Origin: Thermovibrio sp.
GTDB taxonomy: Bacteria; Aquificota; Aquificia; Desulfurobacteriales; Desulfurobacteriaceae
DNA length: 52,263 bases
Assembly (NCBI GenBank): GCA_015488335.1
Contig: WFNZ01000022.1
Location: 1-52,263, forward strand
Reading direction: 5' to 3'
The first letter of the stretch is position 1; each line of letters opens with the position of its first letter. The translations under genes and the position numbers were made by a program. Below are positions 1-52,263 of the stretch, in pieces. The notes under the pieces were generated by a model that ran no database searches, was not told the origin of the DNA, and worked only from the letters and a program-made list of their open reading frames with translations.

Positions 1-161
1 GGCTTCATCCGAAAGAAATAGATAAGATTTATAAAAATGACGAGGTATTGCTTTTAGTGAAAGAAGATGAATTGAAGGATATTGAGAAGATATTTATACC
101 TGTTTCTCAGATTTTCTCTAAGTTAAAGATTCAAGAAGAACTTCTGGAAAGCTCTGATTAG
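1..161 (+). CDS. C-terminal end of an unidentified protein, possibly TrkA-C/RCK-C domain
   Basis: An open frame enters from the left edge (first full codon at base 3) and stops with TAG at 159-161, giving about 52 residues. The visible part has a K-N-D-E-V-L-L-L-V step followed by an acidic helix (E-D-E-L-K-D-I-E-K-I-F). That order, a short loop, a beta strand and a closing helix, is what the last part of TrkA-C (RCK C-terminal) domains of potassium channel and transporter subunits looks like. The resemblance is by eye only, and the rest of the gene lies outside the window. It is transcribed toward the minus-strand FmdE-family gene, and the two are separated by a hairpin at 176-203. Confidence 0.45.
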   Translation, partial: LHPKEIDKIYKNDEVLLLVKEDELKDIEKIFIPVSQIFSKLKIQEELLESSD

Positions 162-163
162 GA

Positions 164-203
164 AGAAAAAAGGAACTCCCTTCCTGAAATTTTAGGAAGG
201 GAG
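164..203 (-). terminator. Intrinsic terminator of the FmdE-family gene
   Basis: A perfect 10 bp stem (CTCCCTTCCT at 176-185 with AGGAAGGGAG at 194-203) encloses an 8-base loop. Read on the minus strand the stem is followed by a T-rich run (complement of 164-175), as expected for a Rho-independent terminator of the minus-strand gene ending at 223. On the plus strand the following bases are not T-rich, so termination of the left-edge gene here is less likely. Confidence 0.75.
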
Positions 204-222
204 CAAAGGTATAAAAGGAGAG

Positions 223-831
223 TTAGCTCTCGTATCCTGAGCAGGGAATACAGACAAGTTTTCCGTCTTTCACTCTTAGAGCCTTTTCAAATGTCATCTC
301 TCCGCAGATTGCACAGGGAACAGCCGTAAAGCAGCCAGGTTTAGACTCCATCTTGTACTCAAACACATCGCTGATGTCTAAAAAGGCCTCTGGAGGGATT
401 GTGAGTATTTTGTCAAGCAATGGTTTTAAAACTTCAAATGGAATCTCCTGAGGGGGAATTCCTTTCTTCCTCATCTCAACAAATGGGGATTTCAGTGCTT
501 GAGCGAAGAATTCAGGCTTCAGTGAAACCCTTACTGCCCTGTTTGTCTGCCTGTCTATCAGTGTAAAGGCCATTTTGTCCCAGTATCTCTTTTCAATGTT
601 TGATTTACCGTAGGTGCACCCTGTTGCAACCATTACTCCGTCTAAAAAGCATCCTGCGGCGTGGCCTTTACCGGTTTCTGAGATTACGTGGAGCTCCTTA
701 TCCTGAGCCCTGTCAACGCCCAGAACTTCCATTGCTTTAAGGCCTGCCCTCAGTCCCATCGGCATTGCAGGGCACTTGTGTCCGTGGAACTTGAATCCGA
801 ACTCTAATAGCTCCTTTAATTTCTCGTCCAT
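223..831 (-). CDS. FmdE-family metal-binding protein with C-terminal zinc ribbon
   Basis: The 202-residue product has the FmdE signature (formylmethanofuran dehydrogenase subunit E family): F-H-G-H-K-C-P at residues 15-21 and a G-C-T-Y-G-K-S-N segment near residue 75. A zinc ribbon follows with Cys173, Cys176, Cys194 and Cys197. FmdE-domain proteins occur in many anaerobes without methanofuran, often near molybdenum or tungsten enzymes, and their exact role is unsettled. A longer start exists at 843, but the ATG at 831 is preceded by GGAGG with a 5-base spacer, so I chose 831. A TATAAT-like -10 lies at 860-865 on the minus strand. It follows purH with about 40 bases between and has its own terminator. 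I see no formylmethanofuran dehydrogenase gene here, so methanogenesis-type function should not be assumed. Confidence 0.85.
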
Positions 832-870
832 TGAATCCTCCATTTCGCAGTTTGACGAAATTATACAACT

Positions 871-2466
871 TTAGTGTCTGAAGTGCCTAATTCCTGTGAA
901 CACCATTGCCATTCCGTGCTCGTTGGCAGCCTCTATAACCTCTTTATCCCTTATTGAGCCACCGGGCTGGATTACTGCAGTTACTCCAACCTTTGCGGCC
1001 TCGTCTATGCTGTCTCTAAAAGGGAAGAATGCCTCAGAAGCCAGAACGGAGCCGGAAAGATCTAATCCCATCAGCTTTGCCTTTTCTGCTGCGCAGCGGG
1101 CTGAGTCAACCCGGGATGTCTGGCCTACTCCGATTCCAACTGCCACCTTGTCTTTTGCGTAAACAACGGAGTTTGATTTAACCCACTTAACAACCTTAAA
1201 GGCAAAGAGGAGGTCTTCCCACTCTTTCTCTGTAGGCTCCCTGTCTGTTACAACTTTCAGCTTTTCGGGGTCAACGGTTATAAGGTCTCTGTCCTGAACC
1301 AAAAGGCCTCCAACAACCCTCCTGTAGTCAAAGGGAGAGTCCTGACCTCTCCTCTCAATTCCCGTTAAGCCTTTTGTTGTTAGAACCCTCAGGTTCTTCT
1401 TTGTTTTAAGAATCTCAAGGGCTTCCTCGTCGTAGTCTGGGGCTATTATGCACTCGTAGAACCTCTCTGTTATCAGCCTTGCAGCTTCCGGTGAGACCTT
1501 TGTGTTGAAGGCGATGATTCCGCCGAAGGCTGAGAGGGGGTCAACTTTTAGGGCTTTCTCGTAGGCCTCTTCAGGGGTTTCTCCAAGTGCCACTCCACAG
1601 GGATTTGCGTGCTTTATGATTGCGCAGGCTGTTCCCTCTTTTTTAGGGTCAAACTCTAAGACGAGATTGAGAGCTCCGTCTAAATCGTAGATGTTGTTGA
1701 AGGAAAGTTCCTTTTCGCCGTGGAGCTTTTCAGCCCTTGTTACGCAGGGCTCTTTAACGAAAACCTCTCTGTAGAAAGCTCCTCTCTGGTGGGGGTTCTC
1801 TCCGTATCTTAAGTCCTGAACTTTCTCAAATGTGATTGTTAGAGGGTTGCGGAGCTCCCTGCACGAAACCTGATTTCCCTCCTCATCTATGCTGAAGAGG
1901 TAGTCTGAGATAAGGGCGTCGTAGTGGGCTGTAAGGTTAAAGGCTTTCCTTGCAAGGTAGAAGCGGGTTTTAAGAGAAATCTCTCCGGTGTTTTTAAGCT
2001 CCTCAACTATTTTTTCGTAGTCTGAAGGGTCTGTTACGATTGCAACGTGTTTAAAGTTTTTTGCTGCAGCCCTTACCATCGTTGGGCCGCCGATGTCTAT
2101 GTTCTCAATTATCTCGTCTAAATCGGCTCCTCTTGCAACAGTTTCCTTGAACGGGTAGAGGTTGACAACAACCATGTCTATCGGCTCTATCTCAAGCTCT
2201 TTCATCGCCTGAAGGTGCTCGTCCTTAGACCTGTCTGCAAGTATTCCACCGTGGACTTTCGGGTGGAGCGTTTTAACTCTCCCCTCCATAATTTCCGGGA
2301 AACCTGTAAGGTCTGAGATTTCTCTTACGGGAATTCCACTTTCTTTAAGGAGTTTTGCCGTTCCTCCTGTTGAAACAATCTCAACTCCAAGCTCAGAAAG
2401 GGCTTTTGCAAAATCAACAATTCCCGTTTTATCTGAAACGGAGATGAGAGCTCTAACAGGTCTCAT
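871..2466 (-). CDS. purH: Bifunctional AICAR formyltransferase / IMP cyclohydrolase
   Basis: The 531-residue product matches full-length PurH, which catalyses the last two steps of IMP synthesis (formylation of AICAR, then ring closure) in the cytoplasm. The N-terminal third is the MGS-like IMP cyclohydrolase domain, starting [11 protein letters not shown] and containing S-T-G-G-T and [12 protein letters not shown]. The rest is the AICAR transformylase domain, with [10 protein letters not shown] near residue 285 and a C-terminal I-Q-P-G-G-S-I-R-D. The ATG at 2466 has AGGAGG eight bases upstream. It is divergent from the stomatin-like gene at 2533. The product is complete and length is normal for the family. 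Confidence 0.97.
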
Positions 2467-2506
2467 ACCTCTTTCCTCCTTTAATCCTTTTTGGCTTGGC
2501 CAATTG

Positions 2507-2512
2507 TATAAT
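2507..2512 (+). promoter_or_regulatory. Possible -10 element for the stomatin-like operon
   Basis: TATAAT stands in the 66-base gap between the divergent purH and stomatin-like genes, eight bases before the AGGAGG ribosome site. I see no convincing -35 hexamer at 16-18 bases spacing, so only the -10 match supports it. Confidence 0.3.
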
Positions 2513-2532
2513 ACGGCAAAAGGAGGTGGCCT

Positions 2533-3390
2533 TTGGAAAACATTATTCCTCTGCTGATAGTCCTTTTAGTTTTTCTCATCATTCTAATAGCGGCCTCTGT
2601 GAAGATCGTTCCGCAAAAAGAGGCTTGGATAGTTGAGAGGTTAGGAAAATACCACAGGACTTTAACGGCAGGCCTCCACTTTATTGTTCCCTTTATAGAC
2701 AGGATAAGGGCAAAGGTGAGCCTTAAAGAGCAGGTTCTTGACATTCCAAAGCAGGAAGTGATTACTAAAGACAACGTTGTTGTTCGGATTGACGCCGTCT
2801 GCTACTTTACGGTTGTTAAGCCTGAAGATGCCGTTTACAACATTGAGAACCTTGAGTATGCAATCGTTCAAACGGTTCAGACAAACCTGAGGGATATTGT
2901 TGGAAGTATGGAGCTTGACGAGATTCTCTCCTCCCGCGAGAAGATAAACGCAAGGATTAAAGAGGTTCTTCAGGGAGCCTCATCTACCTGGGGAATTCTC
3001 ATTAACAGGGTTGAGGTGAAGGAGATTGAGCCTCCGGCAAACATCGTTCAGGCTATGAGCATGCTGATAGAAGCCGACAGGAAGAAGAGGGCGATGATTA
3101 CAGAAGCTGAAGGTAAGAAGAAAGCTGCAGAGCTTGAAGCAGAAGGTTATAAGCTTGCAAAGTGGCAGGAGGCTGAGGCTATAGAGAGAATTGGTCAGGC
3201 TCAGGCCAACGCCATAAGGAGCGTATCTGAAGCCGTTGGAAGCCCTGAACTTGCAGGAAAGCTCTTAATTGGAAACGACTACGTTAAGTCTGTTGAGAAG
3301 GTGGCAAATTCACAGAACAGCAAGGTGGTTCTCCTGCCGCCCTCTGTTGAGAGCCTTCTGGAGCTCCTTGGGAGGAAGCGTGAGTCTTAA
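2533..3390 (+). CDS. Stomatin/prohibitin (SPFH, band 7) membrane protein, QmcA/paraslipin type
   Basis: This 285-residue protein has one N-terminal membrane segment (residues 5-25). A band-7 domain follows from [15 protein letters not shown] to about residue 190. It ends in an alanine- and glutamate-rich coiled coil and an L-L-P-P-S tail, the order seen in QmcA/YbbK and paraslipins. Such proteins oligomerise in membranes and are usually encoded with an NfeD protein, as here. The start is TTG at 2533, supported by AGGAGG at 2521-2526 with a 6-base spacer; no better ATG lies nearby. It overlaps nfeD by 11 bases, so translation is probably coupled. Function beyond membrane organisation or protease regulation cannot be read from the sequence. 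Confidence 0.9.
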
Positions 3391-3817
3391 CCCGGGAGCT
3401 CTCTCGGTAATCGCCGGCGTTCTTCTCCTCGTTGTAGAGGCTCTGGCCTTTACCTCTTACATCTTTCCTATAGGAGCTGGCCTCATAGCTGCCGGGTTTG
3501 TCTACCTGTTTTATCCCTCTTTCTGGGCTTCTCTTTTAACCTTTGCGGTTGTCTGTGCCTTTTTTTACTGGATTTCCTTTAAGTATATAAATAGGATAAA
3601 AGGAGCCCGGGACATCTTAGAGGAGCTCTCATCTCAGGAAGGCGTGGTTATAAAGAAGATTGACGACTTTACCTACGAAATCCGCTTTCCCTTAGGAGCT
3701 GCCGGAGAGGAGGTGTGGAACGCATATTCAGAAGGAGAGCTCCGCTACGGTGATAAGGTTAAGGTCACTGGAATAAAGGGAAACAAGCTGATAGTTAAAA
3801 AGGTGGCAGATGCTTAG
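3380..3817 (+). CDS. NfeD-family membrane protein with OB-fold tail
   Basis: The 145-residue product has three or four hydrophobic membrane segments up to about residue 70 and a soluble C-terminal part (E-E-V-W-N-A-Y, Y-G-D-K-V-K-V-T-G-I-K-G, L-I-V-K-K) typical of the NfeD OB-fold. NfeD proteins pair with SPFH proteins, and this gene directly follows and overlaps one. I chose the GTG at 3380, which has GGAGG at 3371-3375 and keeps the hydrophobic start; an open frame extends upstream to 3269 only because it reads through the previous gene. It lacks the large N-terminal ClpP-like protease domain of long NfeD proteins, so it is the short form. Its stop overlaps the alr start by 8 bases. Confidence 0.88.
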   Translation: MSLNPGALSVIAGVLLLVVEALAFTSYIFPIGAGLIAAGFVYLFYPSFWASLLTFAVVCAFFYWISFKYINRIKGARDILEELSSQEGVVIKKIDDFTYEIRFPLGAAGEEVWNAYSEGELRYGDKVKVTGIKGNKLIVKKVADA

Positions 3818-4898
3818 GTGGGCTGAGGTTCACCTTGAAAGGTTGCTTCTGAACTACAAAACAGTAAAAAAACTTTGCCGGAAGCAGGTTTACGCCGTTG
3901 TTAAGGCGAACGCCTACGGCCACGGAAGCAGAGAGGTGGCAACTTTCCTTGAAAAAAATAGTGACGTTTACGGCTTTGCCGTTGCAACGTATGAGGAAGG
4001 AGCCTGTTTAAGGGAGGCAGGCGTTAAGAGGCCAATTTTGGTAATGTCCTCAACCCTTGAGGAGGGAAGGGAGTTTTTGAAAGATTACGACCTCACTCCC
4101 GTTGTTTACGACTTTACAGAGCTCCGCCTGGCAAAAGAGTTAAACGTTCCTTTCCACGTAAAGGTTGACACGGGAATGGGAAGGCTGGGATTTTTAGAGG
4201 AAGAATGGGGGGAGCTCCTTTCAGAACTTAAAGGTCTTCCCGTTGCTGGGGTTATGACCCACTTCTCCTCTGCCGATGAAGATGAGGAGTTTACACTCTG
4301 CCAGCTTAAAAAGTTTGAAAGTTTTGTCTCCATTCTGAAAAGAGAATTTCCACACATAGAAATCCACGCAGAGAACAGTGCAGCAGCCCTCTACAGGTTC
4401 AACAACTTCTTAACCCACTGTAGAGTTGGCCTTGCACTCTACGGCGTTCCGCCTGAAGAAGGGTATCCGGAGCTCCACCAGGTTATGGAGGTAAAAGCGA
4501 AGGTTCTGACTGTGAAAGAGCTCCCGCCGAACTATCCCGTTTCCTACTCTAAAACCTACAGAACTAAAGGAAGAGAGAAAGTTGCAGTTATCAGCTTCGG
4601 GTATGCAGACGGCTACCCGAGGGAGCTCTCAAACAGAGGCGAGGTTCTGATAAAGGGGAAGATGTGCCCTGTAAGGGGCAGGGTCTGTATGGACATGACA
4701 GTTGTTTCAGTTGACAGAGTTAGTGCAGAAAAAGGGGATGTTGCAACCCTTTACGGAGATGGCATTACTTTTAAATCCGTTGCTGAAAAGATAGGTAAAA
4801 TTCCCTACGAGCTCATGTGTTCAATAAGCCCAAGGGTTGAGAGGGTCTACTTTGGACTACAAAAGTGTAACGCTGAAAGTGCCGCAGGAACAGTTTGA
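3810..4898 (+). CDS. alr: Alanine racemase
   Basis: This 362-residue cytoplasmic enzyme interconverts L- and D-alanine for peptidoglycan. The PLP lysine is Lys32 in A-V-V-K-A-N-A-Y-G-H-G. Also visible are the barrel segment H-V-K-V-D-T-G-M-G-R-L-G-F, the segment R-V-G-L-A-L-Y-G, and the C-terminal M-C-P-V-R-G-R-V-C-M-D-M, all family hallmarks. The length is normal. The ATG at 3810 overlaps the nfeD stop, and the 3-prime end overlaps prmA by 47 bases, so it sits in a tightly coupled run of genes. No sign of damage. Confidence 0.96.
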   Translation: MLRWAEVHLERLLLNYKTVKKLCRKQVYAVVKANAYGHGSREVATFLEKNSDVYGFAVATYEEGACLREAGVKRPILVMSSTLEEGREFLKDYDLTPVVYDFTELRLAKELNVPFHVKVDTGMGRLGFLEEEWGELLSELKGLPVAGVMTHFSSADEDEEFTLCQLKKFESFVSILKREFPHIEIHAENSAAALYRFNNFLTHCRVGLALYGVPPEEGYPELHQVMEVKAKVLTVKELPPNYPVSYSKTYRTKGREKVAVISFGYADGYPRELSNRGEVLIKGKMCPVRGRVCMDMTVVSVDRVSAEKGDVATLYGDGITFKSVAEKIGKIPYELMCSISPRVERVYFGLQKCNAESAAGTV

Positions 4899-5658
4899 CT
4901 TAGTTGTTGACAGGCTCTTTGAAGAGGGAGCTCTGGGAACAGAAGTTCTAAAAGAGGGGAAGGAAATTCTATTTAAGGTTTACGCTCCGGCGGATTTTAC
5001 AGTTCCTCAGGATTTAAAGAGGTTTGTTCTATCTGAAACAGAGCTTGAGGATAGGGATTGGAACTCGGAGTGGAAGAAATACTACAAGCCAGTAAAGGTT
5101 TCTGAGAGAATCTGGGTAGTTCCCTCGTGGGAGAAGGGGACGTTTAAGGAGCCTGAAGGGGCGATAGTTATCTACATCTACCCGGGAAGGGGTTTCGGAA
5201 CGGGAACTCACGAAACAACCCGTTTAGTTATGAGATTCATGGAAGAGGTTTTAAAGCCGGGAGTTTCGTTCTTAGACGTTGGAACGGGAAGCGGAATCCT
5301 CTCAATTCTTGCTAAGAAGCTTGGAGCTGGAAAAGTTGTTGCCTGCGACGTTCAGGAAAGGGTTGATAAAGAGGTTGAGAGGAACGCTGAGCTGAGTGGA
5401 GTTTCCGGAATAGAGTTTGTTCAGGGAAGCGTTGACAGGGTGAACGGAACCTTTGACGTTGTTGTTGCAAACATAGAAAAGCACCTCCTTACGCCGCTCC
5501 TTGAGGAAATTTACAGGAAGACAAAAAAAACTGCTGTTTTCTCAGGGATCCTTAAGAGCCAGCGGGAGGAGTTCTTAAAGGAGCTTGAGAGGGTGGGGTT
5601 TAAACCGGTTTCCGAGAGAGGAGAAGGAGAATGGATAGCTTTCTTGTGCAGAAAGTAG
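4852..5658 (+). CDS. prmA: Ribosomal protein L11 methyltransferase (PrmA family)
   Basis: The 268-residue product combines an N-terminal substrate-binding domain (residues 1-90) with a class I SAM methyltransferase fold: G-F-G-T-G-T-H-E-T-T, D-V-G-T-G-S-G-I-L and V-V-V-A-N-I-E, all PrmA signatures. It trimethylates ribosomal protein L11 in well-studied bacteria. Two in-frame TTG codons are possible; I prefer 4852, which has a GAGAGGG ribosome site and gives a start like other PrmA proteins, over 4837, which has its purine stretch directly against the codon. It overlaps alr by 47 bases and the following PHP gene by 28 bases. Confidence 0.9.
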   Translation: MDYKSVTLKVPQEQFDLVVDRLFEEGALGTEVLKEGKEILFKVYAPADFTVPQDLKRFVLSETELEDRDWNSEWKKYYKPVKVSERIWVVPSWEKGTFKEPEGAIVIYIYPGRGFGTGTHETTRLVMRFMEEVLKPGVSFLDVGTGSGILSILAKKLGAGKVVACDVQERVDKEVERNAELSGVSGIEFVQGSVDRVNGTFDVVVANIEKHLLTPLLEEIYRKTKKTAVFSGILKSQREEFLKELERVGFKPVSERGEGEWIAFLCRK

Positions 5659-6491
5659 ATCTCCACTGCCACTCAACTGCTTCAGACGGGACTCTAACTC
5701 CCTCAGAGTTGGTTGAGCTGGCTGTAGAAAAAGGTATCTCCTACATAGCACTTACAGACCATGACACGGTTAGCGGTTTAGACGAGGCTGTTTCAAAGGG
5801 AGAAGAGTTAGGTGTAAACGTTATTCCCGGAATAGAGGTTACTGCTGACACTTCGTTTTTGGGGGAGGGAAAGAGGGAGCTCCACATCCTCGGCTACTAC
5901 TTCAACCCGAATTCAGACGCAATGAGGCAGCTGACAGAGTTTTTTAGGAGCTCCCGCGTTAAGAGAAACAGGGAGCTCTGCGGGAAATTAGAAGAGCTTG
6001 GTTACCCTATTGACTATAATAGTATAGTAAGCAGGTATGGTGAGAATTTCGGGAAACCCAACATAGCAAGGGTTTTAATGGATTTAGGCTATTACAAAGA
6101 TAGAGAGTCGGCGATAGACTTTCTCTCCTCTTTAGGTGTAAAACGGGAAAAGATGAACTATAGGGAAATTTTCCACTTAATAAGAGAAGCAGGGGGAATA
6201 CCTGTTATAGCTCATCCTGTAAGCACAAAGCTCAATTACGGTGAACTCTACTGCTTTTTGAAAGAAGCAAAAGAGAGCGGCTTAGGGGGAGTTGAGGTTT
6301 ACCACTACAGACATAAACCTGCTGATGTAAGGATTTTCAAGGAGATGGCAGGGGAGCTCTCCCTTTTTGTTACCGGAGGTTCTGATTTCCATGGAAAGAA
6401 CAAGCCCTGTATCTCCTTAGGTTTTCTCAACTTGACAGTAAGTGAAGTTTCTCTACCCTTAGACTGTTCCACCACGATAAGAAAAACTTAA
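5631..6491 (+). CDS. PHP-domain phosphoesterase (RNase AM/YciV-like)
   Basis: The 286-residue protein carries the PHP metal sites in order: D-L-H-C-H-S-T near residue 10, A-L-T-D-H-D-T near 40, P-G-I-E-V-T near 65, I-A-H-P-V near 190 and G-S-D-F-H-G near 253. Family members hydrolyse 3-prime,5-prime-bisphosphonucleotides or short RNA 5-prime ends; the exact substrate here is inferred only by family. The ATG at 5631 has GGAGAAGGAGA directly upstream and lies inside the end of prmA. It is the last gene of the run starting at 2533. No clear intrinsic terminator follows. Confidence 0.85.
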   Translation: MDSFLVQKVDLHCHSTASDGTLTPSELVELAVEKGISYIALTDHDTVSGLDEAVSKGEELGVNVIPGIEVTADTSFLGEGKRELHILGYYFNPNSDAMRQLTEFFRSSRVKRNRELCGKLEELGYPIDYNSIVSRYGENFGKPNIARVLMDLGYYKDRESAIDFLSSLGVKREKMNYREIFHLIREAGGIPVIAHPVSTKLNYGELYCFLKEAKESGLGGVEVYHYRHKPADVRIFKEMAGELSLFVTGGSDFHGKNKPCISLGFLNLTVSEVSLPLDCSTTIRKT

Positions 6492-6512
6492 TATTTCAAA
6501 CAAACAATTAGC

Positions 6513-6541
6513 TTGACATTTAAAATATTAGCGGCTAAAAT
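6513..6541 (+). promoter_or_regulatory. Sigma70-type promoter of the hao operon
   Basis: TTGACA at 6513-6518 and TAAAAT at 6536-6541 are separated by exactly 17 bases, close to consensus. Transcription would start near 6548, leaving a leader of about 36 bases with AGGAGG seven bases before the hao ATG at 6584. A small inverted repeat (TTAGCGGCTAA, 6528-6538) overlaps the -10 and could be an operator. No FNR-type TTGAT-N4-ATCAA site is visible. Confidence 0.8.
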
Positions 6542-6583
6542 TTCCTATTAGAAACAACACCACTTTTAGCGAAGGAGGGAAAC

Positions 6584-7960
6584 ATGAAGGGGAAGCTCAG
6601 TAAGCTTCGCACAGGGCTGCTTGCTGTAACCTTCGCTGCTGCAGCAGTGATTGGTCTTAATACTACCGATTCTCAAGCAGCCCTGAGAAACATTTCCAAA
6701 GAATCTCAAGCGTGCCTTGGCTGTCACAAGGGAATGAACCCTGCCCTTGTTCAGCAGTGGGCAACCAGCAAGCACGCAGACGCTGGCGTTGGCTGTTACG
6801 AGTGTCACATGGCCAACAAAGGCGACAAAGACGCCTTCCAGCACTTCGGTTTCACAATCTCCACAATCGTTTCTCCCCTTGACTGTGGAAAGTGTCACCC
6901 AACAGAAGCTAAGGAATTTACACAGTCCTACCACGCAGATGCTGCTCACTTCGTAGGTTCTCTTGACAACGTTCTCGGTAGGATTGTTGAGGGTGAGCCT
7001 CTCTTCAACTTAGGTTGTGCACAGTGTCACGGTAGAACAATTCCAGTTAAGAACGGAATGCCCGTTCTCGGTCCATGGCCAAACGAAGGTGTAGGTAGAA
7101 TCAACCCCGATGGTTCCAAGGGTAACTGTTCTGCTTGCCACTACAGGCACAGCTTCAGCCTTAAGCAGGTTCGTGAGCCTGACACATGTGGTAAGTGTCA
7201 CCAAGGTCCAGACCATCCACAGATTGAGATCTGGGAGCTCTCCAAGCACGGTATTGCTTACAAGGCTCACCTTTCTGAGATTGAGCCGACACTTGACAGG
7301 GCTAAGTGGGTTCTCGGTGAGGACTACTACCAGGCTCCAAACTGTGTAACCTGCCACATGGGTGCTTCTGTAACAGGAGCTAAGGCTACACACGACGTTG
7401 GAGCAAGGCTCTCCTGGACACTCCGTCCACCAATCTCCAAGCACAAGCCAAACTGGCAGGCTAAGCGTGCTGAGATGAAGAAAGTTTGTGCTGCCTGCCA
7501 CCAGAGGGTATGGGTAGAAGGCTTCTACTACCAGTTTGATAACCTTGTAAACCTCTACAACGAGAAGTTTGCTAAGCCTGCGGCTGCTATTATGAAGTTC
7601 CTCAGGAGCAGGCACCTCATTGACCCAACACCTTTCAACGAGAAGATTGAGTGGGACTACTTCCTCCTCTGGCACCATGAAGGACGTAGGGCACGCCACG
7701 GTGCTGCTATGATGGCTCCCGACTGGACACACTGGCACGGTCTCTTCCTTGTTGCTAAAAACTTCTACTTTGACCTCATTCCAGATGCAGATAAGATCGT
7801 TAGAGAGAAAGGAACAAGGGCTGATAAGAGAGCCTGGGCTGAGTTCAAGAGGAAGCTCTTCAGCAGTCCTGAACACAAGTGGTTCAAGGGTATGCCCAAG
7901 TCTGAACTCAGGAAGATTGCTGAGTTCTATGCTAAGCGCTACGGTGAAACTGCTCAGTAA
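6584..7960 (+). CDS. hao: Octaheme cytochrome c, Hao-like (epsilon-Hao type nitrite/hydroxylamine reductase)
   Basis: This is a 458-residue periplasmic multiheme protein. A Sec signal peptide ends at S-Q-A (about residue 32), and eight CxxCH motifs start at residues 44, 71, 101, 145, 182, 202, 254 and 302, the spacing pattern of the hydroxylamine oxidoreductase family. After heme 8 comes the segment R-H-G-A-A-M-M-A-P-D-W-T-H-W-H-G (371-386). In oxidative HAO of ammonia oxidisers a Tyr in the C-terminal part cross-links to the catalytic heme; I do not see an obvious equivalent Tyr here, as in epsilonproteobacterial Hao proteins proposed to run as reductases. The setting just upstream of nap genes supports a role in reducing nitrite made by NapA. 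It has a good promoter, and a hairpin after its stop suggests part of the transcripts end there. The product (hydroxylamine or ammonium) cannot be decided from sequence. Confidence 0.9.
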   Translation: MKGKLSKLRTGLLAVTFAAAAVIGLNTTDSQAALRNISKESQACLGCHKGMNPALVQQWATSKHADAGVGCYECHMANKGDKDAFQHFGFTISTIVSPLDCGKCHPTEAKEFTQSYHADAAHFVGSLDNVLGRIVEGEPLFNLGCAQCHGRTIPVKNGMPVLGPWPNEGVGRINPDGSKGNCSACHYRHSFSLKQVREPDTCGKCHQGPDHPQIEIWELSKHGIAYKAHLSEIEPTLDRAKWVLGEDYYQAPNCVTCHMGASVTGAKATHDVGARLSWTLRPPISKHKPNWQAKRAEMKKVCAACHQRVWVEGFYYQFDNLVNLYNEKFAKPAAAIMKFLRSRHLIDPTPFNEKIEWDYFLLWHHEGRRARHGAAMMAPDWTHWHGLFLVAKNFYFDLIPDADKIVREKGTRADKRAWAEFKRKLFSSPEHKWFKGMPKSELRKIAEFYAKRYGETAQ

Positions 7961-7967
7961 TTTCAAT

Positions 7968-7992
7968 AAGGGGGAGCTCCGTCTCCCCCTTT
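7968..7992 (+). terminator. Hairpin after hao, partial terminator
   Basis: AAGGGGGAG (7968-7976) pairs perfectly with CTCCCCCTT (7983-7991) around a 6-base loop. Only a short, weak T stretch follows. It would set hao mRNA level above that of the downstream TPR and nap genes. The 5-prime arm and loop contain a GGAGCTCC motif. Confidence 0.65.
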
Positions 7993-8019
7993 CATCAATA
8001 TTCCCCCCTGGAGGTTATC

Positions 8020-8925
8020 TTGAAAAAGCTGCTAATCGTCCTTTTAATAGCCACTTTGTCTGTCTCTCCGTCATTAAAGGCGAAAGAGGCAAAATTTGAA
8101 AAAGATGTTGAAAAGAAGATTACCTGTCCTGCAGACTTCTTAAAAAATCCTCCTGTTTACTTCTACTGCATCTATCGGGATTACCATAACCATAAATATG
8201 ATGCTGGAATTAAAAAGGCTAAGAAAGCACTAAAAGAAATAGGACCTTTATTAAGGAAAAATCCAAACGGAATAGTTCCAAATGCGGTTCAAAAAGATGC
8301 GAAACTTAGAGATCCACATGTAAAAAGTGTAGCATCTGATTTACATCTTCTATTAGGAATGCTTTATTATCAAAAATCTATGAATCTACAAGATACTTCT
8401 GTTAAAAAGGTCTATACTGACTTTTACGATAAGTTAGAAAAGGAAGGATTTGACTTTTTCCAGATAAGTGAGCTTATGAATCTTTACAGTAAAAAGAAAT
8501 TGTTTCCTGATGCTTTTACCAAAAAAGATGAAAAGAAATATACAGAACTCCTGAAAAAAATGGGAGTAAAAGAGAGTGATTTAGATAAATTGACAGCTGA
8601 AGCTCAGAAGGAGTCTGATAAATTAGAACAGGAGAGAATGGCCTATTTAAGGAAAGCTGTTGAAGAGTTCAAAAAATCAGTTGAAGTGGACCCTGATAAT
8701 GCTATAGCTTATTACCAACTTGGTAACTTATATAGTGGAGTTTTAAGTGAGGGAGCTCCCCAGGACTCCGAAGCAGCAGAAGAGGCCTACTACAGAGCTG
8801 CTATCCTTTTGAAAAAACAGGGAGACATTTCAGGATATAAAGAAGTTGTGAAAAGGCTGGAGCTCCTCAATCCAAAGTCAAAGTATCTGAAACTCTTGCA
8901 GGGGAAGAAAGGAAAAGATGCGTAA
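8020..8925 (+). CDS. Exported TPR-type protein of unknown function
   Basis: The 301-residue product begins with a Sec signal peptide (K-K-L-L-I-V-L-L-I-A-T-L, cleavage near residue 20). Two cysteines (in I-T-C-P and Y-F-Y-C) lie shortly after it. The protein is strongly lysine-rich and helical, and from about residue 205 shows TPR-like pairs (A-V-E-E-F-K-K-S-V-E-V-D-P-D-N-A-I-A-Y-Y-Q-L-G-N). The TTG start has GGAGG five bases upstream. It lies between hao and nap genes and overlaps a second TPR lipoprotein, so it may help assemble or organise the respiratory cytochromes; that is inference from position. The middle of the gene (about 8160-8720) is visibly more A+T-rich than hao and the napA gene. 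I do not recognise a named family. Confidence 0.75.
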   Translation: MKKLLIVLLIATLSVSPSLKAKEAKFEKDVEKKITCPADFLKNPPVYFYCIYRDYHNHKYDAGIKKAKKALKEIGPLLRKNPNGIVPNAVQKDAKLRDPHVKSVASDLHLLLGMLYYQKSMNLQDTSVKKVYTDFYDKLEKEGFDFFQISELMNLYSKKKLFPDAFTKKDEKKYTELLKKMGVKESDLDKLTAEAQKESDKLEQERMAYLRKAVEEFKKSVEVDPDNAIAYYQLGNLYSGVLSEGAPQDSEAAEEAYYRAAILLKKQGDISGYKEVVKRLELLNPKSKYLKLLQGKKGKDA

Positions 8926-9418
8926 AGGGGTTTTCTCCTTAATTTTAGCCTCTGTTTTAGCTTCATGTGGAACAGACAAGAAAAATGTCTCTTATACTCC
9001 ACCGCTCCAGTCCCAACCTTCTCCACTTGAGCAGAAGATCTCTGAGGGAGCATCACAGGAGCTCCCCGTTACATCACCCGTTAACCCGGAAAAGTTAGAC
9101 CTCTGCACCCGCCACCTCCTTTTTGCAGACCAGTACATAACAGCTTCAGACTACCCTGAGGCAGCAGATGAGATAAAAGAGGCAGAGAAATACTGTAAAC
9201 CTGGTGACCCGAGGCTCCTCTACATGGAAGCCGTTATGGCCGATATAAACGAAAACAGAAAGAAAGCCTATGAGCTTTACTACCAGGCTGCTAAAGGGTA
9301 TATAAAGAAAGGGGACCTTGACAGTGCCTTTAAGTGCTATTCCGGAATGATATCCATAAACCCCAACGGTAAGGAGATCAAAGAGCTAAAGCCCTATTTT
9401 GAGGATGATAACTATTGA
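8918..9418 (+). CDS. TPR lipoprotein of unknown function
   Basis: The 166-residue protein has a lipoprotein signal with the lipobox L-A-S-C (Cys17), then a proline- and serine-rich linker to about residue 55. Helical repeats follow that read as two or three TPR units (Y-P-E-A-A-D-E-I-K-E-A-E, A-Y-E-L-Y-Y-Q-A-A, S-A-F-K-C-Y-S-G-M-I-S-I-N-P-N). It would be anchored to a membrane facing the periplasm. The ATG lies inside the end of the previous TPR gene (8-base overlap), so both are probably made together. A role in cytochrome or Nap assembly is suggested only by its place between hao and napC. Confidence 0.72.
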   Translation: MRKGVFSLILASVLASCGTDKKNVSYTPPLQSQPSPLEQKISEGASQELPVTSPVNPEKLDLCTRHLLFADQYITASDYPEAADEIKEAEKYCKPGDPRLLYMEAVMADINENRKKAYELYYQAAKGYIKKGDLDSAFKCYSGMISINPNGKEIKELKPYFEDDNY

Positions 9419-9454
9419 AAAATGAATAGATTTTAGTTAGAATTGTATTGCTCC

Positions 9455-9470
9455 ATAAGAAATTTCTTAT
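9455..9470. promoter_or_regulatory. Perfect 16-bp palindrome upstream of napC, candidate operator
   Basis: ATAAGAAATTTCTTAT is its own reverse complement and lies in the 76-base gap before napC, just ahead of the ribosome site. It overlaps a TATAAA -10-like hexamer at 9468-9473, whose best -35 (TTGTAT at 9443-9448) is 19 bases away. It is a plausible binding site for a dimeric regulator controlling the nap genes. It could also fold as a weak A/U-rich hairpin. Confidence 0.45.
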
Positions 9471-9494
9471 AAATTCAGCTGCAAGGGGGTGGAA

Positions 9495-10058
9495 GTGACG
9501 GAGAAGACAAAAGCCTTTATAGTAGGTGGGATTGTAGGCATCGTCATTGCTGGAGTGGGAGCTCTCATCTCTGCCCAGATGATTGAGAACACTGCTGAGC
9601 CAGAGTTCTGCGGTTCCTGTCACGAGATGAAACCCATGTTTGAGGCATGGGAAACAGGCCCACACGGTCCACTTGGAAACAAGAGAGGAGCCATTAGAGC
9701 AGGCTGTGCCGACTGCCATTTGCCCCACACCAGTGTTCTTGCTTATTTAATTAATAAAGCAAAATTCGGAACTAACGACGCTATTGCCCACTATTTTAAA
9801 GGTGGCTATGCAGACGATCTTGAGCACTGGATTGAAAAGAGAAAAGAAAGAGAACACTACGTTTTTGTCTCAAACTGTGAACGCTGCCACGTTCATCTTC
9901 CAGACAACGTTATGCACGAGAAACTCAAGTCTGGGGAAATTAAGGGAGACTGTCTTACCTGCCACTGGTACGTTGGCCACGGATTTAACTTTGAGGAGAA
10001 GTTAAAGGAGTTTTTCAGCAAAAAAGGAGTAAAATCTAAAGAAGAAGGGCACGAATAG
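9495..10058 (+). CDS. napC: Membrane-anchored tetraheme quinol dehydrogenase, NapC/NirT family
   Basis: The 187-residue protein has one N-terminal membrane anchor (residues 7-27) and four CxxCH heme motifs starting at residues 39, 71, 128 and 153. The first is followed by the E-M-K-P-M segment that in NapC/NrfH proteins supplies the quinol-site heme ligand. It should oxidise quinol and pass electrons to periplasmic cytochromes, here NapM/NapA and possibly Hao. The GTG at 9495 has AAGGGGG upstream with a suitable spacer; the GTG at 9489 is directly abutted by that stretch and so is less likely. It is 23 bases ahead of napM. Confidence 0.9.
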   Translation: MTEKTKAFIVGGIVGIVIAGVGALISAQMIENTAEPEFCGSCHEMKPMFEAWETGPHGPLGNKRGAIRAGCADCHLPHTSVLAYLINKAKFGTNDAIAHYFKGGYADDLEHWIEKRKEREHYVFVSNCERCHVHLPDNVMHEKLKSGEIKGDCLTCHWYVGHGFNFEEKLKEFFSKKGVKSKEEGHE

Positions 10059-10081
10059 AACACTTATAGGGGAGGTGCAAA

Positions 10082-10498
10082 GTGAAGGCAAAGACACTAT
10101 CACTGCTTGCCGGCCTGATGATAGCCGGAAGCGGGCTGGCAATGGCAGACCAGCACCCTGTTCCACCAAACGTGATTGCTCAATTGCCGCCTCAACAACA
10201 ACAATGTAGGGTATGCCATCAAAAAGTAACTCCGAAAATTTATCAACAGTGGGCACACTCAAGGCACGGTATAAACAACGTCCGCTGCTTCCAGTGTCAC
10301 GGAACGTTTAGTGACTTCCACAAGGTTCCACCTATTACAAAGTGTATGGCCTGCCACTACCAGGAAGTTGTTACTATGCAACAGAAGAAGCCTGGAGCAA
10401 AGTGCTGGGACTGCCACGAAGCTCACATCTTTGAGTTCCACGGCAACGGTGTAAAGAACATTAAAACAGCAAAAGACTTTAACCCACAACAGTACTAA
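10082..10498 (+). CDS. napM: Periplasmic tetraheme cytochrome c NapM
   Basis: The 138-residue product has a Sec signal peptide (cleavage near A-M-A, residue 22) and four CxxCH motifs starting at residues 42, 69, 88 and 108, with extra histidines available as distal ligands. A small tetraheme protein between napC and napA fits NapM of the napCMADGH arrangement, which replaces the diheme NapB as electron carrier to NapA. No napB is present in the window. The GTG start has GGGGAGG seven to eight bases upstream. Confidence 0.88.
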   Translation: MKAKTLSLLAGLMIAGSGLAMADQHPVPPNVIAQLPPQQQQCRVCHQKVTPKIYQQWAHSRHGINNVRCFQCHGTFSDFHKVPPITKCMACHYQEVVTMQQKKPGAKCWDCHEAHIFEFHGNGVKNIKTAKDFNPQQY

Positions 10499-10513
10499 TT
10501 AAAGGAGGGCACG

Positions 10514-13186
10514 ATGGGAATTGGAAGGAGAGATTTCCTCAAAAAGAGTGCTGCTCTAACGGCAGCATCTCTTGTGGGGATTAACCTTAAGATAAAGTCT
10601 GACGGAGTAACCCTCGGAGAGTCTGCTTCTGCAGGCGAAAACCTTATGAGGGTTCCTGAAGAGGTTAAAAGGTCACCTGCCTTTAAGAAAGAGGGAGGAT
10701 ACACCTGGGTAAGGGGTGTATGCCGTTTCTGCGGAACAGGTTGTAAGGTATGGTTAGGTTTCAAGGATGGTAAGCCTGCAGTTATAAGGGGTGAGAAGAA
10801 CTCTGCCATCAACTTTGGTTTCCTCTGTATGAAAGGAATGCTTTTCTACAAGATCTTCAGGCACCCAGACAGGCTTACACAGCCCCTCTACAGGAAGAGC
10901 AAGAAGGAACCCTTCAAGCCAATCTCCTGGGAGAAGGCCTACGAGATTATCGCCGATGAGATGATCAAGGCTATTAAGAAGGGCGAGTGGACACCTTTTG
11001 GTTGGTCTGGAATTGCCTACTACGGTTCTGGACAGGCTTTAACAGAGGAGACATACCTCTTCCAGAAGCTCTTCAGGTGCATTGGAACAAACCACGTTGA
11101 GGGTAACCCAAGGCTCTGTATGGCATCTGCCGTTGGTGGATACCTTACATCCTACGGTACAGACGAGCCTGCTGGTGGATACGCAGACTTTGACAAGGCT
11201 CAAACTGTTTTCATCATCGGTTCAAACACAGCTGAGTGTCACCCGATCCTCTACCGTCGTATCATGCACAACAAGCTGAAAAACCCCGGCGGTTATATGG
11301 TAATCAACGTTGACCCAAGGGTTTCACCAACATCTAAGATTGCAGACATCCACATGCAGTTTAAGCCTGGAACAGACCTTGCTCTTCTTAACGCTATTGC
11401 TCACGTAATAGTTTACGAAGGTCTTTACAATAAAGATTTTGTTAACAAGTATTGTGCATTCCACATCTACACTAAGGGTAAAGACAAGAATCCTCTATTA
11501 GGACATCAAGTTTCTTTTGAAGAATACAAAAGATTCCTTGCCAGGTACACACCAGAATATGCAGCTCAAATCTGCGGTGGAAACATCACTCCCGATATGA
11601 TTAGAAAAGTTGCAAGGCGCTTTGCCACAACGAGAACTGTCTCCATCTGGACAATGGGTCTCAACCAAAGGACGAGAGGTGTTTGGGTTAACAACCTTGT
11701 TACAAACCTTCACCTCTTAACAGGTAACATCTGTAAAGACGGTGCAGATGCCCTTTCACTTACAGGTCAGCCAAACGCCTGTGGTGGTGTTCGTGAAGGT
11801 GGTGGACTCTGTCACATTCTTCCAGGTCACAGGCTTGTTAAGAATAAAGCAGATAGAGAAGGACTTGAGAAAATCTGGGGAGTTCCAAAAGGAACAATTC
11901 CTCCAAAACCTGGTTATCATACTGTTAAGATGTTTGCTGCTATTACTTACAGTGAGAGAGACAAGAAGAGATTCCCCGGTCTTAAGCCAATTCACTTTAT
12001 CTGGGTAGAAGAAACTACACCCATGCAATCTCTTCCAAACGTTGGCCATTACAGGAAAGGTTTTGAAAGAGAAGATGTTTTTGTAGTTGTTAACGAGATA
12101 TTCCCAACGAGAACTACTCAATTTGCAAACCTGATTCTTCCTACTCCGTTCCACTTTGAGAAGACTGGTGTTTACGGATGTACAGAGCGTCGTTCACAGT
12201 TAACTCCTGTTGCAGTTAAAGCTCCCGGTATGTGTAAGCCTGAGCTCCAAATTATCGTTGAATTTGCCCAGGTTCTTGCTAAGAAGCTTAGAAGAGAACG
12301 TGACCCAAGGCTTCGTGCAAGAGCCCACACAGTTTACCAGTGTGTAGCTCCGTTTATTGAGGCTGCTAAGAAAGACCCATGGTGGACGCTGGCTAAAGAG
12401 GTCTGGAGTGAATACGCTGGAAAAGTTACCAAGGGAAGGGATAACGACCTTTCCGGTGCGACTTACGAAGTTCTTCTCGCTAGACCAGATGGTGTTCAGT
12501 GGCCTGCACCAACAGTAGAAATTGCTATGAAAGGTGGAACCCTCAGAAGGTTCGTTGTAGGAAAAGACCCGCTTGCTACAGAGTTTGTAGAGAAACATCC
12601 AGAATATAAGGGCTGGAGAGTTGTTGATTATGGACATCTCCATAATCTTCCTACATTACCTCCAGAGAGCCGGGCAAGGTTCTGGATCTGGCTCAGACCT
12701 TACAAAGGACCTGCTGAGCCGCCAGATGCTGAATATCCGTTCTACCTCTCAACGGGTAGGGTTATTGACATGTGGCACTCCGGTTCTATGACCGGTCGTG
12801 TTCCAGAGCTTGCTTCTGACTATCCGTATGCATGGGTTGAGGTTAACCCGAAAGATGCTCAACGCCTCGGAATTAACCCAGGTGATCTTGTTCTCGTTGA
12901 GACACGCCGTGGTAGGAACATCCTTCCTGCAAGGATCTCAACAGACGAAGGACCTATGGAAGGAATGGTTTTCGTCTACTGGTATGACCAGGAAAAACAC
13001 AGAATGATTAACTTCTGCACACTGGATGCTTATGACCCAGGTTCTAAGCAGCCCGAGTTCAAGATCTGTGCATGCCGCATCAAGAAGTATGCTCCTGCTA
13101 AGCCTCTCAAGCAGTTCCTCGTTAAGCTTGTTAAGGTTAAGGGTGGATATCTCCACAACGTTGAAATTGACCGCAGTGAATACTAA
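10514..13186 (+). CDS. napA: Periplasmic nitrate reductase catalytic subunit
   Basis: NapA reduces nitrate to nitrite. The 890-residue protein starts with a twin-arginine signal (R-R-D-F-L-K at residues 5-10). A [4Fe-4S] site follows at Cys70, Cys73, Cys77 and Cys105. Cys202 in G-N-P-R-L-C-M-A-S-A is the expected molybdenum ligand. Bis-MGD-binding blocks follow, including a C-terminal molydopterin dinucleotide-binding domain (about 760-870). The chain is longer than the roughly 830 residues of the enterobacterial enzyme. The ATG has AAAGGAGG upstream. Codon choice is distinct from most neighbours (many GGT, CGT, ACA), which fits high expression, and GAGCTC is almost absent. Export would use the Tat system encoded at 22.4-23.5 kb. 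Confidence 0.96.
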   Translation: MGIGRRDFLKKSAALTAASLVGINLKIKSDGVTLGESASAGENLMRVPEEVKRSPAFKKEGGYTWVRGVCRFCGTGCKVWLGFKDGKPAVIRGEKNSAINFGFLCMKGMLFYKIFRHPDRLTQPLYRKSKKEPFKPISWEKAYEIIADEMIKAIKKGEWTPFGWSGIAYYGSGQALTEETYLFQKLFRCIGTNHVEGNPRLCMASAVGGYLTSYGTDEPAGGYADFDKAQTVFIIGSNTAECHPILYRRIMHNKLKNPGGYMVINVDPRVSPTSKIADIHMQFKPGTDLALLNAIAHVIVYEGLYNKDFVNKYCAFHIYTKGKDKNPLLGHQVSFEEYKRFLARYTPEYAAQICGGNITPDMIRKVARRFATTRTVSIWTMGLNQRTRGVWVNNLVTNLHLLTGNICKDGADALSLTGQPNACGGVREGGGLCHILPGHRLVKNKADREGLEKIWGVPKGTIPPKPGYHTVKMFAAITYSERDKKRFPGLKPIHFIWVEETTPMQSLPNVGHYRKGFEREDVFVVVNEIFPTRTTQFANLILPTPFHFEKTGVYGCTERRSQLTPVAVKAPGMCKPELQIIVEFAQVLAKKLRRERDPRLRARAHTVYQCVAPFIEAAKKDPWWTLAKEVWSEYAGKVTKGRDNDLSGATYEVLLARPDGVQWPAPTVEIAMKGGTLRRFVVGKDPLATEFVEKHPEYKGWRVVDYGHLHNLPTLPPESRARFWIWLRPYKGPAEPPDAEYPFYLSTGRVIDMWHSGSMTGRVPELASDYPYAWVEVNPKDAQRLGINPGDLVLVETRRGRNILPARISTDEGPMEGMVFVYWYDQEKHRMINFCTLDAYDPGSKQPEFKICACRIKKYAPAKPLKQFLVKLVKVKGGYLHNVEIDRSEY

Positions 13187-13192
13187 TTTCTT

Positions 13193-13220
13193 GAGGAGGG
13201 GTTTTTCCCCTCCTTTTTTT
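13193..13220 (+). terminator. Strong intrinsic terminator between napA and napD
   Basis: AGGAGGGG (13194-13201) pairs with CCCCTCCT (13207-13214) around a T5 loop and is followed by an uninterrupted T run. This is the best-formed Rho-independent terminator in the window. napD, napG and napH therefore depend on read-through or on a promoter in 13221-13266, which is A+T-rich but shows no clear -35/-10 pair. Confidence 0.88.
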
Positions 13221-13266
13221 CCTCCCATATTTATCTGATTTTCAGAATAAAATAGAGAGGTATATT

Positions 13267-13638
13267 ATGCCTATAGTTAGTTGTATTGTTACAACTCTAC
13301 CTGAAGAGGGTAAGACTGTTGAGAAAAAACTTCTTGAAATACCAGGAGTGGAAGTTTATGGCGGTGGACTGAAAGAAGAAGAAAATGCTTATCACATTGT
13401 AATTGTCCTTGATGCGGAGCGTTATTCGGATTTAGAAGAAATTGAAAGAAGGATAAAAGAAATAGACGGCATCCTTCAAATGGCTGTTGTTGAAGCCCAC
13501 TTTTTGGAAGAGTTTGAAAAGATAGAAGAAGGGGAGATTTATCCCATAAATCCGTTTAGAGGGCTTAGAAAAGCGGAAAAAGAGGCGGAGAGAGCCTGGC
13601 TTGGAGAAGATGAAAATGGAGAAAAGGAAGTCCACTGA
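13267..13638 (+). CDS. napD: NapD, NapA signal-peptide-binding maturation chaperone
   Basis: This 123-residue cytoplasmic protein has the NapD ferredoxin-like pattern: an opening S-C-I-V-T-T strand, a helix with P-E-E-G-K-T-V-E-K-K-L, a V-E-V-Y-G-G-G strand and a closing V-V-E-A-H-F strand. NapD binds the Tat signal of NapA and holds it until cofactor loading is complete. The last 40 residues form a charged tail longer than in enterobacterial NapD (about 80-90 residues). The ATG has GAGAGG upstream. The end overlaps napG by 23 bases. Confidence 0.85.
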   Translation: MPIVSCIVTTLPEEGKTVEKKLLEIPGVEVYGGGLKEEENAYHIVIVLDAERYSDLEEIERRIKEIDGILQMAVVEAHFLEEFEKIEEGEIYPINPFRGLRKAEKEAERAWLGEDENGEKEVH

Positions 13639-14293
13639 AAGCAGGAGAAAATTCTTAAAAGTTTCCCTGGGAGCTTTCCTCTCTGGAGCTCTCACATCCT
13701 GCGACCTCTCAAGGTTTAAAAACCCAAAAACAATGGTTAAATCCCCCATCGGTCCAAACGTTCTCCGTCCTCCCGGCGCCGTTCCAGAGGAACACTTTGC
13801 CCAGAAGTGTATCAGGTGCGGAAGGTGTGGAGAGGTCTGCCCTTACCACTGCATAAAGTATTTTGACGTTAAAACAGGCGGGGTTTTCTCAGGAACTCCA
13901 TACGTCAACGTTATGGAAAAGCCCTGTTATCTCTGTATGAAGTGTGTTTACGTTTGCCCCACCGGTTCTCTCGTTCCCTGTGCTAAGGAAGATGTCCGGA
14001 TGGGGGTTGCCGTAATCAACAGGCAGATATGCGTTACCTGGCAGCAGCAGAAAACTGGACTCATGTGTAAAACCTGTTTTGATGTTTGCCCTTTTGCCGG
14101 AGTTGCGATAAAGATTGACCACGACTTCAGACCTTACATCGTTGAGGAAAACTGCACTGGTTGTGGAATCTGCGCCTACTCCTGCATAGCCGACACCTGG
14201 TACGAAAACAAAGGGAAAAAGGCAATAACTATAATGCCGATTAAGTGGAAGAAGATTAAAGAGATAAAACTGGAAGATATTAAGAAATCGTAA
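13616..14293 (+). CDS. napG: NapG, ferredoxin-type electron transfer subunit
   Basis: The 225-residue protein begins with a twin-arginine signal (R-R-K-F-L-K-V at residues 10-16) and has about four [4Fe-4S] motifs, beginning with Cys65, Cys68, Cys71 and Cys75 and ending with C-T-G-C-G-I-C-A-Y-S-C. With membrane NapH it forms a quinol dehydrogenase that feeds periplasmic nitrate reduction. Possible starts are TTG 13601, ATG 13610 and ATG 13616; I chose 13616 because GGAG is then nine bases upstream rather than abutting, but 13610 remains possible. A cysteine at the end of the signal (T-S-C) could be lipidated, which I regard as unproven. Confidence 0.9.
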   Translation: MEKRKSTESRRKFLKVSLGAFLSGALTSCDLSRFKNPKTMVKSPIGPNVLRPPGAVPEEHFAQKCIRCGRCGEVCPYHCIKYFDVKTGGVFSGTPYVNVMEKPCYLCMKCVYVCPTGSLVPCAKEDVRMGVAVINRQICVTWQQQKTGLMCKTCFDVCPFAGVAIKIDHDFRPYIVEENCTGCGICAYSCIADTWYENKGKKAITIMPIKWKKIKEIKLEDIKKS

Positions 14294-14304
14294 GAGGTGG
14301 TAAG

Positions 14305-15174
14305 TTGGCCAGGAAGAGCTTCTGGAAGAGGATAACGATCTGGCGATACCTCTTTCTCTTTGTCTGTTTCGTTATAGTTGTTGGAAACCCGTTTACCAAC
14401 TACTACGGGGATATCAACTTCATTCAGGGATGGTTTCAGTCTTTAGGTGTTGGAAACCTCTGGGTAGTTTCTCCCCTTGAGGGTGTTGAGTCAATTTTGA
14501 CCGCCAAGGCTTTCTATATGCCCTCTCTGGTTGGAATGGTTGTTCCCGTTACCCTTGCTTTTTTAATGGGTAGGGTTTTCTGCAGCTGGATGTGTCCGAT
14601 AGAGTTCCTCTCTATGCTTACGGACAAAATCCTCGGCCTTGTTCCAAAGTGGGGGAATAAGCTCAAGTATAGGCCTGACCTGATAAGGCTCTCTAAGAGA
14701 CTCCTCTGGTTTGCCCTTGTGACGGAGCTCCTCCTCACAATGATTGTTGGCTATCCCCTCTTTGTCTGGTGGTCTCCGCCGGGGCTTGTTGGAAGGGAGA
14801 CGATGTTCTACGTCTTCTACAAGCACGTGACGATTGAGCTAACTATTGTCGTTGTTGTTCTTCTATTGAACCTCTTAACAAGGAGAATGTTCTGCCGGTA
14901 TTTCTGTCCGCTGGGAGCTCTCCTTGCCCTCATTGGCAAGTGGAGACAGCTTGTTATAAGGTACGATGCTGGCGTTTGCGTTGGCTGTAAGGTGTGCGAT
15001 AGCAGGTGCCCTATGGGAATTAAGCCCAGCGTTGGGGAGAGCCAGAGTGTTTACTGCTGGAACTGTGCAGAGTGTGTTGATGCCTGCCCCACGAACGCTC
15101 TGAACTTTACCTGGCGGGATAAGGGAGTTTTAAAAGTTCCCTCTCCACCTGTTGCCCTTGGGAAGAAGACATGA
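14305..15174 (+). CDS. napH: NapH, membrane ferredoxin-type quinol dehydrogenase
   Basis: The 289-residue protein has four or more membrane segments, the paired cytoplasmic C-x3-C-P motifs typical of NapH (Cys93-Cys97-Pro98 and Cys197-Cys201-Pro202), and a C-terminal domain with two [4Fe-4S] motifs (Cys225-Cys235 region and Cys251-Cys261 region). NapH with NapG oxidises quinol in organisms using Nap for respiration. The start is TTG at 14305 with GAGGTGG upstream, leaving an 11-base gap to napG. The preceding stop codons leave no better start. Confidence 0.92.
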   Translation: MARKSFWKRITIWRYLFLFVCFVIVVGNPFTNYYGDINFIQGWFQSLGVGNLWVVSPLEGVESILTAKAFYMPSLVGMVVPVTLAFLMGRVFCSWMCPIEFLSMLTDKILGLVPKWGNKLKYRPDLIRLSKRLLWFALVTELLLTMIVGYPLFVWWSPPGLVGRETMFYVFYKHVTIELTIVVVVLLLNLLTRRMFCRYFCPLGALLALIGKWRQLVIRYDAGVCVGCKVCDSRCPMGIKPSVGESQSVYCWNCAECVDACPTNALNFTWRDKGVLKVPSPPVALGKKT

Positions 15175-15191
15175 TTAAAATTTTATAATCA

Positions 15192-15220
15192 TTGCCAAAA
15201 GGCCTTTTCTCTAATAAATT
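15192..15220 (+). promoter_or_regulatory. Possible promoter of the small cytochrome c gene
   Basis: TTGCCA (15192-15197) and TAAATT (15215-15220) are 17 bases apart in the 77-base gap after napH, about 30 bases before the small cytochrome gene. The -10 match is moderate. A palindromic AAAAGGCCTTTT (15197-15208) lies in the spacer region. Confidence 0.4.
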
Positions 15221-15251
15221 GATACCAGGAAAAACCTTAAGGAGGTAGAAA

Positions 15252-15506
15252 ATGAGGAAAGTTCTTGGTGCTCTTGCAGTGGTAGCTCTTATGGTAGCTC
15301 CAGCTTCTGCAGGTGTATGGGAAACCCAGTGCATGGGATGTCACAACGGTTCACTGGCCCCCTCAAAGGCTCAGCTGAAGGCCAAGTTTAAGAACGCTAA
15401 GGCTTTCATAGCTGCCGCTAAGAAGTCAACAAACCCAATGATGGCTGCTGTTAAGAACAACGACGCTGCCCTCAAGGCTGCTGCTAAGGAGATCTTCGGA
15501 AAGTAA
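15252..15506 (+). CDS. Very small periplasmic monoheme cytochrome c
   Basis: The 84-residue precursor has a clear Sec signal peptide (cleavage after A-S-A, residue 20), leaving about 64 residues with one heme site, C-M-G-C-H at residues 27-31. The mature part is alanine- and lysine-rich and helical, and contains methionines at 52-54 region (N-P-M-M) that could be the distal heme ligand. It has its own AAGGAGG site and terminator at the end of the nap block, so it may be a soluble electron carrier for nitrate respiration. It is shorter than usual class I cytochromes (80-100 mature residues). Function is inferred from location. Confidence 0.8.
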   Translation: MRKVLGALAVVALMVAPASAGVWETQCMGCHNGSLAPSKAQLKAKFKNAKAFIAAAKKSTNPMMAAVKNNDAALKAAAKEIFGK

Positions 15507-15507
15507 G

Positions 15508-16218
15508 CTATCCTGGGGGGCTTTCCCCCCTTTCAGCCCTGTAAATCCTGTAAATTCCCTCAAAAGTTAGATTCTCTAAAAACCTTTCCCCTAAAATTTC
15601 TGAAACTATCCTGCCAAGTCCCCCTGTAACAAACAGTGAAAGGTTAAATTTTTCTTTTACTTCTTTAATGGCTCCCAACGTTGATAATGAAATTCCAGCC
15701 CTTATACATTCCTCCGTTGATCTGCCGGGATTTTCGCTGAGCTCTTTCAGTTCAACTTCCGGAAGGAGAGCTCCCCTCCTGTTTAAACACTCTACCATCG
15801 TTTTTATTCCAGGCAGGATGTATCCACCTACAAATTCCCTGTTAGCCACAATGTCTATAACGGTTGCCGTTCCGCAACTTACAACGATGAAGCTTTCAGA
15901 GTAGGAGAGAGCTCCCGCAATGTTAGCCAACCTGTCAGCCCCGATGTTTCCCCTGTAGTTCAACTTGAACGGGAGTTTTGAGCTCTTTGAGATGAAGAGA
16001 GCTCCCGGATAAACCCGTTTTATTAGCTCTGTTACCTCTGGAACTACTGAAGCTGCGGCAACGTCTGATGCTTTTATAAGGGGGAGCTCCCTTCTCTTCA
16101 TAACCTCTGCTGTTTCAACTGAGAAGAGGGGGACTATTCGGTCGTTTTCGTAGAGAGCTCCCTTAACCTTAGTGTTTCCTGCATCTATCAGCAGTACCCT
16201 ACGTTCTGTACTCTGCAT
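15508..16218 (-). CDS. coaX: Type III pantothenate kinase
   Basis: The 236-residue product shows the ASKHA-fold motifs of CoaX: L-I-D-A-G-N-T-K near the start (Asp12), G-A-D-R-L-A-N-I near residue 93, and S-C-G-T-A-T-V-I-D near 115, then G-G-Y-I-L-P-G. It phosphorylates pantothenate in the first step of coenzyme A synthesis. Its ATG lies inside the argJ end (20-base overlap) with GAGG four bases upstream. The gene contains at least seven GAGCTC sites in about 420 bases, the densest cluster in the window. Confidence 0.93.
   Translation of the reverse strand: MQSTERRVLLIDAGNTKVKGALYENDRIVPLFSVETAEVMKRRELPLIKASDVAAASVVPEVTELIKRVYPGALFISKSSKLPFKLNYRGNIGADRLANIAGALSYSESFIVVSCGTATVIDIVANREFVGGYILPGIKTMVECLNRRGALLPEVELKELSENPGRSTEECIRAGISLSTLGAIKEVKEKFNLSLFVTGGLGRIVSEILGERFLENLTFEGIYRIYRAERGESPPG
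15515..15533 (+). terminator. Terminator of the nap/cytochrome region
   Basis: GGGGGG (15515-15520) and CCCCCC (15525-15530) flank a CTTT loop and are followed by TTT. It lies just beyond the small cytochrome stop and inside the end of the convergent coaX gene. Confidence 0.65.
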
Positions 16219-17371
16219 TTATCCTCACGTAGTCGTAGGTTAGGTCACAGGTGAGGTATTCAAAACTCTCGCTACCCTGATTGAGAACAACTCTTATCAG
16301 AATTTCGTCGTTCTCTTTCATATACCTGAAGACTTCCTCCTCCCTATAGTCTGCCCTTTCACCTTTAAAAAGGAGGTAGTTTCCTATATAAACTTCTAAC
16401 TTCTCCTCATCAACTCCCACCATTGCAGCCCCTGCAGCTGCTGCTATTCTTCCCCAGTTTGGGTCGCACCCAAAGAGGGCCGTTTTAACCAGTGGAGAGA
16501 GGGCTATCTTCCTTGCAACTGCCTTTGCCTGCTCCTTTGTTTTTGCCTTCTCAACAAAAACCCTTGCAACCTTTGTTGCTCCCTCTCCATCTTTGACTAT
16601 CTGGTAGGCAAGGTCTTTTAAAACTGCTGTCAGAGCTTCTTTAAACTCTCCGTAGTTTTTCTCTGTTATCTCTTTTGAACTTTTCCCCGTTGAGAGGAGG
16701 AAGACGCAGTCGTTTGTGCTCATATCTCCGTCAACAGTTATTGCGTTGAAGGAGACCTCTACTGCCTCTTTGAGGACCTTCTCAAGGAGCTCCTTCTTAA
16801 CCTTTGCATCTGTTGCAACAAAAGAGAGCATCGTAGCCATTGCCGGGTCTATCATTCCAGCTCCCTTGGCTATTCCGCCAACAACAAAGCCGTTTCCCTC
16901 AAAGAAAGACGTTTTTGGGAACGTATCCGTTGTCATTATCGCCCTTGCAGGCTCCTCTCCTTTCGCCTTTCCAAGGTTTCTAACAGCTTCAGCAATCCCC
17001 TTTCTCACCTTATCCATCGGCATCGGTTCGCCGATAACTCCCGTAGAGGCAACTAAGAACTTACCCTTTCCAGTCAGCTGTGATGCGAGCTTAGACATCT
17101 CTACAGCGTCTGAAATTCCCATTTTTCCCGTGCAGGCGTTGGCGTTTCCACTGTTTGCAACTATCCCTGAGACTTTTCCGTTTATCTCCATGCTCACTTT
17201 TATGGGTGCTGCCTTAACGTCGTTCTTTGTAAACACCGCTGCGAACTCTGAAGGCTCATCTGTTGCAACAACCAGAACGTCTGGCCTGTCTATGGGCTTT
17301 TCTGTCTTCTTTATCCCTGCAAAGGCCGTTCCGCACTTAATTCCCGGAACTTCAGCAATGCCCCTTTTCAT
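16199..17371 (-). CDS. argJ: Glutamate N-acetyltransferase / amino-acid acetyltransferase
   Basis: ArgJ recycles the acetyl group between N-acetylornithine and glutamate in arginine synthesis. The 390-residue precursor contains S-T-G-V-I-G-E-P (residues 109-116), T-T-D-T-F-P-K (147-153) and the self-cleavage site A-T-M-L at 179-182, where Thr180 becomes the new N-terminus and nucleophile of the beta chain. C-terminal G-C-D-P-N-W-G-R is also typical. The ATG has AGGAGG close upstream. It is divergent from the Trm10-like gene at 17426 with 54 bases between. Confidence 0.96.
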   Translation of the reverse strand: MKRGIAEVPGIKCGTAFAGIKKTEKPIDRPDVLVVATDEPSEFAAVFTKNDVKAAPIKVSMEINGKVSGIVANSGNANACTGKMGISDAVEMSKLASQLTGKGKFLVASTGVIGEPMPMDKVRKGIAEAVRNLGKAKGEEPARAIMTTDTFPKTSFFEGNGFVVGGIAKGAGMIDPAMATMLSFVATDAKVKKELLEKVLKEAVEVSFNAITVDGDMSTNDCVFLLSTGKSSKEITEKNYGEFKEALTAVLKDLAYQIVKDGEGATKVARVFVEKAKTKEQAKAVARKIALSPLVKTALFGCDPNWGRIAAAAGAAMVGVDEEKLEVYIGNYLLFKGERADYREEEVFRYMKENDEILIRVVLNQGSESFEYLTCDLTYDYVRINAEYRT

Positions 17372-17425
17372 CGTTCCTCCTTCCCTATAATTCTGGTTTA
17401 AAGTTTACAACTGCCGGAGTTTAAG

Positions 17426-18514
17426 TTGAAGTTTAAAAGTCCTAAAGTTCTTGTTTCTGAGAAACTAATTTCTGAAGGGATACATAGACCAAAACTCCTC
17501 TTTAACCCGGGAAGGGGGGATTTCTTCAACAGATTGGCCTACAGGCTTGTTAAAGGGGAGTATGGGGTTTTCAGGGCTGATGAGTTTGATGAACCTATAA
17601 GGCCGGGGAAGGTTGTTTCAGAGTGCTGCGGTGTGGAACTCCTTGCCTTTAAAGGAGACGTTGAGCCAGACGCTGCAGTTGTTAGAAGGCCGGGAAGTAT
17701 TGACTTCTCCAAAATTGAGTTTAGATACCCTGACTTTGCCGTTGATATGTCTTTCTTTAACAAACTTCTGCCTTCAGAGAGGAAGTCTTTAATGGTTCAG
17801 CTTGAGATTGCCTACGGAACTATTAAAGACTTCTTCACTCCGGAAAACTTCTTCGTTTTTAACCTTCCACCTAAGGGGAAGACCTTTATGGAGGAGTTCT
17901 TCTCTCCACGGGTTCCGTTCCCTGTAAAGGTGGAGATTTCCGGCTACTCTCAGGTGATAGTTCTTGACCCAAACGGGGAAGAGGAGTTTACCCACGAAGA
18001 GGTTGACGAGAATACCCTCATCGTTGTTGGAGGAATTGTTGACTCTTCTCAGAGGCTGAAGGGTTCAACGAGGGAGCTCCTTCCCTCTTTCAAACACAGG
18101 AGAATAACCTATAAAGGGATAGTCTCAGTTGTTCCCGACAGGATTAACGAGATAGTAAAGATTGTTGCTGACTACTTAACCTCTCCCGACGACCTTTACA
18201 CGGCGGTAAGGAGGAACCTAACGAGGGATTCAAAACTGAGGTTCTTGAGGGAGTTTTTAGAGGAGAACCTCGTTAGATTTCTCTATAGGGGGGAGCTCCT
18301 TCGGGGACTGCCTGAGAGTAAGTTCCGCTGGTTAAAGGAGGAGTTTGGTTTAACCGACTTTTTCTTCAGAAAAGCTGCAAAGCACGTTAGCGGCTTCTTC
18401 ATCTTTAGGGAAAGCCTCTTTGGTAAAGTTAAGGGTGAAACGGTTAAGAGGAAAAAGAGAGTTTTTATCTTAGAGGAGCTTAGCGATGAGGACGTTGTTA
18501 CGAAGTATCCTTAG
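17426..18514 (+). CDS. Trm10-like SPOUT-type tRNA methyltransferase (tentative)
   Basis: The 362-residue protein has, from about residue 100, a block that looks like the Trm10/archaeal tRNA position-9 N1-methyltransferase domain: V-D-M-S-F-F-N near 107, V-I-V-L-D-P-N-G near 172, I-V-V-G-G-I-V-D-S near 198, a charged loop L-K-G-S-T-R-E-L-L, and V-V-P-D-R-I-N near 233. These are the pieces that form the SAM-binding knot in that family. N- and C-terminal regions are not recognised. Trm10 enzymes are mainly eukaryotic and archaeal, so a bacterial copy would be of interest; the assignment is by eye. The start is TTG at 17426 with CGGAG upstream. It overlaps cysK by 29 bases. Confidence 0.6.
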   Translation: MKFKSPKVLVSEKLISEGIHRPKLLFNPGRGDFFNRLAYRLVKGEYGVFRADEFDEPIRPGKVVSECCGVELLAFKGDVEPDAAVVRRPGSIDFSKIEFRYPDFAVDMSFFNKLLPSERKSLMVQLEIAYGTIKDFFTPENFFVFNLPPKGKTFMEEFFSPRVPFPVKVEISGYSQVIVLDPNGEEEFTHEEVDENTLIVVGGIVDSSQRLKGSTRELLPSFKHRRITYKGIVSVVPDRINEIVKIVADYLTSPDDLYTAVRRNLTRDSKLRFLREFLEENLVRFLYRGELLRGLPESKFRWLKEEFGLTDFFFRKAAKHVSGFFIFRESLFGKVKGETVKRKKRVFILEELSDEDVVTKYP

Positions 18515-19397
18515 CTCAATAGGTAACACGCCCCTTTTGAGGGCTGAGATTGAGGGGGTGGAGCTCTTTTTAAAGCTTGAGATGTTTAACCCCGGTGGCT
18601 CAATTAAAGACAGGGTAGCACTTGCAATTATTGAGGACGGAGAGAAGAGAGGAGAGCTGACTCCTGAGAAAACGGTTGTTGAGGCAACAAGCGGTAACAC
18701 TGGAATAGGACTTGCCCTTGTGTGCGCTGCCAAGGGCTACAGGTGTTTAATAGCGATGCCTGAGAACATGAGTGAGGAGAGGAAGAGGATTCTGAGGGCT
18801 TTTGGGGCGGAGCTCCTTCTAACACCGGCAGATGAAGGAGTAAAGGGGGCAGTTGAGAAAGTTAAAGATCTCGTTGAAAAAGAGCCTGAAAAATACTTCC
18901 CTGCGAGGCAGTTTGATAACCCCGTTAACCCGAAGGTCCACTACGAGACAACGGCTAAAGAGATACTTGAACAGATGGGGTTTCTCCCCAATCTCTTTGT
19001 TGCCGGTATAGGGACCGGTGGAACGTTTACTGGGATTTCAAAGAAGTTTAAAGAAGAGAACCCTGACTGCATCTGCGTTGCAGTTGAGCCTGAAGGGTGT
19101 GCCGTTTTATCGGGTGAAGAGGTTTGTTCTCATAAGATTCAGGGGATAGGGGCAGGTTTTGTTCCGGAAGTTCTTGATACCTCATTAATAGATAGGGTTG
19201 AGAAAGTTGGTTACGAAGAGGCAAAACACTACGCGAGGCTTCTGGCAAGGGAGTTTGGCGTTCTTTCCGGTATTTCGTCCGGAGCCAACGTAGCTGTTGC
19301 AGTAAGGGTTGCGAGAGAACTTGGAATAAGAGATAGAGTCGTAACCGTTCTTCCAGATACGGGGGAGCGCTACCTGTCAACCGACCTTTTTGAGTAG
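18486..19397 (+). CDS. cysK: Cysteine synthase (O-acetylserine sulfhydrylase)
   Basis: This 303-residue PLP enzyme makes cysteine from O-acetylserine and sulfide. It starts with I-G-N-T-P-L-L, carries the PLP lysine Lys41 in P-G-G-S-I-K-D-R, the S-G-N-T-G loop (69-73), the phosphate loop G-T-G-G-T-F-T-G and the C-terminal P-D-T-G-E-R-Y. The ATG has GAGGAG seven bases upstream, inside the previous gene. Its substrate would be supplied by the CysE encoded at 40341. Confidence 0.96.
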   Translation: MRTLLRSILSSIGNTPLLRAEIEGVELFLKLEMFNPGGSIKDRVALAIIEDGEKRGELTPEKTVVEATSGNTGIGLALVCAAKGYRCLIAMPENMSEERKRILRAFGAELLLTPADEGVKGAVEKVKDLVEKEPEKYFPARQFDNPVNPKVHYETTAKEILEQMGFLPNLFVAGIGTGGTFTGISKKFKEENPDCICVAVEPEGCAVLSGEEVCSHKIQGIGAGFVPEVLDTSLIDRVEKVGYEEAKHYARLLAREFGVLSGISSGANVAVAVRVARELGIRDRVVTVLPDTGERYLSTDLFE

Positions 19398-19404
19398 GTG
19401 GGCT

Positions 19405-20394
19405 GTGGAGATAAGGAGGGTAGAGGGGATAATCCCTGTTGAGGGGATAAACAGAGACCTTCCCCTGAAGCTTGAGAACTTCTCCTACCACGAGATGAAG
19501 AAGCTCCTCTCTCAGATAGGGGCGGGAGAGCAGAAAGGGAAGGCAAACACAGAGTTTGAGTCCCTCTTAAAAGCTGTATTTTTAGGTTATGAGGGGAAGA
19601 ACAGGGGCAGGTTCAAACTGGGGAACACCCAGTTTACTGCACAGCTTGAGGTTGACAGAGCCTTCCAGCCGGGGGAAGAAGTCCTTTTAAGGCTAAAGGG
19701 GATAGGTGAGAAGATAGAGTTCTCCCTGGTCTTACCAGTCAGGAAAAAACTTTCTGAAATACTCAAAGGGGAGCTCCCCAACCTTTTGTCAAAAACCGTT
19801 AATTTTCCCGATAAAACAGTTCTTTCCCTTCTCATCCCCTTTGTTGAGAGAGAATACCCAGAGGTAGCCCACGGTTTTAAGAGTTTTGTTGTTTCGGAGC
19901 GAGTCTTCTCTCCCTATCTCATTTTCTCACTCCTTTTACTCTTAAAACCTGAAGTCCGCTCTGAGATTGAAAAGAGGGGAGTAAAGCTCCCTGCTGAAGG
20001 GAAGGTTAAAGAGCTTATAAACCACCTCCTGGGGCTCTACTCCCTCTACACCCTTTTAGGTGTTCTTGAAATTCCCATATACGTTGATGAGAGTTTCAGG
20101 GGAAGGGTGTTCTACAGGCGGGGGAAAGAGGAACTCTCTCAGGCGTTTATTGAAATTGACACGGCACTTGGGGAGTTTGGAGCTCTCCTGAAGCTCCTGG
20201 GGAAGAACCTCTCCGTTGAATACTGGGGAAGTAGAGAGATTCTTGAGAGGATAGACCCGGAAGAGATTAAGAGAAAACTTGAGTCTGCCGGGTTGAAGCC
20301 GATTGTGGTTAGAGCCATCTCAAAGGAAGAGGCAGAGAGTTTTAAAGGGGAGTTTTTTAAGGGAGAGGGGATTTCTGTTAACCTTTCGGTTTGA
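19405..20394 (+). CDS. Uncharacterised protein, weak FliK (flagellar hook-length) resemblance
   Basis: The 329-residue product has no signal peptide and I do not recognise it firmly. Its C-terminal 90 residues read as I-E-I-D-T-A-L-G-E-F-G-A-L-L-K-L-L-G-K-N-L-S-V and then helices ending in a G-L-K-P-I-V-V strand. That resembles the FliK C-terminal hook domain (L-x-P-x-x-L-G-x-V, then a beta strand, then a helix pair). No other flagellar gene is nearby. I chose the GTG at 19405, which has AGGTGG upstream, over the TTG at 19390 inside the cysK end. The gene ends by overlapping the convergent ThyX-like gene by 17 bases. Even existence of the FliK link should be treated as a hypothesis. Confidence 0.65.
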   Translation: MEIRRVEGIIPVEGINRDLPLKLENFSYHEMKKLLSQIGAGEQKGKANTEFESLLKAVFLGYEGKNRGRFKLGNTQFTAQLEVDRAFQPGEEVLLRLKGIGEKIEFSLVLPVRKKLSEILKGELPNLLSKTVNFPDKTVLSLLIPFVEREYPEVAHGFKSFVVSERVFSPYLIFSLLLLLKPEVRSEIEKRGVKLPAEGKVKELINHLLGLYSLYTLLGVLEIPIYVDESFRGRVFYRRGKEELSQAFIEIDTALGEFGALLKLLGKNLSVEYWGSREILERIDPEEIKRKLESAGLKPIVVRAISKEEAESFKGEFFKGEGISVNLSV

Positions 20395-20770
20395 TAAAGT
20401 CTGGAATGTATGGCTCTATGGCCTTTGTGAAATTAAGGTTTGGCATTTCTGAGAGGAGCTCCGCCGCAGTTCTCAAATTCAGAGATACTATAAATGAATC
20501 TTCCCTCTCGCTCACCTTTATAAAGGGCTTTTCCATGAAGATTTTAAAGAGCTCTTCTTTGAACGATTTATCAACCTTAAACGTAAAAACCGCGTGCTCA
20601 ACCACGGAGAGGTGGCCCATTCCAACGACCCTCTCTATGAGGGCCCTGTCCTCATCTTCTGAGTATCGGGAGAGGAGCTCCTCAACGGGCAGCCCCGAGT
20701 AGCAGACCCTGGCCGCCGTTGCAATTACCCTCAGGTAATTTTCGGTTGTTGAGAGGAGCTCCACCTTCAT
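20378..20770 (-). CDS. Shortened ThyX-like protein
   Basis: The 130-residue product begins like flavin-dependent thymidylate synthase ThyX: V-E-L-L-S-x-T-E-N near residue 3, A-A-R-V-C-Y-S near 18, and M-G-H-L-S-V-V-E-H-A-V-F-T-F near 51-64. The expected R-H-R-x7-S motif that binds FAD and dUMP does not follow. After only about 35 residues there is an S-L-N-L-R-T-A-A-E-L-L segment resembling the C-terminal end of ThyX. Normal ThyX has about 210-250 residues, so 80-90 internal residues appear missing. The frame is intact, follows rpmE by one base, and is probably expressed. It may be a repurposed paralogue rather than an active enzyme. Confidence 0.7.
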   Translation of the reverse strand: MKVELLSTTENYLRVIATAARVCYSGLPVEELLSRYSEDEDRALIERVVGMGHLSVVEHAVFTFKVDKSFKEELFKIFMEKPFIKVSEREDSFIVSLNLRTAAELLSEMPNLNFTKAIEPYIPDFIKPKG

Positions 20771-20771
20771 C

Positions 20772-20978
20772 TTAGTATTTACCCTGATACTTGGCCATAA
20801 ACTTCTCTACCCTACCCCTAACAACCTTCTGCTTCTGTGTTCCTGTAAAGAACGGATGGCAGGCGTTGCACACTTCAACTCTGATTTCAGGGAACTTTGT
20901 TGACCTGGTTACCCAGGTGTTCCCGCAGGCACAGATAACTCTCGTTTCCCTGTATTCAGGGTGGATACCCTTCTTCAT
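20772..20978 (-). CDS. rpmE: 50S ribosomal protein L31, zinc-binding type
   Basis: The 68-residue protein has the type A L31 pattern with the zinc ligands Cys16, Cys18, Cys37 and Cys40 (C-A-C-G-N and [10 protein letters not shown]). It starts M-K-K-G-I-H-P-E-Y as usual. The ATG has AGGAGG eight bases upstream. The downstream ThyX-like gene starts one base after its stop. Confidence 0.97.
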
Positions 20979-20991
20979 TATCTAACCTCCT

Positions 20992-21020
20992 GTTATAATT
21001 GGCCGTTGTGCGATTGGAAA
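20992..21020 (-). promoter_or_regulatory. Probable rpmE promoter
   Basis: On the minus strand a TTTCCA hexamer (21015-21020) and TATAAC (20992-20997) are 17 bases apart, directly upstream of the rpmE ribosome site. The -10 is good and the -35 moderate. Confidence 0.45.
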
Positions 21021-21048
21021 GTTTAATTTAGAGCCTCTCAGGTGTCAA

Positions 21049-21681
21049 GTGGAGCTTTCAGCCCTTTACAGTTTCGTTGAATCAAGCCTTCACTTTATAG
21101 AGGAACACCCGAAACTTACCTGTCTTGTCCTCTTCGGATGGTCTTTCCTTGAAACAGCTTTCCTCTTAGGTTTGGTTCTTCCTGCAGAGAAGGTTCTGAT
21201 TCTCTCTTCTGTTCTGGTTTCTAAAGGAGTGGTATCTCCTGTTTCCTTCGTCCTCTGCGTTTCGGCCGGAACCTTTTTGGGATATCAGGTCTCCTACTTT
21301 ATGGGAGACTTTATAGGAGAATGCTATCTAAACAGATTCCTCTCAAAGTTTGGAGTATCTGAAGAGGAGTTTGAAAAGGTTAGAAGGTTTGTTGAGAAGA
21401 GGGGGGAGCTCTCTCTAATATTCGGAAGATTCATTCCTGTTGTAAGACCGACACTTCCAGTAGTTATAGGGGCGTTTGAGCCGAGCTACTGGAAGTTTAC
21501 CGTTTACAACGGGATTGGAGCTCTCCTGTGGGCAGTTTCCTACCTCTTTTTGGGCAACTTGATAGGTAAACTGATTTCAACTATTATTAGCCATAAACTG
21601 GTGTCTGCTGTTGTTATAGCCCTTACTCTGCTACTCTACTTCCTCTGGAGAAACTATGGAAAGGATAAGAAGAACGTTTGA
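21049..21681 (+). CDS. DedA-family membrane protein
   Basis: The 210-residue protein has four to five membrane segments and the DedA/VTT signature F-G-R-F-I-P-V-V-R-P-T-L-P near residue 122, with an earlier L-V-L-P-A-E-K segment where most members have P-G-E. DedA proteins act in lipid recycling, including undecaprenyl-phosphate flipping in recent work, and in envelope homeostasis. The GTG start at 21049 has only a weak AGGTG site. It overlaps trpA by 26 bases. Confidence 0.88.
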   Translation: MELSALYSFVESSLHFIEEHPKLTCLVLFGWSFLETAFLLGLVLPAEKVLILSSVLVSKGVVSPVSFVLCVSAGTFLGYQVSYFMGDFIGECYLNRFLSKFGVSEEEFEKVRRFVEKRGELSLIFGRFIPVVRPTLPVVIGAFEPSYWKFTVYNGIGALLWAVSYLFLGNLIGKLISTIISHKLVSAVVIALTLLLYFLWRNYGKDKKNV

Positions 21682-22438
21682 AGAGCTTGAAAGGAAAGGA
21701 GAAAAGCCCCTTATAGTCTACGCAACTGCCTGCGACCCGAACTGTGAGAAGTCTTTAGACGTCTTTAAGCTCATCCTTGAGTTTGCCGATATGGTTGAGG
21801 TGGGAATGCCCTTCTCAGACCCTTTGGCAGACGGTCCGACGATTCAGAAGGCCCACGAGAGAGCTCTCTCTTCCGGCGCCAACACCTGCCGGGTCTTAGA
21901 ACTCGTCTCAAAGCTGAGGAGTTTTACAGAAAAACCCATCGTTTTAATGGGATACTACAACCCCATTTTTGTCTATGGAGAGGAGAGGTTCATAAGGGAT
22001 GCAAAGTCTGCAGGAGCAGATGGATTCATAGTTCCAGACCTTCCCCCTGAAGAGGGAATGGACTTCTCAAGGAAGGTTAAATCCTTAAAGCTCTCCCCCG
22101 TTTTCCTCGCAGCCCCCACGAGCACAGACGATAGATTAGAGCTCATAGGAGAGGCTACCGGTGAGTTCATTTACTACGTTTCGGTTACGGGGATAACTGG
22201 AGAGAGGGAAGAGCTTGCCTACGCCGAAATAGAGAGAGATATTGAGAGAGTAAAGAAAGTTACTGGAAAGAGAACTGTTGTCGGCTTTGGAATTTCAAAA
22301 CCGGAACACATAAAGCAGATGTATAATAGTCCTGATGGATTTGTTGTTGGAAGTGCTGTTGTGAAGAGAATTGAGTCCTGGAACCTCCCTGAACTGAAGG
22401 AGCTCCTTTCCAGCCTTAAGGCTGCTACAAAATCTTAA
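21656..22438 (+). CDS. trpA: Tryptophan synthase alpha subunit
   Basis: The 260-residue TIM-barrel protein cleaves indole-3-glycerol phosphate. Catalytic Glu and Asp lie in V-E-V-G-M-P-F-S-D-P-L-A-D-G-P-T-I-Q (residues 47-64). The conserved M-G-Y-Y-N-P-I-F, the loop V-P-D-L-P-P-E-E, the V-T-G-I-T-G loop and V-G-F-G-I-S phosphate segment are all present. The N-terminal I-V-Y-A-T-A-C-D-P-N departs slightly from the usual T-A-G-D-P. It is separated from other trp genes and sits between dedA and tatA. The ATG has GGAG upstream. Confidence 0.96.
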   Translation: MERIRRTFEELERKGEKPLIVYATACDPNCEKSLDVFKLILEFADMVEVGMPFSDPLADGPTIQKAHERALSSGANTCRVLELVSKLRSFTEKPIVLMGYYNPIFVYGEERFIRDAKSAGADGFIVPDLPPEEGMDFSRKVKSLKLSPVFLAAPTSTDDRLELIGEATGEFIYYVSVTGITGEREELAYAEIERDIERVKKVTGKRTVVGFGISKPEHIKQMYNSPDGFVVGSAVVKRIESWNLPELKELLSSLKAATKS

Positions 22439-22452
22439 TTTCTGGAGGAAAC

Positions 22453-22704
22453 ATGTTTGGTTTGGGAACGCAGGAGCTTATAATAATTTTAGTAATTGCT
22501 CTCCTCATCTTTGGCCCCAAGAAACTACCTGAACTTGCCCGTTCAACCGGTAAGGCTATAAACGAGTTCAGGAAGGCCTCCGCCGGGATAATTGACGAGG
22601 AAGAGGAGAAGAAGGAGAAAGAAGAGAAGAAAGAGGAGACCGTAGCAAAGTCTGAGGCCAAGAAGGAAGAGGAAAAGGTAGAAAAAATAAAGGTTAAGGA
22701 ATAA
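22453..22704 (+). CDS. tatA: Twin-arginine translocase subunit TatA
   Basis: The 83-residue protein has the short N-terminal membrane helix (residues 7-21), the F-G-P-K-K-L-P-E-L-A-R hinge and amphipathic helix, and a highly charged Glu/Lys tail. It forms the Tat pore with TatC encoded just downstream. Nearby NapA and NapG carry Tat signals. A TatB role cannot be excluded, but the sequence and length are TatA-like. GGAGG lies six bases before the ATG. Confidence 0.93.
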   Translation: MFGLGTQELIIILVIALLIFGPKKLPELARSTGKAINEFRKASAGIIDEEEEKKEKEEKKEETVAKSEAKKEEEKVEKIKVKE

Positions 22705-22716
22705 GCAGAGTAGGAA

Positions 22717-23475
22717 ATGCCAGAGAAGAACTACCAGACCCCCGAAGAGGAGCTCCCCGTAACCGAACACATAGAGGAGCTCCGCCAGAGGCTCTTCAAA
22801 TCGTTCATAGCCGTAATAGTAGGTTTCCTGATTGCCTGGCCTTTTAAGAAGAAAATACTTTTGTTCCTTGAAAGGCCTCTTCCGCCAAACCTTCAGGGAA
22901 AGCTCATATTCCTTTCACCACCGGAAGCTTTCTTCACAGCCCTGAAGATTTCGTTCTTTGCCGGTATTCTCATATCCCTGCCCTACGTCCTCTACCAGGT
23001 GTGGAAGTTCATAGAGCCGGGGCTTTACGAACACGAGAAGAAGTTTATTCTGCCGTTTATGTTCTTTTCAGTTCTTTTCTTTTTCTTGGGGGCTTCTTTT
23101 GCCTACTTTGTTATACTCCCGTTCGGCTTGAGGTTTTTACTCGGGTTTATGGGAGACCTGTTAACACCTCAGATAACGATAGGGAGCTACGTTTCCTTTG
23201 TTATTCAGATGATTCTTGCATTCGGTTTTGTTTTCCTCCTGCCGGTTGTTGTCTGGTTGCTTTCAAAACTTGGAATAATAAATTACAGGATGCTTGAAAA
23301 GAACAGGAAGTTTGCAATTCTTGTTATATTTATAGTAGCAGCACTTCTCACACCTCCTGATGCGTTTTCCCAGATAATGATGGCGCTTCCCCTTTTAGCT
23401 CTTTACGAGCTGAGCATCTGGGTTTCAAAAATTGCGGGAAGGGGACGGGAAGAGGAAGAAGAGATCTCATATTAA
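22717..23475 (+). CDS. tatC: Twin-arginine translocase subunit TatC
   Basis: The 252-residue protein has six membrane segments and TatC hallmarks: H-I-E-E-L-R-Q-R-L near residue 18, S-P-P-E-A-F-F near 65, the Y-Q-x-W-x-F-I-E-P-G-L segment near 95, and a late L-T-P-P-D loop. It binds twin-arginine signals. It follows tatA by 12 bases and precedes rho by 24. Confidence 0.96.
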   Translation: MPEKNYQTPEEELPVTEHIEELRQRLFKSFIAVIVGFLIAWPFKKKILLFLERPLPPNLQGKLIFLSPPEAFFTALKISFFAGILISLPYVLYQVWKFIEPGLYEHEKKFILPFMFFSVLFFFLGASFAYFVILPFGLRFLLGFMGDLLTPQITIGSYVSFVIQMILAFGFVFLLPVVVWLLSKLGIINYRMLEKNRKFAILVIFIVAALLTPPDAFSQIMMALPLLALYELSIWVSKIAGRGREEEEEISY

Positions 23476-23499
23476 CAACCTACTTGGAGGGAGCCGTTC

Positions 23500-24771
23500 A
23501 TGGCTGAAAACTTGGCCGAAGGTCTTTCTTTAGAGCAGCTTCAGAAAATGAGTATTTTTGACCTGAGGAAGATTGCCAAATCATTGGGGTTAGAGGTAAA
23601 GTCTGTAAAGAAGCAGGAGCTTATTAAGAAAATCCTTGAGAAGGATGCGGAAAGGAGGGGTTCCAACTTCAGGGTTGGGGTTTTAGAAGTCCTTCCTGAT
23701 GGCTTTGGTTTCCTGCGTTCTCCTGAGAATAACTACCTTCCAAGCTCAAGCGATATCTACGTTTCACCCTCCCAGATAAGGAAGTTCGGCCTTAGAACGG
23801 GAGATACGGTAGCAGGAGAGGTAAGGCCTCCAAAGGAAGGGGAGAAGTACTACGCCCTTTTGAAGGTTCACGCAATAAACTGGGAACCACCAGAAGTTGC
23901 CAAAACCCGCCCACAATTTGACCAGCTTACTCCCCTCCATCCTATGGAGAGGTTCAGGCTGGAGCACGACCCTTCGGAGCTCTCCACCCGTGTTGTTGAC
24001 CTGATAACTCCCGTAGGAAAGGGGCAGAGGGGGCTTATCGTTGCTCCTCCACGGGCTGGGAAAACGGTTCTCCTCCAGAAGATTGCAAACGCAATAAAGA
24101 CAAACTACCCCGATACATACCTCATCATTCTCCTGATAGATGAGAGACCGGAAGAAGTTACAGACATGAAGAGGAACACTCTGGCTGACGAGGTTATCTC
24201 GTCAACCTTTGACGAGCCCCCAGAAAGGCACGCTCAGGTTGCAGAGATAGTTATTGAGAAGGCCAAAAGGCTCGTTGAACACAAAAAGGACGTTGTTATC
24301 CTCTTAGACTCTCTCACAAGGCTTGCAAGGGCTTACAACACCCTTACCCCACCAAGCGGTAAGATTCTCTCCGGTGGTATTGACGCCCACGCATTCCACA
24401 AGCCCAAGCGGTTCTTCGGAGCTGCAAGGAACATAGAAGAGGGTGGAAGCCTTACGATCCTTGCTACAGCCCTCGTTGAGACGGGAAGCCGTATGGACGA
24501 CGTTATCTTTGAGGAGTTCAAGGGAACCGGAAATATGGAAATTGTCCTTGACAGGTCTTTAGTTGAGAGGAGAGTCTTCCCTGCAATAAACATTCACAAG
24601 TCTGGAACCAGAAAGGAGGAGCTCCTTCTACCTGAGTGGGAACTCAATAGAGTCTGGATTCTTAGAAGGCTTTTAACATCAATGTCTCCCGTTGAGGCTA
24701 TGGAGTTTCTCCTTGAAAAGCTCAGGAAGTATAAAACAAATGAAGACTTCTTAAAGGCTATGAACGCATGA
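23500..24771 (+). CDS. rho: Transcription termination factor Rho
   Basis: The 423-residue ATP-dependent RNA translocase has an N-terminal helical domain, an RNA-binding cold-shock domain (about 55-125, D-G-F-G-F-L-R), the P-loop region [17 protein letters not shown] (173-189), Walker [11 protein letters not shown], and the R-loop region S-G-K-I-L-S-G-G. Length and motifs match a complete Rho without large insertions. The ATG has TTGGAGGG upstream. Its presence fits the scarcity of strong intrinsic terminators at many gene ends here. Confidence 0.97.
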
Positions 24772-25376
24772 GGGAGCTCATCTACTACAGCTTTTTAGAG
24801 AGTGCGGACCTTAAAAGAGAGTTCATAGAGGAGAACAGAGAAAAGATCTTTTCTGTTTTTAAAGAGATTGCAGAGAGGGTAAAGAGCGGAAACAAAATCC
24901 TCCTCTGCGGAAACGGGGGTTCCGCCGCAGACTGCCAGCACATAGCCGCCGAGCTGGTTGGAAGGTTTAACATGGAGAGGAGGGCTCTCCCCGCCGTAGC
25001 CCTAACAACTGATACTTCAATCCTCACTGCCGTTGCAAACGACTACTCATTTGATAGAATCTTTGAAAGGCAAGTTGAAGCCTTAGGGCAGGAAGGAGAC
25101 GTTTTAATAGGAATAAGCACCAGCGGAAACTCAGAAAACGTTATAAAGGCTGTTGAGAAGGCGAAAAAGATGGGAATTCTGACAGTTGGGTTCCTTGGAA
25201 GAGACGGCGGTAAACTATCTGAAATGGTTGACCACGCATTTATAGTAAAAAGCTTCTCAACACCAAGAATTCAGGAAGTTCACATCACTTTAGGCCACGT
25301 CCTTTGCGACTTCATTGAGAAGTATCTCTTTTCCTACAACAGCTACTTCCCTCCCTTCGGGGAGGGAAGGGAGTAG
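24768..25376 (+). CDS. gmhA: Phosphoheptose isomerase
   Basis: The 202-residue SIS-domain enzyme converts sedoheptulose 7-phosphate to D-glycero-D-manno-heptose 7-phosphate for LPS core. Visible are the phosphate loops [12 protein letters not shown] (47-58) and I-S-T-S-G-N-S-E-N, the catalytic A-E-L-V-G-R-F segment, and the C-terminal Q-E-V-H-I-T-L-G-H. It overlaps rho by four bases (ATGA). Its last codons form a stable hairpin (25346-25369). Confidence 0.93.
25346..25369 (+). terminator. UUCG-tetraloop hairpin in the end of gmhA
   Basis: CTTCCCTCCC (25346-25355) pairs perfectly with GGGAGGGAAG (25360-25369) around a TTCG loop closed by C-G, the very stable cUUCGg form. It ends five bases before the gmhA stop codon starts at 25374. 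No T run follows, so it is a candidate pause, mRNA-end-protecting or Rho-assisted termination element rather than a standard terminator. Confidence 0.5.
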
Positions 25377-25448
25377 TTCTCCTTAAAATATCGTAAAATC
25401 CCACCCAAATTCTTTTAAACCCTGAAAATATTTTCGGAGGTTTCCGTT

Positions 25449-26246
25449 ATGAAAATAGGAAAAGCCATTAGAATGGAGAGGATTATCAACAGGGAGACGG
25501 GAAACACGGTCATTATTCCCATGGACCACGGCGTTTCAATGGGGCCAATTCCCGGTATTATAGACATAAGGGAGTCAATAGATAAGGTTGCAAACGGCGG
25601 GGCAAACGCGGTCATTATCCATAAGGGGCTCGTCCGCCACGGCCACAGAAAGCACGGTAGGGACGTTGGCCTCATTGTTCACCTCTCTGCAAGCACAAAC
25701 CTCTCTCCAAAGCCCAACTCTAAAGTTATTGTCTGCACCGTTGAGGAAGCCATAAAGCTTGGAGCAGACGGGGTTTCTGTCCACGTTAACCTTGGAGATA
25801 TGAACGAAGATAAGATGCTTGAAGACCTCGGCAGGGTTTCTGAGAAGTGCTTAGAGTGGGGAATGCCCCTCGTTGCAATGATGTACGCAAGGGGAGAGCA
25901 CATTGAGAACCCCTTTGATCCCGACGTTGTTGCCCACTGCGCAAGGGTCGCTGCAGAGCTTGGAGCAGACATCGTTAAGGTTGCCTACACCGGAGACCCT
26001 GAAACATTCAGAAGGGTAACCGAAGGATGCCCCATTCCCGTTGTTATCGCCGGCGGCCCCAAGATGAGCAACGATATGGAGATTCTGGAAATGGTTGAAG
26101 GGGCTATGAAGGCCGGTGCTAAAGGTGTTTCAATTGGCAGGAACGCTTTTCAGCATGAGAACCCCGAAAAGATTGTCAGGGCTATTGCTGCCATAGTTCA
26201 CGAGGGTAAGACTGCAAAAGAGGCTGCGAAGCTTTTAGAGGGGTAG
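25449..26246 (+). CDS. Class I aldolase of the DhnA/AroA-prime family (likely ADTH synthase)
   Basis: The 265-residue barrel protein carries the [10 protein letters not shown] segment (25-33) and [11 protein letters not shown] (50-60) typical of 2-amino-3,7-dideoxy-D-threo-hept-6-ulosonate synthase (archaeal AroA-prime), plus V-K-V-A-Y-T-G with Lys177 as the likely Schiff-base lysine and a phosphate site I-G-R-N-A-F-Q. Archaeal-type fructose-bisphosphate aldolase is the alternative, as the families are close. The M-D-H-G-V-S-x-G-P pattern favours AroA-prime, which would start aromatic amino acid synthesis from aspartate semialdehyde. CGGAGG precedes the ATG. It is 72 bases after gmhA, and a shared terminator follows. 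Confidence 0.82.
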
Positions 26247-26263
26247 GGGAATTTCCCCTGCCC
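26241..26263. terminator. Bidirectional terminator between convergent genes
   Basis: GGGTAGGGGA (26241-26250) pairs with TCCCCTGCCC (26254-26263, one G-U pair) around a 3-base loop. The stem covers the stop codon of the aldolase gene and reaches the stop of the radical SAM gene on the other strand. T runs are short on both sides. Confidence 0.6.
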
Positions 26264-27945
26264 TAAACCTCAATTTCGTTTGAAAACTTCTCAAGCTGTG
26301 GGAAGTGGGAGAGGAGCTTTCCCTTATCTTTGAAAGGTCTTTTAAGAACTATCTCTGAGGCTGTGTTCTTAGAAATTCCTGGAATGTATGTAAGGAGTTT
26401 GTGTGAAATCTCGTTTATCTTTATTGGAACGGGAATTCCTATTACTGACCTCTCTCTATGGCCTACAACAACAACATTTGTTGTCCTGAAAAGCTCTAAC
26501 TTCTCCGGAATTCTTACCAGAATCGGGTAGGTTCCTATCTGCCTTCCTAAGGTGTGGGCTCCGTCGTAGGCTTCAAGGAGAACGTCCTTTATTACTGTTC
26601 CAACGGGAAAGACTCTCCTCATCATAGGCAGGTCAAAATTTTCCCTCACCCACTCCTTAAACCTCTCAAACTCCCTTCTGTGTTTCGTCTTCGGCCTTTT
26701 AACCATATCCGCTATCGGCGTTTCGTCAAACACCATAACTTGCCTTATGTTTACCCTTCTAACCAGCAGCCCCTCGTCTAAAATAGACTTCAGGAAGTCA
26801 ATGTTTTTCCTGAAGGTCTCCTTCGTTTCTCCTGGAAGTCCGACGAGGAAGTTTATCCCCGGAAGTAGTTTGTAGAGCCCCTTTTCCCTCTCCTTAAAGG
26901 CTCCGACCTCATTTACAACCCTTATGGCCGTTTTAACCCCTTCAGGGTCAACTTTTAGGTAGTTTCTCTTTATCACTTCCGGGTCTGCACTCTCAAGGCC
27001 AAAAGGGGCTATGTCTCCCTCTGTGTCGTAGGTGGCTATACACCTTAAGGCTTCCCTTGACTTCTCCGTGTGGGCTGCAATCGTTCCGGCGTTTACGTTG
27101 TCTATGTGGAGAGTTTTTATCTTCCCAACTTCTCTAATCTCTCTGAAGAGCTTACAGATTGCTTCGGGGTTTGGCTCAGGGAATTCCCCTTCCGTTTTAA
27201 CGGCCTTGTAGCCCAGAATGTTTGGCTGCCTTCCTATCCGGAAGTATTTAACTCCTTCTCTGTAGAGGGCTTTTACCTCTTCAACTACCTTCTCTGGCTC
27301 CCTCTCGTCTGGCCTTCCGTAGAGCCCCTCCGTGCAGTATGAACAGTGGTGCTTCCTTTCACAGCCCCTAAAGGTCTCTATCTCGCAGATTACGTAAGGG
27401 TAGTAGAAGTGGTCTTTGACTATGAAGGCTCCAAGGGGGGCAAACTTGTCAACTTCCCTGGCTGTTCTCTTCAAGGTAAATGTTCCCGTGGGGAGCTCCA
27501 CCCCCTCAACAAGTGCCCTCCCAACGTGGTAAGCTGCAAGCTCAACGTCTCCTAATGAAATAAGGTCAAATCCTTTGAATTCAAGCCTTTCAGCCCTGCT
27601 TCCCCCTTTCAAGGTAAAGCCGAACTTAACAGGGCCGCCAACAACCTTGTAGGCAGGGAGCTCCCCAACCTCCTCAATCTCCTTCTTTGTTATGGGAGTT
27701 CCCCCTAAATACCTTCCGGGAACGGTCATTCCCGTTATCAGGAAGATAACGTCTGCCTCTTTAAGGAGCTCCCTCTTCTCCTCTTTTCTCCTGTAGTCGT
27801 CTACAGCAACGTAGGAGATGCTCTCTTCCGGGAGCCCTGCAGAAACGAGAGCTCCCGCAACGTAACGAACGTAGGTTGAGATGTATGGGGGAACCCCTAA
27901 ACAGGTGGGCTCGTCAACGTATCCGTCAAGTATTACTACTCTCAT
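26263..27945 (-). CDS. Radical SAM protein with N-terminal B12-like and C-terminal helix-hairpin-helix domains
   Basis: The 560-residue protein begins with V-V-I-L-D-G-Y-V-D-E-P, like a Rossmann or cobalamin-binding-type domain. It carries a cluster motif at Cys195, Cys201 and Cys204 (C-x5-C-x2-C, not the usual C-x3-C-x2-C). The barrel follows, with D-N-V-N-A-G-T, F-G-L-E-S-A-D and L-V-G-L-P-G-E-T. The tail has an I-P-G-I-S-K-N-T-A helix-hairpin-helix near residue 530. It resembles archaeal proteins such as the MJ1155 type; substrate unknown. The frame is open to 27984, but I chose the ATG at 27945 because GGGAAGGGAA precedes it and the sequence starts as a strand there. It overlaps the antiporter gene by 20 bases. 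Confidence 0.85.
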   Translation of the reverse strand: MRVVILDGYVDEPTCLGVPPYISTYVRYVAGALVSAGLPEESISYVAVDDYRRKEEKRELLKEADVIFLITGMTVPGRYLGGTPITKKEIEEVGELPAYKVVGGPVKFGFTLKGGSRAERLEFKGFDLISLGDVELAAYHVGRALVEGVELPTGTFTLKRTAREVDKFAPLGAFIVKDHFYYPYVICEIETFRGCERKHHCSYCTEGLYGRPDEREPEKVVEEVKALYREGVKYFRIGRQPNILGYKAVKTEGEFPEPNPEAICKLFREIREVGKIKTLHIDNVNAGTIAAHTEKSREALRCIATYDTEGDIAPFGLESADPEVIKRNYLKVDPEGVKTAIRVVNEVGAFKEREKGLYKLLPGINFLVGLPGETKETFRKNIDFLKSILDEGLLVRRVNIRQVMVFDETPIADMVKRPKTKHRREFERFKEWVRENFDLPMMRRVFPVGTVIKDVLLEAYDGAHTLGRQIGTYPILVRIPEKLELFRTTNVVVVGHRERSVIGIPVPIKINEISHKLLTYIPGISKNTASEIVLKRPFKDKGKLLSHFPQLEKFSNEIEV

Positions 27946-29092
27946 TTCCCTTCCCGTAGGTGAGGTTGAAGAGAACAGGGGCAAGGATTCCGGTAATGAT
28001 TGCCAGTAAAATTAGGGAGCTCTCTACGTGGTGGTCAATCACCCCCATCTTAACGCCGAGCTCTGCAATGACGATTACGAGGGTAAGTGGTGCAGAGAGG
28101 AGAAACCCTGCTGCAGCCGATTCCCTTAGGGTTAAGCCCTCAAGTTTCAAAAAGAGAGATGGAACAACCTTTGAGCCAAAGCTTACAGCAACCATGGTTA
28201 ACAGAACTTCAAGAAGGTGGAGCGAAAGGTGGGGCATCACAAAGTTTATCCCTACAGAGATGAAGAATATGGGAATGAGGAAGCCAAAGCTGATCCCTGA
28301 GAGCTTCTCCTCTATGTTCTCCGTGTCCTCAAATACCGTTGCAAATATCACCCCGGCAAGGAAAGCCCCGATTATGGGCTCAACGTTTATGAGGGATGCC
28401 GCCACAGAGAGGACGAACATAACGGCTAAACTTATCCTTACCCCAATTTCAGACGGGTTCTTCTCAAAGAAGAACCTGAAACGGTTCGGATACCACCAGA
28501 CAAAGCTCCTCAGGAAAACGAGGATGAGCCTTGCCACAAGGAGGAAGAGGAGGAGCTCCCCAATTCCCTTCCAGAACTTAATCCCAAAGCCAAACTCCGT
28601 GTAGAGGCCGAAAAGTGTAAGTGCTCCTATACTTAGAACCTCTCCAACAATTCCAACTAAGAAGACCGTTTTTCCGTAGCGGGTGGGTAGAAGCCCCTTC
28701 TCCTTTAAAACTGCAACAACAATTCCGACAGATATGGCTCCCAAAGCTAACGAAACTAAGGGTTTAAAGGAGAGCTCCATACCAGAGACAAAGGCAATAG
28801 AGAGGATTAAAACGGGAACGGCCGTGTAGATGAGCTTTGTTTTTAAAGGCAACCTATAGATTTCCTTAATCTTAACCTCAAGCCCTGCAATGAACATAAG
28901 GAGAAGAAAGCCAAAGGTTGAGAGGAACTGGAGCCACTGGGACGGCTCAATCAGGTTAAGCCCCGACTTCCCAACGGCTATTCCGTAGAGTATTTCACCT
29001 ACAGAGACGGGAATTCTCAGGAGCTTACTGAGGAAAGGAACGAAGAGAATGCCTATTGAGATAAAAATTAAAGATACCAGCAAACCTTCCAT
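27926..29092 (-). CDS. Cation:proton antiporter, CPA2/KefB type
   Basis: The 388-residue protein has about 12 membrane segments and the CPA2 family features V-G-E-I-L-Y-G-I-A-V-G near residue 31, a polar break around G-L-E-V, and V-E-P-I-I-G-A-F-L-A-G near 235. It should exchange K+ or Na+ for protons across the inner membrane. It has no attached RCK domain; that is supplied in trans by the upstream gene, whose stop codon directly abuts this ATG. The two probably form one transport system. Confidence 0.88.
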   Translation of the reverse strand: MEGLLVSLIFISIGILFVPFLSKLLRIPVSVGEILYGIAVGKSGLNLIEPSQWLQFLSTFGFLLLMFIAGLEVKIKEIYRLPLKTKLIYTAVPVLILSIAFVSGMELSFKPLVSLALGAISVGIVVAVLKEKGLLPTRYGKTVFLVGIVGEVLSIGALTLFGLYTEFGFGIKFWKGIGELLLFLLVARLILVFLRSFVWWYPNRFRFFFEKNPSEIGVRISLAVMFVLSVAASLINVEPIIGAFLAGVIFATVFEDTENIEEKLSGISFGFLIPIFFISVGINFVMPHLSLHLLEVLLTMVAVSFGSKVVPSLFLKLEGLTLRESAAAGFLLSAPLTLVIVIAELGVKMGVIDHHVESSLILLAIITGILAPVLFNLTYGKGNESSNT

Positions 29093-30499
29093 CTACTCAC
29101 CTACGCAGACAAGGATTGAGGTGCACTTAGACCTGTGGAGCATGTGGTAGGGTGGGTAAGGGTTGAACCAGCTTGTTTTTCTGCCCTTCCTCGCCCCTAT
29201 TACAGAGAGGTTGTAGCCCTTGCTCTCATCGGCAAACTCCCTTATGGGGTTTCCAACCCTAACCTTAAACTCTATGGGAACCTTATACATAGTTGAAAGC
29301 TTTGTAATCCTTTCTCTTAAAGATTCGGTCTTCTTGTTGTTTTCAAAGGGTGAAACGTAGAGGGCTGTAAGGGAGGCGTTGAGCATCAGGGAGAGCTCTA
29401 TCCCCACCTCAAGGGCCCTTATACCGCTGAAAGATCCTGATACTGGAACAAGAATCCTCTCAACGGGGGTTGTTCCCCTTGCAACGGCAACGGGAGATAA
29501 AGTTTCCTCTCCGACTACTACAGGAAACGTCTTTATTCCTAAGAACAGCGGGAGCTCCCTGTATTTATCCGGCATAACAATGAGGCCGAAGTTCTCTTCC
29601 TTTATGTTTTCAAAAAACTCCTTTTCACAGTTTTTAAGCTCTTTAACGCTAACATCTCCCTTCTTTATCTCCTCAAAGGAGCGTATAAGGAGGTCTTTCC
29701 TGTCTCTGCAGGTGTAGAAAGAGACCTTTGAGAGCTTTGTGTTCTCGTAGAAGAACTTTGCATCCTTAACTGCTTTCTCTGAATGTTCAGGGAGGAAAAC
29801 CACCTCTTCCGTTCCAAACTGCAGAGGGAACTGGGGCTCTCCAGACTTTATGAGACCGGCAATATACTTAAGGATTTTCGGATCTCCAACTATCAGAATT
29901 CTGTCCCCCGGCTTTATTACCGTTTTCGGCCTTGGGAGTATCAGCTTATCCCCTCTGAAAATGGCAACTATTCTCCACCTTCGGGACGTGAACTTCCCGA
30001 CAGGGTAGCCTGCCAGTATGGAGGTTGGCATAACAGAAACCTCAATTATCTCCCCCTGTCCAAGGCCGATGTTGGTTGGGCTTACAATCCCCGACTCTAT
30101 CTGCCTCTCAAGGAGGGAGGCCGTTGCAACTGCCTTGTTTACGTAGTTTATCCCTTCCCTCTCATACTTCTCATCGTTCTCTGTGCTGTTTGAGACGGCA
30201 AAAATCGTTGGAACGCCAAACTCCTTTGCTATCCTGCAGGCCTCAAGGTTTACCTCGTCGTCCCCCGTGCAGGCTGTAAAGGCCGTTGCATCTTCAACTC
30301 CCGCCTTTTTCAGAAGGAGCTTGCTGGTTCCGTCTCCCTGAAGTAAAACAACCCTGTTGAGGGATTCGGAGTTGAGGAGCTCTACAACCTTCTGGAGCTT
30401 TTCCTCGTCCTGGTCTATCACTACCAGCTTCCACTCCTTCTGGAGCCTCTTTATCAGCTCCCTTCCAACCTCTCCTGCTCCAACAATTATCAGCTTCAA
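29093..30499 (-). CDS. TrkA-type RCK regulator fused to universal-stress-protein domains
   Basis: The 468-residue cytoplasmic protein has a TrkA-N NAD-binding domain (starting I-I-V-G-A-G-E-V-G-R, residues 1-125) and a TrkA-C domain (about 150-215, ending P-G-D-R-I-L-I-V-G-D). Two USP-like regions follow, the last (345-468) with R-I-L-V-P-V-S-G-S and S-V-I-G-A-R-K-G-R. Such proteins sense nucleotides and gate K+ transporters, so the following antiporter gene is the expected partner. The RCK-USP fusion is less usual than separate proteins. The region upstream of the ATG has AGGAGAAGGAAC. Confidence 0.85.
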   Translation of the reverse strand: MKLIIVGAGEVGRELIKRLQKEWKLVVIDQDEEKLQKVVELLNSESLNRVVLLQGDGTSKLLLKKAGVEDATAFTACTGDDEVNLEACRIAKEFGVPTIFAVSNSTENDEKYEREGINYVNKAVATASLLERQIESGIVSPTNIGLGQGEIIEVSVMPTSILAGYPVGKFTSRRWRIVAIFRGDKLILPRPKTVIKPGDRILIVGDPKILKYIAGLIKSGEPQFPLQFGTEEVVFLPEHSEKAVKDAKFFYENTKLSKVSFYTCRDRKDLLIRSFEEIKKGDVSVKELKNCEKEFFENIKEENFGLIVMPDKYRELPLFLGIKTFPVVVGEETLSPVAVARGTTPVERILVPVSGSFSGIRALEVGIELSLMLNASLTALYVSPFENNKKTESLRERITKLSTMYKVPIEFKVRVGNPIREFADESKGYNLSVIGARKGRKTSWFNPYPPYHMLHRSKCTSILVCVGE

Positions 30500-30562
30500 G
30501 TTCCTTCTCCTCTTCTTTTCTGACCCTCAGAAATTTATGGAAAGTGAACAGCCAGTCAATTA

Positions 30563-30581
30563 ATTGATAAAGATTCTCAAT
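30563..30581. promoter_or_regulatory. Fur-like operator upstream of sufC/smsC
   Basis: ATTGATAAAGATTCTCAAT is an imperfect dyad. Its inner 15 bases fit the 7-1-7 Fur consensus TGATAAT-N-ATTATCA at 12 of 14 positions by my count. It lies 16 bases ahead of the -35 hexamer of the sufC promoter. Fur-family control of an iron-sulfur and superoxide reductase operon is sensible, but the regulator gene is not in the window. Confidence 0.5.
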
Positions 30582-30597
30582 AAGGCTGATAAAATGC

Positions 30598-30626
30598 TTG
30601 ACAATCAGGAAAGTTGGAATTAAGAT
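30598..30626 (+). promoter_or_regulatory. Sigma70-type promoter of the suf/sor genes
   Basis: TTGACA (30598-30603) and TAAGAT (30621-30626) have a 17-base spacer. Transcription would begin near 30633, giving a leader of about 20 bases before the sufC start, with AGGAGGAGG in front of the ATG. Confidence 0.78.
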
Positions 30627-30653
30627 TCAAATTAAACAGCACAGGAGGAGGCA

Positions 30654-31388
30654 ATGGCTCCACTTCTAACGGTTAACGATGTAAAGCTTACCATAGACGG
30701 AAGACCGATACTGAAAGGTGTAAACCTTGTTGTTAACGAGGGTGAGATCCACGCAGTTCTGGGCCCCAACGGTGCAGGTAAGTCAACCCTCGCAAGCCTC
30801 ATAATGGGAATAAACGACCTGAAAGAGCCCGATTCTGGAGAGATAATCTTTCAGGACAAACTGGTCAACGGCCTTGACATAACCGAAAGGGCAAAACTTG
30901 GAATTACACTCGCCTGGCAGGAACCTGCCCGTTTTGAAGGGATAACCGTTGAGGAATACCTGAAACTCTCGGGCAGGAACAACCCGGAGCTTGACGTTGT
31001 TGAGTGCTTAGAGCTTGTTGGCCTTGACTGCTCATACCTCAACAGGTTCGTTGATGACACCCTCTCTGGCGGCGAGAGGAAGAGGGTTGAGCTTGCCTCA
31101 GTTCTCGCAATGAGGCCGAAGCTTGCCGTTTTAGACGAGCCCGACTCAGGCATTGACTTTGCATCAATGGAAGACATTGCAAATATGATTAAAACGATGA
31201 GGGACAGAGGAACAACCGTTCTGATGATTACCCACAGGGAGGAGATTGCCGAGATTGCAGACAGGGCAACCCTCATGTGTGACGGCAAGGTTGTTCAGAC
31301 CGGAAACCCCAAGGATGTGGGTCAGAAGTTCAAAACAATGTGCGTCAAGTGTGAAGTCCGCAACCCGGAACTTGTAGGAGGTGAGTAA
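30654..31388 (+). CDS. sufC: Fe-S cluster assembly ATPase, SufC/SmsC
   Basis: The 244-residue ABC ATPase has Walker A G-P-N-G-A-G-K-S-T (37-45), the signature L-S-G-G-E-R-K-R, Walker B L-A-V-L-D-E-P-D-S-G-I-D and the H-loop M-I-T-H-R-E. The D-S-G-I-D form after Walker B and the Q-E-P-A-R-F segment are typical of SufC rather than membrane transporters. It partners with the SufB-like protein one base downstream to scaffold Fe-S clusters. No sufD, sufS or sufU is adjacent, which matches the two-gene minimal SMS system described for many anaerobes. Confidence 0.93.
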   Translation: MAPLLTVNDVKLTIDGRPILKGVNLVVNEGEIHAVLGPNGAGKSTLASLIMGINDLKEPDSGEIIFQDKLVNGLDITERAKLGITLAWQEPARFEGITVEEYLKLSGRNNPELDVVECLELVGLDCSYLNRFVDDTLSGGERKRVELASVLAMRPKLAVLDEPDSGIDFASMEDIANMIKTMRDRGTTVLMITHREEIAEIADRATLMCDGKVVQTGNPKDVGQKFKTMCVKCEVRNPELVGGE

Positions 31389-32332
31389 TGGCAACAAAAA
31401 ACGTTCTTGATACAGTTGCAAAGAAGTTCATCCAGATAGGCCTTCCCAAAGACCTCTTTGAGAGAAACAGGTTCAACCTGTTGGTTGACAGGAACAAGAT
31501 CATCGTCCGCTATCCGGCTCCCGGCGTAAGGTCTGAGGTGATAGAGACTCCAACGGGCGTTAAGACTAAGGTTTACGTTGAGCCGGGAACAAAACTTGAA
31601 GAGCCTGTAACCCTGTGCTTCGGCGCTGCTGAAACAACAGAGGTTCAGACAACAGAGGGTGAAATCGTTGTTGGAGAGGGTGCCGACGTTAAGTTCCAGG
31701 TCTACGGTGCTATGGCGGAGGGGATAAAGCTTAAGCACAAGAACAAGCTAAAGGTTAGGGTTGAGAAGAACGCAAGGTTTGAGTTCTTAGACCTCCACTA
31801 CAACGGTGAGGATACCTTCGTTGAGCTTGATACGGAGACCGACGCCTACATAGGTGAGAACGCCTACTTTAGATCTGTCTTCAAGCAGACAAGGGGAAGG
31901 GCCGGAAAGGTTCGTATAGTCCTCAAAGCACAGGTTGATAAGAAGGGCGTTGCAGTATTTGAAACAAAGATGATTGGAAAGAAGGATGATGAGATATACG
32001 TTGAGGACGTGATCCACCTGAACGGTGAGGAGTCCAGGGGCATATCAAAGAGCCGTATAATTGCTGTAGATGAGACAAAGGCAACATTCGTAGGTGAGAC
32101 CTACGGAAACGCACCAAGGTGCAGAGGCCACATTGACTGCTCCGAGGTTATTAGAGGAAAAGACGTAACGGTTAAGGCTGTTCCCGTTGTTGTTGTTAAC
32201 GATGAAACGGCCAAAGTTACCCACGAGGCGGCAATCGGTAGCATAGACAAGAAACAGCTTGAGACCCTTATGGCAAGGGGATTAACAGAGGACGAAGCTG
32301 TAGATGTAATTGTTCAAGGAATGCTGAGATAA
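31388..32332 (+). CDS. sufB: Short SufB-like Fe-S scaffold protein (SmsB type)
   Basis: The 314-residue protein is much shorter than classical SufB (about 470 residues). It keeps the beta-helix core repeats (E-G-A-D-V-K-F, K-N-A-R-F-E-F-L-D) and the C-terminal active region R-C-R-G-H-I-D-C-S-E and T-H-E-A-A-I-G-S-I-D near residue 275. It is followed by the standard E-A-V-D-V-I-V-Q-G-M-L tail. This combination fits SmsB of the minimal SmsCB complex. Its ATG overlaps the sufC stop by one base (TAATG), so the two are translated together. Confidence 0.9.
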   Translation: MATKNVLDTVAKKFIQIGLPKDLFERNRFNLLVDRNKIIVRYPAPGVRSEVIETPTGVKTKVYVEPGTKLEEPVTLCFGAAETTEVQTTEGEIVVGEGADVKFQVYGAMAEGIKLKHKNKLKVRVEKNARFEFLDLHYNGEDTFVELDTETDAYIGENAYFRSVFKQTRGRAGKVRIVLKAQVDKKGVAVFETKMIGKKDDEIYVEDVIHLNGEESRGISKSRIIAVDETKATFVGETYGNAPRCRGHIDCSEVIRGKDVTVKAVPVVVVNDETAKVTHEAAIGSIDKKQLETLMARGLTEDEAVDVIVQGMLR

Positions 32333-32356
32333 AAACTTTGATGAGGAGGAGGAACC

Positions 32357-32692
32357 ATGAAAGTTCACGGACCAGAGCCAGAAGGCAAGAGGAAGCACAC
32401 ACCTGTAATTGAAGCTCCTGCAAAGGTTAAAAAGGGAGAGTGGTTTGAGGTAAGGGTTGTTGTAGGAAAGGACATTCCCCACCCAAACACTAAAGAGCAC
32501 TGGATCTCCCACATCTCCCTCTGGGCTGGAGACTTTCTAGCAGGAAGGGCCGACCTTGAGCCAGAAAGGGCTGCTTCTGAGGTCGTTTTCAAGGTTAAGC
32601 TTGAGGAGACAACAACACTTACAGCCCACGCCTACTGCAACCTTCACGGCCTCTGGCACAGCGAAGACGTTACAGTAGAAGTTGAGGAGTAA
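32357..32692 (+). CDS. Superoxide reductase (neelaredoxin type)
   Basis: The 111-residue one-iron protein reduces superoxide without making oxygen. Expected iron ligands are His14, His42, His48, Cys94 and His97 (K-H-T-P, H-P-N-T-K-E-H, C-N-L-H). It lacks the N-terminal desulforedoxin domain. The conserved E-K-H-V-P loop reads R-K-H-T-P here: the lysine is kept but the glutamate that caps the iron in the oxidised form is replaced by Arg12. It shares the sufC promoter region with a 24-base gap after sufB, and overlaps the convergent ribE end by 23 bases. Confidence 0.93.
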   Translation: MKVHGPEPEGKRKHTPVIEAPAKVKKGEWFEVRVVVGKDIPHPNTKEHWISHISLWAGDFLAGRADLEPERAASEVVFKVKLEETTTLTAHAYCNLHGLWHSEDVTVEVEE

Positions 32693-33302
32693 TTCCCCGG
32701 GTGTCCCTTCCCGGGGCGCCCTTCAACATCCTTTCCACGTACTTTCCTATCAGGTCAAACTCTAGGTTTACCCTGTCTCCTGCCTTTTTCCATCTAAGGT
32801 TTGTATTCTCGTAAGTGTGGGGAATAACGGCCACTGAGAACTCCTCACTTCCAAGCCTTGCAACCGTTAGGCTGATCCCGTCAACGGCTATGGATCCCTT
32901 TTCTATCAACAGGTGAGAGTATTCCTTTGGTAGTTTAAAGGTGAAGATAAAGCTCTCTCCTTCTCTCTTTACTCCTGTTATCTTGGTTGTTGTGTCAACG
33001 TGCCCCTGAACTATGTGGCCTCCAAGCCTGTCTCCAACCTTCAGTGCCCTTTCAAGGTTTATGGGGGTTCTGGAGCGGAGCTCCCCCAAATTACTCCTCT
33101 GAAGCGTCTCGTTTGAGACGAAAAACGAGAGGTAGTCCTTCCCCATCTCAACAACGGTAAGGCAGACGCCGTTAACAGCTATACTGTCTCCTATTCTTGT
33201 TCCCTCAAGGACTTTTGAGCACCTTATGGAGAGGAGAGTTCCCTTCCCACCCTTTCTTATCTCCTTTACCGTTCCAACTTCCTCAATCAGCCCGGTAAAC
33301 AC
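32670..33302 (-). CDS. ribE: Riboflavin synthase alpha chain
   Basis: The 210-residue protein has the internal duplication of riboflavin synthase: F-T-G-L-I-E-E-V-G at the start, S-I-A-V-N-G-V-C-L-T-V near 45 in the first barrel, and S-I-A-V-D-G-I-S-L-T-V near 142 in the second, with G-G-H-I-V-Q-G-H-V-D between. It dismutates two lumazines into riboflavin. An open frame extends upstream to 33392, but the GTG at 33302 has GGAG six bases before it and gives the normal N-terminus. A 14-residue tail runs past the usual end into the sor region. Confidence 0.93.
   Translation of the reverse strand: MFTGLIEEVGTVKEIRKGGKGTLLSIRCSKVLEGTRIGDSIAVNGVCLTVVEMGKDYLSFFVSNETLQRSNLGELRSRTPINLERALKVGDRLGGHIVQGHVDTTTKITGVKREGESFIFTFKLPKEYSHLLIEKGSIAVDGISLTVARLGSEEFSVAVIPHTYENTNLRWKKAGDRVNLEFDLIGKYVERMLKGAPGRDTRGITPQLLL
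32695..32716. terminator. Hairpin at the convergent sor/ribE ends
   Basis: CCCCGGG (32695-32701) and CCCGGGG (32710-32716) form a 7 bp G+C stem with an 8-base loop, three bases after the superoxide reductase stop and inside the end of ribE. No T run follows, so its strength is uncertain. Confidence 0.5.
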
Positions 33303-33352
33303 CTCTTCTCCGGTTGGTAGAATTTTCAACCAATTATAGCCGGGAGGGAAGA

Positions 33353-34258
33353 TTGCGGATAGCCACCGTTGACATAGGGACGAACTCAACAAGGCTTCTT
33401 ATTGCAGACGTTGAAGATGGAGAAGTTAAGCCCGTTTTAAAGGTTGGAAAGGTTACAAAACTGGGAAGAGGCGTTAGAGAAACAAAAAGACTTTTAGAGG
33501 AAAGCATAGAGAGAACACTAACCGTTTTAAAGGAGTTTAAAAAGCTCATAGATGAGTATGGAGCTGAAAAAGTTATTGCGGTAACGACTGAGGCGGCAAG
33601 GCTTGCCGAGAACTCAGATGAGTTTCTAAAAAAGGTGAAAGAGCTTGGGATAGAGCTCTCCGTCCTTTCAGACAGGGAAGAGGCGGAGCTTGTCTTCTGG
33701 GCAAACGTCAGCGCCTTTAAGCCACAAGGCCGTGCAATGACGGTTGACCTTGGAGGGGGAAGCACAGAGATAGTCTACGGAACGGCGGAGAGGATTGAGT
33801 ATTTAGAAAGTTTAAAGTTTGGAGTCGTTTTTCTTACGGAGAAGTTCTTAAAGTCTGATCCACCAGAAAAGGAAGAGCTTTCATCCCTTGAGGAGTTTGT
33901 GAGGGAGGAGCTCCTCAAGGTAAAGGAGCACGTCTCACCGCCCTTTGAGGTCTATGCCGTTGGAGGAACCATAACTTCCGTTGTTGCAATGGAAGAGGAG
34001 ATGGAGGTATACAGGCCTGAAATCGTCCACGGCTACAAGGTCGGGAGGGATGTAATAGAGAAGTGGTATAGAAAACTTACGAAATTGACCGTTGAGGAGA
34101 GGAAGAAGATAAAAGGCCTTGAGGAGAACAGGGCAGACGTAATCGTTCCCGGACTTGCCTTTTTTAAGGTTTTCTGTGAAGTCTTTGATAAAGACTATTT
34201 GACTGTAAGCGAGCTTGGACTACTTTACGGTTTAGCTTTAAGGGAGGCGAAAGGTTGA
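33353..34258 (+). CDS. Short Ppx/GppA-family exopolyphosphatase
   Basis: The 301-residue product is an ASKHA-fold phosphatase with A-T-V-D-I-G-T-N-S-T-R-L-L at the start, V-T-T-E-A-A-R near 77, T-V-D-L-G-G-G-S-T-E near 129 and A-V-G-G-T-I-T-S near 203. It corresponds to the short, two-domain Ppx/GppA form that hydrolyses polyphosphate or pppGpp. I chose TTG at 33353, which has GGGAGG five bases upstream and gives R-I-A-T-V-D-I-G immediately after the start. It overlaps ugd by four bases and opens a run of seven genes. Confidence 0.88.
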   Translation: MRIATVDIGTNSTRLLIADVEDGEVKPVLKVGKVTKLGRGVRETKRLLEESIERTLTVLKEFKKLIDEYGAEKVIAVTTEAARLAENSDEFLKKVKELGIELSVLSDREEAELVFWANVSAFKPQGRAMTVDLGGGSTEIVYGTAERIEYLESLKFGVVFLTEKFLKSDPPEKEELSSLEEFVREELLKVKEHVSPPFEVYAVGGTITSVVAMEEEMEVYRPEIVHGYKVGRDVIEKWYRKLTKLTVEERKKIKGLEENRADVIVPGLAFFKVFCEVFDKDYLTVSELGLLYGLALREAKG

Positions 34259-35583
34259 AGAGGATAGCGGTAATAGGAACAGGGTACGTAGGACTTGTCT
34301 CTGGAGCCTGCTTTGCCTACTTAGGCCACAAGGTCATAGGCCTTGACGTTGATGAGGAGAAGATAGAGAGGCTGAAAAGGGGAGAGGTTCCCATATACGA
34401 GCCCGGCCTTGACAGGATACTTGAAAAGGCCATAGAAAACGGGAACATAGAGTTCACAACAGACTACGGCTATGCCGTTAAAAATTCAGACTTCATCTTC
34501 ATAGCCGTCGGAACACCATCCCGGGAAGACGGCTCTGCAGACCTCTCCTACGTTGAGAGCGCCTATAGGAGCATAGCAGAGCACATCTGCAAGGGGGACT
34601 TCAAGATAATAGTCAACAAGTCAACAGTTCCCGTTGGAACAGGCCGCTGGGCAAAGGAGTTCATAGCCGGTCTTTTAAGGAAGAGAGGGATAGAAGAGCC
34701 TGAGAAGTGCTTTGACGTTGTCTCAAACCCGGAGTTCTTAAGAGAGGGAAAGGCTGTAGAGGACTTCATGAAGCCCGACAGGGTAGTTGTAGGGGCAGAC
34801 AACAGAGACGTTGCAGGAATGGTTGCCTCACTCTACGAAAAGCTCCAGCCCCCAATCCTCATAACAGACCTTCCAACAGCGGAGATGATCAAATACGCCT
34901 CAAACGCCTTCCTTGCAACGAAAATCTCCTTCATAAACGAAGTGGCAAACATCTGTGAAAAGTTCGGAGCAGATGTAACGGTAGTTGCCAGGGGAATGGG
35001 GTTAGACCACAGGATAAGCCCACACTTCTTAAGGGCAGGTTGCGGATTCGGAGGAAGCTGCTTTCCGAAAGACGTTAAGGCTTTGATACACACAGGAAAA
35101 GTAGCAGGAGAGGAACCTAAGCTTCTTGAAGCTGTAATAGATGTAAACGAGAAGCAGAAGTTAAAGCCTGTAGAGAAACTCCTGAAGCACATTCCAGACC
35201 TTAAAGGGAAGACGGTGGCCGTTTGGGGGCTTGCCTTCAAGCCTGAAACAGACGACATGAGGGAAGCTCCGTCAATTCCGATAGTAAGGAAACTCCTTGA
35301 GCTTGGAGCAGTAGTTAAAGCTTACGACCCTGTGGCCCTTGAGAACGCCAAGAGGGTTTTCAGTGAAGATATTAAAAGGTTTGGAGACAGGCTGAAGTTC
35401 GTAGAGGATAAGTATGAAGCCCTTGAGGGAGCAGATGCCTTAATTCTTGTTACCGAGTGGGAAGAGTTTAAAGACGTTGATTTTGATAAACTTAAGGGCA
35501 AGGTTGTCGTTGACGGGAGGAACCTCTGGGAGCCTTCCGTTATGAAACAGATATGCACGTATGAAAGTATCGGGAGACCGTAA
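34255..35583 (+). CDS. ugd: UDP-glucose 6-dehydrogenase
   Basis: The 442-residue enzyme oxidises UDP-glucose to UDP-glucuronate for surface polysaccharide. It has the Rossmann start A-V-I-G-T-G-Y-V-G-L-V-S-G, the V-G-T-P-S segment near 86, and the active-site loop G-C-G-F-G-G-S-C-F-P-K-D with Cys269. A C-terminal UDP-binding domain carries A-F-K-P-E-T-D-D-M-R-E-A-P-S. The TTG start overlaps the Ppx stop (TTGA) and has GGGAGG eight bases upstream. Confidence 0.95.
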   Translation: MKRIAVIGTGYVGLVSGACFAYLGHKVIGLDVDEEKIERLKRGEVPIYEPGLDRILEKAIENGNIEFTTDYGYAVKNSDFIFIAVGTPSREDGSADLSYVESAYRSIAEHICKGDFKIIVNKSTVPVGTGRWAKEFIAGLLRKRGIEEPEKCFDVVSNPEFLREGKAVEDFMKPDRVVVGADNRDVAGMVASLYEKLQPPILITDLPTAEMIKYASNAFLATKISFINEVANICEKFGADVTVVARGMGLDHRISPHFLRAGCGFGGSCFPKDVKALIHTGKVAGEEPKLLEAVIDVNEKQKLKPVEKLLKHIPDLKGKTVAVWGLAFKPETDDMREAPSIPIVRKLLELGAVVKAYDPVALENAKRVFSEDIKRFGDRLKFVEDKYEALEGADALILVTEWEEFKDVDFDKLKGKVVVDGRNLWEPSVMKQICTYESIGRP

Positions 35584-36206
35584 TGAACATAACCAGTAAG
35601 AGAGATACTCTGAAGAAACTCTACTCGCCCTTTGGGTGGGTTCTGGCAAAGGCCAACGTTTCACCCAACGTTATTACGCTTATGGCCGTCGTTTTTGGAA
35701 CACTCTCTGCAGTTCTCTACTTTTCAGGCCATCCTGTTATTGGAGCTTTTCTCCTCTTTGTCTCTGGAGTCCTTGACCTGTGCGACGGCTACGTTGCCGT
35801 TAACAACAGAAAGGCCACAAAGTTCGGTGCAGTCTTTGACTGGATAGCCGACAAGTGGGTGGACGGCTTTGTCCTTGGAGCCGTTGCTCTCAAGTATGCA
35901 AGCCCGTGGGTTGCTCTCCTTGCAGTTGTTTCAACGATGCTCCACACGTTCATAAAGCCCGTTGCCTACGCTGAAATCGGCTATCAGCAGAGGGAGATAG
36001 GCAAAATTAAAGACCCCCTTGAGAACACAGGCTTCTTTGGAAGACCTGAAACTTTTATCGTCCTCTTTACAACTTCAATCCTATACCCTGTTAACCACAA
36101 GCTTCTAACCTACGGAATTGAGTTTATAGCCGTTATGTCTCTCCTTTCTCTTCTCCACAGGCTCTACTACCTTTACAAACGTTACGGGAAAGAGTATGAG
36201 GTTTAA
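35583..36206 (+). CDS. CDP-alcohol phosphatidyltransferase family membrane protein
   Basis: The 207-residue protein has about six membrane segments and the catalytic aspartates Asp65, Asp68, Asp86 and Asp90 in the D-x2-D-G-x2-A...G-x3-D-x3-D motif. The arginine that normally follows the alanine is replaced (A-V-N-N-R). It would transfer a phospho-alcohol from a CDP-lipid, making a phospholipid head group; which one is not clear. The ATG overlaps the ugd stop by one base. Confidence 0.85.
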   Translation: MNITSKRDTLKKLYSPFGWVLAKANVSPNVITLMAVVFGTLSAVLYFSGHPVIGAFLLFVSGVLDLCDGYVAVNNRKATKFGAVFDWIADKWVDGFVLGAVALKYASPWVALLAVVSTMLHTFIKPVAYAEIGYQQREIGKIKDPLENTGFFGRPETFIVLFTTSILYPVNHKLLTYGIEFIAVMSLLSLLHRLYYLYKRYGKEYEV

Positions 36207-36207
36207 G

Positions 36208-36870
36208 ATGGATAGACCTTACGTTTTGATAGTTTCTGAAGTAACTATAGACGGTAAACTCACCCTTGCTAAAGGGGTTTCAAGTAAAGAGATAATGAAG
36301 CTTATGGACGAAGAGGCCAATAAATACCTTCACCAGATAAGGGCTGAGTGTGATGGGATAATGGTCGGCGCAAACACCGTTCGGATAGACAACCCGAACC
36401 TCACAGTCCGCTACGTTGAGGGCGAAAACCCGATAAGGGTTATTCCAACTTCAACGGGAGATATTCCTTTAGATGCTAACGTTTTAAACATCAGTGTTGC
36501 TCCAACTGTTATTGCCGTTTCTGAGAGAGCTCCCGCTGGCAGAATAAAAGCTTTTAAGGAAAAGGGAGCAGACGTTGTAATTGCCGGCAAGGATAGGGTT
36601 GACTTTGTGGAGCTCCTCAAGAAACTCAAGGAGATGGGAATTGAGAAGCTGATGGTTGAGGGGGGGAGCTCCGTCAACTGGGAACTTATAAAGAACGACC
36701 TTGTTGACGAGATAAGGCTCATCCACCTTCCCGTTGTTGTTGGAGGAGACGACGTTCCTTCCCTCACTTCTGGAGAGGGCTTTAAAACCCTTGATGCCGT
36801 TAAGCGATTCAGGATAAAGAGAGTCTTCCAGTGCGGCAATCAGGTAATTACTGAATACTTAAGAAGCTGA
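36208..36870 (+). CDS. Stand-alone RibD C-terminal-type reductase (archaeal/fungal Rib7-like)
   Basis: The 220-residue dihydrofolate-reductase-fold protein shows P-Y-V-L-I-V-S-E-V-T-I-D-G-K near the start, G-I-M-V-G-A-N-T-V-R-I-D-N-P near 51, and M-V-E-G-G-S-S-V-N near 150. These are the motifs of 2,5-diamino-6-ribosylamino-pyrimidinone 5-phosphate reductase. It lacks the deaminase domain of the usual bacterial bifunctional RibD. Two ATGs are possible; 36208 has GAGG six bases upstream and the typical N-terminus, while 36196 lies within the previous gene. ribE is nearby on the other strand. Confidence 0.88.
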   Translation: MDRPYVLIVSEVTIDGKLTLAKGVSSKEIMKLMDEEANKYLHQIRAECDGIMVGANTVRIDNPNLTVRYVEGENPIRVIPTSTGDIPLDANVLNISVAPTVIAVSERAPAGRIKAFKEKGADVVIAGKDRVDFVELLKKLKEMGIEKLMVEGGSSVNWELIKNDLVDEIRLIHLPVVVGGDDVPSLTSGEGFKTLDAVKRFRIKRVFQCGNQVITEYLRS

Positions 36871-36871
36871 T

Positions 36872-37861
36872 ATGCTCAGATACATACTGAAGCGTCTGCT
36901 TCAGATGGTTCCGATAGTTATCGGGATGACCTTTGTCTCGTTTGTTGTTATAAAGCTTGCCCCGGGAGATTACCTTACACAGCTTGAACTGAACCCTTCG
37001 GTTTCAAAAGAGACCATTGAGGAGCTCCGCCGCCTCTACGGTTTAGACCAGAATCTCCTATTACAGTATCTCCACTGGCTCAAAAACGCCCTTACGTTTA
37101 ACCTTGGCTACTCCTTCGCCTACCACAAGCCGGTTTTAGACCTGATTAAAGAGAGGCTTTTAAACACTCTGGAATTAACAGTTACCTCTTTTATTTTTTC
37201 CTGGCTCATAGCCGTTCCACTGGGAATAGTTGCAGCCGTTTACAGGGAAAAGCTCTTAGATAGGCTCATCGTCTTCTTCTCCCTCTTTGGAATCTCTGTT
37301 CCCAACTTCTTCTTAGCCTTTATACTTATGTACTTGGCCGCAAAAACTGGGCTTTTCCCCATAGGGGGAGTTGTCTCTCAGAACTACGAGAAGCTCTCAC
37401 TTCTCGGGAAAGTCCTTGACAGGCTCTGGCACATGGCGATTCCCCTAACCGTTCTTGTTATCGGAAGCATTGCAGGTCTTCTCCGCCTTGTCAGGTCTAC
37501 AGTTCTGGACGAGCTAAACAAAGACTACGTTAAAGTAGCAATCGCCAAAGGGCTTCCATACAAAAGGGTTGTTCTAAAACACGCCTTCAGGAACGCACTG
37601 AACCCCTTTTTCACCCTCATCGGTTTTGACATAGCCAACCTCCTCTCTGGTGCTGCCCTCATTGAGATAATTACGGCTTGGCCGGGAATGGGGAGGCTCA
37701 TATTTGACGCCGTAATGTCTCAAGACCTCTTTGTCGTTATGGGCTCCCTCTACATCGGCGGGATAATGTTGGTTATTGGAAACCTTATAGCAGACGTTCT
37801 CTTAGCCCTCAACGACCCGAGAATAAGAGAAAGGGAAGTGGAGGGAAAGGTTGGCAGGTAA
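36872..37861 (+). CDS. ABC transporter permease, DppB/OppB type
   Basis: The 329-residue protein has six membrane segments and the DppB N-terminal signature Y-I-L-K-R-L-L-Q-M-V-P-I. It also has the D-Y-V-K-V-A-I-A-K-G-L permease loop near residue 218 and a P-G-M-G-R-L-I-F-D-A segment near 270. It would form half of the channel of a peptide or nickel importer. It follows the Rib7-like gene by one base and overlaps the next permease by 11. No ATPase or binding protein gene is in this run. Confidence 0.9.
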   Translation: MLRYILKRLLQMVPIVIGMTFVSFVVIKLAPGDYLTQLELNPSVSKETIEELRRLYGLDQNLLLQYLHWLKNALTFNLGYSFAYHKPVLDLIKERLLNTLELTVTSFIFSWLIAVPLGIVAAVYREKLLDRLIVFFSLFGISVPNFFLAFILMYLAAKTGLFPIGGVVSQNYEKLSLLGKVLDRLWHMAIPLTVLVIGSIAGLLRLVRSTVLDELNKDYVKVAIAKGLPYKRVVLKHAFRNALNPFFTLIGFDIANLLSGAALIEIITAWPGMGRLIFDAVMSQDLFVVMGSLYIGGIMLVIGNLIADVLLALNDPRIREREVEGKVGR

Positions 37862-38921
37862 GTTCCTCAACTTTTTTATTTCACTCTACAGGAGGAGCTC
37901 CCTCGCTGCCTACTCCCTCGTTTTCCTCATCTTCCTCTACTTCGTTGCCCTCTTTGCGGACTTCATAGCCCCCTACCCTTACGACATCCAGTTCCGCCAC
38001 CACCCCTACCAGCCCCCAACTCCAATCCACTTCTTTGATGAGAAAGGCCACTTCCACTTAAGGCCCTTTGTTTACGGCCACAAACTCGTTGACCCTGTAG
38101 ATAAGCTCTACACAGTTGACTACTCAAAGAAATACCCGATTGAGTTTTTCGTTAAGGGATACCCTCACTACCTCTTTGGATTCATAAAGACAGACCTTCA
38201 CCTCTTTGGAGTTAAAGATGGAGGCCACATCTTTATCTTCGGAACGGACAGGCTGGGCAGGGACATCTTCTCAAGGCTTATTTACGGAACCAGAATCTCT
38301 CTAACCGTGGGACTCGTTGGAGTTGCAATCTCTTTCACTTTAGGCCTTCTAATAGGAGGTGTTGCCGGCTACTTTGGTGGAGTAGTTGACACCGTTATAA
38401 TGAGGCTTGTTGAGATTTTAATGGCCTTCCCCGCCTTCTACCTTATGCTTGCCTTAAGGTCTATGTTCCCCGTTGATATGCCGAGCGTCCTGGTCTTTAT
38501 CGTTATCGTTGCAATCCTCTCCCTCATCGGCTGGGCAGGTCTTTCAAGGGTTATAAGGGGAATGGTTCTCTCTATCAGGGAGCTTGACTACGTTAAGGCT
38601 GCAAGGGTTCTTGGCGGAAGCCACTTTTACGTAATCTTAAAGCACGTTATACCTTCTACGTATTCCTACGTTATAATTGCCGCTACTCTAAGCATTCCGG
38701 GCTACATTTTGGGGGAAGCCGCTCTAAGCCTTATTGGTCTTGGGGTTCAGGAGCCGTTTCCTTCGTGGGGAAACATGCTCTCCGAGGCCAGCAACGTTCA
38801 CGTCCTTTCGGCCTACCCCTGGGTTCTTGTGCCCGGTGTTGCAATCTCTTTAGTTATTATTGCCTTCAACCTTTTGGGAGACGGACTGAGAGACTATTTT
38901 GACGTAAAGTTAGAGAGGTGA
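37851..38921 (+). CDS. ABC transporter permease, DppC/OppC type, with long periplasmic loop
   Basis: The 356-residue partner permease has an N-terminal membrane segment (about 17-38). An extended extracytoplasmic stretch of about 85 residues (45-130) follows, rich in His, Pro and Tyr. The five remaining membrane segments have the R-E-L-D-Y-V-K-A-A-R-V-L-G permease loop near 240. The long loop is like YejE-type rather than short DppC proteins. The start is TTG at 37851 with GGAGGG upstream, inside the previous gene. It precedes mraY by one base. Confidence 0.88.
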   Translation: MAGKFLNFFISLYRRSSLAAYSLVFLIFLYFVALFADFIAPYPYDIQFRHHPYQPPTPIHFFDEKGHFHLRPFVYGHKLVDPVDKLYTVDYSKKYPIEFFVKGYPHYLFGFIKTDLHLFGVKDGGHIFIFGTDRLGRDIFSRLIYGTRISLTVGLVGVAISFTLGLLIGGVAGYFGGVVDTVIMRLVEILMAFPAFYLMLALRSMFPVDMPSVLVFIVIVAILSLIGWAGLSRVIRGMVLSIRELDYVKAARVLGGSHFYVILKHVIPSTYSYVIIAATLSIPGYILGEAALSLIGLGVQEPFPSWGNMLSEASNVHVLSAYPWVLVPGVAISLVIIAFNLLGDGLRDYFDVKLER

Positions 38922-38922
38922 T

Positions 38923-39999
38923 ATGCTCTACCTTCTGCTCTACAAAGCCCTTGGAATAACGCTCTTTAAATACATAACCTTCAGGAGCATCTACGCAGCC
39001 CTTACTGCAATGTTCGTCGGCTTTTTCCTCTACCCCTACTTTGAGAGAAAGCTGAAAGATTTACAGTTCAGGCAGACAATTAAGGAATACCTGCCTGAAA
39101 CCCACAAGAAGAAGCAGGTTCCTACAATGGGAGGGCTTCTCATAATAACTGCCCTTCTTCTGGCCGTCCTTCTCTGGAATAACCTCTTAAATCCGTTTAT
39201 CTGGGTTGTTATCTTCGTCGTTGTCGGGTTTGGAATCATCGGTTTTGTTGACGACTACGTTAAGGCTAAGCTTAAAAACCCTGAGGGGATTTCAGAGAGG
39301 GCAAAGTTTCTCTCACAGCTTGCCGTTGCAACTGCTGTTGCCCTGTTCCTCTACTTCTCCGGCTTCTCAACGGAGCTCTACTTCCCCGTTTTTAAAAACC
39401 TCCACGTTAACCTCGGGTGGCTCTTCATTCCCTGGGCTGTTTTTATCATAGTTGGGAGTTCAAACGCCGTGAACATAACAGACGGTTTAGACGGCCTTGC
39501 AATTGGCCCAGTTATTACAACGGCCCTCGTATTTACAGTTTTCTCCTACGTTGCCGGAAACGTTAAGCTTGCAAACTACTTACACCTTCCTTATGTTCCC
39601 GGTGCCGGGGAGCTTGCAATTGTCTGTTCCGCTCTGATTGGAGCTTCCTTAGCCTTCCTCTGGTTTAATGCCTACCCTGCAGAGGTTTTCATGGGAGATG
39701 TGGGTTCCCTCTCTCTGGGAGCTCTCCTCGGAACCGTTGCCCTTCTGACAAAAGAGGAGTTTATCCTTGCGATCGCCGGTGGAATTTTCGTTTTAGAGAC
39801 CGTTTCTGTGATAGTTCAGAGGTATTACTTTAAATACACAAGGAAAAAATACGGAAAGGGAAAAAGAATTTTCAGAATGGCTCCTCTCCACCACCACTTT
39901 GAGAAGTTAGGGTGGGAAGAACCGAAGATTACTGTCCGTTTCTGGATAATCTCCGTTATTCTTGCACTGATTTCCCTGAGTCTTCTGAAGATTCGTTGA
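38923..39999 (+). CDS. mraY: Phospho-N-acetylmuramoyl-pentapeptide transferase
   Basis: The 358-residue membrane enzyme makes lipid I in peptidoglycan synthesis. Ten membrane segments are visible, with catalytic motifs P-T-M-G-G (67-71), F-V-D-D-Y-V-K (107-113), N-I-T-D-G-L-D-G-L (186-194), F-M-G-D-V-G-S-L near 260 and the histidine triad M-A-P-L-H-H-H-F-E near 326. It is not in a mur/dcw cluster here but ends a run with two ABC permeases. The 3-prime end overlaps the convergent arsR gene by 44 bases. Confidence 0.97.
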   Translation: MLYLLLYKALGITLFKYITFRSIYAALTAMFVGFFLYPYFERKLKDLQFRQTIKEYLPETHKKKQVPTMGGLLIITALLLAVLLWNNLLNPFIWVVIFVVVGFGIIGFVDDYVKAKLKNPEGISERAKFLSQLAVATAVALFLYFSGFSTELYFPVFKNLHVNLGWLFIPWAVFIIVGSSNAVNITDGLDGLAIGPVITTALVFTVFSYVAGNVKLANYLHLPYVPGAGELAIVCSALIGASLAFLWFNAYPAEVFMGDVGSLSLGALLGTVALLTKEEFILAIAGGIFVLETVSVIVQRYYFKYTRKKYGKGKRIFRMAPLHHHFEKLGWEEPKITVRFWIISVILALISLSLLKIR

Positions 40000-40291
40000 T
40001 GGGAACTCCTGCAGCTTTTAGTATCTTTATTACCGATTTATCCTTAAGTCTGCAGGGAGATTTAACGTTAAACCTGTCAACCTTTTCAATTATTCCCATC
40101 TCCCTCAGAATTGTTGCGTGCTGCGATAGAAGAGGCTGTGGAACTCCAAGCTCCTGCCTTATCTCTTTTGGCTTTTTTGGCCTTTCAGACAGGGATACTA
40201 TAATTCCTATTCTTATTGGGTTGGAGAGTATTTCAAACAGCTTTGCGAAATTTTCGTATTTTTTATACTTTTTTTCGCAAGCGTCAGACAT
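39956..40291 (-). CDS. ArsR-family transcriptional regulator
   Basis: The 111-residue winged-helix protein shows the ArsR pattern L-F-E-I-L-S-N-P-I-R-I-G-I-I near residue 20, then G-V-P-Q-P-L-L-S-Q-H-A-T-I-L-R-E-M-G-I-I, the recognition helix region. It has a single Cys early (Asp-Ala-Cys), so the usual C-x-C metal site is absent. The ATG at 40291 has AGGAGG six bases upstream; a GTG two codons earlier is less well placed. Its first codons contain a nested inverted repeat. It is divergent from cysE, which it might control. Confidence 0.88.
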   Translation of the reverse strand: MSDACEKKYKKYENFAKLFEILSNPIRIGIIVSLSERPKKPKEIRQELGVPQPLLSQHATILREMGIIEKVDRFNVKSPCRLKDKSVIKILKAAGVPINESSEDSGKSVQE

Positions 40292-40340
40292 AGACACCTC
40301 CTATCTCCAGCAGCTCAATTTTAGCATAGAGGTATAGAAA

Positions 40341-40991
40341 ATGTTGAAACGCTTGAGGGAAGATATTCAAACTGTTTTTGAAAGAGACCCGGCAGCTCGG
40401 AGTATTTTAGAGGTTATCCTCTGCTATCCTGGCCTCCACGCCATCTGGTTCCACAGATTGGCCCACTGGTTCTGGAACCACAGGTTAAAAACACTTGCCC
40501 GCCTTGTTTCCCACATCTCCCGCTGGCTTACAGGAATAGAGATACACCCGGGAGCAAAGATAGGGAGGCGTTTCTTCATAGACCACGGAATGGGCGTTGT
40601 TATCGGGGAAACTGCGGAGATAGGGAACGACGTTACCCTATACCACCAGGTAACCCTTGGGGGAACGAGCACAAAAAAGGGAAAGCGACATCCAACGATT
40701 GGAAACAACGTTGTTATAGGTGCCGGCGCAAAGATACTGGGGCCTGTGAAAGTAGGGGACAACTGTAAGATAGGGGCAAATTCAGTTGTTATCAGAGACG
40801 TTCCGCCGAACTCAACGGTTGTTGGGATTCCCGGAAAGGTTGTTAAGAGGGATGGAATAAAACCCACAAGGGTTGACCTTGAACACGGTCAGCTTCCAGA
40901 CCCTGTTATGGAAACATTGAAACAGATGCTTACAATAATCCACGATTTAGAGCTTGAAGTGAAGAGTTTAAAGAAGAAGGTTGGTGAGTAA
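40341..40991 (+). CDS. cysE: Serine O-acetyltransferase
   Basis: The 216-residue protein has an N-terminal helical domain and a left-handed beta-helix of hexapeptide repeats ([37 protein letters not shown]). It makes O-acetylserine, used by the CysK encoded at 18486. The length is that of the short CysE form. The ATG has AGAGG eight bases upstream. It overlaps the next gene by one base. Confidence 0.95.
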
Positions 40992-42100
40992 TGTGGAAAT
41001 TTTTAACTCTTCTTTTTCTGATTTTTACTTTAAACACTCATGGAGCTGAACCTGAACCAGGAAAGTTCTTTTATACTGTTCAGGTGGCTTCCTTTAAGGA
41101 GATGTCAAAGGCTCAGGAGATTTTAAGGAAGCTTAAAGATCTTCCTTATGCGAGAATCTCTTACAGAAACGGAAGGTATAAGGTAAGAATCGGCTTTTTT
41201 AAATCCTTTTCCGATGCTGAGCGGTTTGTAAACGAAAAACTTAAAGGAAAAATAAAAGATTACTACATAACAAGAATTAGATACTCCCCGAAAAATGTTT
41301 TTTTCGCTCAGTTTAAGTCTACTGTTAAATCAAAACCTAAACATTCTAATCTTCAGAAAAAACCCAAGAGCACCTCTTTGAAAAACCTCGGCAATTCTAA
41401 AAACCAAAAGGTTAAAATCAATAATGCTATCAATATTACATCTAAAAGCCAAGATATAACTGATAAAACGGCCATAAATGAGGAATTAAATGAGCAAATT
41501 TTGAAAAATGCCCAGGAAGAGTTAAAGAAAACCCAGGTCATAATAGAAAAAAATGTGAGTGTAAATGCCAAAAAACAGGAACAAAGAGAGGACAGAGAGT
41601 TTAAAAATAAAAGTGAACTTAAGCCTAAAAACTCTTTATTACGAGGTAAGGATAAATTATTAGAAACTAATAAACCTAGAAATATTCAGAATAGACTTTC
41701 TTCCAGCAGGACAAGTTTAAAGATTGGGGAACTTTTAGTGAAAATTGGCGTTCCTGTTTTAGTTCTGCTTGCTCTTATGGTAATCTTCCTCAGGTTGAAG
41801 AAAAAAAAGGGAGCTCCCCCAAAAGACCTTGAAGAGCTGGTAGCGGAGCTCCTTGAAGAGGAAAGGTGCGGGGAGCTCCTTGAGGCTGTCCTTCCCGCCC
41901 TTCCGTCTCAGCCCGACAACACCTTTTTGAGAAAAGCAGTTGCCGATTGCTATGTAAAACTGGGAAAGCTCCTTGAAGCAGCTTCCATTTACGAGGAAAT
42001 AGCCGAGATACTGAACAGGAAAGGACTTTCTGTTCTTTCTGAGGAATTTAGAAGGAAGGCCGATGAACTCTACGGAAAGGAATTTAAGGGGAGGGGATAA
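40991..42100 (+). CDS. SPOR-domain protein with low-complexity linker, one membrane segment and helical cytoplasmic tail
   Basis: The 369-residue protein starts with a signal peptide (to about residue 19) and a SPOR domain (26-96, Y-T-V-Q-V-A-S-F and Y-K-V-R-I-G-F-F), which binds denuded glycan strands at division sites. Residues 105-240 form a Lys/Asn/Ser-rich disordered linker encoded by strikingly A+T-rich DNA. A membrane segment follows at about 249-270, and then a helical tail with TPR-like pairs (R-K-A-V-A-D-C-Y-V-K-L-G-K). SPOR at the N-terminus outside and repeats inside the cell is the reverse of the usual order. No named family recognised. Confidence 0.75.
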   Translation: MWKFLTLLFLIFTLNTHGAEPEPGKFFYTVQVASFKEMSKAQEILRKLKDLPYARISYRNGRYKVRIGFFKSFSDAERFVNEKLKGKIKDYYITRIRYSPKNVFFAQFKSTVKSKPKHSNLQKKPKSTSLKNLGNSKNQKVKINNAINITSKSQDITDKTAINEELNEQILKNAQEELKKTQVIIEKNVSVNAKKQEQREDREFKNKSELKPKNSLLRGKDKLLETNKPRNIQNRLSSSRTSLKIGELLVKIGVPVLVLLALMVIFLRLKKKKGAPPKDLEELVAELLEEERCGELLEAVLPALPSQPDNTFLRKAVADCYVKLGKLLEAASIYEEIAEILNRKGLSVLSEEFRRKADELYGKEFKGRG

Positions 42101-42108
42101 CCCCTCCC
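42089..42108. terminator. Hairpin between the SPOR gene and ilvC ends
   Basis: GGGAGGGG (42089-42096) pairs with CCCCTCCC (42101-42108) around an ATAA loop that holds the SPOR gene stop codon. The convergent ilvC ends at 42114. T content after the stem is low on both strands, so termination may be partial. Confidence 0.55.
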
Positions 42109-42113
42109 TCGGT

Positions 42114-43130
<1,017 letters not shown>

Positions 43131-43139
43131 CTATATCAA

Positions 43140-43670
43140 TTATTCTTTCTGTTCTCCGAAGGTTTCTCCTTGAAGGGCTCTGACCATTGCAACCCTTCCG
43201 GTTCTCGCCATTTCTCTGATTCCCATAGGTTTGATAAGCTCTAAGAAGGCGTCTACCTGTTCTTCGTCTCCTGTAAGCTCTACCGTGTAGGTATCCTTTG
43301 AAACGTCAACAACCTGGGCTCCGAATATCTCAACTAACCTCATTACCTCTTCTTTCTTCTCAGGTGTTTCAACGTTTACCCGAACGATGAGGAGCTCCCT
43401 GTCAAGCTTCTTCTTATCGGTTAAATCCCTGACCTTGAAGACGTCAATTATTCTCCTGAGCTGCTTTACTATCTGTTCTATCGTGTGCTCGTCTCCCTTG
43501 GCTACCATAGTAATTCTTGAAATGCTGGGGTCTTCAGTGTGGCCGACGTTCAGGCTCTCTATGTTGTATCCCCTTGAGCTAAAGAGCTCTATTATCCTTG
43601 CGAGGGCTCCCGGCTGATTCTCTACTAAAACGCTGATTATGTGCTTCCTCTGTTCGCACTTTCTATCCAT
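43140..43670 (-). CDS. ilvN: Acetolactate synthase small (regulatory) subunit
   Basis: The 176-residue protein has an N-terminal ACT domain (I-S-V-L-V-E-N-Q-P-G-A-L-A-R-I near 12) that binds valine for feedback control. The second ACT-like half (R-E-L-L-I-V-R-V-N, G-A-Q-V-V-D-V) is also intact. It stabilises and regulates IlvB, encoded just upstream with a 9-base gap. A charged tail of about 15 residues ends the chain. Confidence 0.95.
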   Translation of the reverse strand: MDRKCEQRKHIISVLVENQPGALARIIELFSSRGYNIESLNVGHTEDPSISRITMVAKGDEHTIEQIVKQLRRIIDVFKVRDLTDKKKLDRELLIVRVNVETPEKKEEVMRLVEIFGAQVVDVSKDTYTVELTGDEEQVDAFLELIKPMGIREMARTGRVAMVRALQGETFGEQKE

Positions 43671-43679
43671 AGCAACCTC

Positions 43680-45419
43680 TTAAACGGCTTTCTTCTCCTT
43701 CTTCTTACCGTAGCTTGGGAGTATCATCTCGTGGAGAGCTCCCCCCGGAGGAACCATCGGGAAGACGTCCTCTTCCCTGTCAACGATAAAGTCTATAACA
43801 ACGGGCCTGTCGTCTATGGCCATCGCCTCTTTAAGAACGGCCTCAACTTCTGCAGGCTTAGTTGCCCTCAGTCCAACTCCTCCCATTGCCTCAACAAGCT
43901 TCACAAAGTCCGGCTGAACGTCTAAGTGAACCTGGGAGTAGTTCTTCTGGTAGAAGATTCCCTGCCACTGGCGGACCATTCCCAAAAAGCCGTTGTTTAT
44001 GATTGCAACCTTAATGGGGATGTTGTAGTGGACTGCCGTAACTATCTCCTGCATGTTCATCTGGAAGGAGCCGTCTCCTGAGATGCAGAAGACAGTTTTG
44101 TCCGGCCTTCCAACCTTTGCCCCTATTGCCGCAGGAACTCCAAAGCCCATCGTTCCAAGGCCGCCGGAGGTTATCAGCTGCCTGGGGAAACTGAACCTGT
44201 AGTACTGGGCAACCCACATCTGGTGCTGTCCAACGTCTGTTGTTATAACTGCTTCCCCCTTCGTAACTTCCCATATCTTCTCTATTACAAACTGGGGCTT
44301 TATCACTCTGTCGCTGGGCTCGTACCAGAGCGGATACCTCTCCTTCCAGCTCCTCACCTTCAGTATCCACTTCTCGCGAACGGCGTAGAACTCCCTGTTC
44401 TTGGCTACCTGCTTTTCAACTTCGGGGAGGAGCTCCTCCATGACCAGCTTCGCGTCTCCGACTATCGGGATGTCAACTGCCCTGTTCTTTCCAATCTCTG
44501 CACTGTCTATGTCTATGTGGATTACTTTAGCGTTTGGAGCAAACTCTGAGAGCTTCCCTGTAACCCTGTCGTCAAACCTTGCACCTATTGCAACTATCAG
44601 GTCGCTTTCTTGAATGGCCATGTTGGCGGCGTAGGTTCCGTGCATTCCCAACATTCCTAAGAAGAACGGGTGGTTTCCAGGAACTGCCGTTAACCCCATA
44701 AGGGTTGCCGCCATAGGTATGTTTGCAACCTCTGCCATCTTTACAACAAGGTCTGAAGCTCCGGAAGAGACGACACCGCCCCCTATGTAGAGGATGGGCC
44801 TTTCGGCAGAGGCTATCGCCTTTGCAGCCCTCTTTATCTGGCCGGGATGTCCTTTTAGAACGGGCTTGTAGCTCCTTATCTGAACAGGAGTTTTATACTC
44901 TTCCTCAAAGAAGTCTGTTATCTCCCTCGTAACGTCTTTTGGAAGGTCAACTAAGACTACTCCCGGCCTTCCCGTTCTTGCTATGTGGAATGCCTTTTTT
45001 ACCGTATCTGCAAGGTCTTTCACGTCTTTCACAAGAAAGTTGTGCTTCGTTATAGGCCTCGTTATTCCAACTGTATCAACTTCCTGAAAGGCGTCGTTTC
45101 CAATCATGTAGGTTGGAACGTTTCCCGTGAAGGCAACGACGGGAACAGAGTCTATCTGGGCCGTTGCAAGGCCTGTAACAAGGTTTGTTGCCCCAGGGCC
45201 GGAAGTTGCGAAGCAAACCCCGACCTTTCCCGTTGCCCTTGCATAGCCGTCGGCTGCGTGGGCTGCTCCCTGTTCATGGCGGGTGAGGTAGTGTTTAAGA
45301 GGTGAGAAGGGGAGCCTGTCGTAGATGTCTAAGACAGCTCCTCCGGGGTATCCAAATATCTTTTCAACTCCTTCAAGTTCTAAAGCTCTCAGGAGAATCT
45401 CTGCACCGGAAAGTTTCAT
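43680..45419 (-). CDS. ilvB: Acetolactate synthase large subunit
   Basis: The 579-residue ThDP enzyme condenses pyruvate units. It has the catalytic Glu region H-E-Q-G-A-A-H-A-A-D-G-Y near 46-57, the central FAD domain and the ThDP motif G-D-G-S-F-Q-M-N...I-N-N near 435-465. An open frame reaches 45458, but the ATG at 45419 has AGGAGG six bases upstream and gives the usual K-L-S-G-A-E-I-L start. It opens the ilvB-ilvN-ilvC operon. A leader attenuator peptide is not evident in the short divergent region upstream. Confidence 0.96.
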   Translation of the reverse strand: MKLSGAEILLRALELEGVEKIFGYPGGAVLDIYDRLPFSPLKHYLTRHEQGAAHAADGYARATGKVGVCFATSGPGATNLVTGLATAQIDSVPVVAFTGNVPTYMIGNDAFQEVDTVGITRPITKHNFLVKDVKDLADTVKKAFHIARTGRPGVVLVDLPKDVTREITDFFEEEYKTPVQIRSYKPVLKGHPGQIKRAAKAIASAERPILYIGGGVVSSGASDLVVKMAEVANIPMAATLMGLTAVPGNHPFFLGMLGMHGTYAANMAIQESDLIVAIGARFDDRVTGKLSEFAPNAKVIHIDIDSAEIGKNRAVDIPIVGDAKLVMEELLPEVEKQVAKNREFYAVREKWILKVRSWKERYPLWYEPSDRVIKPQFVIEKIWEVTKGEAVITTDVGQHQMWVAQYYRFSFPRQLITSGGLGTMGFGVPAAIGAKVGRPDKTVFCISGDGSFQMNMQEIVTAVHYNIPIKVAIINNGFLGMVRQWQGIFYQKNYSQVHLDVQPDFVKLVEAMGGVGLRATKPAEVEAVLKEAMAIDDRPVVIDFIVDREEDVFPMVPPGGALHEMILPSYGKKKEKKAV

Positions 45420-45468
45420 TACGTTCCTCCTGCTTCGTGTAATTGGGAATGATAGCACAACGGTCGTT

Positions 45469-45507
45469 TCCCTCCTATATTGAGTTTCACTCTCAGTAGA
45501 GGAGGGA
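45469..45507 (+). promoter_or_regulatory. Leader hairpin covering the ribosome site of the pabB-type gene
   Basis: TCCCTCCT (45469-45476) is perfectly complementary to AGGAGGGA (45500-45507), with an inner TGAG/CTCA pairing (45481-45484 with 45492-45495). The 3-prime arm is the Shine-Dalgarno sequence of the gene starting at 45514, so folding would hide it. If the transcript includes 45469, this could be a translational switch. The same sequence lies upstream of divergent ilvB. Confidence 0.45.
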
Positions 45508-45513
45508 TAGCCC

Positions 45514-46800
45514 TTGAGGATTGAGCCTTTAGCTTATAGGGAACCTGAGAGGGTTTTCCTGTCACTCTCTAAAGCCGGTTACCCTGTTAAACTCTTTCTT
45601 GACTCTGCTAACGTTAACAGGAAAACCGGCAGGTTCTCTGTTATCTGTGTAGGGATTGAAGATGAGCTAATTTTAAGGGATAACCCGGAAGTTTTTGAGG
45701 AACTCCACCTCTTTTACACAAAGTATGTTGAAAAGTACCGGGTTGAAAGCCTGCCCTTTGGAATCTACGGCTACGTCTCTTACGATGCCAACCGTTTTAT
45801 AGAGAACGTTCCCTCTCCTTACGTTGACGATTTAGTGATGCCCGACGTCCACTTCTTCCTTCCGAAGCAGACCTTAATCTTTGACAACTTGAAAAAGAAG
45901 GCCTATCTGATTTCCCTTGAGGGTGGTTTAGAGATTGATAAGCTGCCTGAATATTCTCAGGAAGAGTACTCTTCCGTCTTTTATAAGACCAATATGAGTA
46001 AAGATTACTTCACCTGTGCCGTTGAGAAGATAAAGGACTACATAGCCTCTGGCGACTCATTTCAGGTTAACTTCTCTCAGAGGATAGATGTTCTTTTTGA
46101 CGGGAGTTTTACAGAGCTCTACAGAAGACTCAGGGAGTTAAACCCTTCTCCCTTCTCCTTTTTCTTCCAGCTTGGGGAGTTTACTGCTGTCTCCTGCTCT
46201 CCGGAAAGGCTTGTCAGGGTGGAGGGTAGCATTGTTGAGACACGACCAATAGCGGGAACCAGAAGGAGGGGAAAGACGGCTAAAGAAGACAAAGAGCTTG
46301 AGAGGGAGCTCTTTCTTTCAGAAAAAGAGAGGGCAGAACACGTGATGCTTGTAGACCTTGAGAGGAACGACCTTGGGAGGATATGCAGGTATGGAACAGT
46401 TGAGGTTGATGAGCTTATGGTTCCAGAGTACTACTCCCACGTTATCCATATCGTTTCAAACGTTAGAGGAGTTTTGAAAGAAGGAGTTAGAAACGTTGAC
46501 GTTTTAAAAGCTATGTTTCCCGGGGGAACGATAACGGGAGCTCCCAAAGTTAGAACAATGGAAATTATCGCCGAGCTTGAGCCGACCCGGAGAGCTCTCT
46601 ATACAGGTTCCGTTGGCTATATGGCCTTTAACGGCAGTATGGACTTTAACATCGTTATTAGAACACTTCTTTTCAAGGGGAATCTTGGGACTCTTCAAGT
46701 TGGAGCCGGAATCGTTTGGGATTCGGTTCCAGAGAGGGAGTTTGAGGAGACCCTCCACAAAGGAAGGGCCCTTCTTGAGTCCCTTGGGGTAGAGTTCTGA
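45514..46800 (+). CDS. pabB: Chorismate-binding enzyme, aminodeoxychorismate synthase or anthranilate synthase component I
   Basis: The 428-residue protein has the TrpE/PabB catalytic domain: [14 protein letters not shown] near 182-195, [15 protein letters not shown] (241-249, Ala247), [12 protein letters not shown], and [11 protein letters not shown] lysine in P-I-K-G-T marks many PabB enzymes; the alanine here is seen in TrpE and in other PabB proteins. The length (shorter than typical TrpE of about 500) and absence of trpG nearby make PabB slightly more likely. Start is TTG at 45514 with GGAGGG upstream. Confidence 0.85.
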
Positions 46801-47034
46801 CTACTGTTCCTCTTCTGTTTCCTCTTCCCCTTTTCTCTTTGTAGGTTCAAGGAGCTGTGCAAGTTCGGCAACTGTTGAGTTTTCAAGCTTCTCTTCAACA
46901 ATAAGCCTTATGAGTCTGTTAAGTTTTTGCTCGTTGTTGCCTGCAACTCCTAAGAGGATGAAGTAGAGCCTTTTGGGTATAGAGAGACGAACAATTCTGT
47001 TGGCCCTTTTTCCTGCTTTTCTTCCTCTTGCCAT
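46801..47034 (-). CDS. Small ribbon-helix-helix-like DNA-binding protein
   Basis: The 77-residue basic protein has a beta strand (R-I-V-R-L-S-I-P, residues 13-20), a first helix (K-R-L-Y-F-I-L-L-G-V-A), a G-N-N turn, and a second helix (K-L-N-R-L-I-R-L-I-V-E-E-K-L), which is the ribbon-helix-helix layout. An acidic tail ends it. The N-terminal 12 residues are strongly positive. The ATG has GGAGG upstream. Its stop is exactly adjacent to the convergent pabB stop. It is 60 bases after kdsD. Target unknown. Confidence 0.7.
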   Translation of the reverse strand: MARGRKAGKRANRIVRLSIPKRLYFILLGVAGNNEQKLNRLIRLIVEEKLENSTVAELAQLLEPTKRKGEEETEEEQ

Positions 47035-47094
47035 TTTATCCTCCAGAATTTCTGTTTGTTTGTAACTATTCTATCACAAAATTCAGCTTCTGCT

Positions 47095-48057
47095 TTAAAA
47101 ACCGAGTATTCTTCGACCTAAAATATCGTGTAGATGAATGATACCTTCTACTTTTCCTTCCTGGTTAACTATGGGAAGAACGGTTATTTTGTTTTCTTCC
47201 ATGATTTTTAAAGCTTCTTCTGCAAATAGGTTTCCATCAATAACTTTTGGTTTTTCTGTCATTATCTCTTCTGCTTTTGACTCAAGACCAAATCCGTTTT
47301 CAAAAGCCCTTCTCAGATCACCGTCGGTTATTATTCCTATGAGTTTCCCTTCTTCATCCACAACGAGAGTTGCTCCTAATTTTTTTGAAGAGATTTCGTA
47401 GATTACCTCTTTTACCGATGTCTCAGGTTTTACTTTCGGTATTTCGTTTCCTTTTCTCATTAGTTCTTTTACTTTAGAGAGCCTCACCCCCAGTTTTCCC
47501 CCTGGATGGAGTCGTTTAAAGTCTTGATTGGTAAAACCTTTTAGTTTTATAAGCACGGCTGCAATGGCGTCTCCTATGGCTAAGGTGGCAGTTGTTGACG
47601 TTGTTGGAGCAAGGTTTAAAGGACAGGCCTCTTTATCAACGTGGAGGTTTAAAACTACATCTGAGAGCTTTGCAAGTGATGATTTCGGATTACTGGTTAT
47701 GGCAATTACCGGTATTCCAAAACTTTTTATTATGGGAATTATGGAGAGGAGCTCCTCCGTCTCTCCGCTGTTTGAAACGGCAATTACCGTATCCTCTCCT
47801 TTAACCATTCCAAGGTCTCCGTGGGCTGCATCTGTTGGGTGGAGGAAGAAGGCGGGAGTTCCTGTGCTTGAGAGTGTTGCTGCTATCTTCTTGCAGATGA
47901 GCCCCGATTTCCCAACACCTGTTAAAACAACTCTTCCTTTTGTTTTTAGAAGGAGCTCCACAGCCTTTACAAAGTTCTCATCAAGCCTCTCTGCCAGCCG
48001 TTTTAATGCTTCTGCCTCTTCCTCTATTACTCTTTTCCCCTCTTTCAGTATCTCCAT
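47095..48057 (-). CDS. kdsD: Arabinose 5-phosphate isomerase
   Basis: The 320-residue protein has a SIS domain (G-V-G-K-S-G-L-I near 47, S-S-T-G-T-P-A-F-F, S-N-S-G-E-T-E-E-L near 95, A-P-T-T-S-T-T near 150) followed by two CBS domains (205-320). It supplies arabinose 5-phosphate for KDO, so with gmhA it indicates an LPS outer membrane. The ATG has AGGAGG five bases upstream and lies 77 bases inside the upstream M48 gene. Confidence 0.93.
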   Translation of the reverse strand: MEILKEGKRVIEEEAEALKRLAERLDENFVKAVELLLKTKGRVVLTGVGKSGLICKKIAATLSSTGTPAFFLHPTDAAHGDLGMVKGEDTVIAVSNSGETEELLSIIPIIKSFGIPVIAITSNPKSSLAKLSDVVLNLHVDKEACPLNLAPTTSTTATLAIGDAIAAVLIKLKGFTNQDFKRLHPGGKLGVRLSKVKELMRKGNEIPKVKPETSVKEVIYEISSKKLGATLVVDEEGKLIGIITDGDLRRAFENGFGLESKAEEIMTEKPKVIDGNLFAEEALKIMEENKITVLPIVNQEGKVEGIIHLHDILGRRILGF

Positions 48058-48868
48058 TAAGCCTCCTGAGGACTTTCTCTCTGTACCTCTCTTCGTTAAA
48101 CGGATTCTTTAGCCATTTCTTCGGAAACGTCCTTATCCAGCGGTTAAGGTTCCTTATTCTTTTCTGATTGGTAGGATGGTCCATAAAGAGCTCTGTTATT
48201 CCTGAAGGTTTGAACTTCATCAATTTATCCAGTATCTCAAGAGTCTCTATTGAAGCAACCGGGTTCCAGCCTGCTTTACCGGTAAAGTAGGCTCCCATCT
48301 CGTCAGCTTCCATCTCTTCTTTTCTGCTGTATCCTGCAAGGACTATCTGATACAGGACTTTTATTACTTCAAGCTCTGTCTGAGAAACCTCTTTTCCTCC
48401 TAAGGTGAGAGAGAGGAGGAAGTTAATTCCATAAATTACTTGAAGCCTTCTGATGGCGTGTCTTCCAACTATGTGTCCCGTTTCGTGTCCTAAAACGAAG
48501 GCAAGGTCTGCTTCATTTTTTAGGTGTTTTAAAAGGCCTGTGTAAACGTAAACCCAACCCCCGGGCAGGGAGAATGCATTGAGTTCAGGACTCTCTATTA
48601 CTTTGTAGTGGTAGGTTATGTCGTACCTTCCCGAAACTGCAGCTATTTTCTGCCCTACCCAGTTTACGTAGTTGTTTATTACCGGGTCTTTGCACATTAC
48701 CGAGCGGCTTTCAACCTGCCGGGCGGTAGCTCTACCCAGTGCAACTTCTTCGGATGTGGGAATGAGAATCAGAGATTTCTCTCCGAAAGGAGAGGTTCTA
48801 ACAACACCACAGGCGAAGGAAAAGAGCGTTAAAACGAGGACTGGTAGCAAAACATATATTCTTTTCAT
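47981..48868 (-). CDS. M48-family metalloprotease, lipoprotein
   Basis: The 295-residue protein has a lipoprotein signal (lipobox S-F-A-C, Cys20) and an M48 peptidase domain with the zinc motif H-E-T-G-H (near residue 128) and the third ligand region E-E-M-E-A-D-E near 185. A D-H-P-T-N-Q-K-R-I segment follows near 232. It belongs with LoiP/YcaL-type periplasmic proteases that act in outer-membrane protein quality control. Its last 25 codons overlap the kdsD start and yield a basic low-complexity tail, likely a by-product of the overlap. It is divergent from rpoN with 29 bases between. Confidence 0.9.
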   Translation of the reverse strand: MKRIYVLLPVLVLTLFSFACGVVRTSPFGEKSLILIPTSEEVALGRATARQVESRSVMCKDPVINNYVNWVGQKIAAVSGRYDITYHYKVIESPELNAFSLPGGWVYVYTGLLKHLKNEADLAFVLGHETGHIVGRHAIRRLQVIYGINFLLSLTLGGKEVSQTELEVIKVLYQIVLAGYSRKEEMEADEMGAYFTGKAGWNPVASIETLEILDKLMKFKPSGITELFMDHPTNQKRIRNLNRWIRTFPKKWLKNPFNEERYREKVLRRLNGDTERGEKSNRGRGRSIKTAGREA

Positions 48869-48897
48869 GGCAGAAAAATTTTACTACGGAGAAAGAT

Positions 48898-50196
48898 TTG
48901 AGGCAGCAGTTTGAGTTAAACGTTAACCTGACACAGCAGCTGAAACTTACTCCTTCTATTGTTTTAAAGCTTCACCTTCTTCAGCTTCCCCTTGTTTCTC
49001 TGGAAGAATTCTTGAAGAACGAGATAGAAACAAATCCCCTTATTGAGGTTGAGGAGGAAGAACTCTCTGTCCAGAAAACAGAAAAGGAGACCAGTTCGGA
49101 TGAAAGCTTTGATTTTGTTTTTGAGGGAGGGAACCTGTTTATTTCAGAGGAAAATGAAAGAGAGGTTTTTCCTTTTAGAGAGAGCATTTACGATAAGCTG
49201 AAACGTCAGGTTTTGCTGGAGTTTGATGGACTGGATAGAGATGTTGCCCTTTACATCCTTGAAAACCTTGATTTTAGAGGATTTCTTCTTGTCCCAGAGG
49301 ATGAGATATCTTCCCGTTTTGGAATTTCTCCTGAGAGAGTCAGAAAAGTTAGGGAGAGGTTCAAAAGGCTTACGCCGGTTGGATGTGGTTCCTACTCAAT
49401 TGGGGAGCTCCTTCAGGTTCAGCTTGAAGAGATGGGAGCTCCCCAGAAACTTATAGATTCTCTCTCTTTTCTTGAGTTTATTTCGTCACCTTCAACTTTC
49501 ATGTTGAAGTCTAGTCTGACAAAAGAAGAGTTTGAAGAGCTCCTCTCTTACCTAAAGCGGTGTGATACCCGTCCCGGTGAAGGTGGAGAGTTTAACACTG
49601 CCGTTAAACCCGATGCAAAGGTGTGGCTTAGTAGAGATGGAGATATAAGAGTGGAAGTCCTGCTTCCAAAATATTTCAACTTTAGGATAAACAGCTACTA
49701 CCTTAAACACGCTGCCAGAGAAGAGCTTAAAAAGTTTATCAAGGAGAAGTACCAGAGAGCTCTCTGGCTCAAAAAGGCCATAGACCAGCGGAGAGAGACC
49801 TTAGAGAGGGTTTTGAAAGAGCTATTTAACAGGCAGAAAGAGTTTTTAAAGGACGGGAAAACCTTAAAGCCGGTTACCCTTTCAGAGATAGCCTCTTCCC
49901 TATCCATTCATGAGTCAACAGTGAGCAGGGCTTTAAAAGATAAGCTGATAGAGACGCCCTTTGGAGTCTATCCTGCTGCTTTCTTCCTCAGCAGACAGGT
50001 TGCATCTTCCCACCAGGAAGAGGTTAAAAAAGCAATTAGAAAGATAATTGAGGGTGAAGATAAGAGAAGACCTTACAGCGACAGCAAAATAGCGGAGCTC
50101 CTTAAAGAGAAAGGTTTTAAAGTTGCCAGAAGAACCGTGGCAAAGTATCGGGAAGAGATGGGAATTCCTGCAGCTTCTAAAAGGAGGGTTAAGTGA
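48898..50196 (+). CDS. rpoN: RNA polymerase sigma-54 factor
   Basis: The 432-residue protein starts with the region I pattern L-T-Q-Q-L-K-L-T-P and contains an acidic region II (about 50-75). The C-terminal part has a helix-turn-helix (S-E-I-A-S-S-L-S-I-H-E-S-T-V-S-R near 330-345) and the RpoN box A-R-R-T-V-A-K-Y-R-E at 410-419. The start is TTG at 48898 with CGGAGA upstream. It is slightly short compared with the usual 470 residues. It overlaps a PsiE-like gene by four bases and precedes glnE, fitting nitrogen control. Confidence 0.96.
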   Translation: MRQQFELNVNLTQQLKLTPSIVLKLHLLQLPLVSLEEFLKNEIETNPLIEVEEEELSVQKTEKETSSDESFDFVFEGGNLFISEENEREVFPFRESIYDKLKRQVLLEFDGLDRDVALYILENLDFRGFLLVPEDEISSRFGISPERVRKVRERFKRLTPVGCGSYSIGELLQVQLEEMGAPQKLIDSLSFLEFISSPSTFMLKSSLTKEEFEELLSYLKRCDTRPGEGGEFNTAVKPDAKVWLSRDGDIRVEVLLPKYFNFRINSYYLKHAAREELKKFIKEKYQRALWLKKAIDQRRETLERVLKELFNRQKEFLKDGKTLKPVTLSEIASSLSIHESTVSRALKDKLIETPFGVYPAAFFLSRQVASSHQEEVKKAIRKIIEGEDKRRPYSDSKIAELLKEKGFKVARRTVAKYREEMGIPAASKRRVK

Positions 50197-50645
50197 GAAT
50201 AGAGACTCCAGATAAAATGGAGTTAATAGGAACGAGAAGTTATAAGTTTCTTCAGAAGATTGTCCAATTTATGAGATTTATATTTATTTCTGTTCTTACA
50301 ATATATCTTGTTTTTTGCCTTTTAAGTCTTATAGAAAGGCTTTACTCAGTAATAAAAGTAAATAATTATATTTTGACTTTTACTCGGATGAGAGATTTCC
50401 TTACAGATGCTCTCTTCGTTTTAATTGTTATTGATTTTATATCGGCAATGTTTTATCAGAAGAGGATTCACTACGTTTTATCTCTCCTTGAAATAGGTTT
50501 TATCGTTGTTACGAGGAAGCTCATACTTCTTTCTCCTGAACCTCAGAATGCCCACCTTATTTTCGTCCTTACCTTTGCATCTGCTCTCTTTTTCGTTCTT
50601 ATTTTTTATTTCTATAAAGTCACGGGAAGGTTGAGGAAGGCGTGA
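50193..50645 (+). CDS. Small four-helix membrane protein, PsiE-like
   Basis: The 150-residue protein has four predicted membrane segments (about 27-48, 67-88, 94-112 and 122-143) and a layout like phosphate-starvation-inducible PsiE proteins, including a short R-K-L-I-L-L segment before the last helices. The match is by pattern. It is encoded in A+T-rich DNA relative to rpoN and glnE and overlaps both by four bases (GTGA at each end), so it is translated in step with them. AGGAGGG precedes the GTG start. Confidence 0.7.
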   Translation: MRIETPDKMELIGTRSYKFLQKIVQFMRFIFISVLTIYLVFCLLSLIERLYSVIKVNNYILTFTRMRDFLTDALFVLIVIDFISAMFYQKRIHYVLSLLEIGFIVVTRKLILLSPEPQNAHLIFVLTFASALFFVLIFYFYKVTGRLRKA

Positions 50646-52263
50646 ATTACCTGATTGAAAAATTAAAGGCAGAGTTTTCCGGGGAGTGGAGGGAGCTCCT
50701 CTCCTACGTTGAGGGAAACGCAGATAGGCTTCCTAACCCGAGGAGAGCTCTCATCTACCTTGAAAGGCTCTACACTGTTCTGAAGGGGGAGTTCCCGAGA
50801 GAGGTTAAAACAGAGTTTCTCTATCACCTGATTGAGCTTTTCTCTGCCTCACGGTTCCTTGCAGATTTCCTTGTAAGGCATACGGAGCTCCTTTCCCGTT
50901 TACAGGAGATTTACCAGAAGAAGTTTCTCCCGGGAGATTTTGAGTTTAAATCTTCCTCAACCGACAGAAAAGCCTTTATGGATGAGGTTCGTATCTTCAA
51001 ACACCTTCACATGGCAAGGGTAGTTCTCAGGGACATTCTCAACCTTGCCCCTTTTCAAGAACTGGTCAGAGACGTAACGCTGATTCACGACGCCTGCATA
51101 GACGCCGCTTACCGTTTCGCCTACTCACAGCTGATTAAACGGTACGGAGAGCCCTCTTCAACCTTTGTTGTTGTTGATATGGGGAAGGCCGGAGGATTTG
51201 AGCTTAACTACGCATCAGATATAGACCTTATATACGTTTACGGAAGCCACTACGGGAAAACTTCAGGGGGAAGTTACGGGGAGCTCCACAACCACGATTT
51301 CTTCACCCTTTTGGCGAAGGAGATAACGGAGCTCCTTACCGAAAGAACAAAAGAGGGAATCTGCTGCCCTGTAGATACCCGTTTAAGACCCAACGGAACG
51401 ATGGGGCCTCTTGTTAACGACATTGAAGCCCTTGAACAATACTACACTGCCGTTGCAAGGCCGTGGGAGCGTTTCGCCCTTCTAAAAGCTCGCCCTTCAG
51501 TGGGAGACGTTGAAGGAACGGGAATTGAGTTCTTAAAGCTTGCGAAAGCTTTTGTCTACAGGAAGTATATAGACATTTCCCTTGTTGAAGAGGTTTTGAA
51601 GCTGAAAGAGATGATAAAAGCCAAAGTGAGGAAAAAGGGAGAGAGAATAGACCTTAAGTTAGGCCTTGGTGGAATAAGGGAGGTAGAGTTTATCGTTCAG
51701 GCCTTCCAGCTCATCTACGGAGGCAAGTTCCCTCAGATTCGCTCAAAGAACACACTTATTGCCCTTAAAAGGCTCTTGAGGTGGGGTTTTTTGACTAAAG
51801 AGGAGTTTGAAGAGCTTAAAAACGCTTACCTCTTTTTGAGGCAGTGTGAGCACATGCTCCAGATAACAGATTTCCGCCAGACCCAGACCTTTCATCCTGA
51901 AAGCGAAGAAGCTGAGGAGCTTGCAAGGAAAATGGGTTTTAGAAGCAGAGAGGATTTCGTAGAAGAGCTGAAAAGGGTGATGAAAAGAGTTAACTACTAC
52001 TTTAACAGGTTCTTCCCTACCGGAGATAGGAGAGCTCTCTCCTTTTACGAAGTTGAAGATTTAAGGAAAATGGGCTTTGAACAGCCTGAAGAGGTTAAGC
52101 GGTTTATAGAGGTTCTCCTTTCAACCAGGAGCCTTCTTCCGGAGGAGAAAAGCAGGCTTGATGCCATGGGAGACCGATTTCTCAGACTACTCTTAACGGT
52201 GCCTTCTCCTGTAGTTGCCCTCAAAAACCTGACCACCTTTATAGAAAAAGAAGAGGGTAAGCT
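50642..52263 (+). CDS. glnE: Glutamine synthetase adenylyltransferase (partial, cut by window end)
   Basis: 540 codons are visible, without a stop. The N-terminal adenylyl-removing nucleotidyltransferase domain shows M-G-K-A-G-G-F-E-L-N-Y-A-S-D-I-D-L-I-Y-V (about 180-199), then V-D-T-R-L-R-P-N-G near 245 and the R-E-V-E-F-I-V-Q segment near 345, all typical of GlnE. The protein adds or removes AMP from glutamine synthetase in response to nitrogen. The GTG at 50642 overlaps the PsiE-like stop and has GAGG six bases upstream. The second, adenylylating domain lies beyond the window. Confidence 0.93.
   Translation, partial: MNYLIEKLKAEFSGEWRELLSYVEGNADRLPNPRRALIYLERLYTVLKGEFPREVKTEFLYHLIELFSASRFLADFLVRHTELLSRLQEIYQKKFLPGDFEFKSSSTDRKAFMDEVRIFKHLHMARVVLRDILNLAPFQELVRDVTLIHDACIDAAYRFAYSQLIKRYGEPSSTFVVVDMGKAGGFELNYASDIDLIYVYGSHYGKTSGGSYGELHNHDFFTLLAKEITELLTERTKEGICCPVDTRLRPNGTMGPLVNDIEALEQYYTAVARPWERFALLKARPSVGDVEGTGIEFLKLAKAFVYRKYIDISLVEEVLKLKEMIKAKVRKKGERIDLKLGLGGIREVEFIVQAFQLIYGGKFPQIRSKNTLIALKRLLRWGFLTKEEFEELKNAYLFLRQCEHMLQITDFRQTQTFHPESEEAEELARKMGFRSREDFVEELKRVMKRVNYYFNRFFPTGDRRALSFYEVEDLRKMGFEQPEEVKRFIEVLLSTRSLLPEEKSRLDAMGDRFLRLLLTVPSPVVALKNLTTFIEKEEGK

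Follow-up and report, generated by a model that had tools for sequence, protein, structure and literature searches.

An octaheme cytochrome gene and a set of periplasmic nitrate reductase genes form a single block in Thermovibrio sp., and this block probably specifies a periplasmic route that turns nitrate into ammonium, with the octaheme protein, Hao, reducing nitrite by six electrons. The window, as we call the whole stretch analysed, is positions 1–52,263 of contig WFNZ01000022.1. In the proposed scheme, NapC/NapM and NapGH, as expected from their families, would supply NapA with electrons for converting nitrate into nitrite, and Hao would carry nitrite on to ammonium, most likely transferring all six electrons. 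The NrfH-like NapC would act as a quinol-linked donor common to Hao and the Nap branch, while two TPR proteins would serve Hao, in assembly or docking, and not Nap.

Gene content of the block

The block occupies positions 6584–15506 of the plus strand, exactly as delimited in the initial annotation, in the order hao-tpr1-tpr2-napCMADGH followed by a small cytochrome c gene. The gene families named there (octaheme Hao and nap genes) were supported by HMM scans. Of the 'two TPR proteins', the first passes the Pfam cut-off and the second has a weak TPR match below it. The features are as follows.

6513–6541, +, candidate promoter-like site TTGACA-17-TAAAAT before hao (11/12 consensus, best of the region)
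6584–7960, +, hao, octaheme HAO-family cytochrome c, 458 aa, with secretion signal (8 CXXCH; PF13447, 4.5e-21)
7968–7991, +, GC-rich hairpin after hao (a hairpin lies at the equivalent place in nearly all relatives)
8020–8925, +, tpr1, secreted TPR protein (PF13414, 3.8e-8, over cut-off)
8918–9418, +, tpr2, small protein with a lipobox-like N-terminus (in the order) and a weak TPR match (sub-cut-off TPR matches)
9489–10058, +, napC, NrfH-like tetrahaem quinol dehydrogenase (PF03264, Cytochrom_NNT, 7.1e-21)
10082–10498, +, napM, periplasmic tetrahaem cytochrome c (4 CXXCH; PF14522, 2.6e-6)
10514–13186, +, napA, monomeric-type periplasmic nitrate reductase with Tat-like signal (NapA model, 7e-178)
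13193–13215, +, hairpin and T-run behind napA, resembling a terminator (the strongest terminator-like site in the region)
13267–13638, +, napD, chaperone (PF03927, 5.2e-11)
13607–14293, +, napG, ferredoxin-type protein, start 13601 or 13607 uncertain (PRK09476, 9.5e-38)
14305–15174, +, napH, membrane ferredoxin-type quinol dehydrogenase (TIGR02163, 2.2e-32)
15252–15506, +, small one-haem cytochrome c (one CXXCH; PF13442, 2.4e-4)

The nap genes are of the napCMADGH type: NapM is present, NapB is absent and NapA, closest to the monomeric Desulfovibrio enzyme (4e-195), is monomeric-type. The same nap order, lack of NapB and monomeric-type NapA are found in T. ammonificans and Desulfovibrio desulfuricans (PMC5441870). 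NapC scored 85 bits with the NrfH model versus 38 bits with NapC/NirT, both below the curated cut-offs, and NrfH was its only solved relative found in the PDB (1.3e-6). The small one-haem cytochrome c after napH is kept in eight relatives.

The octaheme protein belongs to the HAO family

Both its sequence and its fold place the window octaheme in this family. It carries eight CXXCH haem motifs, as do its intact homologues, and matched all HAO-type PDB entries found with E-values from 1e-11 to 1.6e-49. The best of these, the Ignicoccus octaheme (4qo5, 1.6e-49), was far ahead of the anammox and nitrifier HAOs. A structure was modelled with AlphaFold from 39 relatives (mean pLDDT 75, confidence low around haems 5–6), an earlier model from 15 close sequences having been too poor for use. 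Every significant fold match of the model was HAO-type, with low TM-scores.

In the Nitrosomonas HAO, Tyr467 cross-links the P460 haem. Window Hao lacks this hallmark of the oxidising hydroxylamine dehydrogenase in the alignment, an invariant histidine, H383, taking its place; the correspondence was obtained through two alignments, of Nitrosomonas HAO with a second Hao-like protein and of the latter with window Hao. The Asp267/His268 pair of the Nitrosomonas enzyme is retained as D210/H211. Absence of a cross-linking tyrosine is also the hallmark of epsilon-Hao, and PMC3701875 and PMC5317091 associate its loss with reducing rather than oxidising enzymes. Because His383 replaces the nitrifier tyrosine, the alignment suggests that window Hao is a reductase. 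The Thioalkalivibrio octaheme nitrite reductase (ONR) was rejected as a counterpart: its CXXCK active-site haem is missing here, all eight motifs being CXXCH. The Ignicoccus hospitalis octaheme aligns with most of the length of window Hao but is archaeal, and the alignment does not retain the histidine of the Asp/His pair. We know of no nap context for the Ignicoccus protein.

The block is conserved across Desulfurobacteriales

We compared 24 genomes of Desulfurobacteriales, the window's own included. The window hao clade was present in 16 of them and NapA in 18, with both in 15 (hypergeometric probability ~0.007, from a hand count that ignores the relatedness of the genomes). The gene order from hao to nap is identical in 15 genomes, including the window's and two (G022 and G009) where contig ends truncate the block. 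Since the arrangement recurs in these 15 genomes, it is not due to chance. The initial annotation had stressed the physical joining of hao to the nap genes, which is indeed seen; similar joining elsewhere was already described in PMC5317091. One genome (G002) has a tandem second hao within the block, directly preceding napC.

Three genomes have NapA without the hao clade. G001 is 64% complete and its contig is cut; in G015 a different octaheme lies divergently beside napC, and G016 carries a close homologue of that octaheme at a contig end. Six genomes gave no NapA match; of these, G011 alone has the hao clade, with hao directly beside a NapC homologue and nap absent. This neighbourhood, together with the NrfH-like character of NapC, agrees with the shared quinol-linked cytochrome anticipated in the initial annotation.

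Two genomes can be set beside physiology. G020, taken as Thermovibrio ammonificans, has the whole block, hao and tpr genes included, and its only matches to window Hao were its own Hao, the sole octaheme match, and NapM. T. ammonificans is a proven nitrate ammonifier and does not use sulfite. G010, taken as D. thermolithotrophum, lacks both the hao clade and NapA; that organism uses sulfite, and neither nitrate nor nitrite serves as its acceptor.

Several irregular octaheme loci were recorded. G010 has two octaheme genes (L054, L055), nearly identical and 0.23 Mb from each other. The hao of G003 (L046, C2:46265-47637) is split into two pieces in different frames, which reflects either genuine damage to the gene or faulty assembly. 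In G017 and G023 an extra, different octaheme gene lies just upstream of hao (L041:13085-14779, L045:12644-14302).

Other enzymes of nitrite and hydroxylamine reduction

NrfA (PF02335) gave no match over the cut-off in any of the 24 genomes, so a genome-wide search yielded no NrfA that could displace Hao from the nitrite step; a hidden NrfA was discounted, the sub-threshold matches being to Hao itself or to other octahemes. The siroheme nitrite/sulfite reductase domain (NIR_SIR, PF01077) is likewise absent from all 24, leaving no NirA/NirB as an alternative, and no cytochrome cd1 NirS was found in the window's genome, which is 99.3% complete. The original proposal of Hao instead of NrfA or NirS/K thus holds for NrfA throughout the sampled order and for NirS in the window's genome. 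These searches support Hao as the candidate nitrite reductase at this locus and, as far as NrfA and siroheme enzymes are concerned, as the sole recognisable one in most relatives.

The final step of nitrate ammonification in Thermovibrio and its relatives, which are thermophilic vent bacteria, has been described as unresolved (PMC5441870). The same eLife paper named Theam_1000 as a NirA candidate in T. ammonificans and did not mention the octaheme; despite that assignment, our PF01077 search of G020 found no siroheme domain. The block offers a single conserved candidate for the nitrite step, and the earlier NirA assignment is thereby questioned.

A fairly unlikely alternative is that Hao is a detoxifying reductase, acting on hydroxylamine, NO or nitrite beside Nap, with respiratory nitrite reduction left to a second octaheme or an unrecognised multihaem protein. 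The window's genome does contain a second octaheme Hao-like gene, missed by the initial annotation (contig C70, L034:6459-7787), whose product has the Kuenenia reducing HAO-like complex as its best solved match. It adjoins an AhbD-like radical SAM gene for haem synthase, hemE lying farther along, but it occurs in only 2 of the 24 genomes and is absent from the one taken as T. ammonificans. Further multihaem clusters exist as well: a genome-wide CXXCH scan, the inventory from which rests on half of 200 matches, gave at least ExtM-like, electron-transfer-like and weakly OTR-like ones among the matches listed. However, none of the multihaem proteins inspected among those listed matches exceeded a nitrite-reductase cut-off.

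On contig C2, a multihaem cluster (L125:10856-18580) combines a 24-CXXCH protein with several proteins of 3–7 haems and a cytochrome b561, and may serve electron transfer. A 12-haem protein on contig C23 (L126:2843-5074) is similar to ExtM, which belongs to selenite/tellurite reduction operons, with a score under the curated cut-off. On contig C1 (L124:1918-6051), a 1377-aa protein with 7 CXXCH has a weak match to the octaheme tetrathionate reductase family, far below cut-off.

Reverse-HURM, as in Nautilia, would have Hao release free hydroxylamine from nitrite in a four-electron reduction, and a separate cytoplasmic enzyme would convert it to ammonium. The published module for that route pairs Hao with a NapC/cM552-type donor (PMC3701875), and the reverse-Hao ammonification of Nautiliales had been invoked in the initial annotation. 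It requires Hcp/Har, and the check for hcp that the annotation advised found none in the window's near-complete genome: the sole Prismane-family gene is a CO dehydrogenase (793 bits with TIGR01702 versus 53 bits with the hydroxylamine reductase model, cut-off 361). Because the published route ends in Hcp, it does not fit here as such, and we regard it as quite improbable for this organism; six-electron formation of ammonium by Hao is more probably the better model. It is very unlikely that Hao acts on another substrate, such as sulfite, or as a mere electron carrier beside nap for historical reasons: hao occurs without nap in G011 and, with its tpr genes, without adjoining nap in other phyla, but the active-site Asp/His pair is kept, T. 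ammonificans (taken as G020) does not use sulfite, and the genome taken as the sulfite user D. thermolithotrophum is without the hao clade.

Relation to known nitrate-ammonifying systems

The association of hao with nap is not new in kind. PMC5317091 describes Hao-like octahemes co-located with Nap in Caldithrix abyssi, several epsilonproteobacteria and Denitrovibrio, and nitrite ammonification by epsilon-Hao is known, according to PMC9938260, citing Haase 2017. C. abyssi is a close precedent (PMC5317091): its NapM-type Nap, which lacks NapB, stands next to an octaheme Hao-like gene (epsilon-Hao), and it has no NrfAH, no tyrosine ligand and a proposed nitrite-to-ammonia step. Its own cluster differs in lacking NapC and having a Rieske/cytochrome b pair, and the passages on it mention no TPR pair, whereas in the window hao comes first and NapC is NrfH-like. 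Nautilia profundicola shares Nap, a HaoA without the critical tyrosine and a NapC/cM552-type quinol dehydrogenase (PMC3701875). It differs in using Hcp/Har for hydroxylamine, absent from the window's genome, and in that the locus tag for hao (1280) is far from those for nap (0553-0556) (PMC3701875).

Within the literature searched, the new elements are the Desulfurobacteriales hao clade, the TPR module, the block's NrfH-like NapC and the absence of Hcp, along with a candidate for the unexplained nitrite step in T. ammonificans. If the six-electron reading is right, Hao-based ammonification can do without Hcp, judging by the gene content of the window's genome.

Candidate transcription signals

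The promoter-like site before hao lies at the same place in the closest relatives, and similar sites occur in others. Both the promoter and the terminator scan rest on matching to a consensus, and promoter-like sites numbered 16 versus 10 in shuffles, a mild excess. The hairpin after hao also stands directly behind hao in three of four Nitrospirota/Aminicenantes loci, and the napA hairpin was found in 12 of 12 loci folded, the window included. Stem sequences of both vary among relatives, and the other block gaps tested had no hairpin. Most relatives have a TATAAT-like box downstream of the napA hairpin. We infer that the two hairpins are partial terminators or 3′ ends; because they are conserved after hao and napA, the block may be read at three levels, namely hao, tpr1-tpr2-napC-napM-napA, and napDGH with the cytochrome c gene.

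The hao-tpr1-tpr2 module outside the order

The triplet hao-tpr1-tpr2 recurs in Thermodesulfovibrio, Nitrospiraceae, Magnetocorallium and Aminicenantes MAGs with nap not adjoining (L076, L077, L078, L080). NapA lies elsewhere in the genome in two of the four MAGs and was not found in the other two. In the tree, these four outside loci (Nitrospirota/Aminicenantes) fall inside the window hao clade, and the neighbours of the triplet outside the order include no shared nitrogen genes. Since the triplet occurs without adjoining nap in other phyla, tpr1 and tpr2 appear to go with Hao. The TPR domains of NrfG/CcmI bind NrfA for haem attachment (PMC12285233), and by this analogy the two proteins are likely Hao assembly factors; for tpr1 we propose a role in assembly or docking of Hao.

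More tentatively, the nap-linked octaheme might form a separate lineage of ammonia-forming nitrite reductases, with the archaeal Ignicoccus cytochrome a nearer relative than nitrifier HAO, and apart from epsilon-Hao, no genuine epsilon-Hao sequence being among those compared. The hao-TPR-TPR module could then travel between Aquificota, Nitrospirota and Aminicenantes and allow ammonification without NrfA, a siroheme enzyme or Hcp. We hold this view to be possible but somewhat doubtful.

Two-component regulator genes lie close to hao-tpr1-tpr2 in L077 and L080. In Magnetococcales (L081, L082, L083), a related octaheme (~44% identity) is followed by a 9-haem protein of ~690 aa, with an 8-haem protein in addition at two of the three loci.
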